A stretch of DNA of 64,000 nt from Candidatus Eiseniibacteriota bacterium. GTDB lineage: Bacteria > Orphanbacterota > Orphanbacteria > Orphanbacterales > Orphanbacteraceae. The position numbers and the translations under genes were made by a program. The DNA lies in the NCBI GenBank assembly GCA_024276995.1, contig JAJRWB010000050.1, forward strand, positions 1 through 64,000, in the 5' to 3' direction. The notes beneath the pieces were generated by a model, which was not told the DNA's origin, searched no databases, and saw only the letters and a list, made by a program, of their open reading frames with translations. Positions 1 to 64,000 of the stretch are shown here, one piece after another; position 1 is the first letter of the stretch, and each line of letters starts with the position of its first letter.

Positions 1-297
1 ACCCTTGAGCCTATCCTGTATCGTGTGCGAAACGGAGTGCGGCGGGCACGCAGAAGGAAGGACCTTCTCCTGGGCTTTCTCGAAAAAACGGATCTCCTTT
101 TTTTGATCCACGGTCACTTATTAATGCGAGACTCTCTAGTGCGGATCCTGAACGACGGTATCGCGGAAGCGGGCGGATATGAGGCGATCTGGCGCGGCGA
201 AGAGTCATCCGGAATCCCCGCCGGCAGCGGAGCATATTTCTATCGGGTCACGAGCGGAGAACGGTCGCTGACGAGAAAGATCATCCTTCTGCGATAA
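1..297 (+). pseudogene. C-terminal remnant of a sorted secreted protein
   Basis: The frame is open from the left window edge. Only the last 55-60 residues resemble anything: a FlgD-Ig-like sorting tail with a repeated beta pattern (LVRILNDG, YEAIWRGEE, GAYFYRV) ending in KIILLR. The residues before it (about 1-40) are Arg/Leu-rich and do not look like the NPFNP-containing first half of such a domain, and no other frame supplies it. Either an upstream frameshift has destroyed the gene or this is a leftover tail. The tail matches the ends of four other proteins in this window. The rest of the gene lies outside the window, so its state cannot be settled. Confidence 0.4.
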
Positions 298-336
298 TCG
301 CGCCGGGACACGCGTCCTTTTCGCGCATGCGATTCG

Positions 337-352
337 TCGGGTTGGAACCCGA
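337..352. terminator. short hairpin between convergent genes
   Basis: TCGGGT and ACCCGA pair around a TGGA loop between the ends of the plus-strand remnant and the minus-strand beta-barrel gene. There is no T tract on either side, so an intrinsic terminator is only a possibility. Confidence 0.25.
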
Positions 353-399
353 AGTTCGGAAGGAGGGGCGAAGGTACGACGAACACTTACGTCCCCGCC

Positions 400-1959
400 T
401 CAGAACGAAGTGAGCAGTTGCATCTCCACTCCTTCGAACGCCGGTTCGTAGCGGCAGACGCCGCCGACACAGACGAAGCCCGCCTGGCGGCGGCCGGTGG
501 TGAAACGGAAGTAGTTCTCCTGGGTGATCCGCCAGTCGAGCTGGGCGTAGGCGAAATCATCCTTCGGCACCTCGGTGGGATCGAACGACATGGCGTGCTC
601 ACCGACGAGAGAGACGGTGAACAGGTCGTTCGGCGCGTACTCGATTAGGGCGAGGTGATTCCTGGCGAAGCCGGAAACGGGAACGAGAGAGTTGCCGGCC
701 CCGAGGAGGTAGGTGGCCACACCCTCGCTCTGCTGGTACTGGTACTCCACGCGCAGCTCCTGTCCGTTGTCGAAATTCCGATCGACGTCGAGAACAACGG
801 TATGATTCCGCACATCCTCGTCGCCGTCGCCGATATAGTCGTATGCCGCCACGACGACCCAGTTCTCGCCCAACTCCTCGCGCCAGTCGGCGTACCACTC
901 GCCGTACCTGAGACCCGTGTTGCGGAAGAGATCGCCGTCCACTTTCGCCGTCTCGCTTCGACTCAAGGTAATCTGGGTTCCGTCGCGGGGAGTCACTACC
1001 GCCTCCACCTGGAAGCCTTTCTCGTCGTCCGCGTCGAGCTGATGCGGAAAGCGCGAGATCAACGTGTAGCTCGTCTCCCTGGTGAGCGCCGGCGGGTTAT
1101 TGTAGTCGGTGTCCGATCCGAGCGGGGAGAAACGAAACCTGTCGTAACTCTTTCCTTCCACGGTGATCGAAAAGAATGAAACGGGATAAGCGCTGAACGA
1201 TCCGTAGTAGCCCCGGCCCGGTTCGTCTCCGGAAAGGCGGTTGATCCTTCCCGCCTCGAGATACAGATCGAAGTAATCGTAGCTGTATGAGACCCGCCCG
1301 CCGATCGCCTCTTCCCGAGACGGTTGGGGCGGCACGGCGTAGTCGTTCGGGTTGTCGCTTCGCGTCGACTGGATCAGATAACTCATGCCGCCCGTCACAC
1401 CGAAAGGGGTCATCCCCTCCAGGTCCAAGCCGTGAAGTACATCGTTCCGATCTTCCCTTCCGGGACCGATATCACGCATCCTTCCCGAAAAAACCTTTCC
1501 CGACATCGGCCCCACCGAACCGCGAAGGATCACGCCGTCGAGGTTGTTGTCCACGCGGATCGAACGCTCCTCGTAGGAACGGAAGAGAAGCCCCCGGCCG
1601 AAGATCTCATAGAAATTCCCCGCGCGCACACTTCCGCGATCGAAGAACACTTCCGCGTAACGCTGGACGATCCCTTCGCGTACCGAGTCGGGAGGCGCAT
1701 TCCACGGACTCAGCTCGTGGGGTTGGAATGCTTCATACCGAAAACCGGCGAGCACATTGTTGACACGAAAATCGACGTCGAGCCACTCTTCGACGATTTC
1801 CTTCGGGAGGGTGGTGTCGCGATCGGAAGAGGTGTAGAGCGTGTATTCGAGCTGGTTCAGGCCGTGAACGGTCACCCGGTCCGCCGCCCGCGCCGGCGCG
1901 GCGGCGAGGAGCGCGACGAAGACGCACGACGCCCACGCACCAGGGTGAAATCGTCCCAC
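400..1959 (-). CDS. Outer-membrane beta-barrel protein (DUF6029-like)
   Basis: 519 residues starting at GTG. The first 25 or so residues are a signal peptide with a hydrophobic core (VFVALLAAA) and an ARA cleavage site. The rest is rich in alternating polar/aromatic beta-strands, with a conserved-looking early block (YAEVFFDRGSVRAGNFYEIF) and a terminal phenylalanine, as expected of an outer-membrane barrel. It is the last gene of a minus-strand operon, 15 bp after a TlpA-like thioredoxin gene and downstream of a sorted exoprotein and an Omp28-like lipoprotein. Similar barrels occur in FCB bacteria near such redox lipoproteins; their substrate is unknown. The family name is from memory of the pattern and should be treated as tentative. 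Confidence 0.7.
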   Translation of the reverse strand: MGRFHPGAWASCVFVALLAAAPARAADRVTVHGLNQLEYTLYTSSDRDTTLPKEIVEEWLDVDFRVNNVLAGFRYEAFQPHELSPWNAPPDSVREGIVQRYAEVFFDRGSVRAGNFYEIFGRGLLFRSYEERSIRVDNNLDGVILRGSVGPMSGKVFSGRMRDIGPGREDRNDVLHGLDLEGMTPFGVTGGMSYLIQSTRSDNPNDYAVPPQPSREEAIGGRVSYSYDYFDLYLEAGRINRLSGDEPGRGYYGSFSAYPVSFFSITVEGKSYDRFRFSPLGSDTDYNNPPALTRETSYTLISRFPHQLDADDEKGFQVEAVVTPRDGTQITLSRSETAKVDGDLFRNTGLRYGEWYADWREELGENWVVVAAYDYIGDGDEDVRNHTVVLDVDRNFDNGQELRVEYQYQQSEGVATYLLGAGNSLVPVSGFARNHLALIEYAPNDLFTVSLVGEHAMSFDPTEVPKDDFAYAQLDWRITQENYFRFTTGRRQAGFVCVGGVCRYEPAFEGVEMQLLTSF

Positions 1960-1974
1960 CTTCGGTTCCCCTCT

Positions 1975-2556
1975 CTACTCTTCCCCGTTCGATTCACTTG
2001 CCGGAACGGCATCCTCGCCGGCGGAATCGTCCGGCCCGAAAAGGCGGGATACTTCGTCGTACAGCCTTTTCTCCAGGGCATGGGAATAGCCGATCTGCGA
2101 ATAAGCGATCGATCCGTCGCTGTTGATCAGGTACACCTGCGGTATCTGCGTGAACCGGAAAACGCGCTGCATCGTCCGGTTCGGATCCATGAGAACCCGG
2201 AACGTATAACCTTTGCTCTTCACATAGGGACGCACTTTCGAGGAGGAGCGGGGAGAGTCGGTATTGATCGCGAAAACGGTGAGTCCCCTGTCGGCGAACT
2301 CCTTGGCGATGGCGTTCGTCGATGGAAGCGCCTTGAGACACGGTTTGCACCAAAGCGCCCAGAAGTCGAGGAGCACGGGGCCGTTCTTCAAGGCTTCCGA
2401 AAGAGTTACTTCCTTGCCCTTCGTATCTGGAAGGGTGAAGTCGGGAGCGGTGGTGCCGATGGAGAGCTTTCCGGCATCCACCGCCATGGGAAGAAAGAGC
2501 AGGGCGATCGTGATCGTGATGAGCGCCGCGACGGGCGCGCCGGAGTAACGTGGCAT
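1975..2556 (-). CDS. TlpA/ResA-like periplasmic thioredoxin
   Basis: 193 residues. The ATG at 2556 gives a clean signal peptide or membrane anchor (residues 5-22, cleavable after VDA) and has GGGGAGG upstream; a longer GTG start at 2613 overlaps the preceding stop but has no ribosome site. The AhpC/TSA-redoxin fold starts at APDFTLPDTKG and carries the active site WCKPC, followed by the cis-proline region QIPQVYLI. Such proteins reduce or oxidise extracytoplasmic disulfides, for example during cytochrome c maturation or exoprotein folding. It sits between a sorted exoprotein and a beta-barrel gene, with a second CxxC protein three genes upstream, so a role in envelope redox of this operon's products is likely. 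The acidic C-terminal tail is unremarkable. Confidence 0.85.
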   Translation of the reverse strand: MPRYSGAPVAALITITIALLFLPMAVDAGKLSIGTTAPDFTLPDTKGKEVTLSEALKNGPVLLDFWALWCKPCLKALPSTNAIAKEFADRGLTVFAINTDSPRSSSKVRPYVKSKGYTFRVLMDPNRTMQRVFRFTQIPQVYLINSDGSIAYSQIGYSHALEKRLYDEVSRLFGPDDSAGEDAVPASESNGEE

Positions 2557-2609
2557 GTGGGCGAAATCCTCCCCTCGTGAAACGTATTTCTCTTCGTCCA
2601 CCGGTCTCA

Positions 2610-4649
2610 TCACCGGATGAGTGTCAGTTTTCTCGTTTGCTGCGTCTTCCCGGCGGCGAGCCTGGCGAAATAGACACCGCTCGGCGCATCGGCACCGGCG
2701 ACCGTATCGCCGCGCCAGATCGTTTCATGCACACCGGGGGGAAGTACTCCGCTCACGAGCCGTTTCACGAGCCGGCCGGCGACATCATAGATTTCGACGC
2801 GAACTTTCTGCTCCGCGCGGATTTCAAAACGGATCGTCGTCGTCGGGTTGAAGGGATTTGGCTCGTTGTGCCGGAGCGCGGCGAACATTCGATCCGCCGG
2901 GAAGGTGTGATCACCCGTGCCCGGAGCGAGACGGAACGCGCCCAGATCGTGCACCGATGCGGTCACCGTGCGCCGCTCGGCATCGACCCAACTCTCTACG
3001 GGACCGTCGCCCGCGAAGACGGTGAGCCGCCCCAGCGCGTCATCGTCGAACCGGCCCTCATCCCATTTCAGCGAGAGCGTCGCCGTGGCCGCGCCGAGCA
3101 TGCCGGCGGGAGAGAACGTGTACTCGTCGATCCTCTTTTCACGTGAATCGCCGGCCGAAAGGATCAGCCCGGCCGGCACGGCGCCTTCTTTCGCGCCGGG
3201 AGCGAAGACACCGGGCACGACGATGATGAAACCGTCTCTTGACGGCGCCCCGGGCGCGAACGTGAGACGGGCCGCGCCGTCGGCGCTCGTCACCGTGCCT
3301 CCGTTCGCGGCGCTGATCCGCGCCGCCGTGAAGCCGCGCGTCGCGCTCGCCTGGTGACCCGCCATATCCTCGGCACTCAGCTGGAGCGAGATCTCCCCCG
3401 CATTCATCAGCGTGTACGGCGCGCGGAAGACGTTTTCATCGCCGTCGGAAAGCTCCACCGCCAGGGCGCTTCCATCGGCGGTGAGGGAAAGCGAGGCGGC
3501 ATCGAGCGCCTCCGAACCGACCACGTAGATATCGACACGGTCGGTGAGATACGGATTCTGCAGCAGGCCGACGGTAAGTTCGGGAGGGGAATCATCTTCG
3601 AAGAAGGAGATCGTCCTGTCGACGATCGCCTCCCGTGACGCATCGTCGGCGATCCCCTCGAAGCCGAAGGGGAGGAACACAAATCTCGTATCACCCGACG
3701 CGTAGCGGATTCCGCCGGCGTACGCCGTGCCGGGATAATCGAGGAACGCCCGGCCACCATTCGAAGGGGTGACGCCGTCGGGAGAGGACTGATTGGCGGC
3801 ACCCGTCCCACCGGTGATGGCGAAATCGAGACCGTTCCCGAGACCGTCCCCCGCAACGCCGGCGAGCACGGTCGTGCCCGCGGTGTCGGCGCCGTAGGAG
3901 GCGTGAAGTGCATCGGCGACGAAGGCGCACGCATCCTCCGAGTAGCGCGGACTCACCTCATCGCAAAGCGCGGAAACGATGTTCTGCCCGGAAAGGAAGA
4001 GGTGTCCTCCCCCATCTAGATACGACCGCACCGCCTGGCGGGCCGACTCGTCGAACAGGTCGCTGCGGCTTCCTGTCAGCCAAAAGACGTCGGTGAAGTG
4101 GGCAAGATCGCTGTCCGCCGGCGCCGACGACCACGCATCCCACATGCCGGCACCCGCTCCATCCGGGAGGAGCGGAACGATATAATCCTCGTACGACTCG
4201 CCGCCGTCCGCATCCACTACGAGAAGATCGACGCCCTCGGTGATCGCTCCGAACTCGATCCTTTCCACCGTGCCCCCCGCTCCCTTCGAACGGATTGTGA
4301 ACATCACCTTCCCCGAACCTTCGTTCGTGAACGCATTGATCCAGACCGAAATGGAATCGGACCCGCCGGGCGGCACCTTGGAATCGGTGGAATCGATGAA
4401 CGGAGCGAGGCACGTTTCGAGACAGATCGACGCGCTCCACCCCGATGGGAGTTCCTCCACCTTCGCGATGGAGAAGGGAAGTTCCGCATCGGTGAGATTC
4501 GTGATCTTCACGAAGATCTCGGCGGTCGTGTTGAGGGGAATCACCCGCATCGGGCCGAACGCCTCGAGGGAGAAATCGTCCGCCCGCACGGAGGAGGAAA
4601 GGTGCGGTGCAAAGAGGAACGCAAGGAGAAGGAGGGGCGCGCTCTTCAT
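2610..4649 (-). CDS. Sorted secreted protein with GATase-like fold
   Basis: 679 residues from the ATG at 4649, which begins a signal peptide (MKSAPLLLLAFLFAPHLSSS, then VRA). An N-terminal Ig-like stretch (roughly 25-150) is followed by a Rossmann-like region (DLLVVDADGGESYEDYI, later VFWLTGS and GGGHLFLSGQNI) resembling the class I amidotransferase-like domains found in FCB exoproteins. More beta domains follow, then the sorting unit with NEPNPFNPTTTIRFEI, GRLVKRLVSG and a final KLTLIR. The last part is the signature of type IX-like secretion cargo. The gene lies 31 bp after the Omp28-like lipoprotein gene, and its stop overlaps the alternative start of the thioredoxin gene. The enzymatic role, if any, is unknown. 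Confidence 0.75.
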   Translation of the reverse strand: MKSAPLLLLAFLFAPHLSSSVRADDFSLEAFGPMRVIPLNTTAEIFVKITNLTDAELPFSIAKVEELPSGWSASICLETCLAPFIDSTDSKVPPGGSDSISVWINAFTNEGSGKVMFTIRSKGAGGTVERIEFGAITEGVDLLVVDADGGESYEDYIVPLLPDGAGAGMWDAWSSAPADSDLAHFTDVFWLTGSRSDLFDESARQAVRSYLDGGGHLFLSGQNIVSALCDEVSPRYSEDACAFVADALHASYGADTAGTTVLAGVAGDGLGNGLDFAITGGTGAANQSSPDGVTPSNGGRAFLDYPGTAYAGGIRYASGDTRFVFLPFGFEGIADDASREAIVDRTISFFEDDSPPELTVGLLQNPYLTDRVDIYVVGSEALDAASLSLTADGSALAVELSDGDENVFRAPYTLMNAGEISLQLSAEDMAGHQASATRGFTAARISAANGGTVTSADGAARLTFAPGAPSRDGFIIVVPGVFAPGAKEGAVPAGLILSAGDSREKRIDEYTFSPAGMLGAATATLSLKWDEGRFDDDALGRLTVFAGDGPVESWVDAERRTVTASVHDLGAFRLAPGTGDHTFPADRMFAALRHNEPNPFNPTTTIRFEIRAEQKVRVEIYDVAGRLVKRLVSGVLPPGVHETIWRGDTVAGADAPSGVYFARLAAGKTQQTRKLTLIR

Positions 4650-4680
4650 CGGTATCGTCTCCCCTTTTCTGCCATGGAGG

Positions 4681-5952
4681 TCAGTTCGAATGCGTGCTCG
4701 CGCACTGATACACGTCGCGGCTCGTGGCCGACTCGATGAATACCACCGCCTCGAGATTCGCCGCCACCCAGCTCCCCGCGATCGGCCACGCATATCGATA
4801 CGTCCGGCTCTCTCCCACCGCCATATCGAGGCTCTCGCCGTCCATGCCGGGAAGGTAACGTCTCGCGACGTCGTCGAAGAAATCGAGTCCGTTCGCCGCG
4901 TCGTAGTCGATACCCCGTTCGATGATCACCACGTAAAGAAGGGGCGAACCGGCCGGCGCCTCCCGCATATGCACGCTTCCGCTCACGATGAAGGAATCGT
5001 CCGTCGCCATGCCGGTGACGGCGATATCGAACTGGGGATCGACGCCGGTCCTCTCCACGATCCACGCCTTGAGAGAATCCTCGTCCTCTGTTTCGTTGAA
5101 CTTCTCCCCGTCGACGTGGACTTCCGGGAGATAGCTGACGCCGAACTGGTTGACTCCCCTTTCGATATTCTGCTCGGGGTTTCCGAGGTAGAAGGGATCG
5201 CCCGGCGACGGCCAGTTGAGATGGGTTCCCACGCTCGCCACCACCTGGTGACCAAGAGCGTTGATCGCCCCCTCGAGGGCCAGATCGGTGTCGTAACACG
5301 GTAGACACGACGTGTTCGAGAAGTGCTCGAGAAAGATCTTGCGGCTCTGTGGTGCCGAAGCGAGATCGAAGGCCGCGTCGGAAACGGAGTCTTTCGCCAC
5401 CGACAGGTCGATTGTCACGGGGGACGGCTCGAATCCGGCAAGCTCAACCCGCACGGTGTGGTCGCCCGGAGTCACCCCCGTCAGCGTGTCGGGAGTCGTC
5501 GATGACGTGGCCGCGCCGTCGAGGTAAATCAGCGCTCCGGCGCGATCGGCGGTCACCGCGATGAATCCCTGATTTACCTGGGTCAATGTGAACACCGCGC
5601 TCGCCGTCTTTCCACTCTCCACGGTGACCGTGATCGAGGAGGGCACCGCAGTATGATTCGCAAGCGAAACGGAGACGACGTAGCTCCCGGCATCGAGATC
5701 GCTCAGCGTGGCGTCGGTTGTTTTGCCGGTGTCGACACCGTTCAAGGCGATCGCAGCACCCGATACGTTGGCGCTCACCGCGATCGCCCCTTTCGCCGTA
5801 TCCCCCGGTCCGGATGGGCTGTCGCCTCCGCCGCACGAGAGGATCGCGATGGCGAGCAAGAGGGGCGCGACGACCGCGGCGGCGCGGGCGAATCCGCCCG
5901 GCGGCGTGAAATTGTTTCTCGAAGGGACGCACCTCCACGAAGACAATCGCAT
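4681..5952 (-). CDS. PEGA-domain, Omp28-like lipoprotein with CxxC
   Basis: 423 residues. The ATG at 5952 has GAGGAG upstream and lies downstream of a strong promoter; the longer reading to 6030 would start inside the -35 box and is rejected. The lipobox is LLLAIAILSC, with Gly after the Cys. Two PEGA-type surface domains (about 50-120 and 120-195) are followed by a thioredoxin-like Omp28 domain containing the motif SCLPC in a FLEHFSNTSC context and HVDGEKFN further on. Omp28-like proteins are thiol-handling lipoproteins; the CxxC suggests disulfide exchange. It is the first gene of the operon that includes a sorted exoprotein, a TlpA-like protein and a beta-barrel. Confidence 0.8.
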   Translation of the reverse strand: MRLSSWRCVPSRNNFTPPGGFARAAAVVAPLLLAIAILSCGGGDSPSGPGDTAKGAIAVSANVSGAAIALNGVDTGKTTDATLSDLDAGSYVVSVSLANHTAVPSSITVTVESGKTASAVFTLTQVNQGFIAVTADRAGALIYLDGAATSSTTPDTLTGVTPGDHTVRVELAGFEPSPVTIDLSVAKDSVSDAAFDLASAPQSRKIFLEHFSNTSCLPCYDTDLALEGAINALGHQVVASVGTHLNWPSPGDPFYLGNPEQNIERGVNQFGVSYLPEVHVDGEKFNETEDEDSLKAWIVERTGVDPQFDIAVTGMATDDSFIVSGSVHMREAPAGSPLLYVVIIERGIDYDAANGLDFFDDVARRYLPGMDGESLDMAVGESRTYRYAWPIAGSWVAANLEAVVFIESATSRDVYQCASTHSN

Positions 5953-6001
5953 CTGTCGGTCTCCTCGGTCTTTCCGTTCGAGGGGGAATAGTCTCTTTTT
6001 T

Positions 6002-6030
6002 ATCCTATCAGAGCTTTCCGGAGGTGTCAA
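6002..6030 (-). promoter_or_regulatory. sigma-70 promoter of the redox/exoprotein operon
   Basis: On the minus strand, TTGACA (6025-6030) is separated by 17 bp from TAGGAT (6002-6007), with a TG dinucleotide one base upstream of the -10 box. Transcription would start near 5995, about 40 nt before the ATG at 5952. Confidence 0.7.
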
Positions 6031-6045
6031 AACGTCCGGAGCGAT

Positions 6046-6636
6046 CTAACCGTCCCGGCCCGAATCGCCTCCACCCTCTCTTCCCTTCCACCCGGCATAC
6101 TTTCCATGGATTCCGTTTGCCGGATATCGCTCCCCGGGAGGGACATCGCGCCAGTTCACCTCGTCCTTCGCCACGAGGGCGGCCACCGATGCCGAATCGC
6201 CTTTCACGAAAGCCCTCTGGAAGACGGGAAATGCTCTCGTGTCGCCGCCGAGTGCTCCCGCGCCGGAGAGCGATTCCATCTGGGCGAACGTCCAGATCCT
6301 GTCCGGGTCGGAGTTGAGACCGAAACGGACCTTCTCGACGGCGATCAGATCGGTGCCCTCCACCACGCGGCCCGCCACCGTATTGCTGAACTTGATCTCA
6401 TGATCCGATAGTTTCACCAGGCGCCGCAGGCCGTTCGTGAGGGGCGCCGACGTCTCGCCCGGTGGAACGAGCCTGTTCGCCGAGAGGATCGCCCCGGCGG
6501 AAATGTGTTTCGCCGCCGAGACGCCCGGCGTTTCACCCTTGCGCTCGTCCGGCGGTGTTTTCTTTCCGCATCCGAAAAGGAAAAAGAATAGCGCGATTGC
6601 CGTCGCGACGCATACGAGAGAATCGTGTCGTCCCAT
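6046..6636 (-). CDS. Small lipoprotein of unknown function
   Basis: 196 residues with a short N-terminus, a hydrophobic run (ATAIALFFFLFG) and a lipobox ending in Cys 23 (LFGCGKK), so probably a membrane-anchored lipoprotein. The mature part has no domain I recognise; it contains motifs such as HEIKFSNTVAGRVVEG and IWTFAQMESLSG and ends in a Gly-rich tail. It precedes the redox lipoprotein gene on the same strand, but the promoter at 6002-6030 lies between them, so the two are probably separate or only partly co-transcribed units. The start is supported by the placement of the signal sequence. Confidence 0.6.
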   Translation of the reverse strand: MGRHDSLVCVATAIALFFFLFGCGKKTPPDERKGETPGVSAAKHISAGAILSANRLVPPGETSAPLTNGLRRLVKLSDHEIKFSNTVAGRVVEGTDLIAVEKVRFGLNSDPDRIWTFAQMESLSGAGALGGDTRAFPVFQRAFVKGDSASVAALVAKDEVNWRDVPPGERYPANGIHGKYAGWKGREGGGDSGRDG

Positions 6637-6718
6637 GGCGGAAACCCCCGTTCGATACCCTGTTGGACCGGTCGAACCCGATATTCCGATTTCATTCTAG
6701 AAGGGGGAGAAGAAAAGT

Positions 6719-7921
6719 TCAATCCGCGGGCGGAAGTTCTTCTCCTTCGGCGAGGGCGGCGAAAAGAGAGACGAACCGTGCCTTTTCGTGCTCCCACCGA
6801 TGGCGGTCGTAGATCCTCGCGCCGCGCTCGAGAACCGCCTGTCTCCTGTCTGGATGGTCGTACGCCTCCGCGATCGCCCTCGCGAGATCCTCCTCGCTAC
6901 CCGGCCTGAAGTAGAGCAGGTCGCCGGCACCGAAATAATCTTCCACTCCGGGAGTTCTCGCCGTTACCACCGGCTTTCCCATTCGAAGGTACTCGAAGAT
7001 CCGTGTGGGCAGGTTCTTTTCGGTGAACGGGTTCTTCCGGTTCGGGACGAGGCCGAGGTCGGCTTCGCGGACGAAGCGGGGGATCTCCTCGAGAGGACGC
7101 TGGCCGTGGAAGCGGATGGACGAGGAGAGGCCGAGCCGCCCGGCGAGGGCGCGGCACTCCTCCAGTGCGTCGCCGTCACCGCATACATCCATGGAAAGTC
7201 CCGGGATCCTCTCGCGAAGGCGCGCCATCGCGCGGATCGCCAGGTCGAGACCGCTCCGGCGAACCACGGTGCCGTGGTAGATCAGCCGCAACGACCCGTT
7301 CCACCCCCCGTCGTCCGACACGCCCGCGCTCTCCTCGGGAAAGATCGACTCGTCGGGAGAGTTCAGAACGATCCTGATCTTCGCCGCATCGATACCCCTC
7401 TCGATCATGGCGTTGCGAAAAGCGATCGACGTGGTGATCGCCAGGTCGGCGGCGGCGACGCTGAACGCTTCGACCGCGGCGAGGAAGCGGATAAGCGGCG
7501 AGTCCTCCCGAAGATCGAATTTCGCGATATACACTTCGGGGACGAGGTCGTGGAGATCGAGCACGATCTTCGCTCCCCGAAGGCGATGGACGAGCCCGCA
7601 GAAAACGAGTGTGTCCGGCATGTTGTGGGCTTGGAAGATGTCGTAGCGGCGGCGCGCGGCGAGGTACGAAGCGGCGCAGAAAGCGAGCAGCGAAAAGGCG
7701 GTATATTCGAAAAGGTACCTGGCGATTCCGCCCCGGCGGCGGCGCACCGGCATACGGATGTAGCGAACACCGTTCACCTCTTCGCGCCGCTTCTCCCCTT
7801 CCTTCCGAAGGCAGATAACGTCCACATCGACGCCATGGTCCGCCAGGGCTTCCGCTTCCCGCCTGATCCTCGGATCGTCGGGACAGTACGAGTGCACCAC
7901 CATACAGACCGAGGAGATCAT
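6719..7921 (-). CDS. Family 4 glycosyltransferase
   Basis: 400 residues, starting at the ATG whose bases overlap the stop of the upstream carbamoyltransferase gene (ATGA). It has a GT-B fold: N-terminal MVVHSYCPDDPRIRREAEAL, the acceptor-side HNMPDT and DLHDLVPE segments, and the C-terminal donor half with YHGTVVRRSGLD, GDGDALEE, FHGQRPLEEIP and the E-x7-E pair in FTEKNLPTRIFEYLRMG. It transfers a sugar from a nucleotide donor, probably for a polysaccharide or glycolipid. Translational coupling to a NodU-type carbamoyltransferase suggests the two act on the same glycan; the sugar cannot be read from the sequence. Confidence 0.88.
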   Translation of the reverse strand: MISSVCMVVHSYCPDDPRIRREAEALADHGVDVDVICLRKEGEKRREEVNGVRYIRMPVRRRRGGIARYLFEYTAFSLLAFCAASYLAARRRYDIFQAHNMPDTLVFCGLVHRLRGAKIVLDLHDLVPEVYIAKFDLREDSPLIRFLAAVEAFSVAAADLAITTSIAFRNAMIERGIDAAKIRIVLNSPDESIFPEESAGVSDDGGWNGSLRLIYHGTVVRRSGLDLAIRAMARLRERIPGLSMDVCGDGDALEECRALAGRLGLSSSIRFHGQRPLEEIPRFVREADLGLVPNRKNPFTEKNLPTRIFEYLRMGKPVVTARTPGVEDYFGAGDLLYFRPGSEEDLARAIAEAYDHPDRRQAVLERGARIYDRHRWEHEKARFVSLFAALAEGEELPPAD

Positions 7922-9642
7922 GACCCTTTCTGTTTTCGTATCAGGTAGCTGCCGACGGCGAGGTTTTCGAGGCCCGACTTTTGGAGCACCTCCACCGCGT
8001 CCGCCGCGCTGCACACGATGGGGAAGCCGTGAAGGTTGAAAGACGTGTTGAGCACCACGGCGCGGCCCGTCTTCTCGGCGAACCGGGAGATCAGCCGGTG
8101 GAAGCGGGGGTTCTGTTCCTTGTGAACGAACTGAGGCCTCGCGGAGCGGTCGTACGGCTGCACGCCGGCGGGAAAATCGGTTACCTTGTCGGTGGTGTCG
8201 AAGGTCATGATCATGTAGGGCGAATCCATTCCCTTCGGGTTCACCACGTATTCGTCGCTCCGCTCGGCCAGCATCGCCGGGGCGAAGGGCATCCAAAAGT
8301 CGCGATTCTTGATCATGTCGTTGATAATGCGAACCACGTCCTGGCGAGTCGGGTCGGCGAGAATCGAGCGGTTCCCCAGGGCGCGGGCGCCGAACTCCAT
8401 CGACCCGACGGCGCGGGCCACCACCCCCCCTTCGGCGAGAATGTCGGCCACCACCACCTCGAGATCGTCGTGTTTCTCCACCGAGTAGCCCTGCGCGCGA
8501 AGGCCGTCCGCCATCGACTCCACGTCCTCGTCCTTCGTCTCCGGCCCCCAGTAGACCTGGCCGAGCGGCGGGATATCGGTCTGTTCGCCCCGCCGCGCCT
8601 TCTCGCGGGCGTACACGTCGAACGCCGCGCCGATGCTGTTCATCTCATCACCGCACGACGGGAAGACGAACAGGCCGTCCACCTCGGAGAGTTCGTAGAT
8701 CCTCTTGTTCGCCTTCACGTTCATGAAGACGCCGCCGCCGAGGGCGAGCTTGCGTACCCCCGTCTCCCGGACGGCGTTCCGGGCCCACGTGGCAAGATGA
8801 TCCTCGGTGAATTGCTGGAGGCCGGCGGCCACCCAATCGAAGCGGAGACGCTCCACCAGGCGAAGAAAATACTTATAGCTGTAATAGGTGTGCGGCACAT
8901 CCGGACCCCGCTGCCAGGTGAGGCCGCTCCCGCCGTTGAACTGGAGCACATTCTTGAGCCTGTCGTAACACGCCTTCCTTCCCGAAGCGGGCGCATAGGG
9001 AGCCATGCCCATCAGCTTGTACTCGTGTTCGTTCGGTACCATACCCATGACGAAGGTGATCTTCGCATAGATGCTGCCGAGAGAGTTCGAGTCGTCCACC
9101 ACGGCGATCGGATCGGAGAGGCGGCCGTTTTCGCCGATCCGGACGGTGGCGCATGTGTCGTCGCCGGCCCCGTCGGCGGTGAGGACAAGCACCTTCTCAT
9201 CCTTCCAGGGCGAGCCGTGGTACGCCGCCGCCGCGTGGCATGTATGATGATCGACGAAAACGGTTTTCTCGGCCGGGAGCGACGCCTCGCGAATGTCATC
9301 GAGACGACTCCGGCGCCGGCGATTCCTGAAGATCGTGTTCGCCGGCGTCTTCTTGACCGCCTGGCGCACGGCGTAGCGGAGCGACTGGGACGACGCGTAC
9401 TCTTCCATCATCTCTTCGCGCGTCTTCGGGTAAGGCATATGTCGCGAGTGCATCGCCACGAAATCGATATCCGCCGGGCCGGTGCCGGTCGATTCGAGAA
9501 CCCACCGCACCGCCCTGTGGGGGAAACAGTTCTCATTCTTCGTTCGGGTGAGGCGCTCCTCCTGCAGCGCGGCGCGCACCACGCCGTCCTCGACGAGGCA
9601 AGCCGCGGAGTTGTGGCCGTCATGTATTCCGATAATCTTCAT
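7918..9642 (-). CDS. NodU/CmcH-type carbamoyltransferase
   Basis: 574 residues, a normal length for the family. The N-terminal ASKHA-like domain begins MKIIGIHDGHNSAACLVEDG and carries the metal-binding His cluster VDHHTCHAAAAY. GMVPNEHEYKLMGMAPY and ALGGGVFMNVKANK mark the central region, and FGARALGNRSILADP and VVLNTSFNLHG the C-terminal carbamoyl phosphate region. Family members move a carbamoyl group from carbamoyl phosphate onto a hydroxyl of a sugar or antibiotic. The coupled GT4 gene argues for a carbamoylated glycan. The upstream region has a TATAAT -10 box and two perfect tandem 10-bp repeats over the -35, suggesting regulated transcription. Confidence 0.9.
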   Translation of the reverse strand: MKIIGIHDGHNSAACLVEDGVVRAALQEERLTRTKNENCFPHRAVRWVLESTGTGPADIDFVAMHSRHMPYPKTREEMMEEYASSQSLRYAVRQAVKKTPANTIFRNRRRRSRLDDIREASLPAEKTVFVDHHTCHAAAAYHGSPWKDEKVLVLTADGAGDDTCATVRIGENGRLSDPIAVVDDSNSLGSIYAKITFVMGMVPNEHEYKLMGMAPYAPASGRKACYDRLKNVLQFNGGSGLTWQRGPDVPHTYYSYKYFLRLVERLRFDWVAAGLQQFTEDHLATWARNAVRETGVRKLALGGGVFMNVKANKRIYELSEVDGLFVFPSCGDEMNSIGAAFDVYAREKARRGEQTDIPPLGQVYWGPETKDEDVESMADGLRAQGYSVEKHDDLEVVVADILAEGGVVARAVGSMEFGARALGNRSILADPTRQDVVRIINDMIKNRDFWMPFAPAMLAERSDEYVVNPKGMDSPYMIMTFDTTDKVTDFPAGVQPYDRSARPQFVHKEQNPRFHRLISRFAEKTGRAVVLNTSFNLHGFPIVCSAADAVEVLQKSGLENLAVGSYLIRKQKGS

Positions 9643-9698
9643 GGTTTTTTGGGAACGCCTTTCGCCGGATCCTCAAACGCCAGAGACATGAGCTTCCT

Positions 9699-9728
9699 AT
9701 TATAGCCGACCGGGACAAACCGGGACAA
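9699..9728 (-). promoter_or_regulatory. Promoter of the carbamoyltransferase operon with tandem repeat
   Basis: On the minus strand a perfect TATAAT (9699-9704) lies 18 bp from TTGTCC (9723-9728). The plus-strand sequence ACCGGGACAA occurs twice in direct tandem (9709-9718 and 9719-9728), covering the -35 box and most of the spacer at exactly one helical turn. This is the arrangement expected for an operator bound by a tandem dimer. Confidence 0.55.
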
Positions 9729-9852
9729 TCCCCTACCGTAGAATCGGCGGAACGGTCCGGCGGCTTGACGGGACGGGTGGAGGTCGCGATTCTTCCGGGA
9801 AACACTCTCCGTCCGCCCGCCGAACTTCCGGGAAGGCCTTTTTCTCGTCTTA

Positions 9853-9870
9853 TGTAAAGCTAGCTTGACA
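9853..9870. promoter_or_regulatory. Upstream palindromic operator of the XRE operon
   Basis: TGTAAAGCTAGCTTGACA is a near-perfect palindrome with AAGCTAGCTT at its centre. It overlaps the -35 box (TTGACA) of the plus-strand promoter and shares its half-site with the palindrome at 9895-9912. Confidence 0.6.
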
Positions 9871-9893
9871 TCCAGCGGATTATTCGGTATGCT
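9865..9893 (+). promoter_or_regulatory. sigma-70 promoter of the XRE/membrane protein operon
   Basis: A consensus TTGACA (9865-9870) is followed after 17 bp by TATGCT (9888-9893). Transcription should begin near 9900, about 40 nt before the first ATG at 9942. Confidence 0.75.
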
Positions 9894-9894
9894 G

Positions 9895-9912
9895 ATGTTA
9901 AGTCTACTTTAC
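9895..9912. promoter_or_regulatory. Downstream palindromic operator of the XRE operon
   Basis: TGTTAAGTCTACTTTACG has the same inverted half-sites (TGTnAAG / CTTnACA) as the upstream site and lies just after the -10 box over the expected start point. A repressor bound here would block initiation. The XRE protein encoded at 10157 is the obvious candidate. Confidence 0.6.
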
Positions 9913-9941
9913 GTTGGCATCACAATATCCTGGAGAGAGCG

Positions 9942-10160
9942 ATGACGAAATCACGGAGAGCGGCGATGCTCTGGTTCCTGGGAGGGGGGGCGCTTCTCGC
10001 GGCCGGCCTCATCGAGACACCGCACCGTCTTCTTTCGATCGCCGCCGGCATCCTCTATTTTGCCGTCGGAATCGTCTGGTTCACGCGGTCTCGGCGGAAT
10101 GGAGAAACCTCGGCACGCGGCTGCAGGCAAGTCACGGGCGACGGGAGACCGGGCCGTTGA
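9942..10160 (+). CDS. Small two-helix membrane protein
   Basis: 72 residues with two hydrophobic segments (about 8-22 and 30-46) joined by a short ETPHRLL turn, then an Arg-rich cytoplasmic tail. The ATG has GGAGAGAG directly upstream. It is the first gene after the operator-flanked promoter, and its stop overlaps the TTG start of the XRE regulator (TTGA), so the two are translationally coupled. No family is recognised. Confidence 0.6.
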   Translation: MTKSRRAAMLWFLGGGALLAAGLIETPHRLLSIAAGILYFAVGIVWFTRSRRNGETSARGCRQVTGDGRPGR

Positions 10161-10366
10161 AAACCAGAATTCGCAACTGTGTACGGGAGCGACGCACCGA
10201 GCACGGGATGACCCAGCAGGAACTCGCGGCGGCGGCGGGCGTATCGAGGCAAAGCATCGTCTCGATCGAACGGGGCCGGTACGTGCCGAGCCTCCCGCTC
10301 GCCCTCCGTTTCGCGGAGATTTTCAAGTGCTCCACCGATTCCCTCTTCACGAGGGTGGAGGAATAA
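10157..10366 (+). CDS. XRE-family repressor (YgzD/HTH_3 type)
   Basis: 69 residues starting at a TTG that overlaps the preceding stop. The whole protein is one helix-turn-helix domain: RNCVRERRTEHGMTQQELA, then the recognition region GVSRQSIVSIERGRYVPSL and the closing helices LALRFAEIFKCSTDSLF. Small stand-alone XRE proteins of this type usually repress their own operon together with small membrane proteins. Two palindromes of the same class flank the promoter at 9865-9893, so autoregulation is likely. The signal sensed is unknown. Confidence 0.85.
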   Translation: MKTRIRNCVRERRTEHGMTQQELAAAAGVSRQSIVSIERGRYVPSLPLALRFAEIFKCSTDSLFTRVEE

Positions 10367-10369
10367 GAT

Positions 10370-10564
10370 ATGGACGAACGGTTTATACTTCACCGATACA
10401 AGTCGACGAGCCACGCCGCCATGGCGGGAGGGGTGCTTCTCGGCGGCTTTTTCTTCTATTACCGATTCGCCCGGGGGGAAACGCACCGCGAGTTCGCCCT
10501 GATTCTCGCCGCCATGGTGGTTACCAAGCTCGCATCACTCCTTTACTACAGGCTCCGCGACTGA
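10370..10564 (+). CDS. Small membrane protein of the XRE operon
   Basis: 64 residues, starting four bases after the XRE stop. Two hydrophobic helices (about 17-31 and 42-58) are separated by a charged loop (RFARGETHRE). Small integral membrane proteins commonly accompany this type of XRE regulator; their function is not known and I see no catalytic motif. The position within the coupled gene string supports it being real. Confidence 0.6.
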   Translation: MDERFILHRYKSTSHAAMAGGVLLGGFFFYYRFARGETHREFALILAAMVVTKLASLLYYRLRD

Positions 10565-10587
10565 CCGGTGCCGACCGGAGATCAACC

Positions 10588-10836
10588 ATGTTTCTCAAGA
10601 AGAACAACGCCCCGCCGGAAACAGGAATCGCCTTCGGCCGGTTCGCTCTCGCCGCGGGCCAGGTCTGTCTGTTCACCGCCTTCGTCCTCGGAGCGAAAGC
10701 GCGAACGCCGCTCCTCGACGGCGATTTCAGCTCCGGCATCATCACGTTGGTCGTCATCGCCGCGGTGCTTTTCGGCATTTCCGTCCCGCTCCATATCAAC
10801 GGGATCATCGCGATGCGCCGGCGCATCGATAGATGA
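10588..10836 (+). CDS. Third small membrane protein of the XRE operon
   Basis: 82 residues with two transmembrane helices (about 16-34 and 45-66) and a basic C-terminus (MRRRIDR). The ATG at 10588 follows a GACCGGAG ribosome site. It lies 23 bp after the preceding small gene and closes the operon; the next gene, copA, converges from the other strand. No family is recognised. Its size and topology resemble the first and second membrane proteins, so the three could form one complex, which is inference only. Confidence 0.55.
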   Translation: MFLKKNNAPPETGIAFGRFALAAGQVCLFTAFVLGAKARTPLLDGDFSSGIITLVVIAAVLFGISVPLHINGIIAMRRRIDR

Positions 10837-10897
10837 CGGCGGCCATCTCGACGGGCGTGGCCGAGGCGGTTCCGAGTGAAGAGACGATTACGCCTTC

Positions 10898-13408
10898 TTA
10901 CGCCGCCACCGGTCGCCACCGCTTCAGGTCGAGAGAGTTGAGCACCACGGAAATCGACGAGAACGCCATCGCGGCGGCCGCCGCTTCGGGGGACATGAGC
11001 AGACCCCAGCGGGCGAAGACGCCCGCGGCGAGGGGGATCGCCAAGATGTTGTAGATCAACGCCCAGAAGAGATTCTGCCTGATCTTGCCGAGCGTGGCGC
11101 GGCCGAGCTCGATCGCCGAAGCCACGTCGGACGGATCGCTCCGGATGAGAACGACGTCGCCCGTCTCCTTCGCCACGTCGGTGCCGGCGCCGACGGCGAT
11201 TCCGACATCCGCCCGCGCGAGAGCGGGCGCGTCGTTGATGCCGTCACCCACCATGGCCACCACGCCTCCTTCACGGCGAACCTCCTCCACGAGAGCCGCC
11301 TTTCCCTCGGGGAGCACTTCGGCGTGAACCGAACCGAGACCGATGTGAGCGGCGATTCCCTCCGCCGTCCGCTTTCTGTCGCCGGTGACGAGCACCGTCC
11401 GAATTCCGGCGTTTTCGATCCGAGCGATGGCATCGGTCACCCCTTCGCGCGGTTCGTCGCGCAGGGCGAACACGCCGATCGTCGCACCGCCCGAGGCGAG
11501 GTACACCACCGTCCTCCCCTCGCCCTCCCACTTTTTCACCTGCTCCTCGAAACCGTCCGTATCGACGTCGTTCTCTCTCATGAGCCGCTTGTTGCCGAGA
11601 AGACAGTCGCTTCCCCCGACAACGAATTTCACGCCGATCCCCGGAATCTCCTCGCTCCCGGATACGGCCCTCGCGGCGAAGCCGCGTTCCGACGCCGCGA
11701 CGACGATCGCTTTCGAAAGGGGATGGTTCGACCTCGCCGCTCCTGCCGCGGCGAGACCGAGCACATCCTCTTCGCTTCGTTCCTTCGAAAATGCCTCACC
11801 GGTGAGCACGGGCTTCCCTTCCGTGATCGTCCCCGTCTTGTCGAAGAGAATCGTGTTCACCCGGGCGATCCGTTCGAGCACCGAACCGCGCTTGAAGAGG
11901 ATTCCCCTTCGAAGACCGACACCCGTCCCGACGAGGATCGCCGTCGGCGTGGCGAGGCCGAGGGCGCACGGACAGGCGACCACGAGCACCGCAACCGCGC
12001 GGGCGAGGGAGAAGGGAAGCGACGAGTGCAGAAGGAACTGCCACACGGCGAAGGTGATCGTCGCGAGGAGGATCACGATCGGGACGAATACGCCCGATAC
12101 CCGGTCGGCGAAACGCTGGATCGGCGCCTTATCGAGCTGCGCCTCTTCGACGAGACGGACCATGCCGGAAAGGAAAGTGTTCTCACCCACCGCCGTGGCG
12201 CGCACTGTGAGGTTGCCGTCGATCACCGTCGTCCCCCCGGTGACCGCGTCACGACGTTCTTTCCGAACGGGGATCGACTCGCCGGTGACCGACGACTCGT
12301 CCACCGAGGACGTCCCTTCCTCCACGACGCCGTCCACCGGCATGCTGTCGCCCGGGCGAAGCCGGACGAGATCGCCCACGGCGACGTCGGACACGGAAAC
12401 CTCCTCCTCGCCCCCGCCGGGCATGAGACGGCGCGCCGTGATCGGCTTTAAGCGGATCAGCGCGCGCAACGCGTCGTCCGCCTTCCCCCGGGCGGACGCC
12501 TCGAGCATCTTGCCGACACGGATAAACAGGATCAGCGTCGCGGCGGTCTCGAAAAAGGTGTGCGCACCGCCGAAGAGTCCGGGAAAGGAGACCACGAGAA
12601 TCGAATATCCGTACGCGGCACTGATGCCGAGGGCGACGAGAACGTCCATGTTCGCCGTTCCGGCGCGCAGGGAGTACCAGGCGCCCCGGTAGAAGCGCCA
12701 ACCCGACGTGAACTGCAATGCGGTGGCGAGCGCCACGAGGGTGAGCGCCTCGACGGGCGGATGGAGACGGCCCTGCTGGATGAGGACGATCGGCAGCGCG
12801 AGCGCCACGGTCCACAAAAGCCAGAGCCGGTCGCGAAGTCCGCCCCCCACCTCCTCGTTGCGCCCGAGAGAAGCCTTGTAGCCGGCACGGTTCACCGCAT
12901 CGACGATCCGGCGGATATCGACGCGATCGGGGTCGAACCGCACCGAGGCGGCCTCCGCCGCCACGTTCACCACGACACTGCTCACCCCGGGAAGGGAGGT
13001 GACCGCTTTTTCCACGGTGCGGGAACATGCCGCGCAGCTCATGCCGCCGATCCGGAGCCGGACACGGCTTTCGGGGTTGGGCGCGACGATCGCCCTTTCC
13101 GGACCGTTCGCGCCGCGGACCGACCGATCGGCGCCGCCGGCGGCGGCGACCCCCTCCGTCATGGAGCAAGCCGCTCCGTCCACAGTTGGATCGGCGGCCG
13201 GCGGTCCCGTGACAAAACCGGCCCCCTCGATCGCGTCGATGATCGTCTCGGGATCGACCGCGCTTTCGTCGAAGGAGAATCTGCCTTCCTTCGCGCCGAG
13301 AGAGACATCCGCGCTCTCCACACCGGGCAGCGCGCTCACCACGTTACGCACCGTGGCGACACACCCCTGACATGTCATCCCCTCGATGGGAACGTGAATA
13401 CTCTTCAA
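10898..13408 (-). CDS. copA: Copper-exporting P1B-type ATPase
   Basis: 836 residues from a TTG start with GGGAGG five bases upstream. Two N-terminal HMA domains carry MTCQGC (Cys 13, 16) and MSCAAC (Cys 125, 128), separated by an unusually long Gly/Ala linker with an extra Cys. The core has the actuator TGES (376-379), the metal channel CPC (479-481), the phosphorylated Asp in DKTGT (523), SNHP in the nucleotide domain and GDGINDAPALA in the P domain. It exports Cu(I) from the cytoplasm. It differs from the CcoI-type pump at 34915, which lacks an HMA-only N-terminus; this one fits detoxification. The Lrp gene lies just upstream on the same strand. Confidence 0.93.
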   Translation of the reverse strand: MKSIHVPIEGMTCQGCVATVRNVVSALPGVESADVSLGAKEGRFSFDESAVDPETIIDAIEGAGFVTGPPAADPTVDGAACSMTEGVAAAGGADRSVRGANGPERAIVAPNPESRVRLRIGGMSCAACSRTVEKAVTSLPGVSSVVVNVAAEAASVRFDPDRVDIRRIVDAVNRAGYKASLGRNEEVGGGLRDRLWLLWTVALALPIVLIQQGRLHPPVEALTLVALATALQFTSGWRFYRGAWYSLRAGTANMDVLVALGISAAYGYSILVVSFPGLFGGAHTFFETAATLILFIRVGKMLEASARGKADDALRALIRLKPITARRLMPGGGEEEVSVSDVAVGDLVRLRPGDSMPVDGVVEEGTSSVDESSVTGESIPVRKERRDAVTGGTTVIDGNLTVRATAVGENTFLSGMVRLVEEAQLDKAPIQRFADRVSGVFVPIVILLATITFAVWQFLLHSSLPFSLARAVAVLVVACPCALGLATPTAILVGTGVGLRRGILFKRGSVLERIARVNTILFDKTGTITEGKPVLTGEAFSKERSEEDVLGLAAAGAARSNHPLSKAIVVAASERGFAARAVSGSEEIPGIGVKFVVGGSDCLLGNKRLMRENDVDTDGFEEQVKKWEGEGRTVVYLASGGATIGVFALRDEPREGVTDAIARIENAGIRTVLVTGDRKRTAEGIAAHIGLGSVHAEVLPEGKAALVEEVRREGGVVAMVGDGINDAPALARADVGIAVGAGTDVAKETGDVVLIRSDPSDVASAIELGRATLGKIRQNLFWALIYNILAIPLAAGVFARWGLLMSPEAAAAAMAFSSISVVLNSLDLKRWRPVAA

Positions 13409-13499
13409 GAGAACCTCCCGCCTCTCCTGTCTTCTATATTAGTAACATCGCCCACGGCGGCGCGATACGTAAGCGGTTTCGCACTCGCCCCCCGCCACG

Positions 13500-13991
13500 T
13501 CAATCCTCCAGGATGGGGATCTCCCGGACCCCTTCGATCGGGAGAGGTCTCCCCTCCCAAGCCGTGGAGAGCACGAACGACGAGTCGATGTCGCGAACCG
13601 TCGGATGGGGGGCGAGAACATCGACGACGAACCGGTCGTACGCGGCGATGTCGGCGACGGCCACCTTGAGGAGATAGCGGTCATCGCCGCCGAGGCGGTG
13701 GCACTCAAGCACCTCCGGTAGCGGCCGGAGAGCTTCCTCGAAACGCCGGTGCGCGTCTTCCATCCCGAGGTCGAGGCACACCGCGACATAAGCGAAGAGG
13801 TTCACCCCCGCGGCGGCGGGATCGACGCGCGCCGCGTATCCCGCGATGACGCCCGACCGCTCCAGCTTCCGCACCCGCTCGAGCACCGGCGACGGCGACA
13901 TGCCGATCTTCTCGGCGAGCTGCACATTCGAAAGCCTTCCGTCGGCCTGTAGAATGCGGATGATCTTCCGATCGATTTCGTCGAGAACCAT
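13500..13991 (-). CDS. Lrp/AsnC-family transcriptional regulator
   Basis: 163 residues. The N-terminal winged helix starts MVLDEIDRKIIRILQADGR and includes LAEKIGMSPSPVLERVRKLE; the C-terminal RAM ligand-binding domain carries CHRLGGDDRYLLKV. Length and order match Lrp/AsnC proteins, which sense amino acids and act as octamers. It lies directly downstream of an aminotransferase and an SDR gene on the same strand, so regulation of amino acid or keto-acid metabolism by that operon's substrate is a reasonable inference. Confidence 0.9.
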   Translation of the reverse strand: MVLDEIDRKIIRILQADGRLSNVQLAEKIGMSPSPVLERVRKLERSGVIAGYAARVDPAAAGVNLFAYVAVCLDLGMEDAHRRFEEALRPLPEVLECHRLGGDDRYLLKVAVADIAAYDRFVVDVLAPHPTVRDIDSSFVLSTAWEGRPLPIEGVREIPILED

Positions 13992-14025
13992 ATCCCTCCC
14001 CCGTGGATCGCGAAGTCAGCCCGAA

Positions 14026-14802
14026 CTAGTGAATCTCCGCGCCGCAGGTGATGTTGATCGCCTGGCCGGTCATACCGGTCGCCTCGGTGATCAGGTAGAA
14101 CGCGAGGGCCGCCACCTCCTCCACCGACACGGCGCGCCGGAGCATGCTCTTCATGGCGAGGATCTCCTTCACTTCCTCCGCCGTCCTGCCGGTGAGCTTC
14201 CCCGTCGAGGCGATCGTATCGTTGAGCAGTTTCGTTTCCACGTAGGCGGGGCAGATCGCGTTCACCAGGATGCCATCGCGCGCCACTTCCGCGGCGAGGG
14301 ACGCGGTGAAGGCGATCACGCCGGCCTTCGACGCGGCGTAGGAACTGTTCAGCGGCGCCGGCGTCTTTCCCATGCGCGAAGCGATATTCACGATGCGCCC
14401 CCATTTCGACTCGGCGAGCGGCGGAAGGCATGCGCGACAGAAACGATAAAGTCCGACAAGGTTCACCTCAACATCGCGAATCCACTCGGCCGGGTCGGAA
14501 AGGGCGATGGAGGAGATATACTGCGAGCCGGCGGCGTTCACGAGAATGTCGACGCCGCCGAACGTATCGAGACACGCCCGTACGCACGCGTCGATCTGCT
14601 CCGGCACGGTCACGTCGACCGGCACGGCGATGGCGCCGCCGCAGAGCGGCCCGAGTTCGTCGGCGAGCGATTCGATCTCCTTCTCCGTGCGCGCCACGAG
14701 AACGAGGCGCGCCCCATCCGACGCGAGGCGGCGCGCCACGCCGGCGCCGATGCCCCGTCCCGCTCCGGTGATGATCGCAACACGATCGCCGAGAATCTTC
14801 AT
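14026..14802 (-). CDS. SDR-family short-chain dehydrogenase
   Basis: 258 residues with the classical SDR pattern: TGAGRGIG nucleotide loop near residue 12, NAAG motif, catalytic Ser in IVNIASRMG, and the YAASKAG Tyr-Lys pair. The C-terminal region (FYLITEATGMTGQAINITCG) is like FabG and 3-hydroxybutyrate dehydrogenase enzymes. It reduces or oxidises a hydroxyl/keto group with NAD(P). Its start abuts the stop of the aminotransferase gene, implying co-translation; the substrate cannot be named. Confidence 0.87.
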   Translation of the reverse strand: MKILGDRVAIITGAGRGIGAGVARRLASDGARLVLVARTEKEIESLADELGPLCGGAIAVPVDVTVPEQIDACVRACLDTFGGVDILVNAAGSQYISSIALSDPAEWIRDVEVNLVGLYRFCRACLPPLAESKWGRIVNIASRMGKTPAPLNSSYAASKAGVIAFTASLAAEVARDGILVNAICPAYVETKLLNDTIASTGKLTGRTAEEVKEILAMKSMLRRAVSVEEVAALAFYLITEATGMTGQAINITCGAEIH

Positions 14803-15960
14803 TTACGAAAGAAATTCCCTGATTCGGCCGAGAGCCTTTTCGATGTTCTCGATCGAGTTGGCGTACGAAAGGCGGATATACCCTTCGCCGAATTCTCCGA
14901 AACTCGCGCCGTTCAGCGTGGCGACGCCCGCCTTATCGAGAAGATCCCTCGCCAGGTCGGCCGACTTCCACCCTGTGCCGCCCACGTTCGCGAAGGCGTA
15001 GAACGCGCCCCCCGGCTTCCGGCACGTGATGCCCGGAATCGAGTTGAGGCCGTCCACGATTACGCCCCGGCGTTCCTTGAACTGCGCGCACATCTTCTTC
15101 ACATGGTCCTGCGGCCCCGTGATCGCCGCGATCGCCGCGTACTGGCTGAAATGGGAGGTGCATGAAATACTGTTGATGTTGAGTCTCGTGATGTGCTCCA
15201 CCAGCGGTTTCGGGTAGACGCCGTAGCCGAGCCTCCAACCCGTCATCGCATACGACTTCGAAAGCCCGTCGAGGAGGATCGTCCTTTCCTCCATTCCGGG
15301 AAGGGAGTAGATGCTCTCGTGCTCCCCGTCATAGATGATGTTGAGATAAACCTCGTCGGTGAGAACGTACGCGTCGTGCTTCACCGCCGCCTCGGCGACC
15401 ACCTCGAGTTCCCTCTTCGTGAGGATCCCGCCGGTCGGGTTGTGGGGAGTGTTCAGGATGATCAGCCTCGTGCGGTCGTTCACGAGCCCCAGAAAATCGT
15501 CGATATCGAAACGGAAATCGTTCTCTTCGCGAAGGCGAAGCGGAACGGCCTTGCCGCCGACGAAATGGATCATCGATTCGTAGATCGGGAATCCGGGGTT
15601 CGGGTAGATCACCTCGTCCCCTTCGTCCACCACGGTGAGCACCGTGTTGGTGATGATCGGTTTCGCGCCGGGGGCGACCACCACGCGGTCGGGATCTATC
15701 GTCACGCCGCGCCTGCTCCCGGCATCCTCGGCGATCGCCTCTCGCAGCGGCGGAATTCCGGGCGCCGCGCAGTACCCGGTCTTCCCGTCGCGAAGCGCCT
15801 CGATCGCAGCCTCCTTGATATGATCCGCCGTGTCGAAATCGGGCTCGCCGATTTCGAGATGGACGACGTCGACGCCTTTCGCCTCGAGTTCCTTCGCACG
15901 GGCGAGAACTTCGAAGGCGGTCTCCGTTCCGAGTCTCTTCATTCTTGGTGCAATAAACAT
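14803..15960 (-). CDS. Class I/II aminotransferase (AspC-like)
   Basis: 385 residues, a PLP fold type I enzyme. Motifs: HLEIGEPDFDTAD near the start, NTPHNPTGG in the PLP phosphate region, DEVYLNIIYDG, and the Schiff-base Lys in LDGLSKSYAMTGWRLGY, then FYAFANV and YIRLSYANS with the substrate-binding Arg. It transfers an amino group between an amino acid and a 2-oxo acid; similarity is to the aspartate/LL-DAP/tyrosine aminotransferase group and does not fix the substrate. It leads the operon with the SDR and Lrp genes. Two direct copies of a 9-bp motif lie upstream at 15980-16006. Confidence 0.9.
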   Translation of the reverse strand: MFIAPRMKRLGTETAFEVLARAKELEAKGVDVVHLEIGEPDFDTADHIKEAAIEALRDGKTGYCAAPGIPPLREAIAEDAGSRRGVTIDPDRVVVAPGAKPIITNTVLTVVDEGDEVIYPNPGFPIYESMIHFVGGKAVPLRLREENDFRFDIDDFLGLVNDRTRLIILNTPHNPTGGILTKRELEVVAEAAVKHDAYVLTDEVYLNIIYDGEHESIYSLPGMEERTILLDGLSKSYAMTGWRLGYGVYPKPLVEHITRLNINSISCTSHFSQYAAIAAITGPQDHVKKMCAQFKERRGVIVDGLNSIPGITCRKPGGAFYAFANVGGTGWKSADLARDLLDKAGVATLNGASFGEFGEGYIRLSYANSIENIEKALGRIREFLS

Positions 15961-15979
15961 ATCGATTATCCTCGTTTCG

Positions 15980-16006
15980 CCTCTATTCGCTTCCTTCCCT
16001 CTATTC
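15980..16006. repeat. Pair of 9-bp direct repeats upstream of the aminotransferase
   Basis: CCTCTATTC occurs at 15980-15988 and 15998-16006, an 18-bp period, in the short gap between the aminotransferase start and the COG3044 ATPase stop. It may be a regulator half-site pair; it may also be chance. Confidence 0.3.
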
Positions 16007-16027
16007 TGACAGCCGCCGAACGCCCGG

Positions 16028-17770
16028 TCAACCGTCCCCCTTCAACGGGGTCACCCGGAGCGATCGGAGCCTGTTGATCGCCGCGGCAAGCTCGAGCGGC
16101 CGGAAGCGGGCCAGGTCGCCGGCTCGCTCCGAAGCGAGAACGCCGAGCCCCGCGCGGTCGATGTCCGTCAGGATCCGCCGAAGAAGGTCGTCGAGAGCGG
16201 TCTTTCCGTCCATATATTTTTCGCGGCCATAGGCGATCGCCGCCGCGATCGCCCGGGTCTGGCTTTCATCGACGATCTGGGACAGCGCCGACAGGTCGAT
16301 CGTCTCGTCGCCGAGCCGGATCTCGTCTCTTCCCCGAGCACACACCCTCGACCCGCGCCGCCGTGAGAGGAGGGCGATGCTCCTCTTGTCGATCGCCCGT
16401 TTCGTCACCGTGCCGAAACGACCGCTCCCTTCCTTCTTCCGCCCGCTTCCGTGCTTCCGCGCGATCTCGCGGGCGCGATCCGTCACGTCATGGGGCACGT
16501 ACTCGTCCATGGCGATCACCGTGTCGGCCACGTCGAAGTAGTCGCCGCTCCCTCCCGCCACGATGATCGACGAAACGCCGAACTCGTCATAGAGCTGCCT
16601 CACCTTGTCGACGAACGGAGTGATCGGTTCCTTTTCGACGGCGATCAGCTCCTGCATTCTCCGATCACGGATCATGAAGTTCGTCGCCGCCGTGTCCTCA
16701 TCCACGAGGAGGAGAGTCGTTCCCGCCTCGAGCGCCTCGATGATGTTCGCCGCCTGTGACGTCGATCCCGAGGCGTTTTCGGTCGAAAAGCAGCGCGTCT
16801 TGCTCCCGCCCGGAAGCTCGCCGATGAAAGGCGAAATGTCGACGCCCGACACGCTCCGGCCGTCCTCCGCGCGGATCTTCACTGCTTCCGCGACGGCGGC
16901 GACCCGCTCGCGCCCGTCGCCCGGTACGTGGTTGTACACCGCCCGTTCAAGGGCGGAGAGAACGGTCGACTTGCCATGAAAGCCCCCGCCCACGATGAGC
17001 GTGACGCCGGGAGGAATCCCCATGCCGCTCACGGCGCCGGCGTTCGGCAGCGCGATCTCGCGCCGGAGCGGCGGCGGTGAGACGAAAGCGACGGCCGCCG
17101 GCCCCATCGGCCGATCGTCGACGCCCGACCGCCGGGGGAGAACGGCCCCGTCGGCGATGAACGCCACCAGGCCCGCTTCGCTCAAGGCGGTGCGAAGATA
17201 TTCGGCGTCTTCGTTCGTCAACGCCGCCGCTTCGATCCGTGCCGCGTCGTTTGATTTATAAAACAAAACGCTCCGGATCACCGCGGGAAGATCGTCGAGA
17301 AGCATCTCTTCCGCTTCCCTCGCGAGAATCCTCCGTCCCGCCGCGGGAAGGCCGGCGAAGAAGCGCGCCTCCACACCGTTTCGATCGACACGCATGGCGG
17401 TTCTTTCGAGCACCTGCTGGGCCGGCGTGTCGATGCCGATCAGCCCGCTCTTCCCCGACCCGCGGCGCGAAGAGGCACGCGCCGCCTCCCGGGCGAACCG
17501 CTTCGCGAGGAGAGTCGCCACGCCCGTGGCACGGATCGCCGGCTCATACGCCTGTGGTGGGAATTTCGCCGCGCCCGCCGGGACGCTCGCCCGAAGACGG
17601 CTGGGCGCGGCGAAGGGATCGCCCTGGATACGGTCGATATGAAGGATGAAATCCTCGAAGTCGTACGATCCGGCGATCGTCCGATACGCCCCGTAGCTCG
17701 ACCGGTCGATCCGCCTCAGCTTCCGGGCGAGGTCGTTCGCAGATGCTACGATGTGCAGTTTCCGGTTCAC
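16028..17770 (-). CDS. COG3044 'ABC-class' P-loop ATPase
   Basis: 580 residues starting at a GTG with GGAGGG five bases upstream; longer readings upstream are not protein-like. The domain order matches COG3044 predicted ABC ATPases: N-terminal region with YEDFILHIDRIQGDPFA-like text, Walker A GGGFHGKST near residue 255, SGSTSQAANIIEALE in the signature position, and Walker B LLLVDEDTAATNF. Such proteins hydrolyse ATP but have no known partner or substrate. Here the gene is divergent from an HTH-PAS protein, with a 108-bp shared upstream region. The C-terminal basic segment (KHGSGRKKEGSGRFG) may bind nucleic acid; that is inference. Confidence 0.85.
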   Translation of the reverse strand: MNRKLHIVASANDLARKLRRIDRSSYGAYRTIAGSYDFEDFILHIDRIQGDPFAAPSRLRASVPAGAAKFPPQAYEPAIRATGVATLLAKRFAREAARASSRRGSGKSGLIGIDTPAQQVLERTAMRVDRNGVEARFFAGLPAAGRRILAREAEEMLLDDLPAVIRSVLFYKSNDAARIEAAALTNEDAEYLRTALSEAGLVAFIADGAVLPRRSGVDDRPMGPAAVAFVSPPPLRREIALPNAGAVSGMGIPPGVTLIVGGGFHGKSTVLSALERAVYNHVPGDGRERVAAVAEAVKIRAEDGRSVSGVDISPFIGELPGGSKTRCFSTENASGSTSQAANIIEALEAGTTLLLVDEDTAATNFMIRDRRMQELIAVEKEPITPFVDKVRQLYDEFGVSSIIVAGGSGDYFDVADTVIAMDEYVPHDVTDRAREIARKHGSGRKKEGSGRFGTVTKRAIDKRSIALLSRRRGSRVCARGRDEIRLGDETIDLSALSQIVDESQTRAIAAAIAYGREKYMDGKTALDDLLRRILTDIDRAGLGVLASERAGDLARFRPLELAAAINRLRSLRVTPLKGDG

Positions 17771-17847
17771 GCGATCCCTCCACACACCCGATCTTACCAG
17801 ATAAGGGGAACGGCGGGCGCGGGCGGCGGGGCCCTCCGGGTCAAGCG

Positions 17848-17878
17848 AACACCCCCTTTCGCCGAAAAGAGGAGTGTT
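17848..17878 (+). promoter_or_regulatory. Hairpin burying the ribosome site of the HTH-PAS gene
   Basis: AACAC (17848-17852) can pair with GTGTT (17874-17878) immediately before the ATG; inside, CC and TTT pair with the GAGGAG and AAAA stretch with two mismatches. The Shine-Dalgarno sequence would thus be in the stem, suggesting translational control. Confidence 0.35.
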
Positions 17879-18589
17879 ATGAGGAGAAACCTTCGGCTCT
17901 TGAGTATCCGGGAAACGGCGAGACTCACCGCCCTTTCGGAGAGCGCGATTCTCTCTCTCGCGAAGGAAGGCTCCCTTCCCGCGAAACGGATCGCCGGCGA
18001 GTGGCGTTTCCCCCTTGCCGAGCTGGAGCGGTTCGTCCTTACCGACCGTGACGCCGACTACCGCGACTTCTACCTCTCCTCCTCGGAGATCTGCATCACC
18101 GTGGACGGTCGGACGTTTACCATCACGGCCGCGAATCCTGCGGCGGGCGACGTGACCGGTTACGACCCGACCGAACTCCTCGGGCACCGCCTCGAGTCGC
18201 TCTTCGACCGTGCGTGCCGGGGGCGATGGAAGGAAGCGATCGAGGCGCTCCGCCGAAACGGCGTGATGAGTCGAAGCCGGCTTCGCCTTCGCCGGCGCGG
18301 CGGCGGCGCCGTGGAACTTCGCGTCCGCGCCGCTGCGCTGCGCGGCGGCCGGGGTGAAGTCCTCCGCTACATGATCACCGCCGTCGATCTTTCCGCGCAG
18401 CGCGCCGCCGAAGAGGCGGTCGATTTCATCCGTGAAGGGATCGACAGAGAAGTCGAGATCCGCACGAGAAGGCTCCGCCGCACCGTACGGGAACTCGAAA
18501 ACCGGCTCAGGGGGAACCACCCACGCTCTCGAGCACCCGCTCCGACCGATACGAACTGCGAACCAGCGGTCCCGATTCCACATGGGTGA
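17879..18589 (+). CDS. HTH (excisionase-like) plus PAS sensor protein
   Basis: 236 residues. An N-terminal MerR/excisionase-type DNA-binding domain (LLSIRETARLTALSESAIL, then LPAKRIAGEWRFPLAELE) is followed by a PAS fold at about 70-190 (ICITVDGRTFTITAANPAAG and TGYDPTELLGHRLESLF) and a helical tail rich in Arg and Glu (VEIRTRRLRRTVRELENRL). The combination suggests a small-molecule or redox-responsive regulator. The last 27 codons overlap the end of lipA on the opposite strand and look like run-on sequence. It is divergent from the COG3044 ATPase, which it may control. Confidence 0.75.
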   Translation: MRRNLRLLSIRETARLTALSESAILSLAKEGSLPAKRIAGEWRFPLAELERFVLTDRDADYRDFYLSSSEICITVDGRTFTITAANPAAGDVTGYDPTELLGHRLESLFDRACRGRWKEAIEALRRNGVMSRSRLRLRRRGGGAVELRVRAAALRGGRGEVLRYMITAVDLSAQRAAEEAVDFIREGIDREVEIRTRRLRRTVRELENRLRGNHPRSRAPAPTDTNCEPAVPIPHG

Positions 18590-19400
18590 AACCGAGTGAG
18601 AGCGCCGATTCCTTCCACCGGGCGAACGTGTCGGGATGGACGTAGCGGAAGAGTCGCCTGTGTTTTCTCGTCGGGCGGAGATACTGGCCGATGTGGATCA
18701 CGTCGCAACCGGCGCCGCGCACCTCGCGGATCAGATCGTCCACCTCCCCGTCCTCTTCGCCGATGCCGACCATAATGGCGGTCTTGACGAGTTGGCGCGG
18801 CTTCTTCAGGCGGGCCAGGGCGGCGAGCACACGAAGGGCGTTTTCGTACTTCACGTTGAAACGAACTTCCGGGTAGAGGCGCGGCACCACTTCGACGTTG
18901 TGGCCGAGCACGAGGGGACCCGATTCGACGATTCTCCGAAGCGCCTCCTCGCGGCCCTGGAAATCGGGGATGAGAACCTCCACCTCGCAGTTCGGATTCC
19001 GGCGGCGGATCGCCTCGACGGTGGCGCCGAACGCGCCGGCGCCGAGATCGTCGAGATCGTCGCGATCGACCGAGGTGATCACCGCGAAGCGGAGGCCGAG
19101 CCGTTCCACCGCCTCCGCCACGCGCTCCGGTTCGTCCGGGTCGAGGGGCGCCGGTTTGCCGCTCGTCACCGCGCAAAAGGCGCACGAACGCGTGCAGATT
19201 TCGCCGAGAATCATGAACGTCGCCGTGCCGGCGCTCCAGCACTCGTGGAGGTTCGGGCATCGCGCCTCCTCGCACACCGTGTGAAGCGCGCCCGCCCCCA
19301 CGGCGGAGCGCACCTCGCCGTACGCCTCGTCCGTGCGGAGCCGGATCTTGAGCCACGGCGGCTTGCGAAGCATCTCGCCCGCGTGCTCAGCGCTTTTCAT
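18507..19400 (-). CDS. lipA: Lipoyl synthase
   Basis: 297 residues from the ATG at 19400. The auxiliary cluster motif CEEARCPNLHEC and the radical SAM motif CTRSCAFC are both present, as is the C-terminal RSSY that caps the auxiliary cluster. The enzyme inserts two sulfurs into an octanoyl group carried by a lipoyl domain, using SAM. It overlaps the end of lipB by 14 bp and is the last gene of an operon that also encodes lipoyl-domain E2 and E3, so substrate and enzyme are made together. Confidence 0.95.
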   Translation of the reverse strand: MKSAEHAGEMLRKPPWLKIRLRTDEAYGEVRSAVGAGALHTVCEEARCPNLHECWSAGTATFMILGEICTRSCAFCAVTSGKPAPLDPDEPERVAEAVERLGLRFAVITSVDRDDLDDLGAGAFGATVEAIRRRNPNCEVEVLIPDFQGREEALRRIVESGPLVLGHNVEVVPRLYPEVRFNVKYENALRVLAALARLKKPRQLVKTAIMVGIGEEDGEVDDLIREVRGAGCDVIHIGQYLRPTRKHRRLFRYVHPDTFARWKESALSLGFTHVESGPLVRSSYRSERVLESVGGSP

Positions 19401-20067
19401 CGGTGTCCCCCTCCTCGATCTCCAAGTCGAACACCTCCGCGAAACGCGACGCCGCACGATCGGCCGCCTCGCCGACGGCGATTTCCCTACCCGCGGCGCG
19501 CGAGAGGGTGGTCACCCCCTTGTCGGCGATGCCGCACGGCACGATCAGGTCGAAAGGATCGAGGGAGTTGCACACGTTGAGCGCGAACCCATGGGAGGTG
19601 ACCCACCTCGCGATGCGCACCCCGATGGCGGCGAGCTTCTCGTCGCCCACCCACACCCCCGTGAGTCCTTTCACCCTCGCGGCGCGCACGCCGAAATCGC
19701 CCGCCGTGCGGATGAGAACCTCCTCGAGATCCCTGACGTAGCGGACGATGTCCTTCCGGTCGGGCGCCAGGGAGATCACCGGGTAACCGACGAGCTGCCC
19801 CGGGCCGTGCCACGTCACGTCGCCGCCGCGGTCGGTGTGATAAAGATCGATGCCGCGCCGCTTCCGCTCCGATTCGTCGATGCGGATATGCCCCAGGTCC
19901 CCTCGTCTCCCGAGGGTGAACACCGGATCGTGTTCGAGAAGGAGAAGACGGTCCCCGATCCCGCCCGCCTGGCGCGCCTTCACGAGACGGCGCTGCCTTT
20001 CGAGCCCGTCGGCGTAACCGATCCGCCCGAGCCGCTCCAGGCGGACCGTCCTTGTGGTCGCGATCAA
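19387..20067 (-). CDS. lipB: Octanoyl-[ACP]:protein octanoyltransferase
   Basis: 226 residues starting at a TTG that overlaps the E2 stop (TTGA). Motifs: HDPVFTLGRRG, TDRGGDVTWHGPGQLVGYP, the region with the catalytic Lys (EKLAAIGVRIARWVTSHGFA) and the catalytic Cys in IVPCGI. It transfers octanoate from acyl carrier protein to the lipoyl-domain lysine, the step before LipA. Position between E2 and lipA shows the operon is dedicated to lipoate assembly on its own dehydrogenase. Confidence 0.95.
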   Translation of the reverse strand: MIATTRTVRLERLGRIGYADGLERQRRLVKARQAGGIGDRLLLLEHDPVFTLGRRGDLGHIRIDESERKRRGIDLYHTDRGGDVTWHGPGQLVGYPVISLAPDRKDIVRYVRDLEEVLIRTAGDFGVRAARVKGLTGVWVGDEKLAAIGVRIARWVTSHGFALNVCNSLDPFDLIVPCGIADKGVTTLSRAAGREIAVGEAADRAASRFAEVFDLEIEEGDTDEKR

Positions 20068-21464
20068 GCGAGGACCTCCTCGGGGAAGTTCTCGATCCTT
20101 TTCTTCACGTCCGAAAGGAACTGGTCGGCCACCGCGCCGTCTATGATCCTGTGATCGTACGACATGCAGAAGAAGGCGATCGGCCTGACGGCGATGGCGT
20201 CGCTTTCCACCACCACGACCCTCTTCTTCACCCCCCCCATGCCGAGGATCGCCACGTTCGGCTGGTTGATGATCGGCATACCGAAGAGGGCGCCGAAGAT
20301 TCCCGGGTTGGTAAGGGTGAACGTCGAACCGGCCACTTCGTCGGGGAGGAGCTTCTTCTGTCGCGCACGCGCGCCCAGGTCATTGAGTTCTCTCGCGATG
20401 TCGCCAATCCCCTTTTGTTCGACCTTCCGGATCACCGGAACGATCAGACCGTCGGGAAGGGCAACGGCGACACCGATGTTCACGTGCCGGTGGTACTCGA
20501 TCTGTTTTTCGTTCACCACCGACGCGTTCACCACGGGCCACGCGCGGAGCGCCGGCGCGAGAGCGTGGAGAACGAAGGTGGTGACCGACAGGTTCGCGCC
20601 GTGGCGCGATCGAAAATCATTCTTCCATTTCGCCCGAAGTTCGAAGACACGGCTGAAATCGATTTCGAACACGGCGCCGACGTGGGCCGACGTGCGGCGA
20701 CTCGCCACCATGTGCTCCGAGATGAGATGCCTCATGCGGGTCATGTCGTGGACGACGCTTTCGCTGTCGCCATCGAACTCGAGACGGGGCTGGAGACCGA
20801 TCCCCCGTGCGCCCGGATCGAGGAAACCTTCCGGCGTGACCGGAGCGGGCGCGGGGGCCGAAGTCGCCCCCGGCTGTGCGGCGGTCGCCCCGGCGGTTGG
20901 AGCGGGCGGCGGCGGCTGTGCGGCGGTCGTCGCGGCCCAGGCGGCTCCTCCCCCTTCGATGAAGGCGAGCACGTCCTTTTTCGACACCCTCCCCCCCTGG
21001 CCGGTGCCCGGCACCCGGGAGAGGTCGATCCCGTGTTCCCGCGCGAGCCGTCTCGCCACGGGCGACGAGCGGATCTTCTTCTTCCCGCGGGCTGCGGGCG
21101 CGGGGATGCTCGTCGCGCCGGGAGCGGCAACGGGAGCGGCGGCCGGAGTCGGAGAGGCCGATTGTGCCGGCTGTGCGGACGCGGGCGGCGAAGCGACCGC
21201 GCCTTCCCCGGCGAGGGTGGCGACCTGGGCCCCTACCTCCACCGTTTCCCCTTCCTGCACCAGGATCGTGGTGATCACCCCAGCGCCGGGGGAGGGAACT
21301 TCGGCATCGACCTTGTCGGTGGAGATTTCGAAGAGGGGGTCGTCCTTCCCCACGGCGTCCCCTTCGGAGACGAGCCACTTGATGATCGTCCCCTCGGCGA
21401 CGCTCTCGCCCATCTGGGGCATCAGCACCGGCGTGCCGCTTCCCGGTGACGCGACCGCCGACAC
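20064..21464 (-). CDS. 2-oxo acid dehydrogenase E2 (dihydrolipoyl acyltransferase)
   Basis: 466 residues if begun at the GTG at 21464. Order: lipoyl domain (10-85) with lipoyl-Lys 51 in STDKVDAEV, Ala/Pro linker, peripheral subunit-binding domain (SPVARRLAREHGIDLSRVPGTG, about 132-170), second Ala/Pro linker, and the catalytic core with FAFFCMSYDHRIIDGA-type active site (HRIIDG). No ribosome site precedes the GTG. The upstream lipoyl-domain ORF is in the same frame and is separated only by one TAA and six codons, so this may be the 3' part of a two-lipoyl-domain E2. The substrate (pyruvate, 2-oxoglutarate or branched-chain oxo acid) is undecided; E1 is not in the window. Confidence 0.9.
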   Translation of the reverse strand: MSAVASPGSGTPVLMPQMGESVAEGTIIKWLVSEGDAVGKDDPLFEISTDKVDAEVPSPGAGVITTILVQEGETVEVGAQVATLAGEGAVASPPASAQPAQSASPTPAAAPVAAPGATSIPAPAARGKKKIRSSPVARRLAREHGIDLSRVPGTGQGGRVSKKDVLAFIEGGGAAWAATTAAQPPPPAPTAGATAAQPGATSAPAPAPVTPEGFLDPGARGIGLQPRLEFDGDSESVVHDMTRMRHLISEHMVASRRTSAHVGAVFEIDFSRVFELRAKWKNDFRSRHGANLSVTTFVLHALAPALRAWPVVNASVVNEKQIEYHRHVNIGVAVALPDGLIVPVIRKVEQKGIGDIARELNDLGARARQKKLLPDEVAGSTFTLTNPGIFGALFGMPIINQPNVAILGMGGVKKRVVVVESDAIAVRPIAFFCMSYDHRIIDGAVADQFLSDVKKRIENFPEEVLA

Positions 21465-21482
21465 GGGAGACGCCGGCGGCGT

Positions 21483-21812
21483 TTACGGCGCGGGCGCGGG
21501 AGGCGCGGCGTCTCGAACAGGCGCGAGCCGGGCGGCCGGTGCGTCCACAGCCGCCTCCGGGGCGGACGCTTTCACATCGCCGCCGATGACCGCCACCTTC
21601 GTCCCGACCTCCACCGTCTCCCCTTCGGGAACGACGATCTCGGAAAGCACCCCCGCCACAGGCGAGGGTACCTCGGCGTCGACCTTGTCGGTGGAGATCT
21701 CGAAGAGAGGATCATCCTTTTCCACGGTGTCGCCCACCTTCGCGATCCACTTGATGATCGTCCCTTCCGCCACACTCTCGCCCATCTGGGGCATCACCAC
21801 ATCTATGCTCAT
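21483..21812 (-). CDS. Lipoyl-domain protein, in frame with downstream E2
   Basis: 109 residues: one lipoyl domain (1-80) with lipoyl-Lys 43 in STDKVDAEV, then an Ala/Pro-rich linker ending APPAPAP before TAA. The ATG has AAGGAG nine bases upstream. The domain is nearly identical in layout to the lipoyl domain of the following E2 (both have [16 protein letters not shown]), and the reading frame continues through the stop into that gene. Two readings: a genuine free lipoyl carrier, or the first domain of an E2 interrupted by a nonsense codon, recoding event or sequence error. Confidence 0.85.
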
Positions 21813-21858
21813 GACTCGTTTCTCCTTCGTGCCTCTTTGCCGTTCCGAGGGCGCGATG

Positions 21859-23259
21859 CTATGCGTGGATCGCCCCGTCCATCGCGGCGAGCGCCGCCTC
21901 GTGCACCGCCTCCGAAAGGGTCGGGTGAGGATGGATCGTCCTCGCCAACTCCTGGACGCCCCCTTCGCTCTCCATCACGGCGGTCGGTCCCGCGAGCAGT
22001 TCGGTCACATGGGGACCTATCATATGTATACCCAGAATCTCGCCGAGTTTCCCGTCCACCACGATCTTGACGAAACCGGCGCTCTCGCCGAGGACCGCCG
22101 CCTTCGAGTTCGCGCTGAAGGGGAACTTGCCCGTCTTGACGTCGAACCCCGCTTCGATCGCCTCCTCCTCGGTGTATCCGGTGGAAGCCGCCTCGGGGAG
22201 GGGGTACACATTCGACGGCACCCGCTTCGGATCGATCGGTTCCACGGTGCGCCCGGCGATCTTTTCCATGACGATCACCCCCTCCTCGGACGCCACGTGA
22301 GCGAGCGCGGCGGTGCGGATCACGTCGCCGATGGCGTAGATCCCCGGCACGTTCGTCTCGCAGAACGGGTTCACCTTCACGAAGCGCCCGTCCATCTCGA
22401 TGCCCGCCTCGGCGAGACCGAGCCGATCGGTGACCGGTCTGCGGCCGACGGCGACGAGAAGCGTCTCCGCCTCGATCGTCTCTTTCTTTCCGCCCCCGCC
22501 TTCGAGCTTCACGGCGAGGAGTTTTCCCTTTTTCGTGACGCCGGTGAATTTCGTGTTCGAGCGGACCTGGATCCCCCGTTTCCGGAACGAACGTTCCAGC
22601 TCTTTCCCCACGTCGCCGTCCATGAGCGGCACGAGGCGGGGAAGCATCTCGACCACCGTGGTCTCGACGCCGAAGCTGTGGAAGAGCGACGCGAACTCGA
22701 CGCCCACCGCACCTCCACCGAGGACGACGATCGACGACGGGAGCGCGTCGAGAGAAAGGGCGTCATCGCTCGTGATGATCCGCTTCCCATCCACCTCCAA
22801 CCCCGGGATCGACGATACCTCCGAGCCGGTGGCGATGATGATATTCTTCGTATCCAGTGTTTTCGTGGCGCCCTTCGCCGGCACGACGCGGACCTTCCCC
22901 GGCGCGGCGATCGCCCCGAGCCCCTCGACGATGTCGATCTTCCCGCGTCGCATCAGGAACTCGATCCCCTTGACATTCTTCGTGATCACGGCGTTCTTCC
23001 GGCGCTGGAGGGTCTTCCAGTCGAGAGCGACCTCCTTCACCGTGATGCCGTACGATTTCATCTTCCCCACGCTTTCCATCATCTCCGCCGCATGGAGGAG
23101 CACTTTCGTGGGGATACAGCCCCGGTGGAGACACGTCCCCCCGAGACCGGCGTTCTTTTCCACGATGGCGGTACGAAGACCGAGCTGTGCGGCCCGCAGA
23201 CCCGCCACGTATCCCCCCGGCCCGCCGCCGATAATCACCACATCATAAGCTGGGCTCAT
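21859..23259 (-). CDS. lpdA: Dihydrolipoamide dehydrogenase (E3)
   Basis: 466 residues, full length. FAD site [10 protein letters not shown] (11-20), redox-active disulfide in [13 protein letters not shown] (Cys 43 and 48), NAD site [13 protein letters not shown], second FAD motif YAIGDV, and the C-terminal HPHPTLSEA with the catalytic His. It re-oxidises dihydrolipoamide with NAD+. First gene of the operon with the lipoyl domain, E2, lipB and lipA. A perfect 15-bp inverted repeat lies just upstream at 23277-23291. Confidence 0.96.
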
Positions 23260-23570
23260 TCAATCCCCCTTCTCTTCCCGGCCTGGCCGGGTGGATCGAA
23301 AGTGAGTCTACCACACCACCTCACCATGAGAAACCGGGCCCGGCCGGCCCTCCATTGCCCCCGTTATGCTTCTGGACGGATCGGCGCGCGACCCCTATTA
23401 TGTCACTGTGCGTCTCGGGAGAAGAGCGCCTCCGGCGCTTCCTTCCTCATACCCGGTATCGGATGTTACAGGCATGACCGTTCCGAAGTTCGCCCGGCGA
23501 GGCGGGGGATCGGGCACAGCGGCGGCCGGGCCGCGACGGTTCGTTGAATACCGCAAACGGGAGGTTGAAG
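23260..23570. other. Divergent intergenic region lpdA / acyl-CoA dehydrogenase
   Basis: 311 bp with no convincing gene. It contains CCCGGCC-T-GGCCGGG at 23277-23291 in the lpdA leader and a weak plus-strand promoter at 23373-23401. No RNA gene is evident. Confidence 0.5.
23373..23401 (+). promoter_or_regulatory. Possible promoter of acyl-CoA dehydrogenase
   Basis: TGGACG (23373-23378), 17-bp spacer, TATTAT (23396-23401). The -35 matches consensus at four of six positions. The leader to the ATG would be about 160 nt. Confidence 0.35.
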
Positions 23571-24725
23571 ATGATCGGCTTCGAATTGAGCGAGGAACAG
23601 GCCGCCTTGAAAGAAATGGCCCGGGAGTTCACCAAGAAAGAGATGATCCCGGTGGCATCGAAATACGACGAGGGGAAGGAATTCCCCTGGGACGTGATGC
23701 AGAAAGCGTTCGACGCGGGTTTCCTCACTTCGTCGATCCCGGCGGAGTACGGCGGCGGCGGCCTTTCTTCCCTCGACACGGTGATCGTGAGCGAGGAACT
23801 CGCCGCCGGGTGCGCGGGGCTGTTCACATCGATGATGGCGAACTCCCTCGCCCTCTACCCGATCATCTCGTTCGGCACCGAAGAACAGAAGAAAAAATAT
23901 CTCACCCCGTTCACGAAGGAGATGCGGTTCGCCGCGTTCTGCCTCACCGAGCGGGAAGCGGGATCCGACGCCGGCGGCGTGACCACCGAGGCGGTCCGTG
24001 ACGGGGGCGGTTACGTGCTCACCGGGTCGAAGTGTTTCATCACGAACGGCGGCGTGGCGAAACTGCTGGTCGTTTTCGCGAACACGGCGAAGGATCGCGG
24101 TACGCGCGGCATGACGGCGTTCATCGTTCCCACCGACGCCCCCGGCGTAACGCTCGGCAAGAAGGAAGACAAGATGGGGCACCGGGCGTCGGACACGACG
24201 GAACTCTTTTTCGACGGCGTTCGCATCCCGGAGGAGGACCGCCTCGGGAAAGAGGGGATGGGCTTCGTGATCGCCATGAAGACGCTCGACAAGGCGCGGC
24301 CGAGCGTGGGCGCCGCCGGCGTCGGCGTCGCCCGCGCCGCGCTCGAGAATGCGCTGAAGTATGCGAAAGAGCGCGTGCAGTTCGGAAAGCCGATTTCGTC
24401 GTTCCAAAACACCGGGTTCAAGCTCGCCGACATGGCGACGAACGTGACCGCCGCGAGGCTGCTCGTCTGGCAGTCGGCGTGGATGCTCGACAACAACATC
24501 AAGCCGAGCCGCGAGGCGGCGATGGCGAAGGCGTTCGCGACGGACGCGGCGATGAGCGGCACCGTCGAAGCGGTCGAGATCCTCGGCGGCTACGGGTACA
24601 TGCGCGACTACCCCGTGGAGAAGCTGATGCGCGACGCGAAGCTCCTCCAGATCTACGAGGGCACGAACGAAGTGCAGCGCCTCGTCATCTCCAGGGAACT
24701 CGTCAAGAACGGCACCGGCTACTGA
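23571..24725 (+). CDS. Acyl-CoA dehydrogenase
   Basis: 384 residues from the ATG with GGGAGG six bases upstream. It has the three-domain ACAD fold: helical N-terminus (FELSEEQAALKEMAREF), the flavin-binding beta domain with AFCLTEREAGSDAGG and CFITNGG, and the C-terminal helical domain with VQFGKPISSFQ, EILGGYGYMRDYPVEKLMRDAK and the catalytic Glu in LQIYEGTNEVQ. It introduces a double bond into an acyl-CoA and passes electrons to ETF. It most resembles short/medium-chain or branched-chain enzymes. No other beta-oxidation gene is nearby. It ends convergently with the adenosyltransferase gene. Confidence 0.93.
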   Translation: MIGFELSEEQAALKEMAREFTKKEMIPVASKYDEGKEFPWDVMQKAFDAGFLTSSIPAEYGGGGLSSLDTVIVSEELAAGCAGLFTSMMANSLALYPIISFGTEEQKKKYLTPFTKEMRFAAFCLTEREAGSDAGGVTTEAVRDGGGYVLTGSKCFITNGGVAKLLVVFANTAKDRGTRGMTAFIVPTDAPGVTLGKKEDKMGHRASDTTELFFDGVRIPEEDRLGKEGMGFVIAMKTLDKARPSVGAAGVGVARAALENALKYAKERVQFGKPISSFQNTGFKLADMATNVTAARLLVWQSAWMLDNNIKPSREAAMAKAFATDAAMSGTVEAVEILGGYGYMRDYPVEKLMRDAKLLQIYEGTNEVQRLVISRELVKNGTGY

Positions 24726-24896
24726 TCGACCGGCCCCGAGGCGCCGGGGGACTCGCCCTGCACGATGATTCGAACCGCCGCGCGGCATTTACGCATGACC
24801 ACGCGGTTTTCTTGCGACGCGAACATCGATATCCGGGAATCGTCGAGCAGATCGTTATGCGCGCTCCCCGCGCCTTCAAAGGGGCGGGCCGGATCG

Positions 24897-25445
24897 CTAC
24901 ATCTCCCCGTCCCACTCCTCTTCCCCCACTCCTTCCGCCCGATTCGCACTGCGCGCGAGAACAAAGAGGAAGTCGGAAAGCCGGTTGACGTAGGCGAGGA
25001 GATCGACGCCGGCATCGTCGGTCGCGCGATGGAGTGAGACGATCTTCCTTTCGGCGCGGCGGCAGATCGCGCGGGCGAGATGGAGCGCGGCGCCTGTTTC
25101 GCCGCCGCCGGGAAGGATGAAGCGTTTCAGCTCGGGAAGCGATTCTTCGTGGAAGTCGATGCGCGATTCGATCCAGGCGATGTCCTCGCCGCCGACCGGT
25201 CTGTTCTTCGTTCTCCCCTTCGGGTCGGCGAGTTCGGCGCCGACGCGGAAGAGATGGTGCTGCACCCGGACGATGTCCGGGCGCAGCGGGTCATCCCTTC
25301 GCAGCCGGGCGGCCACCACGCCCAGGCTGCAGCAAAGCTCGTCGATCGTACCGTAGGCGGCTACACGAATATCGTCTTTCGGCGTCCTCTGCCCGCCTGA
25401 GAGAGAAGTCTCCCCCGAATCGCCCTTTTTCGTGTAGATCTTCAC
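24897..25445 (-). CDS. Cob(I)alamin adenosyltransferase, PduO type
   Basis: 182 residues from a GTG start (KIYTKKGDSGETSLSGGQR follows). The ATP-binding N-terminal TKKGDSGxTxLxGGxR motif, YGTIDELCCSLG, FILPGGGETGAALHLAR and RAICRRAERKIV are all diagnostic. It transfers the adenosyl group of ATP to cob(I)alamin to make adenosylcobalamin. It begins ten bases after the stop of the B12-dependent ribonucleotide reductase gene on the same strand, so the operon pairs the enzyme with production of its cofactor. Confidence 0.93.
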   Translation of the reverse strand: MKIYTKKGDSGETSLSGGQRTPKDDIRVAAYGTIDELCCSLGVVAARLRRDDPLRPDIVRVQHHLFRVGAELADPKGRTKNRPVGGEDIAWIESRIDFHEESLPELKRFILPGGGETGAALHLARAICRRAERKIVSLHRATDDAGVDLLAYVNRLSDFLFVLARSANRAEGVGEEEWDGEM

Positions 25446-25455
25446 CGCGCTCCGC

Positions 25456-28242
25456 TTACGAACAACCGGAAACCGAGCCGCAATTGAAACACTTGTAACA
25501 CGAACCGTTCCGCACCATGAGGGAACCGCACTCGTAGCACGTCGGCGCATCGGCCTGCGCCGCGAAAACGCGCTTTTCATACGCCCTCAGCTCTTCCTCG
25601 CTCCGGGCGAACGAGTTCATCCGGTTGATCGGCGTGATCTTCTCCCCCATGTCGGCATCAAACAGCTCCGCTTGCGGGCTCTCCTCGATCTCCTCTTCCG
25701 GCGCCTGCGCCTTGACGAGAAATTTCAGCGCGAGCCAGCGAAAAATGTAATCGCACACCGACTTCGCGATGGGGATTTCCTTGTTGCTCGTGAAACCGGA
25801 CGGTTCGAACCGCATATGGCTGAACTTGTTGCAGAGCACTTCGAGAGGCACGCCGTACTGCAACGCCATGGATATCGACGTGGCGAAACCATCCATCAGA
25901 CCCGACACCACCGATCCTTCCTTCGACATGGTGATGAAGATCTCGCCCGGCATCCCGTCGTCGTAGAGGCCGACGGTGATATATCCCTCGTGGCCGCCGA
26001 TGCTGAACTTGTGCGTAATCGCGCGCCGCTCGTCGGGAAGACGCCGCCTGTACGGCTTGTATTTCTCTTTCCCCTTCTTCCCCGCCCGGTTGTCTTCCGA
26101 GGTGATGAGCGGCTGGGTCCTCTTCGACCCGTCCCTGTAGATCGCCACCGCTTTCAACCCGAGCTTCCACGCCTCGACGTACGTTTCCATGATCTCGTTC
26201 GGCTTCACGTCGTTCGGCATGTTCACCGTCTTCGATATCGCCCCCGAAAGGAACGGTTGCACGGCGCCCATCATCCGGATGTGGCCCATCGGCTGAATCG
26301 AGCGGACCCCCGAGTTCGGTTTGAACGCGCAATCGAATACGGGAAGGTGTTTCTCCTTGAGCCCGGGCGCGCCTTCGATCGTGTCGTGGCTGTCGATATA
26401 ATCGAGAATCCCCGCGATCTGGCTCCCGTCGTAACCGAGCGATCTCAGCGCCATCGGCACGGTGTGGTTGACGATCTTCATCACGCCGCCGCCGACGAGT
26501 TTCTTGTACTTCACGAGGGCGATGTCCGGCTCGATGCCGGTGGTGTCGCAGTCCATCATGAAACCGATCGTTCCCGTCGGCGCGAGCACCGTCACCTGGG
26601 CGTTGCGGAAGCCGCTCTCCTCGCCGAGGGCGACCGCCTTTTCCCAGATGCTTTCCGATTTCGCCCAAAGGTCGGAAGGGAGCGGGTCGGCCGGAATCAT
26701 CTTCGCCGCGTCCCGGTGCTTGCGGATCACCCTCAGCATCGGCTCACGGTTCCGCCGAAATCCCTCGAACGGTCCCATGGCGGCGGCGATCTTCGCCGAC
26801 TGGACGTACGCGCGTCCCGTGAGAAGCGATGTGATCACCGCCGCGTGCGCCCTTCCCGCGTCCGAATCGTACGGCAACCCCTCCGACATGAGGAGCGCGC
26901 CGAGATTCGCGTAACCGAGCCCGAGAGGCCGGTAATCGTGGGACCGCGCGGCGATCTTCTTCGTCGGATAGCTCGCGAAATCGACGAGAATCTCCTGGGC
27001 GGAAAGCGCCACGTCCACCGTGTGGAAGAGGCTCTCGGCGTCGAATGAGCCGTCCTCTTTCCGATAGCGCATGAGGTTCACCGACGCGAGGTTGCACGCC
27101 GAGTCGTCGAGGAACATGAACTCGCTGCACGGATTCGACGCGTGGATGCGATCGGTGTTCGCGCATGTGTGCCAGTCGTTCACCGTGGTATCGAACTGCA
27201 TCCCCGGATCGCCGCACACGTGAACCGCGTCGGCGATCCTGCCCATCAGCTCGCGCGCGCGGTACGTGTCCACCACGCCGCCCCCCACCACCGCGCGGGT
27301 ATGCCACTCCTTGTCCTCCACCACCGCCTGCATGAACTCGTCGGTAACACGAACGCTGTTGTTCGAGTTCTGAAAGAACACCGACGCGTACGCCTCGCCG
27401 TCCATCGACCCGTCGTAGCCGTTATCGATCAGGATCCACGCCTTCTTCTCTTCTTCCGCCTTGCAATTGATGAACTCCTCGATGTCCGGGTGGTCGATAT
27501 CGAGAATCACCATCTTCGCGGCACGGCGGGTCTTCCCTCCCGACTTGATCACGCCGGCGAAGGCATCATACCCTTTCATGAATGAAACGGGGCCGGAGCA
27601 GGCTCCGCCGCTCGAAAGGCATTCCTTCGACGAACGGATCGGCGAAAGATTCGTGCCCGTGCCGCTCCCCCACTTGAAGAGCATACCCTCGGTGCGGGTG
27701 AGTTCCAGGATCGACTCCATCCGGTCTTCCACCGAATTGATGAAGCACGCGGAGCATTGCGGCTTCTCCTCGATGCCCACGTTGAACCAGACCGGACTGT
27801 TGAACGAGAGATTCTGATGCAACAGGAGGTAAACCAGTTCACTCCTGAAGATTTCGCGATCGTCTTCGGTGGCGAAGTACCCCCCCTGCCATCCCCAGTC
27901 GGCGATCGTGTCGGTCACCCGGGTGATCAACTGCTTCAGGCTCGTCTCGCCCGTGCCGTCGGGAATCCGCTTGTGGAAGTACTTCGACACCGCCACGTTG
28001 CTCGCGAGCTGCGACCAGAACGTGGGAAATTCGACATCTTTCTTCTCGAAAACGATCTTTCCGCCGTCGCCCGAGATCGACGCGTCCCTCCTCTCCCATT
28101 CCACCTCTTCGAAGGGGTGCACCCCTTCGGTGGAATAGACGCGACGGAATGTCAAACCGTGCTGTGCGCCGGCCGAGGTGCCGCCATCGAGCACCGCCCC
28201 CCCCGATACGCCTTTCGCCAGCTTCTTGCCTTCCCCGGTCAC
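25456..28242 (-). CDS. nrdJ: Adenosylcobalamin-dependent ribonucleotide reductase (class II)
   Basis: 928 residues from the GTG at 28242, which has AGGAGG eight bases upstream. Class II features: NLSFNSPVWFNVG near the start, CSACFINSVED, substrate-site NPCSEFMFLDDSACNLAS, FVDxASYPTKK-type core, VTVLAPTGTIGFMMDCDTTG, IEPMGHIRMMG-like loop, and a C-terminal Cys-rich tail (CYECGSLMVRNGSCYKC and CSVSGCS-like end) that relays electrons. It reduces ribonucleotides for DNA synthesis independently of oxygen. The coupled adenosyltransferase supplies its cofactor. A structured 275-nt leader with an intrinsic terminator precedes it, so expression is probably attenuated. Confidence 0.96.
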   Translation of the reverse strand: MTGEGKKLAKGVSGGAVLDGGTSAGAQHGLTFRRVYSTEGVHPFEEVEWERRDASISGDGGKIVFEKKDVEFPTFWSQLASNVAVSKYFHKRIPDGTGETSLKQLITRVTDTIADWGWQGGYFATEDDREIFRSELVYLLLHQNLSFNSPVWFNVGIEEKPQCSACFINSVEDRMESILELTRTEGMLFKWGSGTGTNLSPIRSSKECLSSGGACSGPVSFMKGYDAFAGVIKSGGKTRRAAKMVILDIDHPDIEEFINCKAEEEKKAWILIDNGYDGSMDGEAYASVFFQNSNNSVRVTDEFMQAVVEDKEWHTRAVVGGGVVDTYRARELMGRIADAVHVCGDPGMQFDTTVNDWHTCANTDRIHASNPCSEFMFLDDSACNLASVNLMRYRKEDGSFDAESLFHTVDVALSAQEILVDFASYPTKKIAARSHDYRPLGLGYANLGALLMSEGLPYDSDAGRAHAAVITSLLTGRAYVQSAKIAAAMGPFEGFRRNREPMLRVIRKHRDAAKMIPADPLPSDLWAKSESIWEKAVALGEESGFRNAQVTVLAPTGTIGFMMDCDTTGIEPDIALVKYKKLVGGGVMKIVNHTVPMALRSLGYDGSQIAGILDYIDSHDTIEGAPGLKEKHLPVFDCAFKPNSGVRSIQPMGHIRMMGAVQPFLSGAISKTVNMPNDVKPNEIMETYVEAWKLGLKAVAIYRDGSKRTQPLITSEDNRAGKKGKEKYKPYRRRLPDERRAITHKFSIGGHEGYITVGLYDDGMPGEIFITMSKEGSVVSGLMDGFATSISMALQYGVPLEVLCNKFSHMRFEPSGFTSNKEIPIAKSVCDYIFRWLALKFLVKAQAPEEEIEESPQAELFDADMGEKITPINRMNSFARSEEELRAYEKRVFAAQADAPTCYECGSLMVRNGSCYKCFNCGSVSGCS

Positions 28243-28295
28243 ATCGCCCCCCTCCTGTAATGACAGACCCGACCGACCCTCCGGTCCCCGCACCC

Positions 28296-28325
28296 TTCCG
28301 ACCCGCCGCGACCCGGCGGTCGGAA
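28296..28325 (-). promoter_or_regulatory. Stable hairpin in the nrdJ leader
   Basis: TTCCGACC pairs with GGTCGGAA and, inside it, GCCG pairs with CGGC around GGTCG, with one bulged G. It lies 54-83 nt before the nrdJ start and could be an antiterminator partner or simply a stabilising stem. Confidence 0.45.
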
Positions 28326-28354
28326 CCGGAGATGCGCCGCCATGGCGGGGGCGG

Positions 28355-28374
28355 AAAAAGGGGGTAGTTCCCCC
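28355..28374 (-). terminator. Intrinsic terminator inside the nrdJ leader
   Basis: On the minus strand GGGGG-AACTA-CCCCC is followed directly by TTTTT. It lies about 150 nt downstream of the promoter and about 113 nt upstream of the nrdJ start, on the same strand. The preceding gene ends upstream of that promoter, so this is best read as an attenuator rather than as its terminator. Confidence 0.65.
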
Positions 28375-28523
28375 GCAACCGACAACCCCGTTCGGCTCAA
28401 CCGGTTTATTTTCAACTAATTATAGTTCCAGAGCTCCCAAACATGATGAAGATCTCAGACGAAGGGCGCTCTACATATGGTGTTAGGCGGAACGTCACAA
28501 CACCACATCTACTGGTAATTCGG

Positions 28524-28553
28524 AATATATGGCCCCGTCCGGAGGCATGTCAA
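28524..28553 (-). promoter_or_regulatory. sigma-70 promoter of nrdJ
   Basis: Minus-strand TTGACA (28548-28553) and TATATT (28524-28529) with an 18-bp spacer; ATATAT with a 17-bp spacer is an alternative. The start would be near 28517, giving a leader of about 275 nt. Confidence 0.6.
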
Positions 28554-28646
28554 AGGAAAAAAGAAAAAAATCAAGTCGCGGAGGGGAAAAATGGTTAACA
28601 ATATGGAACACAACGTGTTTCGGCGATCAGCCGTCCGGGGAAATAC

Positions 28647-30422
28647 CTATTCCGATAGGAGGGCGTCGAGACGCCATTTCATCAGCCGATCGAACGCGAA
28701 ACGGTTCGCCGCGAGCCCTTCGTCGCGGAAACGGATCTTTCCCCGGCGATCGACGACGATGAGTGTCGGTAGGGCACTCACTTTCCACGCGCGCTGTACG
28801 TCCCCCTCTCCACCACCGCTGTCGAGGAGCACCGTTTTCATGGTGATGCCGTTCTTCTTCAGGAACGGCGGGACGAGCCAGGAATCTCTGTCGGCGCTCA
28901 CGGCGAGGAAGACGACGTCTTTCCCGGTGTAGCCCGCGGCGATCCGCTGCAGCGCGGGAAGCTCGTCGCGGCACGGTCCGCACCAGGTGGCCCAGAAGTC
29001 GAGTACCACCACTTTCCCGCGCAGGGCGGAAAGAGAAACGTCTTCGCCGCCGGGGGTGACCAGATCGAAGTCGGGGGCGGTCCGGAGCGGCACGGAACGG
29101 AGGGCGCTCCGCCGGAGCCTCTCCTCGGCCCTCTCGATGAGGCTGTTCACACGCGCTCTTACGGCCGGGTCGCGCTCGCGCAGCCGGTCGAGTACCTCCT
29201 TCGCCTCGAGAACACCGCCGGCATACGCCTCCACCAGTTCGGTGGCGGCGTCCCAACCCCTCCCCACCGCCTCGAGAGCGAGGCCGTAATGGTAGCGCAC
29301 CTCGGGATACTCCGTTTCCACGGCGTCGCCGAGGAGTTCCACCGCGCGGCCCGCTTTCCCCGCCTGGAAGAGTGCCCATCCCTCGGCGTCCTTCGCCATG
29401 AGGAGTTTCCTGTGAAGCGCCGGCAACTCCGCGGCGGGTGTGGCGCGATCGCGGATCCGCCCGCCGAGCGTTTCCACGGCGCGGGCGGCGTAGCCGCCCG
29501 CCTCTCCCGCGGAGACATCCGCCTCCGCCAGGAGAAAGGCGATCGCCGCGAGCGCCTCGGGGTCGTCCGTCTCCGCGGCCAGGCGTTTGGCGTACCGCGC
29601 CCCCGCGGCACGGCTCTCTTTTCGAGAACACTCGGCGCCGATCCGTTTCAGCTCGATCTCGAGCGTTCTCTTCCCGTCGGGGAAACGGGTGAGATAGTCA
29701 GTGGCGAGACGGATTATGTCGTCGGGCGACTCGGCCTCGGCGAGTTTCACATACAGTTCCACTTCTCCCATCGGCGTGTCTTCCACGCCGATACGGCTCT
29801 TTCCGAGAGCACCGAGCGTCACGTTCCGGTCGGCGATGAAGCGGCGGTCGGCGCCGAGACGCGTGGCGGCGCTGTCGAACTCGGCCGCCGCGAGCGCATG
29901 GTCGCCGATCTTCTCGAGAGCGAGGGCGAGAATGTGATGTGCCCTGGCGCGCCGCTCGTCCCTGTAGTCGGGCCACTCGGAAAGGGTCACCCCCGCCGGG
30001 CGCGCGAGGAGCATCACCTTCTCGAGCCCTTCCCTCGCCCAGGCGAGGGCGAGGTCGGCACCGATACCGTAACGGCTGTACGCCTCGCTCGCGAGGAGGA
30101 ACGCTTCCGCCCCTCCCTTTCCCTTCGCGACGAACCGCTCCCCCTCGCGACCGATCGCTTCAGCGCGGGACGGGCTCTTCTCCACCGCGGGATCGACCGA
30201 GACGGCGAGGGTGAAAAGATACGCCCGCATCCGGTCGCTCCACTCGCCCGAAGGAAACTTCTCAAGGTACGCAGCCATCGCGTCGAACCGTCCGGATGCA
30301 TCGGCCACGCTCATCGTCCGATAGTATTCGGCCTTTTCGACACTTCCCACCCATGCGGACGAGACGGTCACGAGAAGCAGCAGTATCGCCGGCAGCCATC
30401 GGTTCAACGATCCAGCCCGCAA
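28647..30422 (-). CDS. TPR-like protein with C-terminal TlpA thioredoxin
   Basis: 591 residues from the TTG at 30422, which has AAGGAG seven bases upstream and gives an N-terminal anchor ([16 protein letters not shown]). The longer ATG reading to 30500 places 26 polar residues before the anchor and is less likely. The central 400 residues are repeated helical pairs of TPR character ([26 protein letters not shown] and similar). The C-terminus is a TlpA-like fold with [19 protein letters not shown] and cis-Pro [11 protein letters not shown]. Likely an extracytoplasmic thiol reductant tethered to a protein-binding arm. It lies upstream of nrdJ but is probably separately transcribed. A TACAAT -10 box lies at 30466-30471. 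Confidence 0.82.
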
Positions 30423-30514
30423 GATGAAACTCCTTATCCACCGTGAGAACGATCCCTCATTAGTTATTGTAACCCCTTTCTCCCCATTCGGTGCCAGCAT
30501 CTTCGAAGCTCTTC

Positions 30515-30543
30515 TTGACCCTCCACCGCTCCGGCATTAGCCT
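30515..30543 (+). promoter_or_regulatory. Promoter of sppA
   Basis: TTGACC (30515-30520), 17 bp, TAGCCT (30538-30543). The -35 is strong and the -10 weak. The start codon is at 30586. Confidence 0.45.
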
Positions 30544-30585
30544 GAGGCGAAGATTCACCCAATTCCCAGCGGAGGTTCTCCAGCA

Positions 30586-32343
30586 ATGACGGGCAATGGA
30601 AGAACGATTCTTTTCGTAATCATCGCGCTAATCGTCGTGTTCGCGGGGATGGTCGGTACGGGCGCGTTCATTCTCTTTATCACGTTGTCGAACGAAACGC
30701 CCGACGTCGATTCCGGCTCCGTGCTGATGTGCGATCTGCGCAGCGGCCTCTCCGAGATGCCGGAAAGGTCGATCCGGGATCACCTCTTCGGGCGGCGTCC
30801 GGTGAATATCACCGAGACGGTCCGCCTGCTCCGGTACGCCGCGGATGATTCGCGCGTCGACAGGGTGGTGCTGCGTGTCGGCGGACTCGAACGGATAGGC
30901 TGGGGCGGCAGCGCCGAGATCCGCGATGCGCTCCAGGTTTTCCGGGATGCCGGGAAACCGGTGGACGCCTTCATCGAAACCGCCGGCGATCTCTCCTATT
31001 ATATCGCCGCCGCCGCCGGGCATATCTATCTCGCGCCGGGCGGGGTGCTCGCCGTGGACGGCCTCTACGCGGAGGTCCAATTCCTGAAGAATCTCTTCGC
31101 CAAGGTGAACATCTCTTTCGAGGCGGTTACGGCGGGAAAGTACAAGTCATACCCCGAACCGTTTCTAAATGACACGATATCGGACGCATACCGGATGCAG
31201 ATTGATCATCTCCTCGATGGACGGTTCGACACGTACGTCGAAGCGATCGCCCTCGGTAGGACGATGTCTCCGGTCGACGTGGTGAAGGCGATCGACGAGG
31301 GCCCCTATCTCGTGGCGCCGGCGGCGGAGGAGGCGGGTCTCGTCGATTCGCTCCTCTTCTGGAAGGATTACGAATTGTGGCGCGGAATCGACGAAGACGG
31401 GGATGCCCCGTTGCTCACCCTCGAGGAGTACAGGGATTCGGGCGTCCTTCCCGGGGACGATGCGCGCCACACGATCGCCGTGGTGTACGTGGTGGGTGAG
31501 ATCATGCCGGGGGAGAGCCGGGAAGGACTCAACTCGACGGTGGCCGGTTCGGAGTCGGTGGTCGATGAAATCGACAAGGCGGCGGAGGACGATGACGTCG
31601 AGGCGATCGTGCTGCGCGTGTCGAGTCCGGGTGGATCGGTGCTCGCCTCCGACGCGATCTGGCGCGCGGTTGAAAGGGCGAAGGAGTTGAAACCGGTGGT
31701 CGTTTCCATGGGGGATGTGGCCGCCTCGGGTGGATACTGGATCTCCTCGGGGGCCGACGAGATCGTCGCGGACGCCACCACGGTCACCGGGTCGATCGGC
31801 GTCTTCGCCCTTCGCCCGGTGTGGAACGAGCTGTTCGAGGGCGCCGGTGTGGGGGTGGAGGAGTTCACCCGCGGGAGGAACGCCGCGATCTTCCGCTCGG
31901 CGAAGCCGTGGTCCGATGATCACCGCCGCGTGCTGCGCCGGAGCATCGAGAAGAATTACAGCGATTTCCTCCGCCGTGTTTCCGATGGGCGGGGCCTAAC
32001 GGTGGAAGAAGTGGATGAAATCGCCGGCGGGCGTATCTGGTTGGGCACCGAGGCCCTCGACAACGGTCTCGTCGATAGGATCGGCGGCATTGTCGAGGCG
32101 GTGGGCATCGCCCGCGAGCACGCCGGGATCTCCCCTTCCGACGAGGTCGGCCTTCGCATCTACCCGGAGGAGAAGTCGCTTCTCGATCAGATCCGCGACG
32201 GCGATTTCAACCTCCGCGCCTTCGCACGGGAAGAAGCTCGGGCGATGCTGGAAGAGAGCGGCATTTCCCTTCCCTCCACGCCGCCGTTCAGCCTCGCCGA
32301 CGGCGTTCTCTGGGCGACCCTTCCTTTCAGGCTGAAGGAATAG
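30586..32343 (+). CDS. sppA: Signal peptide peptidase SppA, long form
   Basis: 585 residues with an N-terminal transmembrane anchor (9-33), then two tandem ClpP-like halves as in the 67-kDa SppA. The catalytic Lys is about residue 187 (GKYKSYPEPF) in the first half; the Ser is about residue 381 (GDVAASGGYW) in the second half, with VRVSSPGGSVLASD before it. The enzyme cuts leftover signal peptides in the membrane plane. It is followed after 16 bp by the COG2836 protein gene on the same strand; this seems positional rather than functional. Confidence 0.94.
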   Translation: MTGNGRTILFVIIALIVVFAGMVGTGAFILFITLSNETPDVDSGSVLMCDLRSGLSEMPERSIRDHLFGRRPVNITETVRLLRYAADDSRVDRVVLRVGGLERIGWGGSAEIRDALQVFRDAGKPVDAFIETAGDLSYYIAAAAGHIYLAPGGVLAVDGLYAEVQFLKNLFAKVNISFEAVTAGKYKSYPEPFLNDTISDAYRMQIDHLLDGRFDTYVEAIALGRTMSPVDVVKAIDEGPYLVAPAAEEAGLVDSLLFWKDYELWRGIDEDGDAPLLTLEEYRDSGVLPGDDARHTIAVVYVVGEIMPGESREGLNSTVAGSESVVDEIDKAAEDDDVEAIVLRVSSPGGSVLASDAIWRAVERAKELKPVVVSMGDVAASGGYWISSGADEIVADATTVTGSIGVFALRPVWNELFEGAGVGVEEFTRGRNAAIFRSAKPWSDDHRRVLRRSIEKNYSDFLRRVSDGRGLTVEEVDEIAGGRIWLGTEALDNGLVDRIGGIVEAVGIAREHAGISPSDEVGLRIYPEEKSLLDQIRDGDFNLRAFAREEARAMLEESGISLPSTPPFSLADGVLWATLPFRLKE

Positions 32344-32359
32344 CCGCGGAGCCTCCTGG

Positions 32360-33106
32360 GTGGATCCCTGCTGCAACACCACCGCGTCACCGCCTCTCCA
32401 ATGGGCACTCCTCTTCTCGACGGGATTCCTGATCAGCCTCGGTCATTGTGCGGGTATGTGCGGCCCGATCATCGCCGCGTTCTCCGCCGCCCGGCGGTCG
32501 GGCGGCGGCGGCGCGCGCGGCCTGATCATTCCCACGACCCTTTACCACGCCGGGCGGATCTCGAGCTACGCGATCCTCGGCGCGCTCTTCGGCGTCGCCG
32601 GAACGGTTGTCGGCGCCCTCGGTCCGACGCGGATTTTCCAGGGGGTGATCGCCCTTCTCGCGGGGGGGACGATGCTCGCTATCGGGTTCAGTCTCCTCGG
32701 AGCACTCCCGGTGAAGCGGTGGATCGAAGGCATGCCCCTCGCCGGCGGCGTGTTCGACGCGATGCGCCGCCTGATCGGCGCATCGTCTCCGGCCGGCTGG
32801 TTCGGCCTCGGCGCGGCGAACGGTTTTCTTCCGTGCGGGCCGGTGATCGCCGTCGCCGCCGGTGCAACGGCCGCGGGAAGCGTCCCCCTCGGAGCGCTCA
32901 CCATGGTCGTCTACGGCGCGGGCACCGTCCCGGCGCTCGTGCTTCTCGGATTCGGCGCGTCCGCCCTCTCCGCGCCGGCGCGCGGGCGGCTCTACCGCTT
33001 CGGCGCCGCGGCGGTGCTGATCGTGGCGCTCCAGCTCATGCTCCGCGGCATGAGCGCCCTCGGCGCGTTCCCCCACGCACGGATCGGCCCGGTGGTATTG
33101 TGGTAA
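32360..33106 (+). CDS. COG2836 membrane protein of cbb3 biogenesis clusters
   Basis: 248 residues, starting at a GTG. About six transmembrane helices; the signature is ISLGHCAGMCGPI near residue 25 with two Cys and a His, and NGFLPCGPVIAV in the second half. The family (UreH_2/TauE-like, COG2836) is frequently found beside cbb3 oxidase assembly genes and is thought to take part in copper delivery or sulfite export. Here the cco cluster starts 1.8 kb downstream on the same strand, with a sorted exoprotein gene in between, which fits the first role. Confidence 0.8.
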   Translation: MDPCCNTTASPPLQWALLFSTGFLISLGHCAGMCGPIIAAFSAARRSGGGGARGLIIPTTLYHAGRISSYAILGALFGVAGTVVGALGPTRIFQGVIALLAGGTMLAIGFSLLGALPVKRWIEGMPLAGGVFDAMRRLIGASSPAGWFGLGAANGFLPCGPVIAVAAGATAAGSVPLGALTMVVYGAGTVPALVLLGFGASALSAPARGRLYRFGAAAVLIVALQLMLRGMSALGAFPHARIGPVVLW

Positions 33107-33157
33107 GGGATTCGTTAAGATCCGCTCTCTTCCGGAAGCTCCTCGGCGATTCGAATC

Positions 33158-33186
33158 TTGACAAATGATCTGTACAGGCGTAGAAT
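33158..33186 (+). promoter_or_regulatory. Strong sigma-70 promoter of a sorted exoprotein
   Basis: Consensus TTGACA (33158-33163), 17-bp spacer, TAGAAT (33181-33186). Transcription from about 33193 leaves a 94-nt leader before the ATG at 33287. Confidence 0.75.
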
Positions 33187-33286
33187 CAGGATTAGCCTAC
33201 GTTTCATTACACTGCAGTGCCGACCGGCGCGGCAATACGATCCGCTGCCCTCCCCCTTGGCCGCATCTCACATCGGAGGAGGCCCC

Positions 33287-34684
33287 ATGAGACGGATTGT
33301 GACGCAGGCGCTTGTTCTCTTTGCCAACCTGATCGTCCTCTCGTATCCCGGAGCGCACCTCGCCAAGGCCGAACCACCCACTTTCTCGATCCGCACGATC
33401 TCGCGAACGGTGATGCTCGACCCGGCGGCGGGAATGCCGTGGCGCGAGCATCGAGGCGCGGACCTTCTCGATCGATCCGGCCTCGGCGACGAACCGTTCT
33501 TCATCGATCCCGGACCGGGACCGGATATCCAGGTGGAGGCGAAGGATGTGCTGCTGATCCCGCTGCCCGACGCCCAGACGGCGGAGATCGACGCCATCAG
33601 CGCGACATACGGCTTCCCGACGGATCATTTCTACCTCGCCTTCTCCGTCGATTTCCTCCTATCCATGGGTGTGGCGGGCGCAGCCCCTTTCAACGTGAAC
33701 CAACAATGGCTGATGAACCATGCGGAAGGAGACATCTTCTACGCCCTTCCCGAGATGAGAATCGGCCAGGTCGCTCCCGTCCCGGCGAACCTCCACATCG
33801 ATCCGGCGGGGATGGGGAACACGCACTCGTTCTCTCCTTCCTACCCGAGCAACCAGACCGAGTTCGATCTCGGTCCCCGCGCCGAGCCGGACATGGCGTG
33901 GCTCGACGAGGACCTCTACGACGACCTTGACGCGTTCGACTTCCACTCGTTCACCGACTTCCCGATCACCTTTCCCTCCGAGCCGCTCTACCTGTCGGTC
34001 GACGCCCCGACGGCACAGAACAATCCCGCCCTCCCGGCATTGACGGGCGGCGACATTCTCGTTTGCGAAACCGCGGGGATCTTCCTCTGGGCCGCTTCGT
34101 GGGATCTGGGGCTCCAGACCACCGACGATATCGACGCCCTCGTCGTATTCGGTGACGAGAATCTCCTCTACGACCCGGGCGACGTCGTTCTCTTTTCCCT
34201 CGCCCCCGGTTCGCCGACCCTCGCCGACCGTGGCTTCTCCCCCGCCGATGTTCTCGTTGCCCACCGGCAGGCACCGCCGAGCCGCTTCGCCTCCGCCGCC
34301 TCTCTCGGCCTCCGGCCGGAGGACGACGTCGACGCCCTCGCGCCGGTCTTCGACGAGGGACCATTCCAGGTGACCACGTCGGTTCCGCCTCAAGAGGCTC
34401 CCCTCGTCGTTCGGAGTTTTCCGAATCCGTTCAATCCGGTGACCACCCTCTCGTTCGTGGTCGAGGCGAACGGGAGGAGCATCGCCCCGACCCGCCTGGA
34501 AATCTTCGACACGACGGGCCGGTTGGTACGCACCCTTGTCGACGAAAACCTTCCGCCGGGAGCGTATACCCGTTCATGGGACGGCACTTCGTCGTCGGGG
34601 ACGCCCGTCGGCTCCGGCCTGTTTCTCTACAGGCTCCAGGTGAACGGCCGTTCGGCAACCGGCAGGCTGACTCTCCTCAGGTAG
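33287..34684 (+). CDS. Sorted secreted protein
   Basis: 465 residues; ATG with GGAGGAGG four bases upstream and a signal peptide (LVLFANLIVLSYPGAHLAKA). The body is Asp- and Pro-rich with repeated DDIDALVVF-like segments (DDIDALVVFGDENLLY, DDVDALAPVF), which suggests internal repeats. It ends with FPNPFNPVTTLSF, GRLVRTLVDENLPPG and RLTLLR, a full sorting domain of type IX cargo. It has its own strong promoter and interrupts the run from the COG2836 gene to the cco cluster. The function is unknown. Confidence 0.78.
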   Translation: MRRIVTQALVLFANLIVLSYPGAHLAKAEPPTFSIRTISRTVMLDPAAGMPWREHRGADLLDRSGLGDEPFFIDPGPGPDIQVEAKDVLLIPLPDAQTAEIDAISATYGFPTDHFYLAFSVDFLLSMGVAGAAPFNVNQQWLMNHAEGDIFYALPEMRIGQVAPVPANLHIDPAGMGNTHSFSPSYPSNQTEFDLGPRAEPDMAWLDEDLYDDLDAFDFHSFTDFPITFPSEPLYLSVDAPTAQNNPALPALTGGDILVCETAGIFLWAASWDLGLQTTDDIDALVVFGDENLLYDPGDVVLFSLAPGSPTLADRGFSPADVLVAHRQAPPSRFASAASLGLRPEDDVDALAPVFDEGPFQVTTSVPPQEAPLVVRSFPNPFNPVTTLSFVVEANGRSIAPTRLEIFDTTGRLVRTLVDENLPPGAYTRSWDGTSSSGTPVGSGLFLYRLQVNGRSATGRLTLLR

Positions 34685-34834
34685 GCCTTTTCACGGCGGA
34701 ACCGCTCGTACGCCCTCCACCCGCGAGAAGCGCGCTTTCTCCGAGCGTGGAGAAACACCCCATTCTTGCCGGTAAGCTATGATCACCTTTTCACCATCTC
34801 CCTTCCGGTTCAGGCCCGCTCAACTTTATCCTTT

Positions 34835-34859
34835 CCCATGGCATGGGGACCCGTATATT
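34835..34859 (+). promoter_or_regulatory. Palindrome and -10 box upstream of ccoI
   Basis: CCCATG-G-CATGGG (34835-34847) is a perfect inverted repeat immediately before a TATATT -10 box (34854-34859). The -35 is poor, so an activator may be needed. No FNR box (TTGAT-N4-ATCAA) is present. Confidence 0.35.
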
Positions 34860-34914
34860 CTTTGTGTAACGAAGCAATAGTTAATCTACTGAGACACATG
34901 GAAGAGAAGTCGTC

Positions 34915-37404
34915 TTGAGTCTTCCCGGATCACGAAAACAGAGGAAAAGCGACATCCGCCCGGGACCGGGGGAAGCACCGCGCGCACCGGCGACGAAGGC
35001 GGGGGAGTGCATCCACTGCGGGCTCCCCATCCCACGGGAGAAACGGGCTGTGGGCAACTCCTTCTGCTGCCGCGGCTGCGAGACGGTGTTCGAGCTGATC
35101 CACCAGGAGCGGTTCGAACGCTACTACGAGCTGCGCACCGGCCCCGTCGCTCCACCCGCCGAACTTCGCTCCGACAGTTTCGCCTGGGTCGACAGGATCG
35201 TCGGCGGCGATCCGGCCGCCACGGGCCAAACCCACCGGCGAATGAGCGTGGACGTCCAGGGGATTCATTGCGCCGCGTGCGTCTGGCTCCTCCAGGAGCT
35301 GGGAAACAGGATGCCCGGCGGCGTCGACATCACGATCAACCCTTCCCTCGGCCGCGCGGAGATTGTCTGGGATCCCCGCGTCTCCCGCGTGAAGGAGTAT
35401 TTCCGGCGGGCGGAACGGTTCGGCTACCGCTTCGGCCCGCCGGGAGAGGGTGACACCCGTCGCTCGAAGGAGCTTCTCGTCCGCCTCGGCATCTCGGCCG
35501 CCGCGGCGATGAACGTGATGGTAATCAGCGCCGCCTACTATTTCGGCCTCACCCGTGACGACGGTGTCCTTTACCACCTCTTCGGCAAGATTTCCCTCTT
35601 TTTCACCGCCCTCGCGGTCGCCGCGGGGGGATCTCTCTTCATCCGGAGCGCCGTCGCCGGACTGAGACGCGGTCTCGTTCACCTCGACCTGCCGATCGCC
35701 CTCGGCGTGATCCTCGCCTTTTTGGGATCGGTGTGGGCGTATTTCACCTCCGGTCCCGACTCGGCGTATTTCGACACGGTCACCCTCTTCATACTGCTCA
35801 TGCTCACCGGTAGATGGCTGCAGGAGCGTGTTCTCGAAAGGAACCGGCGCGCCCTCCTTTCCCATTCCGGAACGGAGGGGCTCTTCACGAGGCGGCTCGC
35901 CGGCGACACGGTGGAGTCGGTGCGCGCCGCCGACGTGGAGAAGGGGGACGAGATCTGGGTGGTACCGGGCGATCTCGTTCCGGTGGAAGGGATTCTCCTC
36001 TCGACGGATGCGGAACTTTCCCTCGACTGGATCACCGGCGAGTCGGAGGTGCGCACCGCCGCCGGCGGCGACTCGATTCCCGCCGGCGCTTTCAACGCGG
36101 GGCGGCGGACACTCCGCATCGAGGCGGGCGAACCGTTCGGCGAGTCGCGGCTGAATACGCTTCTCGGCGGTCGCTCCGCGCCGGTGCGAAGCGAAATCGC
36201 CGGACAGCGCTGGTGGCGAAAGGTGAGCACCCTCTACGTCGCCGCCGTGCTCCTCCTCGCGGCGGCCGGCTTCGCCGCGTGGGCGGGCCGAGATCTCGCC
36301 AAGGCGATCGAGGTGACCGTGGCGATTCTCGTGGTCACCTGTCCGTGCGCCCTCGGCCTCGCCGTTCCCCTCGCCTTCGAAATGATTCACACCGCGGCGC
36401 GCCGGAAAGGGATCTTCATCCGAAGCGGCAACTTCCTCGACAAAGCACTATCGGTGAAGCGGATTCTCTTCGACAAGACCGGCACTCTCACGGCGGGGGC
36501 ACTGAAACTCACCCCCGACGCCGGGGCGGTGCTCGGCGCCCTTTCGCCCGATGATCGCGCCGTTCTCTATAATATGGCGGTCCGAAGCAACCACCCGGCG
36601 AGCCGTGCTCTCGCGGCGGCGGTGAAGGAGGGCTTTCTCGCCGCCGGGACGCACCCCTCGCTTCTCCCCGGCGCGGAGAGCACCGAGGAGCACGTGGGAG
36701 AGGGTCTCGAGTGGAAACGCTCCGAGCGGACGTACCGCCTCGGGAGCGGGACTTTCTGCGGGGTCTTCCCGGGAGGAGAAAACGAGAGCGCCCTCGCGAC
36801 GCGGGGTCTGTTCTTCTCCGTGAACGGCGAGGTGCGCGCCTCGTTCATGTACGAGGAAGTGATCAAGCCGGACACCCGCTTCGAAGTGGCCGCCCTCGAA
36901 AGGGAGGGGTACGAGGTGTATCTCCTCAGCGGCGACACGAGGGCGAAAGTGCTCGCCGTCGCGGAACGCCTCGGCATCCCGGCGGGCCGCTGCTGGGGGG
37001 CGCTGATGCCGGAGGAGAAGGCGGCGCGGGTGCGTGAACTCGACCACGACAGCGCGCTCATGGTGGGCGACGGGTTGAACGACGCGCCGAGCTTCGACGC
37101 CGCCTGGTGCGCCGCCACCCCCGCCGTTGATCGCGCCGCCCTCCCGGCGCGCGCCGATTTCTACTTTCTCGGCGAGGGGATCTCCGCCGTCGGGACGGCG
37201 CTTCACGCCGCCCGTCTCGCCCGGCGGGTGATCCGCCACAACCTGATCTTCGCCGGTGCCTACAACGTTTTCGCCCTCGCCCTTTGCTACGCGGGGCTTG
37301 TCACCCCGGTGGCAGCGGCTATACTCATGCCCGTCAGTTCGATCACCGTGGTGGCCCACACCGTGTGGCGCCTCTCGGGAAGCAGGCTTTCATGGAAGTG
37401 CTGA
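34915..37404 (+). CDS. ccoI: CcoI/FixI-type Cu(I) P-type ATPase
   Basis: 829 residues starting at a TTG with GGAAGAG upstream; an upstream ATG opens a six-codon frame only. The N-terminus has the CcoI-specific Cys region (Cys 32, 35, and CCRGC at 51-55), then an HMA-like IHCAAC (119-122). The core has TGES-type TGESEVR, CPCALGLAVP, DKTGTLTAG, SNHP and GDGLNDAP. It loads copper into cbb3 oxidase across the membrane. It overlaps ccoS by 13 bp and heads the oxidase cluster. Confidence 0.92.
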   Translation: MSLPGSRKQRKSDIRPGPGEAPRAPATKAGECIHCGLPIPREKRAVGNSFCCRGCETVFELIHQERFERYYELRTGPVAPPAELRSDSFAWVDRIVGGDPAATGQTHRRMSVDVQGIHCAACVWLLQELGNRMPGGVDITINPSLGRAEIVWDPRVSRVKEYFRRAERFGYRFGPPGEGDTRRSKELLVRLGISAAAAMNVMVISAAYYFGLTRDDGVLYHLFGKISLFFTALAVAAGGSLFIRSAVAGLRRGLVHLDLPIALGVILAFLGSVWAYFTSGPDSAYFDTVTLFILLMLTGRWLQERVLERNRRALLSHSGTEGLFTRRLAGDTVESVRAADVEKGDEIWVVPGDLVPVEGILLSTDAELSLDWITGESEVRTAAGGDSIPAGAFNAGRRTLRIEAGEPFGESRLNTLLGGRSAPVRSEIAGQRWWRKVSTLYVAAVLLLAAAGFAAWAGRDLAKAIEVTVAILVVTCPCALGLAVPLAFEMIHTAARRKGIFIRSGNFLDKALSVKRILFDKTGTLTAGALKLTPDAGAVLGALSPDDRAVLYNMAVRSNHPASRALAAAVKEGFLAAGTHPSLLPGAESTEEHVGEGLEWKRSERTYRLGSGTFCGVFPGGENESALATRGLFFSVNGEVRASFMYEEVIKPDTRFEVAALEREGYEVYLLSGDTRAKVLAVAERLGIPAGRCWGALMPEEKAARVRELDHDSALMVGDGLNDAPSFDAAWCAATPAVDRAALPARADFYFLGEGISAVGTALHAARLARRVIRHNLIFAGAYNVFALALCYAGLVTPVAAAILMPVSSITVVAHTVWRLSGSRLSWKC

Positions 37405-37607
37405 TCATCACCGTCTTCTGCAGCCTCATCCTCGTGGTCGGCGGCCTGCTCCTCTTTTTCAGAAGCATCCGCCAGGGCGATTTCGAGCACGGCGACCGCC
37501 TGTCGCTCCTTCCCCTCGAGGAGGACGACAACAGCGTCGCGAGCAAGGAGAACAAGGGAAGCGACGGGGAAGGAAAGGGTTTCCTTCCCGACCATCTTTC
37601 GACATAA
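37392..37607 (+). CDS. ccoS: cbb3 oxidase assembly protein CcoS
   Basis: 71 residues with one transmembrane helix (3-25) and the conserved pattern QGDFEHGDRL followed by PLEEDD. CcoS is required for insertion of heme and copper into the oxidase. It overlaps ccoI and precedes ccoNO by 17 bp. Confidence 0.9.
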   Translation: MEVLIITVFCSLILVVGGLLLFFRSIRQGDFEHGDRLSLLPLEEDDNSVASKENKGSDGEGKGFLPDHLST

Positions 37608-37624
37608 AGGAGTTTCTTCCGGTC

Positions 37625-40000
37625 ATGGAATCCCAAAGCGCTGAAACGAGACAGATCGTCTACGACGACGCGATCACGAGGGCCTTCATCTGGGCGTCCG
37701 TCCTCTTCGGAGTGGTGGCGCTCCTCGTCGGCGTGCTCGTGGCCACGCAGCTCGTCTTCTGGCAGGCGAACGCCGGCATATCGTGGCTCAGCTTCGGCAG
37801 GTTGCGGCCGCTCCACACGAACGCCGCCATCTTCGCTTTCGTCGGCAATATGATGTTCGCCGGCATCTACTACACCACGCAGCGGCTGCTCAAGACGAGG
37901 ATGGCCTCCGACATGCTGAGCTGGGTGAACTTCTGGGGATGGCAGGCGATCATCGTCGCCGCCGCCGTCAGCCTCCCGCTGGGACTCACGCAGAGCAAGG
38001 AATACGCCGAGCTGATCTGGCCGATCGACGTTCTCGTGGCGATCATCTGGGTGGTCTTCGCGGTGAACTTCTTCTGGACGCTGGCGATCCGGAACGAGAA
38101 GAACCTCTACGTCTCCCTCTGGTTCTACATCGCCACCATCGTTACGATCCCGGTGCTGTATATCGTCAACAACCTCCAGCTCCCCACGAGCTTCCTTCAT
38201 TCGTACTCGATCTACGCCGGGGTCCAGGACGCCCTCGTCCAATGGTGGTACGGGCACAACGCGGTCGGCTTCTTCCTCACCACGCCGATCCTCGGCATCA
38301 TGTACTATTTCATCCCGAAAGCCGCCGGAAGACCGGTCTACTCTTACCGGCTGTCGGTAGTCCACTTCTGGGCGCTCATCTTCCTCTACATCTGGGCGGG
38401 ACCGCACCACCTCCTCTACACGGCGCTGCCGAACTGGGCGCAGACCCTCGGGATGCTCTTCAGCATCATGCTCTGGGCGCCCTCGTGGGGAGGGATGCTG
38501 AACGGTCTCCTCACGTTGCGCGGCGCGTGGGACAAGCTACGCACCGATCCGGTGCTGAAGTTCTTCGCCGTGGCGGTCACCTTCTACGGCATGTCGACCT
38601 TCGAGGGGCCCCTCCTGTCGATCAAGTCGGTGAACGGCCTCGCCCACTACACCGACTGGATCATCGCCCATGTGCACGGCGGCACGCTCGGTTGGAACGG
38701 CTTCATGGCGGCGGGGATGTTCTACTGGCTCATCCCGCGGCTCTACAGGACGAAGCTCTGGTCGAGACAATGGGCGGACGCGCATTTCTGGACGAGCACC
38801 TTCGGCATCCTGATGTACATCGTCGCCATGTGGATCAGCGGCATCAACCAGGGCCTCTACTGGCGCGCCCTCGACGGCGAAGGGTTCCTCCTCTACCCCG
38901 ACTTCGTCGAAACGCTCCTCTCGCAAAGGATTCTCTACCACATGCGGCTGCTCGGCGGGGTGATCTACTTCTCCGGTCTCATCGTGATGGCGATCAACCT
39001 GATCATGACGGCGCGCACCGGGCGTGCGGTGAACGGCGAAGCGTCGGTCGTCGCGCTGCCGCGCAACACCGGCCCCGGCTTCGCCGAGCTCGTCCGGAGC
39101 AAGCCGGTGGTGATCTCGCTGCTCATCATCCTGGCGGCGGTACTCGTCGGCGTTTCCACACCGATCACCGCGCCGGCTGCGCTGGCGGTCGGCGTGCTCC
39201 TGGCGGTGGCGGCGATCATCGGCGGCGGCCTCGGCGGGGGGATGGAGAAGTGGCACTCCCTCCTCGAGGGGCGACCCCTCACGTTCACGGTGCTCACCCT
39301 CGTCGCGATTCTCATCGGCGGCGTGGCGGAACTCATCCCCACGGTGGTGCTCAGGAGCGAAGTGCCCGACGTGCCGGTACCCCCCATGAGCGCTTCGCCG
39401 GAAACTTCGAGCGACGCCGTTTCGGCCGCGACCGAATCGGAATACAAGCAGAAGCCGTACTCTCCCCTCGAGCTGATCGGGCGCGACATCTACGTGCGCG
39501 AAGGGTGTTACAACTGCCACAGCCAGATGATCCGTCCCTTCCGCTTCGAGACGCTCCGCTACGGCGATTACTCCCGCGCCGAATCGTACATCTACGATCA
39601 CCCGTTCCAGTGGGGATCGAAGCGGACCGGTCCCGACCTCCATCGCCTCGGCGGAAAATACCCGAACCTCTGGCACTACCTCCACATGAGGGATCCGCGG
39701 AACACCTCTCCCGGTTCGATCATGCCGGAGTATCGTTTCCTCACCGACAAGAAGATCAACCTGAGGGTGATCGAGCCGAAAATGAGAGCGATGAAGAAAC
39801 TCGGCGTGCCGTACAGCGATTCCGAGATCGAGGGGGGCGTCGAAACCGCCCGGTCGCAGGGCGCGCTCATCGCGACCGATCTCGCCGCGCAGGACATCAC
39901 CCTCGATCCGGAGAGCGAGCTGGCGGCGCTCATCGCGTACCTGCAGCGTCTCGGCAGGGGACCCCAGCCGACAACGCTCGAGAAAGCACAGGGGCGATAA
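37625..40000 (+). CDS. ccoNO: Fused cbb3 oxidase subunits I and II (CcoN-CcoO)
   Basis: 791 residues. Residues 1-480 or so are CcoN with 12 transmembrane helices and heme/Cu ligands: LHTNAAIFAF, WWYGHNAVGF, WAGPHHLLYT and IAHVHGG. A linker helix region (500-600) leads into CcoO, a membrane-anchored monoheme cytochrome with GCYNCHSQ (Cys at about 627) and a downstream Met in PGSIMPEY. In most bacteria these are two genes; here they are one uninterrupted frame with no internal ribosome site or stop. It reduces oxygen at low concentration while pumping protons. Confidence 0.94.
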   Translation: MESQSAETRQIVYDDAITRAFIWASVLFGVVALLVGVLVATQLVFWQANAGISWLSFGRLRPLHTNAAIFAFVGNMMFAGIYYTTQRLLKTRMASDMLSWVNFWGWQAIIVAAAVSLPLGLTQSKEYAELIWPIDVLVAIIWVVFAVNFFWTLAIRNEKNLYVSLWFYIATIVTIPVLYIVNNLQLPTSFLHSYSIYAGVQDALVQWWYGHNAVGFFLTTPILGIMYYFIPKAAGRPVYSYRLSVVHFWALIFLYIWAGPHHLLYTALPNWAQTLGMLFSIMLWAPSWGGMLNGLLTLRGAWDKLRTDPVLKFFAVAVTFYGMSTFEGPLLSIKSVNGLAHYTDWIIAHVHGGTLGWNGFMAAGMFYWLIPRLYRTKLWSRQWADAHFWTSTFGILMYIVAMWISGINQGLYWRALDGEGFLLYPDFVETLLSQRILYHMRLLGGVIYFSGLIVMAINLIMTARTGRAVNGEASVVALPRNTGPGFAELVRSKPVVISLLIILAAVLVGVSTPITAPAALAVGVLLAVAAIIGGGLGGGMEKWHSLLEGRPLTFTVLTLVAILIGGVAELIPTVVLRSEVPDVPVPPMSASPETSSDAVSAATESEYKQKPYSPLELIGRDIYVREGCYNCHSQMIRPFRFETLRYGDYSRAESYIYDHPFQWGSKRTGPDLHRLGGKYPNLWHYLHMRDPRNTSPGSIMPEYRFLTDKKINLRVIEPKMRAMKKLGVPYSDSEIEGGVETARSQGALIATDLAAQDITLDPESELAALIAYLQRLGRGPQPTTLEKAQGR

Positions 40001-40003
40001 GTC

Positions 40004-40210
40004 ATGTTCTACAGGGAATGGCTCGCGCAAAGCGATCTACTCTTCTGGCCGATGCTCGGCCTTCTGATTTTCTTCGTCGCCTTCGTCGTCGTGTTGGTGC
40101 GACTGTTCACCGGCAGGCGGGGAAAAAACCCGTTCGACGCGGTAGCGTCTCTTCCCCTGGCGGATGACGATGCGCCGACCGGCGGCGACTACCCGAGGGG
40201 GGCTGCCTGA
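40004..40210 (+). CDS. ccoQ: CcoQ-like small subunit
   Basis: 68 residues with one transmembrane helix (12-34) followed by a short polar tail including GRRGKNPFDAVASLPL. Position between ccoNO and ccoP, three bases after the former, and size fit CcoQ/FixQ; the sequence itself is weakly conserved in this family. Confidence 0.75.
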   Translation: MFYREWLAQSDLLFWPMLGLLIFFVAFVVVLVRLFTGRRGKNPFDAVASLPLADDDAPTGGDYPRGAA

Positions 40211-40211
40211 A

Positions 40212-40766
40212 ATGATAAGCGAAAAAGATATCGTTCTCGATCATAACTACGACGGCATCCAGGAATTCGATAACCGCCTTCCGAACTGGTGGCTCTGGAT
40301 TCTCTACGGAAGCGTCGTTTTCGGTCTGTGCTACTGGCTCTTCTACCAGACGTACGGCGTGGGAGACGCGCCCGAAGTGCGCTATGAAAAAGTGATCGCC
40401 CGCGCCGCCGAGGAGCAGCTCGCACGGATGGCGGGCCAGGAGAGGACCGACGAATCGCTTCTTCTCATGGCGAAGGTGCCCGCCCAGGTCGATGCGGGAC
40501 GCGCGCTTTTCGAGAAGAACTGCGTTGAGTGCCACCTCGCCGACGGGTCGGGAAAGATCGGTCCCAACCTGACCGACGGTTCCTGGATCCACGGCGGAAA
40601 ACCGCTCGAGATCCGGCACACCATCGACAAGGGGGTTCCGGCAAAAGGGATGGTCGCGTGGGGCCGCCAGTTCAGCCCGATGAAGATCGACCAGCTCGCC
40701 GCGTACGTGCTCACGCTGAAGGGGAAGAACCTGCCCGGCAAGGCGCCCGAAGGAGAGCCTGAATAG
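40212..40766 (+). CDS. ccoP: Monoheme CcoP-like subunit III
   Basis: 184 residues, starting just after the ccoQ stop. FixP_N signature DHNYDGIQEFDNRLPNWW and one transmembrane helix (29-47), then a single class I cytochrome c domain with CVECH (about residue 102) and a Met ligand near GMVAWG. Most CcoP proteins are about 300 residues with two hemes; this one has one, as in other FCB lineages. It receives electrons from a soluble cytochrome. Confidence 0.9.
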   Translation: MISEKDIVLDHNYDGIQEFDNRLPNWWLWILYGSVVFGLCYWLFYQTYGVGDAPEVRYEKVIARAAEEQLARMAGQERTDESLLLMAKVPAQVDAGRALFEKNCVECHLADGSGKIGPNLTDGSWIHGGKPLEIRHTIDKGVPAKGMVAWGRQFSPMKIDQLAAYVLTLKGKNLPGKAPEGEPE

Positions 40767-40784
40767 GCCGGGGGTAAGAAGAAG

Positions 40785-42212
40785 GTGGCGGAAGAACAAG
40801 CGAGCGCGCGCCGGGGCGGAGGCGCTGGGAAGAGGCGCCCGGACCTCGATTCGCTCTACACGGTCAACGAGGACGGCTCGCGCAACTTCCTCCACCCCGC
40901 CGACGTGAGCGGCCGGTGGCAAAGCCGGAAGAACGTGATCTGGGCGGCGCTCATGGCGATCTACGCCGGCCTTCCTTGGCTGAAGATCGGCGGCGAGCCG
41001 GCGGTGCTCTTCGACATCCCCGGACGACACGCCTATCTCTTCGGCGGCACCTTCACGAACCAGGACTTCTACCTCGTTTTCTTCCTCATTTCTGGAATCG
41101 GCTTCTCTCTCTTCGTGCTGACATCGCTCCTCGGCCGCGTTTGGTGCGGTTTCGCCTGCCCCCAGACCGTCTTCCTCGAGGGGGTGTTCCGCAAGGCGGA
41201 GCGGTGGATCGAAGGTTCGCGCGAGACGAGGATCCGGAGAAACCGAAAGGGGCCGAGCTTCGACAGGACGTGGAGAAAGACGGTGAAGCACATCCTCTAC
41301 GTCCTCTTCTCCTTCGTGATCGCACACATCTTCCTTTCGTATTTCATTCCCGTCGACAAGCTCCGTCTCGTGCTGACCGGCAATCCCGCCGACCACCCGG
41401 TAGCGTTCTTCTGGTCGATGTTCTGGACGGCGGTGCTCTACTTCGATTACGCGTGGTTCCGCGAGCAGACGTGCCTGATCATCTGCCCATACGGCAGACT
41501 GCAGTCGACACTCACCGACGCCGACACGATCCTCATCGGCTACGACGAGGCGCGGGGCGAACCGAGATCGCCGAAGCACGAGGAAAGGGGCGACTGCATC
41601 GATTGCTACCGGTGCGTCGCCGTCTGCCCCACGGGGATCGACATCCGCAACGGCGTGCAGATGGAGTGTATCGGCTGCTCCAACTGTATCGACGCGTGCG
41701 ACGCGATCATGGACCGGATCGGCCGCCCGCGCGGCTTGGTGCGATACGATTCCGAGCGCGGCTTCGAGACGGGAGGGGCTCGGCGCACCTTCCTCCGTCC
41801 CAGGGTGTTCGCCTACGGGTTTCTCATGCTTCTGGGGGCGGGCGTATTCACCGTGGCGGCGTCCCATCGATCGTCGTTCGAAGTGAACGTTCTTCGCCAG
41901 AAAGGGCTCCCTTTCGTCATCGAGGAGGGACGGATCCGGAATCTGGTCACGCTCCACATCCAGAACAAATCTCCCGAAACAAGGGTTTTCCTCATCCGCC
42001 CGCGCCTCGACGAGACGGCGGGGTCTTTCGATATCGAGTTCGTTATCCCGACGGAGAGGGTCGCCATCGACGGCCTCGGCGACCGGGAGGTTCCCCTCTT
42101 CGTCTCGGTGACGAAGGAGAGATACCACGATCCTTTCAAGATGGGCATCGCGGTGACCGATTCGACCGGCGGGACGGAAAAAGTGATCTCCGTGCGCTTC
42201 CGGGGACCGTGA
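40785..42212 (+). CDS. ccoG: Cytochrome oxidase accessory protein CcoG (RdxA/FixG)
   Basis: 475 residues from a GTG. Several transmembrane helices; CGFACPQTVF and CLIICPYGRL in membrane loops, then two 4Fe-4S ferredoxin motifs (CIDCYRCVAVCPTG and CIGCSNCIDACD) and a C-terminal Ig-like periplasmic domain. CcoG reduces Cu(II) to Cu(I) for oxidase assembly. Last gene of the cco cluster; ccoH is not present. Confidence 0.93.
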   Translation: MAEEQASARRGGGAGKRRPDLDSLYTVNEDGSRNFLHPADVSGRWQSRKNVIWAALMAIYAGLPWLKIGGEPAVLFDIPGRHAYLFGGTFTNQDFYLVFFLISGIGFSLFVLTSLLGRVWCGFACPQTVFLEGVFRKAERWIEGSRETRIRRNRKGPSFDRTWRKTVKHILYVLFSFVIAHIFLSYFIPVDKLRLVLTGNPADHPVAFFWSMFWTAVLYFDYAWFREQTCLIICPYGRLQSTLTDADTILIGYDEARGEPRSPKHEERGDCIDCYRCVAVCPTGIDIRNGVQMECIGCSNCIDACDAIMDRIGRPRGLVRYDSERGFETGGARRTFLRPRVFAYGFLMLLGAGVFTVAASHRSSFEVNVLRQKGLPFVIEEGRIRNLVTLHIQNKSPETRVFLIRPRLDETAGSFDIEFVIPTERVAIDGLGDREVPLFVSVTKERYHDPFKMGIAVTDSTGGTEKVISVRFRGP

Positions 42213-42339
42213 TGCGGGGGGGCTTACCCGGGAGAACCGCCGCCCCCGGTTGGACGGCCCTTCATACGGTTGCGCTTCTCCCTGAAAAACTTCGGCGGAC
42301 CGAACTTTTCTCTTGTCCCCCGGTCGAGGAGAAGATAGA

Positions 42340-42368
42340 TTGTGATTTACAAACTGGCCCGCTATAAG
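42340..42368 (+). promoter_or_regulatory. Promoter of feoAB
   Basis: TTGTGA (42340-42345), 17-bp spacer, TATAAG (42363-42368). Start near 42375, followed by the palindrome at 42388-42405. Confidence 0.6.
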
Positions 42369-42387
42369 CTCTTTTTTATCATCCGGG

Positions 42388-42405
42388 AGTTAGGCCGGGC
42401 TAACT
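42388..42405. promoter_or_regulatory. DtxR/IdeR-like operator before feoA
   Basis: AGTTAG-GCCGGG-CTAACT is an 18-bp inverted repeat with one mismatched pair. The GTTAGgC...GCTAAC half-sites resemble the iron boxes of DtxR/IdeR repressors (TTAGGTTAGnCTAACCTAA). It lies at about +13 to +30 of the promoter, where a repressor would block transcription under iron sufficiency. Confidence 0.5.
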
Positions 42406-42418
42406 TTATTGAACCGCG

Positions 42419-42673
42419 ATGAGTGACAAATCGAAGATGACGCTTCTGGATCTCAAGAGGGGGGAATGGGGGACTATCGTCGGTGTGGAAGGGGAGGAGA
42501 ACCTCTGCCTCAGGCTCCTCGAGATGGGATTCACGCCGGGCGAGTCGATCCGCTACGTCGCCCGCGCCCTTTTCGACGACCCGGTGGCGGTCAATCTCCG
42601 CGGAACCCTCTTCGCCCTGAGGAAGGGGGAGGCGGAATGTATCAAAGTATGCGCGCGGCAGAAGATCAACTGA
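42419..42673 (+). CDS. feoA: Ferrous iron transport protein A
   Basis: 84 residues with the SH3-like FeoA fold: MTLLDLKRGEWGTI, RLLEMGFTPGESI, and AVNLRGTLFALRKGEAECI. It stimulates FeoB. It overlaps feoB by 37 bp and follows an iron-box-like operator. Confidence 0.9.
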   Translation: MSDKSKMTLLDLKRGEWGTIVGVEGEENLCLRLLEMGFTPGESIRYVARALFDDPVAVNLRGTLFALRKGEAECIKVCARQKIN

Positions 42674-44598
42674 AACGTCCCCGGCCGCGCCGCTCGCCCG
42701 GCGACCTCGTCGCGCTGATCGGCATGCCGAACGCCGGGAAGACCTCCGTTTTCAACGCCCTCACCCATTCGAATTACCAGACGGTGAACTACCCCGGATC
42801 GACGGTCGACTACTCGGTCGGCTCGATGACCTTGGGGGAACGAAAGCTCCGCGTCATGGACGTGCCGGGGATCACCAGCCTCACACCGCAATCGCAAGAT
42901 GAGAACGTGGCGATCCAGGCGCTCTTCGGCGAATCACCCCACGGTCTTCCGGCGCTCTATATCTGCGTGGCCGACGCGACGCAGCTCGATCGCCATCTCT
43001 ACCTCGCCCGGCGGCTGATCGACAGCGGGTTCAACGTAGCGATCGTCGTCACCATGGGGGACATCCTCCGGCACAGAAAGGGGATGGTTTTCGACCACGG
43101 GAAGCTCGGCGACGAGATCGGCTGCCCGGTGATTCCGATGGACGGGAGAACGGGGGAAGGGTCGGATGCGCTGAAGGAGGCGATCGGCGCGGTGATCGAC
43201 AAGGGTCACTCGGGAAGCGCCGAGGTACCCTCCAGGCCGTCGCCCGACGAGATCTCCGCCCAGTATGTCCGCCTCCGGGAACTGACCTCCCGGGCGATCG
43301 GTCCGCTGCCCGGGGCGAAGGCGCCGAAGGACGGTCTCGCCCTGAGCGGAATCGACGGGCTCACCGCGGCGCTCGACCGGTGGTTTCTCCACCCCGTTCT
43401 CGGACTCGTTCTCTTCATGCTGATCATGGCCGCGCTGTTCACTTCAATCTTCTGGCTCGCCCAGCCGGTGATGGATATGGTGGACCGGCTCTTTTCGGCG
43501 GCGTCCACCGGGCTGATCGAGGCGTTCCCCGGCAACTGGGTCGTCCGGCTCCTCGCCGACGGCGTGATCCTCGGCACCGGCGCGGTGGCGGTGTTCCTCC
43601 CGCAGATCATCATCCTCTTCATGATCCTCGGCTTTCTCGAAGACTCGGGCTATCTCGCCCGCGGCGCGATGATCGTCGACCGCTCGATGCGCTCGGTGGG
43701 GCTCAGCGGCCGTTCGTTCGTGCCGATCCTTTCCGGGTTCGCCTGCGCCATTCCGGCGATGATGGCGTCCCGCGCCATACCGAGCCGGCGGGAGCGGCTG
43801 ATGACCATTCTGATCTTGCCGCTCATGCTCTGCAGCGCGCGCCTTCCCGTTTACGGACTGCTCGTCGCTTTCCTCACGCCGCCGGGCAAGCCGTGGGTCG
43901 GGGGACTCACCCTCACGGCGCTTTATGTGTTCAGCGCCACCACGGGGCTCGTGGGCGGCTCGATCGTGGGAGGGCTGATGGGGCTCAAGCAGAGAAGGGC
44001 GACACTTCTTCTCGAACTTCCCGCCCTGAGACGGCCGAAAATGAAGGTCGTTCTCATCACCACGATGCACAGGACGAAGGCATACATCCAGAAGGCGGGG
44101 ACGGCGATCCTGGTGATCGCCGTGGTGCTTTGGGCGCTCACGAATCTGCCCGTAAGCGACGGCGCCGCCGCGGAGCGGATCACCAACTCGTACGCGGCGA
44201 AACTGGGACAGTGGATGGAGCCGGTGATGGAGCCGATCGGTCTCGACTGGCGCGTCGGCGTGGCACTCATCTGCGCCTTCGCCGCGCGGGAAGTGTTCGT
44301 CAGCGCCCTCGCCCTCATGCTGATGGTGTCGAGCGGCGACACCCTGCGCGAACCGCTCCTCCTCGCCATGCGCGAGGCGACGCGCGCCGACGGAACGAAG
44401 CTGTTCACCGTCGCCACTTGCGCCGGGATCATCATCTATTTCGTCTTCGCCCTCCAATGTATGGCGACCCTCGCCGTATGCCGCAAGGAAACGGGGAGCT
44501 GGCGGATTCCGGTCTTCCAACTCGTGGTGTACAACCTCCTCGGCTACGGTCTCGCCGTGGTGACGGTGCACGGCCTGCGCTTCCTCGGGGTGGCGTGA
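42637..44598 (+). CDS. feoB: Ferrous iron transporter FeoB
   Basis: 653 residues from the ATG at 42637 with GGGGGAGG before it. Cytoplasmic G domain: G1 GMPNAGKTS (29-37), G3 DVPG (75-78), G4 position reads TMGD (139-142) where FeoB normally has NMxD. Membrane part has the Gate motifs (ILSGFACAIPAMMASRAIP and LPLMLCSARLPVYGLL). It imports Fe2+ in a GTP-dependent way. The Thr for Asn in G4 should weaken guanine specificity. It is shorter than many FeoB proteins, which is normal without the C-terminal extension. Its stop overlaps the next start (TGATG). Confidence 0.93.
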   Translation: MYQSMRAAEDQLKRPRPRRSPGDLVALIGMPNAGKTSVFNALTHSNYQTVNYPGSTVDYSVGSMTLGERKLRVMDVPGITSLTPQSQDENVAIQALFGESPHGLPALYICVADATQLDRHLYLARRLIDSGFNVAIVVTMGDILRHRKGMVFDHGKLGDEIGCPVIPMDGRTGEGSDALKEAIGAVIDKGHSGSAEVPSRPSPDEISAQYVRLRELTSRAIGPLPGAKAPKDGLALSGIDGLTAALDRWFLHPVLGLVLFMLIMAALFTSIFWLAQPVMDMVDRLFSAASTGLIEAFPGNWVVRLLADGVILGTGAVAVFLPQIIILFMILGFLEDSGYLARGAMIVDRSMRSVGLSGRSFVPILSGFACAIPAMMASRAIPSRRERLMTILILPLMLCSARLPVYGLLVAFLTPPGKPWVGGLTLTALYVFSATTGLVGGSIVGGLMGLKQRRATLLLELPALRRPKMKVVLITTMHRTKAYIQKAGTAILVIAVVLWALTNLPVSDGAAAERITNSYAAKLGQWMEPVMEPIGLDWRVGVALICAFAAREVFVSALALMLMVSSGDTLREPLLLAMREATRADGTKLFTVATCAGIIIYFVFALQCMATLAVCRKETGSWRIPVFQLVVYNLLGYGLAVVTVHGLRFLGVA

Positions 44599-45671
44599 TG
44601 GCGGGTTCGCCGGCGAAATGGCTCTCCGGCACCACCGGCGTCCGGCGGTTTCGCGTCTTCCGCGTTCGCATCGCCGTGCAGGGTGCCTTTGCACTCCTGT
44701 GCGTCTTTCTCGGTTTCCGTTTCGCCCGTTTTCTCGATGCGGCGCGCGCCGGCGCGCTCCCACTCCCCGAGCGTCCGCCCGGCGTCGAGGGCTTCCTCCC
44801 GATCAGCGGCATCATGGGAGTGGTCGACTGGTTCCACATGGGCGAACTGAACCGGATCCACCCGGCGGCGACGATGCTCGTGGTCATCTTCGTCGCGATG
44901 TCGTTCCTGCTTCGCAAGGCGTTCTGCTCGTGGGTCTGCCCGGTGGGATTCTTTTCGGAACTTCTCGCCCGGCTCGGCCAGCGGCTCTTCCGGCGCAATT
45001 TCAGGCCGTGGCCGTGGCTCGACGCGGTTCTCCGGTCGCTCAAGTACGTGCTCCTCGCGTTCTTTCTCCAGGCGATCTTCCGGATGACGCCCGGGGCGCT
45101 CCGATCGTTCATCGAATCGCCCTACAACCGGGTCTCCGACGTGAAGATGTACCTCTTCTTCGCCGAGATCGGTTCCACCGCGGCGATCGTTCTCCTTTTC
45201 CTCGCCGTCGGATCGGTTTTCATCAACGGTTTCTGGTGCCGCTATCTTTGTCCTTACGGCGCGCTCCTCGGGGCGTTCTCCTTCCTTTCCCCCGCGAAGA
45301 TCCGAAGAGACGGCGAAATCTGCATCGACTGCGGGCTTTGCGACAAAGTGTGCATGGCGCGCCTTCCGGTATCGAAGAAGATGAAGATCCAAAGCGCCGA
45401 ATGCACGGGATGCCTCGACTGCGTCGCCGTCTGCCCCGTCGGAGGGAGCCTCGACATGGCAGCGGGCGGAAGGAAGCTCCCACCTCTCTTTTTCGCGGCG
45501 GCGGTGGTGATCCTCTTCCTCGCCGGTTACACCGCCTCCCGCGCCGGCGGTGCCTGGAAGAACGGGATCGGCGACGACGAGTATGTCCGCCGCATCACCG
45601 AACTCGACTCTCCCGCGTACGGCCACCCGGGGGCGGCGGGAGGGGCCGGGAGGCGCGGGAACGCCCGCTGA
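44598..45671 (+). CDS. Membrane polyferredoxin (NapH/CcoG-like)
   Basis: 357 residues with about five transmembrane helices. Membrane-loop motifs CSWVCPVGFF and CRYLCPYGALLG are followed by two 4Fe-4S sites (CIDCGLCDKVC and CTGCLDCVAVCP). Proteins of this kind pass electrons across or near the membrane, as in NapH or NosR. It overlaps feoB by one base, so a link to iron reduction or uptake is likely. No ligand for a substrate is visible. Confidence 0.85.
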   Translation: MAGSPAKWLSGTTGVRRFRVFRVRIAVQGAFALLCVFLGFRFARFLDAARAGALPLPERPPGVEGFLPISGIMGVVDWFHMGELNRIHPAATMLVVIFVAMSFLLRKAFCSWVCPVGFFSELLARLGQRLFRRNFRPWPWLDAVLRSLKYVLLAFFLQAIFRMTPGALRSFIESPYNRVSDVKMYLFFAEIGSTAAIVLLFLAVGSVFINGFWCRYLCPYGALLGAFSFLSPAKIRRDGEICIDCGLCDKVCMARLPVSKKMKIQSAECTGCLDCVAVCPVGGSLDMAAGGRKLPPLFFAAAVVILFLAGYTASRAGGAWKNGIGDDEYVRRITELDSPAYGHPGAAGGAGRRGNAR

Positions 45672-45729
45672 CCGACGGAACCCGCCGCGCCCGGAGCAGC
45701 CGACCACGCCCTGTTTCCCGTGAGAGAAG

Positions 45730-45757
45730 TTGCTTTCATCTCGGGCTGATCTATAAT
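45730..45757 (+). promoter_or_regulatory. Promoter of the membrane phosphodiesterase gene
   Basis: TTGCTT (45730-45735), 16-bp spacer, TATAAT (45752-45757). Start near 45764 excludes the GTG at 45769 as a practical start and favours the ATG at 45793 with AAGGAG. Confidence 0.6.
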
Positions 45758-45792
45758 CGTCCCGTGTTGTGAACAAGGAGAAGTCGGCCGCC

Positions 45793-47613
45793 ATGCAAAA
45801 GTCGATCACCCGGATCGCTCTTCTTTGGGGACTCGCTTTCGGGTTCCTCGAGATCGCCTATTTCAGCAGCGCCAACGAGGCGTTTCCCGTGGCGCCGTCA
45901 CACTTCGTCGCCGCGCTCATCCTCGGCGCCGGTTGGGCGGCGGCGGCGTACATCGCCGGGCGGGCGGCGCTCCTCGTGAGCCGCCGCGGGGCAAAGGGGG
46001 GGGAATCGATCGCCTCCCTCCTCGCAGGCCCGTGGCTTCTCCTCACGATTCTCGCCCTTTCCCATCACCGTTATAGGACCGATTTCTTCATCCGCGGCAT
46101 GGCGAAGAATTTCGTCTCCCTGGCGATCATCGCCGTGTCGATCATCCTTTTCATCGCCTTTCATCGTCTCCTCGCATCACGCAGGAAGAGCGCACCGGGC
46201 GTGATCCTCGCCGCCGGCGCTCTACTCGCCGTGGTGGGGGTTTTTCTTCTCGTTACCGCGCACCTGCCGGAGTTTCCCGTCCTTCCGGAAGATGTCAACC
46301 CCGTGGCGGAAGCGGGGGGCGTGAGGGACACGGGGTTGAGAGTTCTTCTCGTCGGCATCGACGGGGGGCCATGGAAGATGCTCGATCCGCTGATGAAGCG
46401 GGGGAAGATGCCGAACCTCGCGAGAATCGTCTCGCAGGGTGTGACCGCTTCGATGGAGAACGTGGTGCCCACCTACTCGCCCCCCATCTGGACGAGCATC
46501 GCCACGGGGAAAACCTCCGCGAAGCACGGCATCCACGATCATGTCCAGACGGTGCTTCCCCTCGGCCTCCCCACCGTGCCTTACAAGGTGCGGGCGTTGA
46601 GAACGCTCACCATCCCGGCGAGAAAGGTGCTCCGCCTGTCGGATGCCGTGTTCCACTATGCGACGGCTTTCTCTCTTTCCGGCCACGTGCGGGCGCGGCG
46701 GATTTGGGACATCCTCGAGGAGCAGGGGTTTCCCACCGTGGTGGTCGACTGGTACATCACTTTCCCTGTGGAGAACAAGATCGGCATCCACGTATCCGAT
46801 CACTTCCACCTTCACAGGGGAAAGACCTCTTCGATTCCCGGGTTGATCTTTCCCCGCTCACTCGCCGAGCCGTTCGAGAAGATGATCATCGAGCCGGACG
46901 AGCTTCCCGGGGAGAAGATCGATTACCTCCTCGATCTCGACGGCCTCGACGCGCAAGGTCGGAGGAAGCTGGAGGAAGAGTTTCCCGACTGGTTCACCAT
47001 GGTGCGCGGCGGAATGGCGAGGGATCTCACGCACAAGGCGATCATCGAAGCGGCGCTCCCGAAAGAGCCGGACTGGCGTTTCGCCGCCGTCTATTTTCGG
47101 GCCATGGACAATATGCACCACGCTTCATGGCAGTACAACGATCTTCCCGGCGGCGATCTCGATGAGCATCCCGAACGGCGTTTCCGCAACGCCGTGCGAC
47201 GGTATTACGAACATTGCGACGATCTCCTTTCCGAGCTGGCGACATACGTCGATTCGAACACGGTGGTGATCGTCAATTCCGACCATGGTTGGGAGAACGC
47301 GGCGGTGGGCCACAACTTCGGTCCCGACGGCTTCTTCGTCATGGCGGGTGGACCGACGAAGGGCGGGACGGAAAGAAGAAAGATTCACATCTATGACGTC
47401 ACGCCGACGGTCCTCGCGCTCCTCGGTTTCCCCGTGGCGCAGGACATGGACGGGACGGTCGCGTCCGATCTCGTGGCACCCGACTTCTGGCGCGAATTCC
47501 CCGTTCGTGAAATCCCCACGTACGAAAGGGCGAAGACGAGCAGGGCCACCGCCGACATCGAGATGGATGAAGAGACGGTCAAGGAACTGAAGGCGCTCGG
47601 ATACATCAACTGA
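45793..47613 (+). CDS. Membrane-bound alkaline phosphatase-superfamily phosphodiesterase
   Basis: 606 residues. Four or five N-terminal transmembrane helices (to about 165) are followed by an alkaline phosphatase-like catalytic domain: LLVGIDGGPWKMLDPL with the first metal Asp, PIWTSIATGKTSAKHGIHD with the Thr nucleophile, AVYFRAMDNMHH and VNSDHGWENAAVGHNFGPDG for the remaining ligands. It is a type I phosphodiesterase/nucleotide pyrophosphatase relative; the target could be a nucleotide, phospholipid or glycan phosphate. It has its own promoter and is not clearly part of the feo operon. Confidence 0.85.
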   Translation: MQKSITRIALLWGLAFGFLEIAYFSSANEAFPVAPSHFVAALILGAGWAAAAYIAGRAALLVSRRGAKGGESIASLLAGPWLLLTILALSHHRYRTDFFIRGMAKNFVSLAIIAVSIILFIAFHRLLASRRKSAPGVILAAGALLAVVGVFLLVTAHLPEFPVLPEDVNPVAEAGGVRDTGLRVLLVGIDGGPWKMLDPLMKRGKMPNLARIVSQGVTASMENVVPTYSPPIWTSIATGKTSAKHGIHDHVQTVLPLGLPTVPYKVRALRTLTIPARKVLRLSDAVFHYATAFSLSGHVRARRIWDILEEQGFPTVVVDWYITFPVENKIGIHVSDHFHLHRGKTSSIPGLIFPRSLAEPFEKMIIEPDELPGEKIDYLLDLDGLDAQGRRKLEEEFPDWFTMVRGGMARDLTHKAIIEAALPKEPDWRFAAVYFRAMDNMHHASWQYNDLPGGDLDEHPERRFRNAVRRYYEHCDDLLSELATYVDSNTVVIVNSDHGWENAAVGHNFGPDGFFVMAGGPTKGGTERRKIHIYDVTPTVLALLGFPVAQDMDGTVASDLVAPDFWREFPVREIPTYERAKTSRATADIEMDEETVKELKALGYIN

Positions 47614-47680
47614 TCGGCCGCCCTCCCCTCGAAACGTGCTGCCGCGAGTTCTTCGACGGGGAACGGCCGGAGGCAGACCG

Positions 47681-49066
47681 ATGACCGGTCCACAAAAACG
47701 GCGCTTCACGGCGTCCATCACGGCGCCACGCCTCTTCGCCGGCTCGTTCCTCCTCCTGATTCTCGCGGGCACCGCGGCGCTGAGTTCTCTTCCCGGGCTC
47801 TACACCGGTGATCGTCTCTCACGGCTCGACGCGCTTTTCACGGCGACGAGCGCGGTGTGCGTCACCGGACTCACCGTGTCCGACACGGCGACGGCGTTCA
47901 CGCCGGCCGGGCAGGCGGTGATTCTCCTGCTTATACAGCTCGGCGGCCTCGGGATCATCACGTTCAGCACGGCGATCATTCTCGCCCTGGGCAAACGGAT
48001 CTCCCTCGGTGTGGAGGAGGCGGCGGGCGCATCCACCGGGGCGGCGTTTCGCATCGATTACAGGCGACTCACGCGGAACGTCGTTCTCTCCACGGCGGTG
48101 CTCGAGACGGCGGGAGCGCTCGTCCTCTACGCCCTCTGGCGCGGTCGCACCGACGGCTCGCCGGCATGGCACGCCCTTTTCCAGTCGGTGAGCGCCTTTT
48201 GCAACGCCGGGTTTTCCACCTTCTCCGACTCCCTCTCGTCGTTCCGCACCGAACCGGCGGCGCTCGGCACGATCATGTTCCTCATCGTGATCGGTGGAAT
48301 CGGTTTTCCCGTCCTCTCGGAAATCTTCCTCGAACGGCGCCGCACGGCCGGTCGCGCCGGGCGAACCCTTTCTTTGCACGCGCGGATCGTGCTCGTCACC
48401 ACGACGCTCCTCCTTCTCGTCGGGGGGGCGATGTACAGCCGCTTCGAATGGAACGTCGCCTTCAGCAGCCTCTCGGCCCCCGAAAAGCTCGTGAACGGCC
48501 TGTTCATGAGCGTCACCGCCCGAACGGCCGGCTTCAACACGATCGACTACGCCGACGCTTCGGACAGCAGCGTTTTCCTCACCACGATCCTCATGTTCAT
48601 CGGCGGCTCACCCGGTTCCACCGCGGGCGGCGTGAAGACCACCACCGTGGCGATCCTCCTTCTCATCGCCCTTTCCCGCTTGAGGGGGCGCGGGATCACG
48701 AGCGTGTCGGGCCGATCGGTGCCCGAAGAGACGAACCAGCGGGCGGTCGGCCTCTGTGTCGCCGCGTTCATCATTCTCGCCGCCGCCGTGTTCGTCTTCA
48801 CCGCATCCGAAATCGGTTTCGTGTCGCACAGGGAGAGCGCCGGCAGTTTCGTGAAGTATCTTTTCGAAGCGACGAGCGCGTTCAACACGGTGGGTCTTTC
48901 CCTCGGCGTGACCGGAGATCTCTCCCCGGTCGGACGGGGCCTTGTCATTTTTCTCATGTTCCTCGGCCGGGTGGGGCCTCTCACCTTCGCGTCGGCGATC
49001 GCACTGCGCCGACCGACGGCGCGGTACGAGTTTCGCTATTCGTACGAGGACGTGATCATCGGATGA
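47681..49066 (+). CDS. Potassium transporter subunit TrkH/KtrB
   Basis: 461 residues with the four pore loops of the SKT family, each with the selectivity glycine (TSAVCVTGLTV, SVSAFCNAGFST, SVTARTAGFNTI, ATSAFNTVGLSL). Start chosen at the ATG with GGAGG eight bases upstream. It conducts K+ under control of the TrkA/KtrA subunit encoded 13 bp downstream. Length is closer to KtrB than to TrkH. Confidence 0.93.
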   Translation: MTGPQKRRFTASITAPRLFAGSFLLLILAGTAALSSLPGLYTGDRLSRLDALFTATSAVCVTGLTVSDTATAFTPAGQAVILLLIQLGGLGIITFSTAIILALGKRISLGVEEAAGASTGAAFRIDYRRLTRNVVLSTAVLETAGALVLYALWRGRTDGSPAWHALFQSVSAFCNAGFSTFSDSLSSFRTEPAALGTIMFLIVIGGIGFPVLSEIFLERRRTAGRAGRTLSLHARIVLVTTTLLLLVGGAMYSRFEWNVAFSSLSAPEKLVNGLFMSVTARTAGFNTIDYADASDSSVFLTTILMFIGGSPGSTAGGVKTTTVAILLLIALSRLRGRGITSVSGRSVPEETNQRAVGLCVAAFIILAAAVFVFTASEIGFVSHRESAGSFVKYLFEATSAFNTVGLSLGVTGDLSPVGRGLVIFLMFLGRVGPLTFASAIALRRPTARYEFRYSYEDVIIG

Positions 49067-49079
49067 TGGGAGTTCAGCC

Positions 49080-49736
49080 ATGAAACGGATTATCGTGATC
49101 GGCTTGGGGAGTTTCGGAATGAGCGTGGCGAAAACGCTTCACGACCTGGGCCAGGAAGTGATCGCCCTCGATGTCGCGGGACGGATCGTCGACCAAGCGG
49201 CGGCGCACGTCACGCGGGCCGCCGTGGGGGATGGGAAGGATCCGGACACCCTCGAGCAGATCGGCGCCGCAAACGCGAACCTCGCCGTTGTGAGCACGGG
49301 CGACGATATCGCCGAAAGCGTGCTCGCCACCATGGCGCTCAAAGATCTCGGCGTGAAGGAGATCTACGCGAAGGTGATCTCCGAAAACCACGCCAGGGTG
49401 ATGGAAAAGATGGGCGTCACGGAGACGATCTTTCCCGAAAAGGATACGGGCGAACGACTCGGAAAGCGCGTGGCGAGCCGGTGGGTGCTGAACTACGTCG
49501 AGGTGACCCCCGGCTTCAACATCCAGGAGATGGCGGTGCCCCACGGCTGGATCAAGAAGCCCCTTCGAGAATTGGAGCTCCCGAAAAAGTACCGCATTTC
49601 CGTCGTGGCGGTTCACGACGTTCTCACCGACACGATCTCCACGATTCCCGACCCCGACAGGATCCTTCACGACTCCGACACCCTTCTCGTGGCGGGAAGG
49701 GAGGAGGATCTCGCGAAGCTGGCCGATCTGAAATAG
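49080..49736 (+). CDS. Potassium channel regulator TrkA/KtrA
   Basis: 218 residues: RCK N-lobe with the nucleotide motif IGLGSFGMSVAKTL and an acidic strand end IALD, and a C-terminal RCK_C domain (NIQEMAVPHGWIKKPL to TLLVAGREEDLAKL). It binds ATP/ADP or NAD(H) to gate the adjacent TrkH/KtrB. Translational spacing and order are typical. Confidence 0.94.
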   Translation: MKRIIVIGLGSFGMSVAKTLHDLGQEVIALDVAGRIVDQAAAHVTRAAVGDGKDPDTLEQIGAANANLAVVSTGDDIAESVLATMALKDLGVKEIYAKVISENHARVMEKMGVTETIFPEKDTGERLGKRVASRWVLNYVEVTPGFNIQEMAVPHGWIKKPLRELELPKKYRISVVAVHDVLTDTISTIPDPDRILHDSDTLLVAGREEDLAKLADLK

Positions 49737-49752
49737 AGGATAGAGCAAGATA

Positions 49753-49761
49753 TGATATAAT
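49753..49761 (+). promoter_or_regulatory. Extended -10 promoter
   Basis: TGATATAAT is an extended -10 element (TG-n-TATAAT); no good -35 precedes it. It would drive the sorted exoprotein gene at 49869. Confidence 0.45.
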
Positions 49762-49868
49762 CACAGTCGATCCGCGGGCGAATTCGCCGGTGGATCAGCC
49801 TCCCCCAACGGTTCGCGGCCGGACGTCGCGTTCATCGCCGATCGCAACACGAGAAGAGGAGGCCCCCG

Positions 49869-51500
49869 ATGAAACGGTTCACCGCAGAAACATTCCTCCT
49901 TCCCTTCGCGCTCCTGGCGGCGGTGTTCTCCGCACCCGCGCACGGGTCGATCAACCGATCGTTCGACGACGTGGTTCTCACGGGAGACGGTTTCCCCTCC
50001 TTCATGGGTGCGCCCGTCGACTCGCTCTACGTCCTCGCGTGGAACGGCGCGACGTGGTCGGCCGTCCCTTTCCAGATCGACGAAAAACAGGTGATCACCC
50101 TTCTCACCTGTCTGGGCGACTCGATCTACGGCAACATCGATATCGAAACCACCTATGTCTACAGCGGCCCGGAGGGAAACGGTCTCGACGATAACGACGA
50201 GCTCGTCTTCCTCGGCCGCCACGGAGGACTCGACGCCGCCGCCGCGCCTTGGCCGGCGGGCACCGACACGGTCCGGTATCACATCGAGCTTACCGATCCC
50301 GTCCTCGGCGGGACGACGCACGCCTATCTCTTTCGGGCAACGACCCCACCTGTCCCGCCGTCGTCGATCGATCTCGTATCGTACAGTTACACGCCGATCG
50401 ACACGCTCCGCGAGGAGACCACCGTGCTCGGTGAGAGTTACTCGCTCCACTACGGCGCGCGCTGGCGCCTCGATTCCCTCCGCATTCTTTCCGCGGGAGG
50501 GGGCGACGGGACGAACCTGATCGACAGGATGAAGTTCCGCGAAGCGACGAACCTGCCGGACGCAACGGGCGGCGAAACGGAGGAGACGTGGGATCTCTTC
50601 TCCTGTCTCCTCGGGTGCAAGGACGGGCCGGTGCGGGCGATCCGCGAGATCCAGGGCGCCGCGAGCGGGGTGAACACGACGTATATCGCTTTCTTCCTGC
50701 CCGAACATTTCAAGGTGCGGACGAATCTTCGCGTCCACCCGGTGCCGAATATCGTCTCCTTCGTCGACTACCATTCGGCCGCGGCACCGCTCATATGGTA
50801 CAACCCGTACAACCGGTCGGGGATCATCATCGACGGCGTCGCCGACACCCACAGGAACCCCGCACTCGCTCCCTGGGAAATCGTCTCCCACCCCTCGCAC
50901 GGGGCGCTCTTCATCTATCGCGACGAACCGATCCCCCTTCCCGCCGCGAGCCGGTCGTCGTTCTGGTGGGACGATGCCACCTTCGTGGACGCCACGGGGG
51001 ACGACGAACCGGGCCGCTACGGCTCGCCCGGCATCGTCTTCGAGAATGTGTCCGACACCGACACGCCCGGAAACGAAGCGCGCATCGAGATGACGCTCCT
51101 CGCGCTTCCGGCGGGAACAGGGGAGATCGGCGACTCCCTGGCGTGGCTGCTCGCATCACCGATCACGGCGAAGATCACCGTCGAAAAGGGCGCGAGCCCC
51201 ACCGGCGTCGCATCCCCCCCCACATCCTCCACCCGGTCGTCGTGGTCGGTTACGGCCGAGCCGAACCCGTTCAACCCCTCGATCCGGTTCCATGTCGAAG
51301 GGGAGACGATCGGAAGCGCCGGGACGATCCGCATCTTCGACGCCGCCGGGCGCAACGTGAGGACCTTCGCATTCTCGAACCACTCCGCATCTTGGAACGG
51401 CGACGACGACAACGGTAGAGAACTCCCGTCGGGGACATATTTCTACCGCGTCGATTCGGGGGTCGATGTTCGCACCGGGCGCATTGTTCTACTTCGGTGA
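49869..51500 (+). CDS. Sorted secreted protein
   Basis: 543 residues; GAGGAGG six bases before the ATG, signal peptide (TFLLPFALLAAVFSAPAHG). The N-terminal region is rich in FDDVVLTGDGFPSFM and VPFQIDEKQV-type beta-strands that look like a carbohydrate- or ligand-binding fold, followed by several acidic DDNDELVF stretches. Ends AEPNPFNPSIRFH, GRNVRTFAF and RIVLLR, the sorting domain. It follows the potassium genes but has its own -10 element. I do not recognise a catalytic domain. Confidence 0.78.
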   Translation: MKRFTAETFLLPFALLAAVFSAPAHGSINRSFDDVVLTGDGFPSFMGAPVDSLYVLAWNGATWSAVPFQIDEKQVITLLTCLGDSIYGNIDIETTYVYSGPEGNGLDDNDELVFLGRHGGLDAAAAPWPAGTDTVRYHIELTDPVLGGTTHAYLFRATTPPVPPSSIDLVSYSYTPIDTLREETTVLGESYSLHYGARWRLDSLRILSAGGGDGTNLIDRMKFREATNLPDATGGETEETWDLFSCLLGCKDGPVRAIREIQGAASGVNTTYIAFFLPEHFKVRTNLRVHPVPNIVSFVDYHSAAAPLIWYNPYNRSGIIIDGVADTHRNPALAPWEIVSHPSHGALFIYRDEPIPLPAASRSSFWWDDATFVDATGDDEPGRYGSPGIVFENVSDTDTPGNEARIEMTLLALPAGTGEIGDSLAWLLASPITAKITVEKGASPTGVASPPTSSTRSSWSVTAEPNPFNPSIRFHVEGETIGSAGTIRIFDAAGRNVRTFAFSNHSASWNGDDDNGRELPSGTYFYRVDSGVDVRTGRIVLLR

Positions 51501-51597
51501 GACACGCGGAACGAACCGGAGATTCTTCCCTCGCGCGGCGCCGATTGCCGATATACTCTATCGACGTCGGAATCGCTCACACCCATGAACCGGACGA

Positions 51598-52416
51598 TTG
51601 ACCACCGGGAGGACGGCCCTGCGCAAGTTGAATCGACAAAAGAAACACGGCTGCAGTTTCATCGGGTGTCTTCACCTCCTTCCCCTTCCCGGGAGCGCCG
51701 GTTGGAAGGGGAGTATGGCGGCGGTGATCGACACCTGCTTGAAAGAGGCGGAGATTTATGTCGAAAACGGCGCCGACGGGCTGATCGTCGAAAACACCCA
51801 CGACACGCCCTACCTGAAGCGGACCGTCGATCCGGGAACCGTCGCGGGCTGCGCCGTGGCGGCCGGTGCGGTGCGCGAACGTTTCGACGTTCCGATCGGC
51901 CTCCAGATTCTTGCGGGGGCGAATCTTGCCGCACTCGAAACGGCGGCGACGTGTGATCTCGATTTTATTCGGGTCGAAGGTTTCGCGTACGCCCACGTGG
52001 CGGACGAGGGGATCATCGAAGGGGACGCGGGGAAGCTGCTCCGCCGGCGCGCCCACCTCGGCTGCGAACAGATCGAGATCTGGGCGGACGCGAAGAAGAA
52101 ACACTCCTCCCACGCGATCACATCCGACCTTTCGATCGCCGAGATCGCCAAGGGATATCTCTTCTTCGGAGCGGACGGGGTGATCGTCACGGGAGGACAC
52201 ACCGGGGAGGCGGCGAGCGCTGATGATGTTCGGTCGGTCTCACGGCTCGGCGCGTACACGATCGTCGGGTCGGGTATCACCACGAAGAACATCGCGGAAA
52301 CGGCGTCGATCGCCGACGCACTGATCGTCGGCTCGGCGTGCAAGAAAGACGGTCGCTGGGAGTCGGAAGTGGACGCCGGCCGGGTGCGCGACCTGCTCGA
52401 CGCGATGAACCGGTGA
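51598..52416 (+). CDS. BtpA/SgcQ-family (COG0434) protein
   Basis: 272 residues with a TIM-barrel-like pattern: GCLHLLPLPGSAGWKGSM, ADGLIVENTHDTPYL, QILAGANLAALETA, DFIRVEGFAYAHVADEG and VIVTGGHTGEAAS. COG0434 members include BtpA (photosystem I biogenesis) and SgcQ; the enzymatic role is unsettled. The start is uncertain: TTG at 51598 has no ribosome site, and TTG or CTG codons near 51620 follow GGGAGG. Its stop overlaps the start of a PfkB kinase gene (GTGA), so the two act together, probably on a phosphorylated sugar or nucleoside. Confidence 0.85.
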   Translation: MTTGRTALRKLNRQKKHGCSFIGCLHLLPLPGSAGWKGSMAAVIDTCLKEAEIYVENGADGLIVENTHDTPYLKRTVDPGTVAGCAVAAGAVRERFDVPIGLQILAGANLAALETAATCDLDFIRVEGFAYAHVADEGIIEGDAGKLLRRRAHLGCEQIEIWADAKKKHSSHAITSDLSIAEIAKGYLFFGADGVIVTGGHTGEAASADDVRSVSRLGAYTIVGSGITTKNIAETASIADALIVGSACKKDGRWESEVDAGRVRDLLDAMNR

Positions 52417-53429
52417 GCCTCCCCGCAACGCCCCGCCTGGTCGCTCTTTCCAATCTCCTTTGGGACATCTACTCCGTCGCTCCGGCAGGCGAGTTTCCCG
52501 AAGCCCCCCCGCCCGGCGCGCGGAGCGTGGCGATCGCCGAGGAGCAGCTCGACCGGCTACTTGGGGCCGCGTGCGACCGCGGCGTCTCCTACGAAGGAAT
52601 CGGCGCCTCGGCCACGAACACGGCCGCCGGATTCGCGGCCCTCGGCGGCGAGGCGATCGTATCGGGACCGGTCACCGGCACGCCCCACGGGGAAAGAACG
52701 GTCGCCGCGCTCGAGCGACTCGGTGTCAAGTATGTCTCCCCCGGCGCGCCCCCTTTTTTTGACGGCATTTGCATCTCGTTTCCGCTCGGCGGCGGCGAGC
52801 GGCGATTCATATCGAAATTCCCGCGCTATCCGCCCGGCGCCGACCTTCGACTTCCGGCGCACCTTCTCGAAGGACGCCCCTTCCTGGTGGCCGCGTCGTA
52901 CGAGCTGCACGATCCGGTGTTCGGGGCGTTCGTGGTCCGAACATTCGAAGAAGCGGCCGCCCTCGACGGTCGCCTCGTGTTCGACTGCGCCGACCCGGAG
53001 TTCATCGCTCCCCGCGAGAAGGAGATCTGGTCGATCCTCCGTCTCGGCCTCGATGTGCTGGTGGTGGATGAAAAGAGCCGCGCGCACCTCCTCGCCTCGG
53101 AGCACGCACCACCGGAGTGCGACCCGACGTTCGCTCCCTACGCGTCGATGATGATCGTGCCGGCGGGCGGGCGGGGAGCGACGCTCCATTTTGCCGGCGG
53201 GGAGAACGCGGTCCGCGCAGCGGCCTCGAAGGTGATCGACACCACCGGCGCGGGGGACGCGCTCCTCGCCGGCTTCCTCGCCGTCCTCGCCGCGGGCGAT
53301 GATCCGGGGCAGGCGTTCCGGTTCGGCGCGGCGGCGGCGGCGGAGACGGTCGGCGTCACGGGGCCGCACCTGTCGCGTTACCGGTGGTCGGCGATCCGGC
53401 GCGAACTCGAAGGCGACAGGAAGGGGTAA
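52413..53429 (+). CDS. PfkB/ribokinase-family sugar kinase
   Basis: 338 residues from a GTG overlapping the preceding stop. N-terminal Gly-rich region (GASATNTAAGFAALGGEA), and signature 2 near the C-terminus DTTGAGDALLAGF with the catalytic Asp. It phosphorylates a hydroxyl of a sugar or nucleoside. The coupled BtpA-like gene suggests a common substrate. Not enough to name the sugar. Confidence 0.9.
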   Translation: MSLPATPRLVALSNLLWDIYSVAPAGEFPEAPPPGARSVAIAEEQLDRLLGAACDRGVSYEGIGASATNTAAGFAALGGEAIVSGPVTGTPHGERTVAALERLGVKYVSPGAPPFFDGICISFPLGGGERRFISKFPRYPPGADLRLPAHLLEGRPFLVAASYELHDPVFGAFVVRTFEEAAALDGRLVFDCADPEFIAPREKEIWSILRLGLDVLVVDEKSRAHLLASEHAPPECDPTFAPYASMMIVPAGGRGATLHFAGGENAVRAAASKVIDTTGAGDALLAGFLAVLAAGDDPGQAFRFGAAAAAETVGVTGPHLSRYRWSAIRRELEGDRKG

Positions 53430-53462
53430 CCGGGAACTTTCCCACCCGCGGTTGCACAAGCT

Positions 53463-53494
53463 CGACCGCCCGCTGCCGAAACAACGGGCGGTCG
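53463..53494. terminator. Hairpin between convergent genes
   Basis: A 10-bp perfect stem (CGACCGCCCG / CGGGCGGTCG) with a 12-nt loop lies between the PfkB gene and the minus-strand lipoprotein gene. There is no T run after it on the plus strand; the TTTTTT (read on minus) lies before it. Likely blocks or stabilises both transcripts. Confidence 0.5.
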
Positions 53495-53508
53495 CGAGCG
53501 AAAAAAGA

Positions 53509-54369
53509 CTAACGGCCGTTGCCCATGCCGCCACCCATGCCGTGACTGCCGTCATCGTCGTCGCCCATCATCCCATGGTCGTCGTCGCCGTCATAACCCA
53601 TGCCGTCATCGTCGTCGCCCATCATCCCATGGTCGTCGTCGCCGTCATGATGGGGGTGCCATCCCGTCATTTCCCCGTGGGGAACGACCTCGCCGCGGAT
53701 CACGGGCCTGAGGACGTACTCACCGCTTCCGCGGGGCATTTCATAGAGAGAGCGTTCGACATCGACGACGAGCACCAGGGCGGTCGTTTCCCCGTTCACC
53801 ACGTCGAAAGGAGAGATCACTCGAAGAAGCGAGTCGCCCCGCACCGGTAGCGCCACGTTGATCACACTGTCCGCGTCGGTGACCAGCCACGCCCCGGACA
53901 GGCCGAGTTCGAGCCTCGGGTAGAACCCCTCGGGCAACGCCGATTCGCCGAGGAGCGCGGTGAGCGTCTCGCCGAGATCGCCGACCCCCACGGTCACCGG
54001 CTCGATCAGCAGTTCCACCGGCTCCATCTCCCCCATGCCGTGAGGCCGGCCCATGCCGGCGCCGGAACTGTCGCAATCCTCGCCCGTCATGCCGAGGGAA
54101 TCGAAGGTGCCGACCGCCCGCCAGGCGATGACGGAATCGAAGGTGAGGAAAAGGTCGACCATCCCCTCCGGCAGCGGGGAGATCGATTCCGATTTCGCGC
54201 TTTCCCCGTTGTCGAGGCGCAGACCGAGGGCGAGGGTGCCCGTCTCCACGCCCGATCCGGCGGCCGGGCCCGTGGGGGCGGAATCGGACCCGCATCCCGC
54301 AAGAATGATCGAAAGGGCGACGGTGAGGCCGAGCGCCGGAATGAACCACGGCAAAGAGAGCTTACGCAT
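53509..54369 (-). CDS. DUF4382-like lipoprotein with repeated Asp/His/Met tail
   Basis: 286 residues; GAAGGAGG before the ATG, lipobox LSIILAGC (Cys about 26). The body (40-230) has the DUF4382 pattern (GTLALGLRLDNGE, GMVDLFLTFDSVIAWRA, VVDVERSLYEM). The last 50 residues are two 18-residue repeats of DGDDDHGMMGDDDDG type, then HGMGGGMGNGR. The DNA behind it is a 54-bp tandem repeat. The acidic Met/His tail looks able to bind divalent metals. The neighbouring palindrome at 54468-54485 may control it. Confidence 0.75.
   Translation of the reverse strand: MRKLSLPWFIPALGLTVALSIILAGCGSDSAPTGPAAGSGVETGTLALGLRLDNGESAKSESISPLPEGMVDLFLTFDSVIAWRAVGTFDSLGMTGEDCDSSGAGMGRPHGMGEMEPVELLIEPVTVGVGDLGETLTALLGESALPEGFYPRLELGLSGAWLVTDADSVINVALPVRGDSLLRVISPFDVVNGETTALVLVVDVERSLYEMPRGSGEYVLRPVIRGEVVPHGEMTGWHPHHDGDDDHGMMGDDDDGMGYDGDDDHGMMGDDDDGSHGMGGGMGNGR
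53548..53648. repeat. 54-bp tandem repeat inside a coding region
   Basis: Two identical 47-bp copies (53548-53594 and 53602-53648) at a 54-bp period encode the Asp/His/Met repeats of the lipoprotein. The period is a multiple of three, so copy number can change without breaking the frame. Confidence 0.85.
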
Positions 54370-54467
54370 CCGAATCCTCCTTCAGGTTGTGTCGACGAAC
54401 CGCGCCGGTTGGCGCGCGTGTCGGAGGCGGGCGGGCCTCCAACGATGTCGCTCCTTTCGACGGAGAA

Positions 54468-54485
54468 CCGTGACGATCGTTACGG
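54468..54485. promoter_or_regulatory. 18-bp palindrome upstream of the DUF4382-like lipoprotein
   Basis: CCGTGACGATCGTTACGG reads the same on both strands except one pair. It lies about 100 bp before the ATG. A 6-bp stem-loop (54401-54416) sits between it and the gene. Confidence 0.45.
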
Positions 54486-54581
54486 CTTCGGAGAGATTTC
54501 TTTCATCGGGGAAACGGAAGAATGCTCGGCGGCACGGTGCCCGACATCGGAGGCACGTTTGGACATTCAAAGAAGCCGTGG

Positions 54582-57005
54582 CTACCGCAGGAGCACGATC
54601 TTGCGAATCAGATCCACCTGTTGAGCGGACACCCGCAAGAAATATACACCTGAACCGGCGTCTCCTGGAATGGAACTCCAGTTCCAGGCGATCTCCGTGG
54701 TTCCGGGTCGCAACAATATCGAGATCGGACCATAGACCCTTTGACCGGCCAGGTTGAATACCTCGACTCCCGCATCGAGCTCTTCTTCCGCGCTAATACG
54801 AAAGGATATGTTACGACGGCTCGGGTTCGGCATCGGCGCCAGCAACCAGATATCGGGTGTGCCGCCGACAACACTCCCGACCGTGGCGACCAGGAGTTCA
54901 TCCCCCCCCGCCCCGAACGAAAGATCCGTACGAAGTACCGGTCGTCCTCCCCCTTTGGCATGGACCACCAAACCGACATCGGATCATCGGTATCGACTTC
55001 CGCGCCGTTTTTCAGATCGATCCAAGGACCGTCTCTCGATGTGGCGTACCGAAGTGTCAGGCTTTGCGGATCCGGCGGAGTGCTGAATCGCAGGTGAATC
55101 TTCGATCCGGTCATCCGAACAGATAGAAGTTCCGCTTGCGACTCCCGGAGAAAGTCGAACCCGTAGTCGTAGATGTTGGAATGGGGATCGGTCCAGCTCA
55201 CGTGAACCCCATCACCGCCCTGGAAACTCAGGTAGGCGGACTCGATATGCTCCGGTATCGTGATGGTGCCCGCCAGGACCCCCGGCCTGTCACTCGGAAT
55301 CATCGGGCTCGAAGCCAGTTCCTGCTGTGTTCCCGTTTCCAGAAGCTGCATGACGACGTTCTTGATACCCGGGTCCAGTGCGGACTCCCCCGGACGAAAC
55401 AGCACGGTCAACGGCTCACCGGCACGTGGGTGGTAGGGATTCCACGACACCAGGTTGCAGAGAAGAGAATCCTCGACGTGAAGCACCTTGAATCGCGGCA
55501 ATCCTTCCGGCATCGTCAGTGTTCCGCGGACCTTCCCCCCCACCGAAACCGTGATCGGTTCGCCGATCGTGTTTGGTGATACGATGATTCCACCCGGAAC
55601 GCGACGGAGGATCCGTCCATTCACGGACAGGTCCGCGGGATCGATCGGCACCCCCATTCGATCCACCAGCACGATCGCTGCTCCTTCCCAGTCGGCCGGA
55701 TGACGCCCCTCCTCGCCCGTGATCAGGATCCAGTTCTTCGCGGTGAGAAAGTTCCCGTCTTCTCCCTCCTGCGCGGCTTCCACCCGGTAGGCCCCCGCCG
55801 GCAAATCCGGAACCGCCGGAAACGCACGGTTCTGAGGCTCGTCCACATATTGCATGCCCGTACCTGCGTATGTAAGCCCGCTCGTTGGAACTCGCTGTGT
55901 ATTCTCAAACACGTTATCTCGATCGAAACTGAGAAGCCACAAACCGGCCGGGTCGAGCCCGGAATCGGCGCGTCGGCTCAGGATCCCGAGAAAGGATCCT
56001 TCACGAACATCGGGCGTCGTGATCGATCTCGACCGGATCCACCTGCTGGGAGGAAAGATGCCGTCGATCGGAGTTACCCACGCACGGTCGACGGCCGCCA
56101 TGAAATCATGCGGGCCGGGTCTTTCGATTTCATCCCGCAGGGAAAGCATCAGCCGCTTGAGCGGATGCGGTCGATCCCGCCCTGCATCGATTTCCGCCGC
56201 CGCGGGAATGATGAAAGCCGAAGCGGCAGCCGCATAGGCTATGCGCCAATCGACCCGATGCGAGAGCCTCTCGAAACCACCCAGCACGAGAGGCCCCGCA
56301 TTACCGTTGAAATCCGAGTTGGCTACGTTTCGAGGAAACCCTGCCGTGTCGAACCTGCGTATGCCCTCCTCCGTCATCTGTTTCCCGACGTAATAAGTCC
56401 CCGCCTCCACCAGCCCTTCCGCGAACCACGAGGGACGAGGAACGAAGCAGGCGTCGGAAAGTTGAAAGAGGTGGCAGAGTTCATGGATGAAAACCTCGTC
56501 CCAGGCCGGATTCGTCAGACCGTCTTCATCCACTCTCCCGTCGAGATCGTTGTCCACGGAGTCGAACGGGTCCTCGTCGATCAGGCCGTCCCGGTCGTCA
56601 TCGTAACCGCTGCTGATCCTCAACGGATGCATGGAAATTAAGGATTTGTCGCACCACGCCGTGGCGCCACCGTCCGGGTCGTTGTGCATCGAGATGGTCA
56701 TGTTGTCGAGCGTTTCCGGCTCGTAAACGATCTCCATCAGGTAGGGAGTCGCCTCGTCGATCAGCTGGAGAATATAGTCAATTCTCGGTTGATGAAACGG
56801 TCGCGTCGAAACCGACCACGAAAGCATCCGCGTCGAAATACAGGATCGAATCCGGAAGTGCAGCTTTCGAGACCTCGAAATCCCCTGTACAGTACCCGTC
56901 GGCGATCTTCCCTGTGCCGATCTCGCCGCGAATCGTCCCGGCGCCGGCCAATTGAACCGCCAGCGCAAGCAGCAGCGCGATCCTATAGCGTGCGGAACAA
57001 CTCAA
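54582..57005 (-). pseudogene. Frameshifted sorted metalloprotease gene
   Basis: Three frames add up to one protein of about 800 residues. Segment 1 (from TTG 57005): signal peptide (IALLLALAVQLAGAG) and start of the mature protein, stopping at 56778. Segment 2 (to about 54930): zinc site FIHELCHLFQ with a Glu about 20 residues on (WFAEGLVEAGTYY), Asp-rich DDDRDGLIDEDPFDSVDNDL before it, and Ig-like domains after. Segment 3 (to 54582): PMPNPSRRNISFRI, GQRVYGPISILL and KIVLLR, the sorting domain. Breaks lie at about 56780-56787 (one extra base in GAGAATT) and 54927-54932. Base composition looks less GC-rich than its neighbours. A gluzincin-type extracellular protease is likely. Confidence 0.75.
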
Positions 57006-57403
57006 CGCAGCAGCCTTTCATTCGATCGATTCGCCGGTGTGAGGATACGATCCATGAAAACAGCTGAAACAGAAAGACGAAAGCCACCGAGGGCGCCGGA
57101 ATCCGTGTACAAACAGCGATTCCGCGCATGTAAGGGGACTTCGATACATACAATTCTAGCAGATGATCTGTCCTGCTTCCAGCACGGCTTGCCCGTCCCG
57201 TCCATCGCCAAAGATAGCGAGAGAATGGGAAAAACCTCGTGGGCGCCCATGACCAAAACTGGCGCGGGGAAACCTCGCCGATGCGGTCACCTTCGGGCGA
57301 AATCTCTTTCTCCCTCCCGGCTCTTCTGTAACTATGGGACCGGAAAGTCGTCAAAGGATACCGCAGGGAGCCGGAGTTTCCGGCGAACATCCGGAGTTGG
57401 AGG
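57006..57403. other. Intergenic region before the ECF sigma operon
   Basis: 398 bp without a convincing gene; short frames in it are not protein-like. It holds the predicted ECF promoter near its right end. The left part, less GC-rich, may include the old promoter of the broken protease gene. Confidence 0.5.
57327..57352 (+). promoter_or_regulatory. Candidate ECF-type autoregulatory promoter
   Basis: TGTAAC (57327-57332), 16-bp spacer, CGTC (57349-57352). The AAC and CGTC elements and spacing are those recognised by many ECF sigma factors, and it lies 52 bp before the sigma gene. Confidence 0.4.
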
Positions 57404-58003
57404 TTGACCGATTCGCCGGTTCACAACATTCGGGACGAGGCGGAACGATCGCTGCTCCGGCGGAGCGCCGGCGGTGACGGACACGCCTTCGGCGAACTCG
57501 TCCGCCGCCACCAGGACGCGGTTTTCGGCCTAGTTCAGCGGATGGTGCGCGACGAACAGCTCGCGGAGGAACTGGCGCAGGATGTCTTCATGAAGGCATA
57601 CCGGGGTCTCGCGAAGTTCCGCGGCGAGTCCGGCTTCGGGACATGGGTGTACCGGATCGCGGTGAACCACGTCCGTGACCACATGGGGAGCCGGGCGGCG
57701 CGGGACCGGAAACGGGAGAGAAGTCTCAACGGCGAGGATCTTTCCGCTTTCGAACCGGTGTCGAAACTCCCGGCCCCCGACGAGAAGGTGCAGGAGTCGG
57801 AGACGACGGAACTGTTCGGTCGCGCCCTCGATCGGCTCGACCACCATCTGAAGGAAGCGTTCCTCCTCCGCCACCAAGAGGGAAAGAGCTACGCGGAGAT
57901 GGCGGAGATTCTCGACGTGACGGAAGGAAACGCCAAGGTTCGCGTGCATCGGGGGCGGGAGAAGATTCTCGCCGCCCTCCGGGACGCGGGATACGAGGTC
58001 TGA
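57404..58003 (+). CDS. ECF-type RNA polymerase sigma factor
   Basis: 199 residues from a TTG preceded by GGAG. Sigma-2 region (DGHAFGELVRRHQDAVFGLV, EELAQDVFMKAYRGLAKFRG, WVYRIAVNHVRDHM) and sigma-4 region (LKEAFLLRHQEGKSYAEMAEILDVTEGNAKVRVHRGRE). Only regions 2 and 4 are present, the ECF layout. It heads an operon with a CBM48-bearing membrane protein, so envelope or carbohydrate signalling is implied. A matching promoter lies 52 bp upstream. Confidence 0.93.
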   Translation: MTDSPVHNIRDEAERSLLRRSAGGDGHAFGELVRRHQDAVFGLVQRMVRDEQLAEELAQDVFMKAYRGLAKFRGESGFGTWVYRIAVNHVRDHMGSRAARDRKRERSLNGEDLSAFEPVSKLPAPDEKVQESETTELFGRALDRLDHHLKEAFLLRHQEGKSYAEMAEILDVTEGNAKVRVHRGREKILAALRDAGYEV

Positions 58004-58006
58004 CCG

Positions 58007-58588
58007 ATGGATGAACGGAAAAGACGCGATCACGATCAGGATGAAAAGACGATCTGCGAGGTCGAAGAGTGGCTCCGCACGACGCGGCGGAGCGCCCCTT
58101 CCGGTTTCGCGGGCCGCGTGGAGGAAGCGATCGCCCGCGAGGAATCACGCACCGTTTCGCCGCGCGCCGCTTTCCCTGCCCGACTGCGCAGAACCCGGCC
58201 CGTCGCCGCGCTGGCGGCGCTCGCCGTCGCCGCCTCGGCGCTCTTCTTCTGGTTCCACCTCGAAGACGGCGAGGCTCCGTCCCCCTCGCCGCCCACCGCA
58301 GCCCGGACGGCCGACGCCCCGTCCGGGCTCGTAGCGTACGATTTTCTCTTCCGGGCGAAAGAGGCATCGGAGGTTTGTCTCGTGGGCGACTTCAACGAAT
58401 GGACGGTCTGCACGACCCCTCTTCGCCCGGTGGGCGACGGCCTCTGGAGGGTGACGCTCGAGCTGCCCCCCGGTCGTCACGAATATATGTTCGTCGTCGA
58501 CGACCGCTGGGAAACCGACCCGAGCGCGCCTTTCCATGCGGATGACGGGTTCGGCAACCAAAACGCCGTGGTCCTTCTCGGGGCGTGA
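58007..58588 (+). CDS. Putative anti-sigma factor with CBM48/AMPK-like domain
   Basis: 193 residues. Residues 1-60 form a charged cytoplasmic part (CEVEEWLRTTRRSAPSGFAGRVEEAI) like short anti-sigma domains, but the zinc His-x3-Cys-x2-Cys motif is absent. One transmembrane helix (about 65-84) and a Pro-rich linker lead to an extracytoplasmic CBM48/AMPK-beta-like fold (110-190) with VCLVGDFNEWT, LWRVTLELPPGRHEYMFVVD and DDRWETDP. It starts four bases after the sigma gene. The layout suggests a sensor that holds the sigma factor until a glycan is bound. The anti-sigma role is inferred from position. Confidence 0.72.
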   Translation: MDERKRRDHDQDEKTICEVEEWLRTTRRSAPSGFAGRVEEAIAREESRTVSPRAAFPARLRRTRPVAALAALAVAASALFFWFHLEDGEAPSPSPPTAARTADAPSGLVAYDFLFRAKEASEVCLVGDFNEWTVCTTPLRPVGDGLWRVTLELPPGRHEYMFVVDDRWETDPSAPFHADDGFGNQNAVVLLGA

Positions 58589-59895
58589 TCTCCTTTCACC
58601 ACAGACACTTCACGGCCGCGACGCTGGCGGCGCTTCTTCTCGCCGGACCACTGCGTTCCTCCGCATCGATCGCCCTCCCGCCGGGCGCCTTCACACTGCG
58701 TGCCGACTCCGGCTTCGACTCCGAGGTGCTCTCCGATCCGACCGGCCTCGGCGTGGTGGACGCCGTGGACGCACCCTTCGCGTCCGCCGCGTTCGACTTC
58801 CACCTCTCCCGCCTCGGACCGGCGACGAGGAAGAGCCGTTTCCGGACCGGCGTCCGTGCATCGCTCACCCGCTACGGGAACGACGGCCCAAAGAGCGATA
58901 CCGATCTTCGGGGACATCTGTCATGGGAGCGTCGGATCGACGCCGACCTCCTCGCGAATCTTCGAGCCGAGATCGGAAGGTTCCGGCGCGCCGACCTTCC
59001 TCTATTCGACTGGGATTTCTTCGATATCGAAGGAACGCTGACCCGCCCGATCGGCGAGCGGTGGTACGGCGGAGCGGGAGGGACTTACACGCTACTCGAC
59101 TACCCGGGCCGCCTGATCGACAACGAAAGCGGCGACGGCGAGAGAGATCACCGGACGGACGGTCGCCTCTTCCTGGTGCGCCGGTTGTCGCCAACCGCCT
59201 TCCTCGAGGGGTCGGCGACGTGGCGAAGCAACGCCTCGAACGATACGCTCGCCGAATACGATGGCCCCATCATGGAAGTGCGCACGGCGTTCGGCAGACC
59301 CGAGCGGCTCCGGATGCTGATCTACGCATCGGCGGCGCTTCGCTCATATCCATCATACCCTCTTTTCGAAGCATCGGGAGACACGCTCGTTCAGACGACC
59401 GGACATCGAAAGGACACGACGATCTGGTTCGGCGCCGTCTCGGAGCGGACGATCCGTCCCCGTCTCTCCCTCCTCGTCGACATCGCCCTTCTCCACCAGA
59501 CGTCGAACGTGAGCAGCTTCGAGTTCGACCAGGTCCGCGTAACGGCGGGAGTGCGTGTCGACCTGTGGAGAAAAGAAGCGTCGGCGATGGTGGCGGCGGC
59601 GACGCCTCCTCTCGCGCCGGTGCGAGCGGCGTCGGGCCGCGTCCTCTTCCTCTGCCGCGCGCCCCGGGCGGGCAAGGTGATCCTCGTCGGCGGCTGGAAC
59701 GGCTGGCGCGCGGATCTCCAGCCGATGAGCGGACCGGACGAGGCGGGAATCTGGAGAATCGAGGTGGACGTGCCGGAAGGGACGTGGCGGTACGCTTTCA
59801 TCATAGACGGGGAGTGGGTAAAGCCGGAAGGGGCGATGCGATATGAGGCGGACGGCTTCGGCGGGGTGCTCGGCATCCTGGACGGAGGTCTGTAA
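58585..59895 (+). CDS. Outer-membrane barrel-like protein with C-terminal CBM48 domain
   Basis: 436 residues from a GTG overlapping the previous stop. Signal peptide (AATLAALLLAGPLRSSA), then about 300 residues of alternating beta-strands (for example FDFHLSRLG, RTGVRASLTRYG, WYGGAGGTYTLLDYPG, EFDQVRVTAGVRVDLW) as in an outer-membrane barrel. The last 90 residues are a CBM48/AMPK-like domain: VILVGGWNGWRADLQPM, IWRIEVDVPEGTWRYAFIID, YEADGFGGVLGIL. A glycan-binding surface protein controlled by the sigma factor seems likely. Confidence 0.72.
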   Translation: MISFHHRHFTAATLAALLLAGPLRSSASIALPPGAFTLRADSGFDSEVLSDPTGLGVVDAVDAPFASAAFDFHLSRLGPATRKSRFRTGVRASLTRYGNDGPKSDTDLRGHLSWERRIDADLLANLRAEIGRFRRADLPLFDWDFFDIEGTLTRPIGERWYGGAGGTYTLLDYPGRLIDNESGDGERDHRTDGRLFLVRRLSPTAFLEGSATWRSNASNDTLAEYDGPIMEVRTAFGRPERLRMLIYASAALRSYPSYPLFEASGDTLVQTTGHRKDTTIWFGAVSERTIRPRLSLLVDIALLHQTSNVSSFEFDQVRVTAGVRVDLWRKEASAMVAAATPPLAPVRAASGRVLFLCRAPRAGKVILVGGWNGWRADLQPMSGPDEAGIWRIEVDVPEGTWRYAFIIDGEWVKPEGAMRYEADGFGGVLGILDGGL

Positions 59896-59898
59896 CTT

Positions 59899-59914
59899 CG
59901 GCGCCCGGGCGCCG
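59899..59914. repeat. Perfect 16-bp palindrome
   Basis: CGGCGCCCGGGCGCCG lies between the barrel gene and the next gene. It could be a weak hairpin or a protein site. Confidence 0.35.
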
Positions 59915-59941
59915 TCCAAGGAAACAGCAAGGAGATCGGCC

Positions 59942-60994
59942 ATGGATCGGAACGAAATAGATCGACAGGGAATCCCGGGGAAGAGAGCCGTCGTGCCGCT
60001 CGCCCTCCTTCTTCTGACCACGATCCTCGCGTTTCCGGCGGATGCCGATGAAGACCTTCCGGCGCCTCTCTCCGTGTCGATCGAGGGGGCGGTTTCCCGT
60101 CTCGGTCTTTCGAGGATCCAGGCGCTCATCCTGAAGGAAGACACGGCGGCCGCCCTGCGGGGCGGCGCCGATCCCGTCCTGTTCGCCACGCTGATCGATC
60201 GACTCGCCGCCTCGGGATCTTCACCCGACGATCTCGCCGAGATCGCCCGCCGGGCGCGCCGCCTCTCCGAGGGAGAACTCCCCCCCGGTCCCGTGCTCGA
60301 CCGTTACCTGCAGGGTCTGTCGAAAGGGGTTCCCCTCGACCGGATCCGGTCGGTGGCGGACGGCATCGAGGAGCGGCTCCGACTCTTCGCTTCACTCGTC
60401 GCCGAGCGGGTGCCCGGATTCCGAATGCGGGGCACCCGCAAGGAACGTCTCGAGCTGATCTCCGAAGGGGCGTACGCCCTCGACGCCGGCGCACCCGCGA
60501 AGCATCTCGGCAAAGCGATCTCTCTCGACGCCGCCCCCGACCGTCCGTTCGCCGATATGGAAGCCCCCGTTCTCGCCCTGGGATGTCTCGTTGCGGGGGG
60601 CATCACGCCCGACCGGTCGCTCGAAGTGATCGAAACGGCCCATGCCCACGGGATGCGGGGGCCGGACCTCGAACGGATCGGACGGGATCTCGCCCTGGCG
60701 GCGACTCGGAACAACGGCGTGCCGACCGACCCGATGGTCGACGAGGTTCTCCTCATGCTCCGGGGGGGAGAACGGATCGATCATATCGCGGGATATCTCG
60801 AGACGATGTGCGAAGAAGAGCGAGGCCGCGCCCCGGGAACGAGCCCGATGGATGACCCGTCGATGATGCACGGACCGGGAGGGTCTCCCGAAGATCCGGG
60901 TCACCAGGGAACTCACGGCCACGGCGGTCATGGCGAGGGGATGGGCGGCGGACACTCGGGGGGTCAGAATGAGGGAGGCCATCACGGAATGTGA
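59942..60994 (+). CDS. Secreted helical protein with His/Gly-rich tail
   Basis: 350 residues; AAGGAG upstream of the ATG, signal peptide ending about residue 36 (LALLLLTTILAFPADA). The body is alpha-helical with repeated Leu/Ala/Arg heptads (LSRIQALILKEDTAAALRGG, DDLAEIARRARRLSEG, LERIGRDLALAATRN). The last 50 residues are Met/His/Gly-rich (MMHGPGGSPEDPGH, THGHGGHGEGMGGGH), a possible metal-binding tail. No family is recognised. It closes the sigma operon. Confidence 0.65.
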   Translation: MDRNEIDRQGIPGKRAVVPLALLLLTTILAFPADADEDLPAPLSVSIEGAVSRLGLSRIQALILKEDTAAALRGGADPVLFATLIDRLAASGSSPDDLAEIARRARRLSEGELPPGPVLDRYLQGLSKGVPLDRIRSVADGIEERLRLFASLVAERVPGFRMRGTRKERLELISEGAYALDAGAPAKHLGKAISLDAAPDRPFADMEAPVLALGCLVAGGITPDRSLEVIETAHAHGMRGPDLERIGRDLALAATRNNGVPTDPMVDEVLLMLRGGERIDHIAGYLETMCEEERGRAPGTSPMDDPSMMHGPGGSPEDPGHQGTHGHGGHGEGMGGGHSGGQNEGGHHGM

Positions 60995-61007
60995 TCGGCC
61001 GCCGATC
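60993..61007. terminator. Short hairpin after the sigma operon
   Basis: GATCGG and CCGATC pair around a 3-nt loop, overlapping the stop codon of the last gene. No T run follows, so termination is not assured. Confidence 0.25.
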
Positions 61008-61057
61008 GCATCGCCGGAAAGCCCCCCTCGCATAGGATGTACGGAAAGATCTCCCGA

Positions 61058-61399
61058 TCAGAAGATCTCTTTTCCTTTCTCCCCGGTGCTGATCCGCACG
61101 GCGTCCTCGACGGAAAGCACGATGATCAATCCGTCTCCGCGAAGGCCGGTATGGGCCGTATCCCGGATTGTCGTGACGATTCCGGGCGCAAGGTCCGCCT
61201 TGCAGACGATCTCCACCTTGCAGTGCTTCTCGAAATCACCGACGAATTTGTCCGGGTGGTCCTTGAGATCCCGGTGCCTCCCTCTTCCCCAGCCTCTCAC
61301 GTCGGAAACGGTCATTCCCGTGATACCCGACACGCCGTGCAGCGCGAGAGTCACATCGGTCAGCTTGTGCGGTTGAATGAATGCCTTGATCAGTTTCAT
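61058..61399 (-). CDS. Degenerate P-II-family protein linked to RND efflux
   Basis: 113 residues from the ATG at 61399. It has the P-II fold: MKLIKAFIQPHKLTDVTLAL, VSDVRGWGRGRHRDL, CKVEIVCKADLAPGIVTTI and the nucleotide loop HTGLRGDGLIIVLSVEDAVRI. The T-loop lacks the uridylylated Tyr of GlnB and has a charged, shortened loop. It starts ten bases after the stop of a CzcA-type RND pump gene. Such P-II relatives next to metal RND pumps are known in many genomes; they may sense nucleotides or metals. It is not a classical nitrogen regulator. Confidence 0.85.
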   Translation of the reverse strand: MKLIKAFIQPHKLTDVTLALHGVSGITGMTVSDVRGWGRGRHRDLKDHPDKFVGDFEKHCKVEIVCKADLAPGIVTTIRDTAHTGLRGDGLIIVLSVEDAVRISTGEKGKEIF

Positions 61400-61409
61400 T
61401 GTTTTCCTC

Positions 61410-64000
61410 TCACGCGGTTCGAGTTGACTTTTCCTGCGCAGGCGCATGGGCGAACCACTTGTAGACGGCGGGGATTACGAGAAGTGTGAGCAGTGTGGAC
61501 GTGAAAAGTCCCCCGACGACGACCGTCGCCAATGGACGCTGCACCTCACTCCCCGTTCCCTGCGCCACGAGCAGCGGAATCAGCCCCAGCGCCGTGGTCG
61601 TGGCGGTCATGAGCACCGGCCGCATTCGGAGCAAGGCACCCCGCACGGATGCCTCGTCCACCGGCACACCTTCACGCAAGAGCTGATTGAGATACATGAC
61701 CAGAACCATGCCGTTCTCGAGGGCGATGCCGAAGAGGGCGATGAAACCGACCGATGCGGGAACAGAGAGATTCTGCCCCGTTATCCATAGCGCGGCGATA
61801 CCTCCCACCAGAGCAAGCGGAATATTGAGGAGAATGAGCAGTGAATTCTGGAGCGACTGAAAACTGCTGAAGAGAAGAAGGAAGATCACAAGCAGTGTGG
61901 CCGGCACCACCACGGTGAGCCGTTTGTTCGCCTCCTGTTGAAGCCTGAACTGCCCACCCCACTTTACGAGATAGCCCGGCGGGAGCGCGGCCTCCTCGCC
62001 GATCGCCGCCTGGGCTTCCTCGACGAACGAGCCGATATCCCGGTCCACCACGTTGCACTGGATCGTGATGAAACGCTGGTTGTCTTCCCGGGTGATTTGG
62101 CGGGGACCGATGATTTCCTCCACCGAGGCGAGTTCGTCAAGAGGCACTTTCACATGGCCGGGCGCGTTGATCAGAACATGACGGATCGCATCGGCCGTGT
62201 TCCGCGCCTCCGGTTCGTACCGGACCAGGATATCGAAGCGCCGGATCCCCTCGAAGATCTCCCCCGCCACCACTCCACCGACTGCGGCGCGAACCACTTC
62301 CTGAACATCCGATACGTTGATCCCGTACCGGGCGATCGCCCCCCGATCGATACGAACGAGAAGCTGCGGCGCCCCGCTCACCTGGTCCACCTGCACGTCG
62401 GCCGCGCCTCGGATCCGGCGGATCACGGAAGCCACATTGTCGGCTTCCCGCCGAAGCACGTCGAGATCGTCGCCGAAAAGCTTGATGGCCAGTTCTGCGC
62501 GCACTCCTTCAAGAAGTTCGTCCACCGTCATCTCGATCGGCTGTGTCAGGTTGACGAGCACACCGGGAACATTGCCGAGTTCTTCCCGGATTACATCCTC
62601 GATCTCCTCCTGGCTCCCCGCTTCCCGCCATTCCTCCTTCGGCTTGAGAAGCACATAGATCTCGGCGCTGTTGATCGGATCGGAGTGGGCGCCCACTTCC
62701 CCCCGGCCGATCCGGGTGACCACCTCGCGAACTTCAGATATGCGGCGAAGTCTGCGCTCCACAATCAACGTTGTCCTCTTGCTCTCTTCGAGAGAGATGG
62801 AAGGCGCCATGGTGAGACGCACCACAATGGTACCCTCTCTGAGCTTCGGCGTGAATTCCGAACCGAGACGGGGAAAAACGAGGGCCCCCGCCAGAAGAAG
62901 AACCGCGGCGAGGCCGACGGCGACCCACCGGTGATGCACGAAGAATGTGACCACCGGCCGATACGGCTTCAGCAAAGCCCTCACGATCCACGCTTCCTTA
63001 CCCCCCGTCTTGGGGGGACGCATCACCATATGACCCAGCATGGGGGCGAGCATGAGAGCGAAAATCAAAGAACCGAACATGGCGAAGGCGACCGTGTAGG
63101 CGAGAGGGCGGAATGTCTTCCCCTCCACGCCCTGAAGCGTGAAGAGAGGGAGAAACACGATAATGATGATCGAAATGGCGAAGAGGATCGGACGGCCCAC
63201 TTCATGGCATGCCCGTGTGACCACGACAAGGCGGGATTCCCGGGGGCCCGCCTCCCTGAGCATGCGATCGATATTCTCTACAATGACAATTGTACCATCC
63301 ACCATCATCCCGATGGCGATGGCGAGTCCGCCCAGGGACATGAGGTTCGCCGATATACGAAAATACCCCATCAAGAGAAACGCGAACAGGACGGAGAATG
63401 GGATTGCCACGGCCACCACGAGGCTGGGCCGGAATCCCCCCATGAAGACGAGCAGCACGAGGGTGACCAGCACGATTCCCTGCACGAGGGCGCTCGTGAC
63501 CGTGCGGACCGCCGCTTCGACGAGACTCTTCTGCTCGTAGTACGGCACAACGCGGACCCCCGGCGGCAGAATCCGGTTGATCTCCTCGAGGCGCGCCTCC
63601 ACGCCGGCGATCACCGTGGAGGAGTTGGTACCGAAGAGCTTGATCACCATTCCGGAAACGACCTCGCCCACGCCGTTTCGCGTCTGGATGCCGCGACGAA
63701 CCGCGCCGCCCAACTGAATGTCGGCCACGTCGTTCAAGAAGAGCGGCCGGCCGTCATCGGTCTTGATGACGATCGAACGGAGGTCGTCCATGGAAGTCGC
63801 CAATCCGACGGAACGGACCACGAACTCCTCCGAGTTCTTCTCGATGAACTGCGCGCCCACGCTCAGGTTGTTGTCGCGAATCCGGTCGACCACTTCGCTG
63901 AGGGTCACGCCGAAGCGGATCAGTTCCTCGGGATGAATGACAACCTGGAACTGTTTCTCAAAGCCTCCGATGCCGAGAACTTCCGTAACGCCGGGCACCG
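61410..64000 (-). CDS. CusA/CzcA-type heavy-metal RND pump (N-terminus outside window)
   Basis: The frame is open to the right edge; 863 residues are present and about 170 are missing. Porter and membrane domains fit HME-RND: SLGGLAIAIGMMVDGTIVIVEN (TM4 with the proton-relay Asp and Glu), FRPLAYTVAFAMFGS, GSEFTPKLREGTIVVRL. The porter stretch QPIEMTVDELLEGVRAELAI resembles CzcA (FNELISGVRS) rather than the Met-containing CusA, which points to a divalent metal such as Zn, Co, Ni or Cd. The adaptor and outer-membrane channel genes are probably beyond the edge. Confidence 0.92.
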   Translation of the reverse strand, partial: VPGVTEVLGIGGFEKQFQVVIHPEELIRFGVTLSEVVDRIRDNNLSVGAQFIEKNSEEFVVRSVGLATSMDDLRSIVIKTDDGRPLFLNDVADIQLGGAVRRGIQTRNGVGEVVSGMVIKLFGTNSSTVIAGVEARLEEINRILPPGVRVVPYYEQKSLVEAAVRTVTSALVQGIVLVTLVLLVFMGGFRPSLVVAVAIPFSVLFAFLLMGYFRISANLMSLGGLAIAIGMMVDGTIVIVENIDRMLREAGPRESRLVVVTRACHEVGRPILFAISIIIIVFLPLFTLQGVEGKTFRPLAYTVAFAMFGSLIFALMLAPMLGHMVMRPPKTGGKEAWIVRALLKPYRPVVTFFVHHRWVAVGLAAVLLLAGALVFPRLGSEFTPKLREGTIVVRLTMAPSISLEESKRTTLIVERRLRRISEVREVVTRIGRGEVGAHSDPINSAEIYVLLKPKEEWREAGSQEEIEDVIREELGNVPGVLVNLTQPIEMTVDELLEGVRAELAIKLFGDDLDVLRREADNVASVIRRIRGAADVQVDQVSGAPQLLVRIDRGAIARYGINVSDVQEVVRAAVGGVVAGEIFEGIRRFDILVRYEPEARNTADAIRHVLINAPGHVKVPLDELASVEEIIGPRQITREDNQRFITIQCNVVDRDIGSFVEEAQAAIGEEAALPPGYLVKWGGQFRLQQEANKRLTVVVPATLLVIFLLLFSSFQSLQNSLLILLNIPLALVGGIAALWITGQNLSVPASVGFIALFGIALENGMVLVMYLNQLLREGVPVDEASVRGALLRMRPVLMTATTTALGLIPLLVAQGTGSEVQRPLATVVVGGLFTSTLLTLLVIPAVYKWFAHAPAQEKSTRTA

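Follow-up and report, generated by a model that had tools for sequence, protein, structure and literature searches.

An ECF sigma factor cassette with AMPK-type glycogen-binding folds on two predicted envelope proteins recurs across several bacterial phyla

What does an ECF sigma factor respond to when its operon encodes two predicted envelope proteins that each carry a glycogen-binding-like domain? The question arises from a locus of Candidatus Eiseniibacteriota bacterium (GenBank assembly GCA_024276995.1, contig JAJRWB010000050.1), which we analyzed within a window of 64,000 nucleotides, positions 1 to 64,000 of the forward strand. A preliminary description of the locus had suggested a system that senses or binds an alpha-glucan.

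RESULTS

Layout of the operon

ORF analysis and Pfam searches confirmed the four-gene content described before, namely, an ECF sigma factor, a membrane CBM protein, a barrel-like CBM protein, and a secreted protein. The features of the region are the following:

57327..57352, plus strand: putative ECF-type promoter, TGTAAC-N16-CGTC, 5' of the sigma gene (conserved bipartite motif)
57404..58003, plus strand: gene 1, TTG start, ECF sigma factor (Pfam, NCBIfam)
58007..58588, plus strand: gene 2, single-pass membrane anti-sigma-like protein with a predicted periplasmic AMPK1_CBM domain (Pfam, NCBIfam, AlphaFold)
58202..58258, plus strand: predicted transmembrane helix of gene 2, residues 66-84 (AlphaFold helix, hydropathy)
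58331..58579, plus strand: AMPK1_CBM/CBM48 domain of gene 2, residues 109-191 (Pfam, AlphaFold, Foldseek)
58585..59895, plus strand: gene 3, GTG start, signal peptide, beta-rich probable outer-membrane barrel with a C-terminal AMPK1_CBM domain (Pfam, model)
59632..59883, plus strand: AMPK1_CBM/CBM48 domain of gene 3, residues 350-433 (Pfam, model, Foldseek)
59891..59916, plus strand: second exact copy of TGTAAC-N16-CGTC, between genes 3 and 4
59942..60994, plus strand: gene 4, secreted protein with the motif LQGLSKGVPLDR and a His/Gly-rich tail (sequence)

The start of gene 2 lies 3 bases on from the sigma stop codon, and the reported overlap of genes 2 and 3 was verified as 4 bases. Gene 4 very probably begins at the ATG at 59942, judging from the ribosome-binding site AAGGAG just upstream, and not at 59843, where the longer ORF starts. 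Downstream of the operon lies a convergent P-II-like gene (61058-61447; Pfam P-II, E=8.6e-18), and an RND-type efflux transporter ORF (61410-63998) is found nearby.

Gene 1 matched Sigma70_r2 (E=1.3e-17) and Sigma70_r4_2 (E=3.2e-14) in Pfam and scored 112.3 bits against the NCBIfam sigma70-ECF profile TIGR02937, whose cut-off is 42.9. Its product thus contains sigma regions 2 and 4 only and fits an ECF-type profile, as expected of an ECF sigma factor.

Recurrence and co-inheritance of the cassette

When genome contigs were scanned, gene 2 alone yielded no matches and a 13-row alignment was too divergent; a six-row alignment succeeded. The sigma gene, the CBM anti-sigma gene, and gene 4 occurred together at 37 of the 40 Gemmatimonadota loci inspected, and two of the remaining three end at a contig edge beside the anti-sigma gene. 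A barrel-CBM gene was present near 33 loci, at times divergently transcribed, and for about ten cassettes no barrel gene was detected in the stretch inspected. The synteny of sigma, CBM, and barrel genes, on which the preliminary description had hinged, was thus borne out across genomes. All loci except one have sigma and anti-sigma genes that overlap or lie end to end, spaced by -14 to +4 bp. Roughly two thirds of the Gemmatimonadota genomes sampled carry the cassette, in up to three copies each, and it was also found in Eisenbacteria, Nitrospirota, Myxococcota, Thermodesulfobacteriota, and others. Such a spread over several phyla shows that the four genes are not grouped by chance.

Gene 4 homologues were identified in 76 of 121 Gemmatimonadota genomes. 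Full-length CBM anti-sigma proteins were encoded by 20/20 Gemmatimonadota genomes with gene 4 and were missing from 19/20 without it (Fisher 3e-10, relatedness among the genomes being ignored). The six parts of the cassette evolve together, with distance correlations of 0.62-0.87; the strongest partial correlation was that of gene 4 with the gene 3 CBM (0.45), and no special co-evolution of the anti-sigma CBM with the barrel CBM was found (partial correlation, 0.09). Flanking genes vary between lineages, and neither glycoside hydrolases nor transporters nor alpha-glucan genes recur as functional neighbors of the cassettes.

In the window's own phylum, the cassette was found in no other genome examined, and gene 4 was absent from the six others examined. 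For this reason, a recent transfer from Gemmatimonadota was considered. It was rejected on the sigma tree, in which the window sequence groups with Eisenbacteria L150, with G020, and with Myxococcota/Syntrophales sequences, outside the Gemmatimonadota clade and on long branches; the cassette is therefore old or came from elsewhere.

A bipartite promoter motif within the operon

The bipartite motif was detected 5' of the sigma gene in 28 of 59 cassettes, compared with a mean of 2.4 and a maximum of 8 in dinucleotide shuffles; a divergent-barrel lineage (L054, L101, L106, L151) gave no clear match. The exact motif has six matches in the genome (reversed control, 0), among which only those at 57327 and 59891 precede a gene start. 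The four matches outside the operon are all inside genes and none lies before an amylase gene, and hence a whole-genome search with the exact motif revealed no wider regulon. The position of the motif before the sigma gene and its second occurrence in the operon imply autoregulation.

AMPK-beta fold and ligand-site residues of the CBM domains

Both gene products exceeded the Pfam cut-offs for AMPK1_CBM and CBM_48 (E=4.9e-13 and 3.2e-6 for gene 2; E=5.9e-7 and 4.1e-5 for gene 3), and the best PDB sequence matches of both domains were AMPK-beta glycogen-binding domains. In the structure models, the gene 2 domain had a pLDDT of 96-98 over residues 111-190 and the gene 3 domain one of mostly 79-93. 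Foldseek matched the former to the AMPK-beta glycogen-binding domain (E~1e-7) and the latter, as its top hit, to that of AMPK-beta1 (1z0m). Pfam, PDB sequence search, AlphaFold, and Foldseek thus agree on an AMPK-beta glycogen-binding fold for both cassette domains, and the CBM48-type fold proposed earlier was upheld by profile and structure searches. The CBM-domain tree (97 columns) did not settle whether the two domains originated by duplication.

K126 of AMPK-beta contacts glycogen and is needed for glycogen binding. Its equivalent was kept in 0/60 anti-sigma and 0/44 barrel domains, whereas 81 of 88 control AMPK1_CBM/CBM48 domains on long ORFs, including enzyme-borne ones, have a lysine there. 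Common descent of the domains makes these counts non-independent. The W100 equivalent is invariant in the cassette domains, that of W133 is retained in 46/60 anti-sigma and 39/44 barrel domains, and that of N150 in just 3/44 barrel domains. In the window, gene 2 has W100, W133, and N150 with M at the K126 position, and gene 3 has W100 and W133 with A at K126 and L at N150. As the glycogen-contact set (W100, K126, W133, and N150) is incomplete in both, these domains are members by fold, and glycogen binding is not to be assumed. The absence of K126 from 60/60 and 44/44 cassette domains, against its presence in 81/88 controls, argues that the ligand is not glycogen.

These residues bear on the alpha-glucan reading, according to which the gene 2 CBM would bind a starch- or glycogen-like polymer or oligomers and free the sigma factor for glucan use, as RsgI does for cellulose. 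The fold, the invariant W100, and the largely retained W133 would suit such a role; secreted-looking amylases and a pullulanase in this genome bear AMPK1_CBM domains (up to three per amylase), and plant AKINbeta2, which lacks K126 and N150, binds starch (PMC4032982). Yet K126, kept in enzyme-borne domains, is uniformly lost in the cassette, N150 is nearly gone from the barrel domains, the cassettes have no recurring glycoside hydrolase or transporter neighbor, the exact promoter motif precedes no amylase gene, and the pullulanase comes after a different ECF sigma factor with a zinc-finger anti-sigma factor. With the lysine gone and no carbohydrate genes recurring alongside, the specific claim of an alpha-glucan sensor lost ground, and we regard it as unlikely. 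The general statement that CBM48 domains are normally intracellular fails here too, given the secreted appearance of the amylases and pullulanase.

Gene 2 as the probable anti-sigma factor

For gene 2, AlphaFold predicted helices at residues 3-27 and 34-49 and a hydrophobic one at 66-84. Hydropathy peaks at 2.07 at residue 65, and a comparable single peak is seen in 59/60 homologues, in which Arg and Lys number 269 before the hydrophobic segment versus 110 after it, a positive-inside bias. The NCBIfam 'anti-sigma factor' profile matched gene 2 at E=1.3e-4, far below its curated cut-off, and matched 10 of 21 family members, the best at E=7.9e-14. The zinc motif HxxxCxxC was not found in 59 of the 60 anti-sigma proteins. 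Gene 2 thus shows what is typical of class I anti-sigma factors, adjoining the sigma gene and encoding an N-terminal helical part and one transmembrane helix. We infer that it is the anti-sigma factor of the gene 1 sigma; gene position, helices, and the relatives' profile matches support the sigma/anti-sigma arrangement described earlier. Its own weak profile match and the missing zinc motif would also fit a membrane-anchored envelope protein that simply shares the operon of a sigma factor controlled otherwise. We consider this improbable in view of the invariable place of gene 2 directly 3' of the sigma gene, the coupled starts, the cytosolic N-terminal helices with a single hydrophobic helix, the strong matches of relatives, and the fact that non-zinc class I anti-sigma factors are common (PMC7406223).

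Predicted location of genes 3 and 4 in the envelope

The signal peptide and strand pattern of gene 3 fit an outer-membrane beta-barrel, modeled at low confidence (long beta hairpins; pLDDT about 25-65). A relative, L150, matched OMP_b-brl at E=0.0038, below the cut-off. Judged by signal peptide, hairpins, and this one sub-threshold match, gene 3 encodes a probable outer-membrane barrel. FadL, a Foldseek match of the barrel, was discarded as not meaningful (rmsd 27). Because domains C-terminal to an outer-membrane barrel normally face the periplasm, the gene 3 CBM should be periplasmic, and the surface location assigned to it before is doubtful. An extracytoplasmic position of the CBM48-type domains on genes 2 and 3 is supported by the predicted topology.

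No Pfam family was found for gene 4, either in the window protein or in its relatives; its sequence suggests a fold that is probably mostly helical. The window protein is secreted and has a His-rich tail, as described, but the tail is not conserved: only 3 of 47 relatives have at least five His among the last 40 residues, for which reason it was rejected as a conserved metal feature. A metal-stress system, to which the His/Gly-rich tail and the nearby P-II-like gene and RND-type efflux ORF might point, is highly improbable, given the tail's rarity, neighbors that differ among lineages, and an adjacent gene that is convergent and outside the operon.

DISCUSSION

We favor, at somewhat better than even confidence, a self-contained, autoregulated trans-envelope sigma switch of RsgI- or FecR-like kind, in which the signal read by the CBM-fold domains would come from a partner protein or else from a non-canonical glycan. 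At rest, the short N-terminal helices of gene 2 would hold the ECF sigma factor at the inner membrane, with the periplasmic CBM48-fold domain serving as the sensor. This sensor would probably read the state of its co-encoded partners, the gene 3 barrel, whose CBM-fold domain is predicted to hang into the periplasm, and secreted gene 4; a non-canonical glycan may be a ligand instead of, or besides, these protein contacts. A signal would inactivate the anti-sigma factor, with regulated intramembrane proteolysis as the likeliest route, and the sigma factor so released would transcribe its own operon from GTAAC-N16-CGTC promoters. Of this model, the genes present, their conservation and co-inheritance, the fold, the promoter motif, and the lysine loss were observed; the topology and the barrel are predictions, and anti-sigma activity, partner sensing, and proteolytic release are inferred.

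A close parallel in design is SigI/RsgI of Clostridium thermocellum, where a single-pass anti-sigma factor holds the sigma factor and frequently carries a carbohydrate-binding module as its external C-terminal domain (PMC12203970, PMC4711584, PMC6056542), and where several paralogous copies occur per genome. SigI, however, is not an ECF sigma factor, and that Gram-positive system has other CBMs (e.g., CBM3), a periplasmic autocleavage domain, and cellulosome targets. The cassette, in contrast, has an ECF sigma factor, occurs in diderm phyla, and combines an AMPK1-type domain lacking the glycogen-contact lysine with a CBM-tailed barrel and gene 4; with no RsgI family match in Pfam or NCBIfam, it would work like SigI/RsgI without being a member. 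FecI/FecR/FecA likewise encodes, together with an ECF sigma factor and its inner-membrane anti-sigma factor, an outer-membrane barrel that bears a periplasmic domain (PMC9249621, PMC11637429). Pfam found neither FecR nor TonB-dependent receptor domains in genes 2 and 3, placing the cassette outside that family, from which CBM48-fold periplasmic modules on both sides and the additional conserved gene 4 also set it apart. The Sigma-E/RseA envelope stress response comprises an ECF sigma factor, a membrane anti-sigma factor, and feedback from outer-membrane proteins. The cassette sigma resembles the RpoE profile and its anti-sigma factor is membrane bound, and outer-membrane-protein feedback would be shared if our model is right; RseA, RseB, and DegS features were not seen, and the sensor domain fold differs. 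ECF52 SCO4117 of Streptomyces coelicolor is another ECF system with an extracytoplasmic carbohydrate-binding domain (PMC8999054); there the domain is part of a fusion with the sigma factor, whereas in the cassette a separate anti-sigma factor carries it. To the AMPK-beta glycogen-binding domain (PDB 1z0m, 4yef), the cassette domains correspond in fold, W100, and mostly W133, differing in being extracytoplasmic and in having lost the K126 equivalent in all members examined.

A literature search found no description of a sigma/CBM anti-sigma/barrel/gene 4 cassette, which is thus apparently undescribed as a bacterial signaling unit. More tentatively, it may represent a TonB-independent class of cell-surface signaling, widespread in Gemmatimonadota and scattered over several more phyla, in which a repurposed glycogen-binding fold, present once on the inner-membrane anti-sigma factor and once on the periplasmic side of an outer-membrane barrel, acts with a periplasmic protein of its own to pass the envelope state through the periplasm to an ECF sigma factor.

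These results link the glycogen-sensing fold of AMPK to signal sensing in a probable transcriptional switch of bacteria, in which two envelope proteins bear it and which is conserved in several phyla. Because one ligand-contact residue is systematically lost relative to same-family controls, the choice between glycan sensor and protein relay is directly testable. Gemmatimonadota have unusually many anti-sigma-linked ECF systems (about 79%; PMC7406223), with signals that are mostly unknown, and to work on these systems the cassette offers defined genes, a promoter motif, and specific residues.

Organization and topology of the operon

Four plus-strand genes occupy positions 57404-60994 of the window; gene 2 starts 3 bases after the end of gene 1, and genes 2 and 3 overlap by 4 bases.

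Features of the operon
57404-58003, +, gene 1, ECF sigma factor (TTG start; profile matches)
58007-58588, +, gene 2, anti-sigma-like protein with C-terminal CBM (Pfam, AlphaFold)
58585-59895, +, gene 3, probable barrel with C-terminal CBM (GTG start; Pfam)
59942-60994, +, gene 4, most likely from the ATG at 59942 (AAGGAG upstream)
57327-57332 and 57349-57352, +, putative promoter (TGTAAC and CGTC), window copy of a bipartite motif

The C-termini encoded by gene 2 (AMPK1_CBM, E=4.9e-13; CBM_48, E=3.2e-6) and gene 3 (E=5.9e-7 and 4.1e-5, respectively) exceed the curated Pfam cut-offs and have AMPK-beta as best structural matches, confirming the CBM48-type domains proposed in the preliminary description. 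Gene 4 gave no Pfam match.

In the AlphaFold model of gene 2, built from 21 homologues, two helices at the N-terminus are followed by a hydrophobic helix (66-84) and then by a beta-sandwich (109-191, pLDDT about 97) whose top PDB matches are AMPK-beta glycogen-binding domains. Of 60 homologues, 59 have a hydrophobic segment N-terminal to the CBM; the 20 residues that precede it contain 269 Arg/Lys, versus 110 after it. Accordingly, a cytoplasmic N-terminus and an extracytoplasmic CBM are predicted. For gene 3, the CBM was modeled with a pLDDT mostly of 79-93, while the N-terminal 340 residues gave a poor model, although they display long beta hairpins in addition to a signal peptide, and a relative shows a sub-threshold OMP beta-barrel match. 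The protein is probably a barrel. Since the termini of outer-membrane barrels normally face the periplasm and the CBM follows the barrel, this domain is more likely periplasmic than at the cell surface, where it had been placed before.

Downstream (61058-63998, minus strand), a P-II-like regulator adjoins an RND-type efflux transporter ORF, both convergent with the operon. Upstream (54582-57005), three protein pieces lie in different frames, as apparent frameshifts from assembly error or decay.

Pieces of the frame-split stretch
57005-56778, -, signal-peptide start
56968-54608, -, ORF of the protease-like middle with HELCHLF
54971-54582, -, T9SS-like C-terminal sorting domain

Conservation of the cassette

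Profile searches of 121 Gemmatimonadota genomes detected gene 4 in 76, at up to 3 copies per genome; of 7 genomes from the window's phylum, only the window's own has it. Among 40 gene 4 loci fetched with flanking DNA, 37 combine gene 4 with both sigma and the CBM anti-sigma; outside these, the contig end adjoins the anti-sigma gene in L107 and L108, and no sigma gene was found among the neighbours in L139. With a CBM-tailed barrel gene recovered in 33 loci (divergently oriented in a few), the anticipated synteny of sigma, CBM and barrel genes was borne out. Full-length CBM anti-sigma occurs in 20/20 genomes with gene 4 versus 1/20 without it. Some Gemmatimonadota cassettes (L109, L115, L121, L132) have a second gene 4-like gene downstream of the barrel gene.

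Beyond Gemmatimonadota, the sigma-CBM anti-sigma pair is present at L149 and L150 (both Eisenbacteria), L148, L152 (Nitrospira), L162, L168, L171 and L175, mostly in metagenome-assembled genomes whose taxon labels could be wrong. Gene order in L150 is that of the window, with similar gene sizes, and one genome (G020) holds two pairs. In the sigma tree, the window falls among non-Gemmatimonadota sequences on long branches.

Divergence of the ligand site

In AMPK-beta, W100, K126, W133, L146 and T148 touch carbohydrate, and mutants bind markedly less glycogen (PMC2642990); N150 is a further contact (PMC4032982). The 60 cassette anti-sigma domains retain W100 in 60, W133 in 46, N150 in 40 and K126 in none (mostly A, M or Q), and the 44 barrel domains retain them in 44, 39, 3 and 0, respectively. 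By contrast, K126 is kept in 81 of 88 AMPK1_CBM domains on long ORFs of the fetched loci, including the amylases and pullulanase of the window's genome, although shared ancestry means that such counts are not independent events. This difference argues against canonical glycogen binding by the cassette domains. Glucan binding is still possible, since plant AKINbeta2 binds starch despite loss of K126 and N150 (PMC4032982). Of the alpha-glucan sensing proposed earlier, the CBM fold stands, but the glycogen-contact K126 is lost throughout the cassette.

AMPK1_CBM occurs elsewhere in the window's genome. On contig C18 (L044:3597-4688), it forms the C-terminus (E=5.6e-13) of a ParA/MinD-type ATPase (AAA_31, E=4.2e-53), an unexpected fusion of partition-type ATPase and glycogen-binding fold. 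On C37 (L045:2807-7451), another ECF sigma and a zf-HC2 zinc-finger anti-sigma adjoin a pullulanase with AMPK1_CBM, which may therefore be under its own sigma. On C27 (L043:3973-15805), a triple-AMPK1_CBM amylase is clustered with several more ORFs, two with AMPK1_CBM; similar genes occur in the same-family genomes, as well as in G072 (L061) and in MAG DHS20C21 (L173).

Putative promoter and regulation

The motif GT[AG]AC-N15-18-[CG]GT[CAT], a putative promoter of ECF shape, precedes sigma in 28 of 59 loci, whereas dinucleotide shuffles averaged 2.4 and never exceeded 8, an excess somewhat inflated because the pattern was picked from the loci scored. The exact form of the window copy, TGTAAC-N16-CGTC, has 6 matches in the 3.76-Mb genome and 0 in the reversed control. 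Two lie within the operon, the second (59891-59916) directly before gene 4, and the other four lie inside genes. This distribution points to autoregulation, and nothing in it indicates a wide regulon.

A candidate trans-envelope sigma switch

The cassette is most likely a trans-envelope sigma switch, of which the anatomy and conservation, the promoter motif and the divergent ligand site have been shown. The anti-sigma would hold sigma, and its periplasmic CBM-fold domain would read either an unusual glycan or the co-encoded partners, gene 3, gene 4 or both. Inactivation of the anti-sigma, probably through intramembrane proteolysis, would then free sigma to transcribe its own operon. Pairwise distance correlations across all cassette parts are 0.62-0.87; the top partial correlation links gene 4 to the CBM of gene 3 (0.45), and no particular coupling joins the two CBMs (0.09), so gene 4 may, on weak evidence, bridge cassette parts.

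The open literature searched here, with the main ECF classification paper out of reach, yielded no AMPK1_CBM or CBM48 joined to an anti-sigma factor, and an earlier description of a CBM48-fold anti-sigma is possible. The cassette resembles RsgI/SigI and FecR-type signalling in operation but is a member of neither, and we rate it as new, as a variant form, within ECF sigma/anti-sigma systems.
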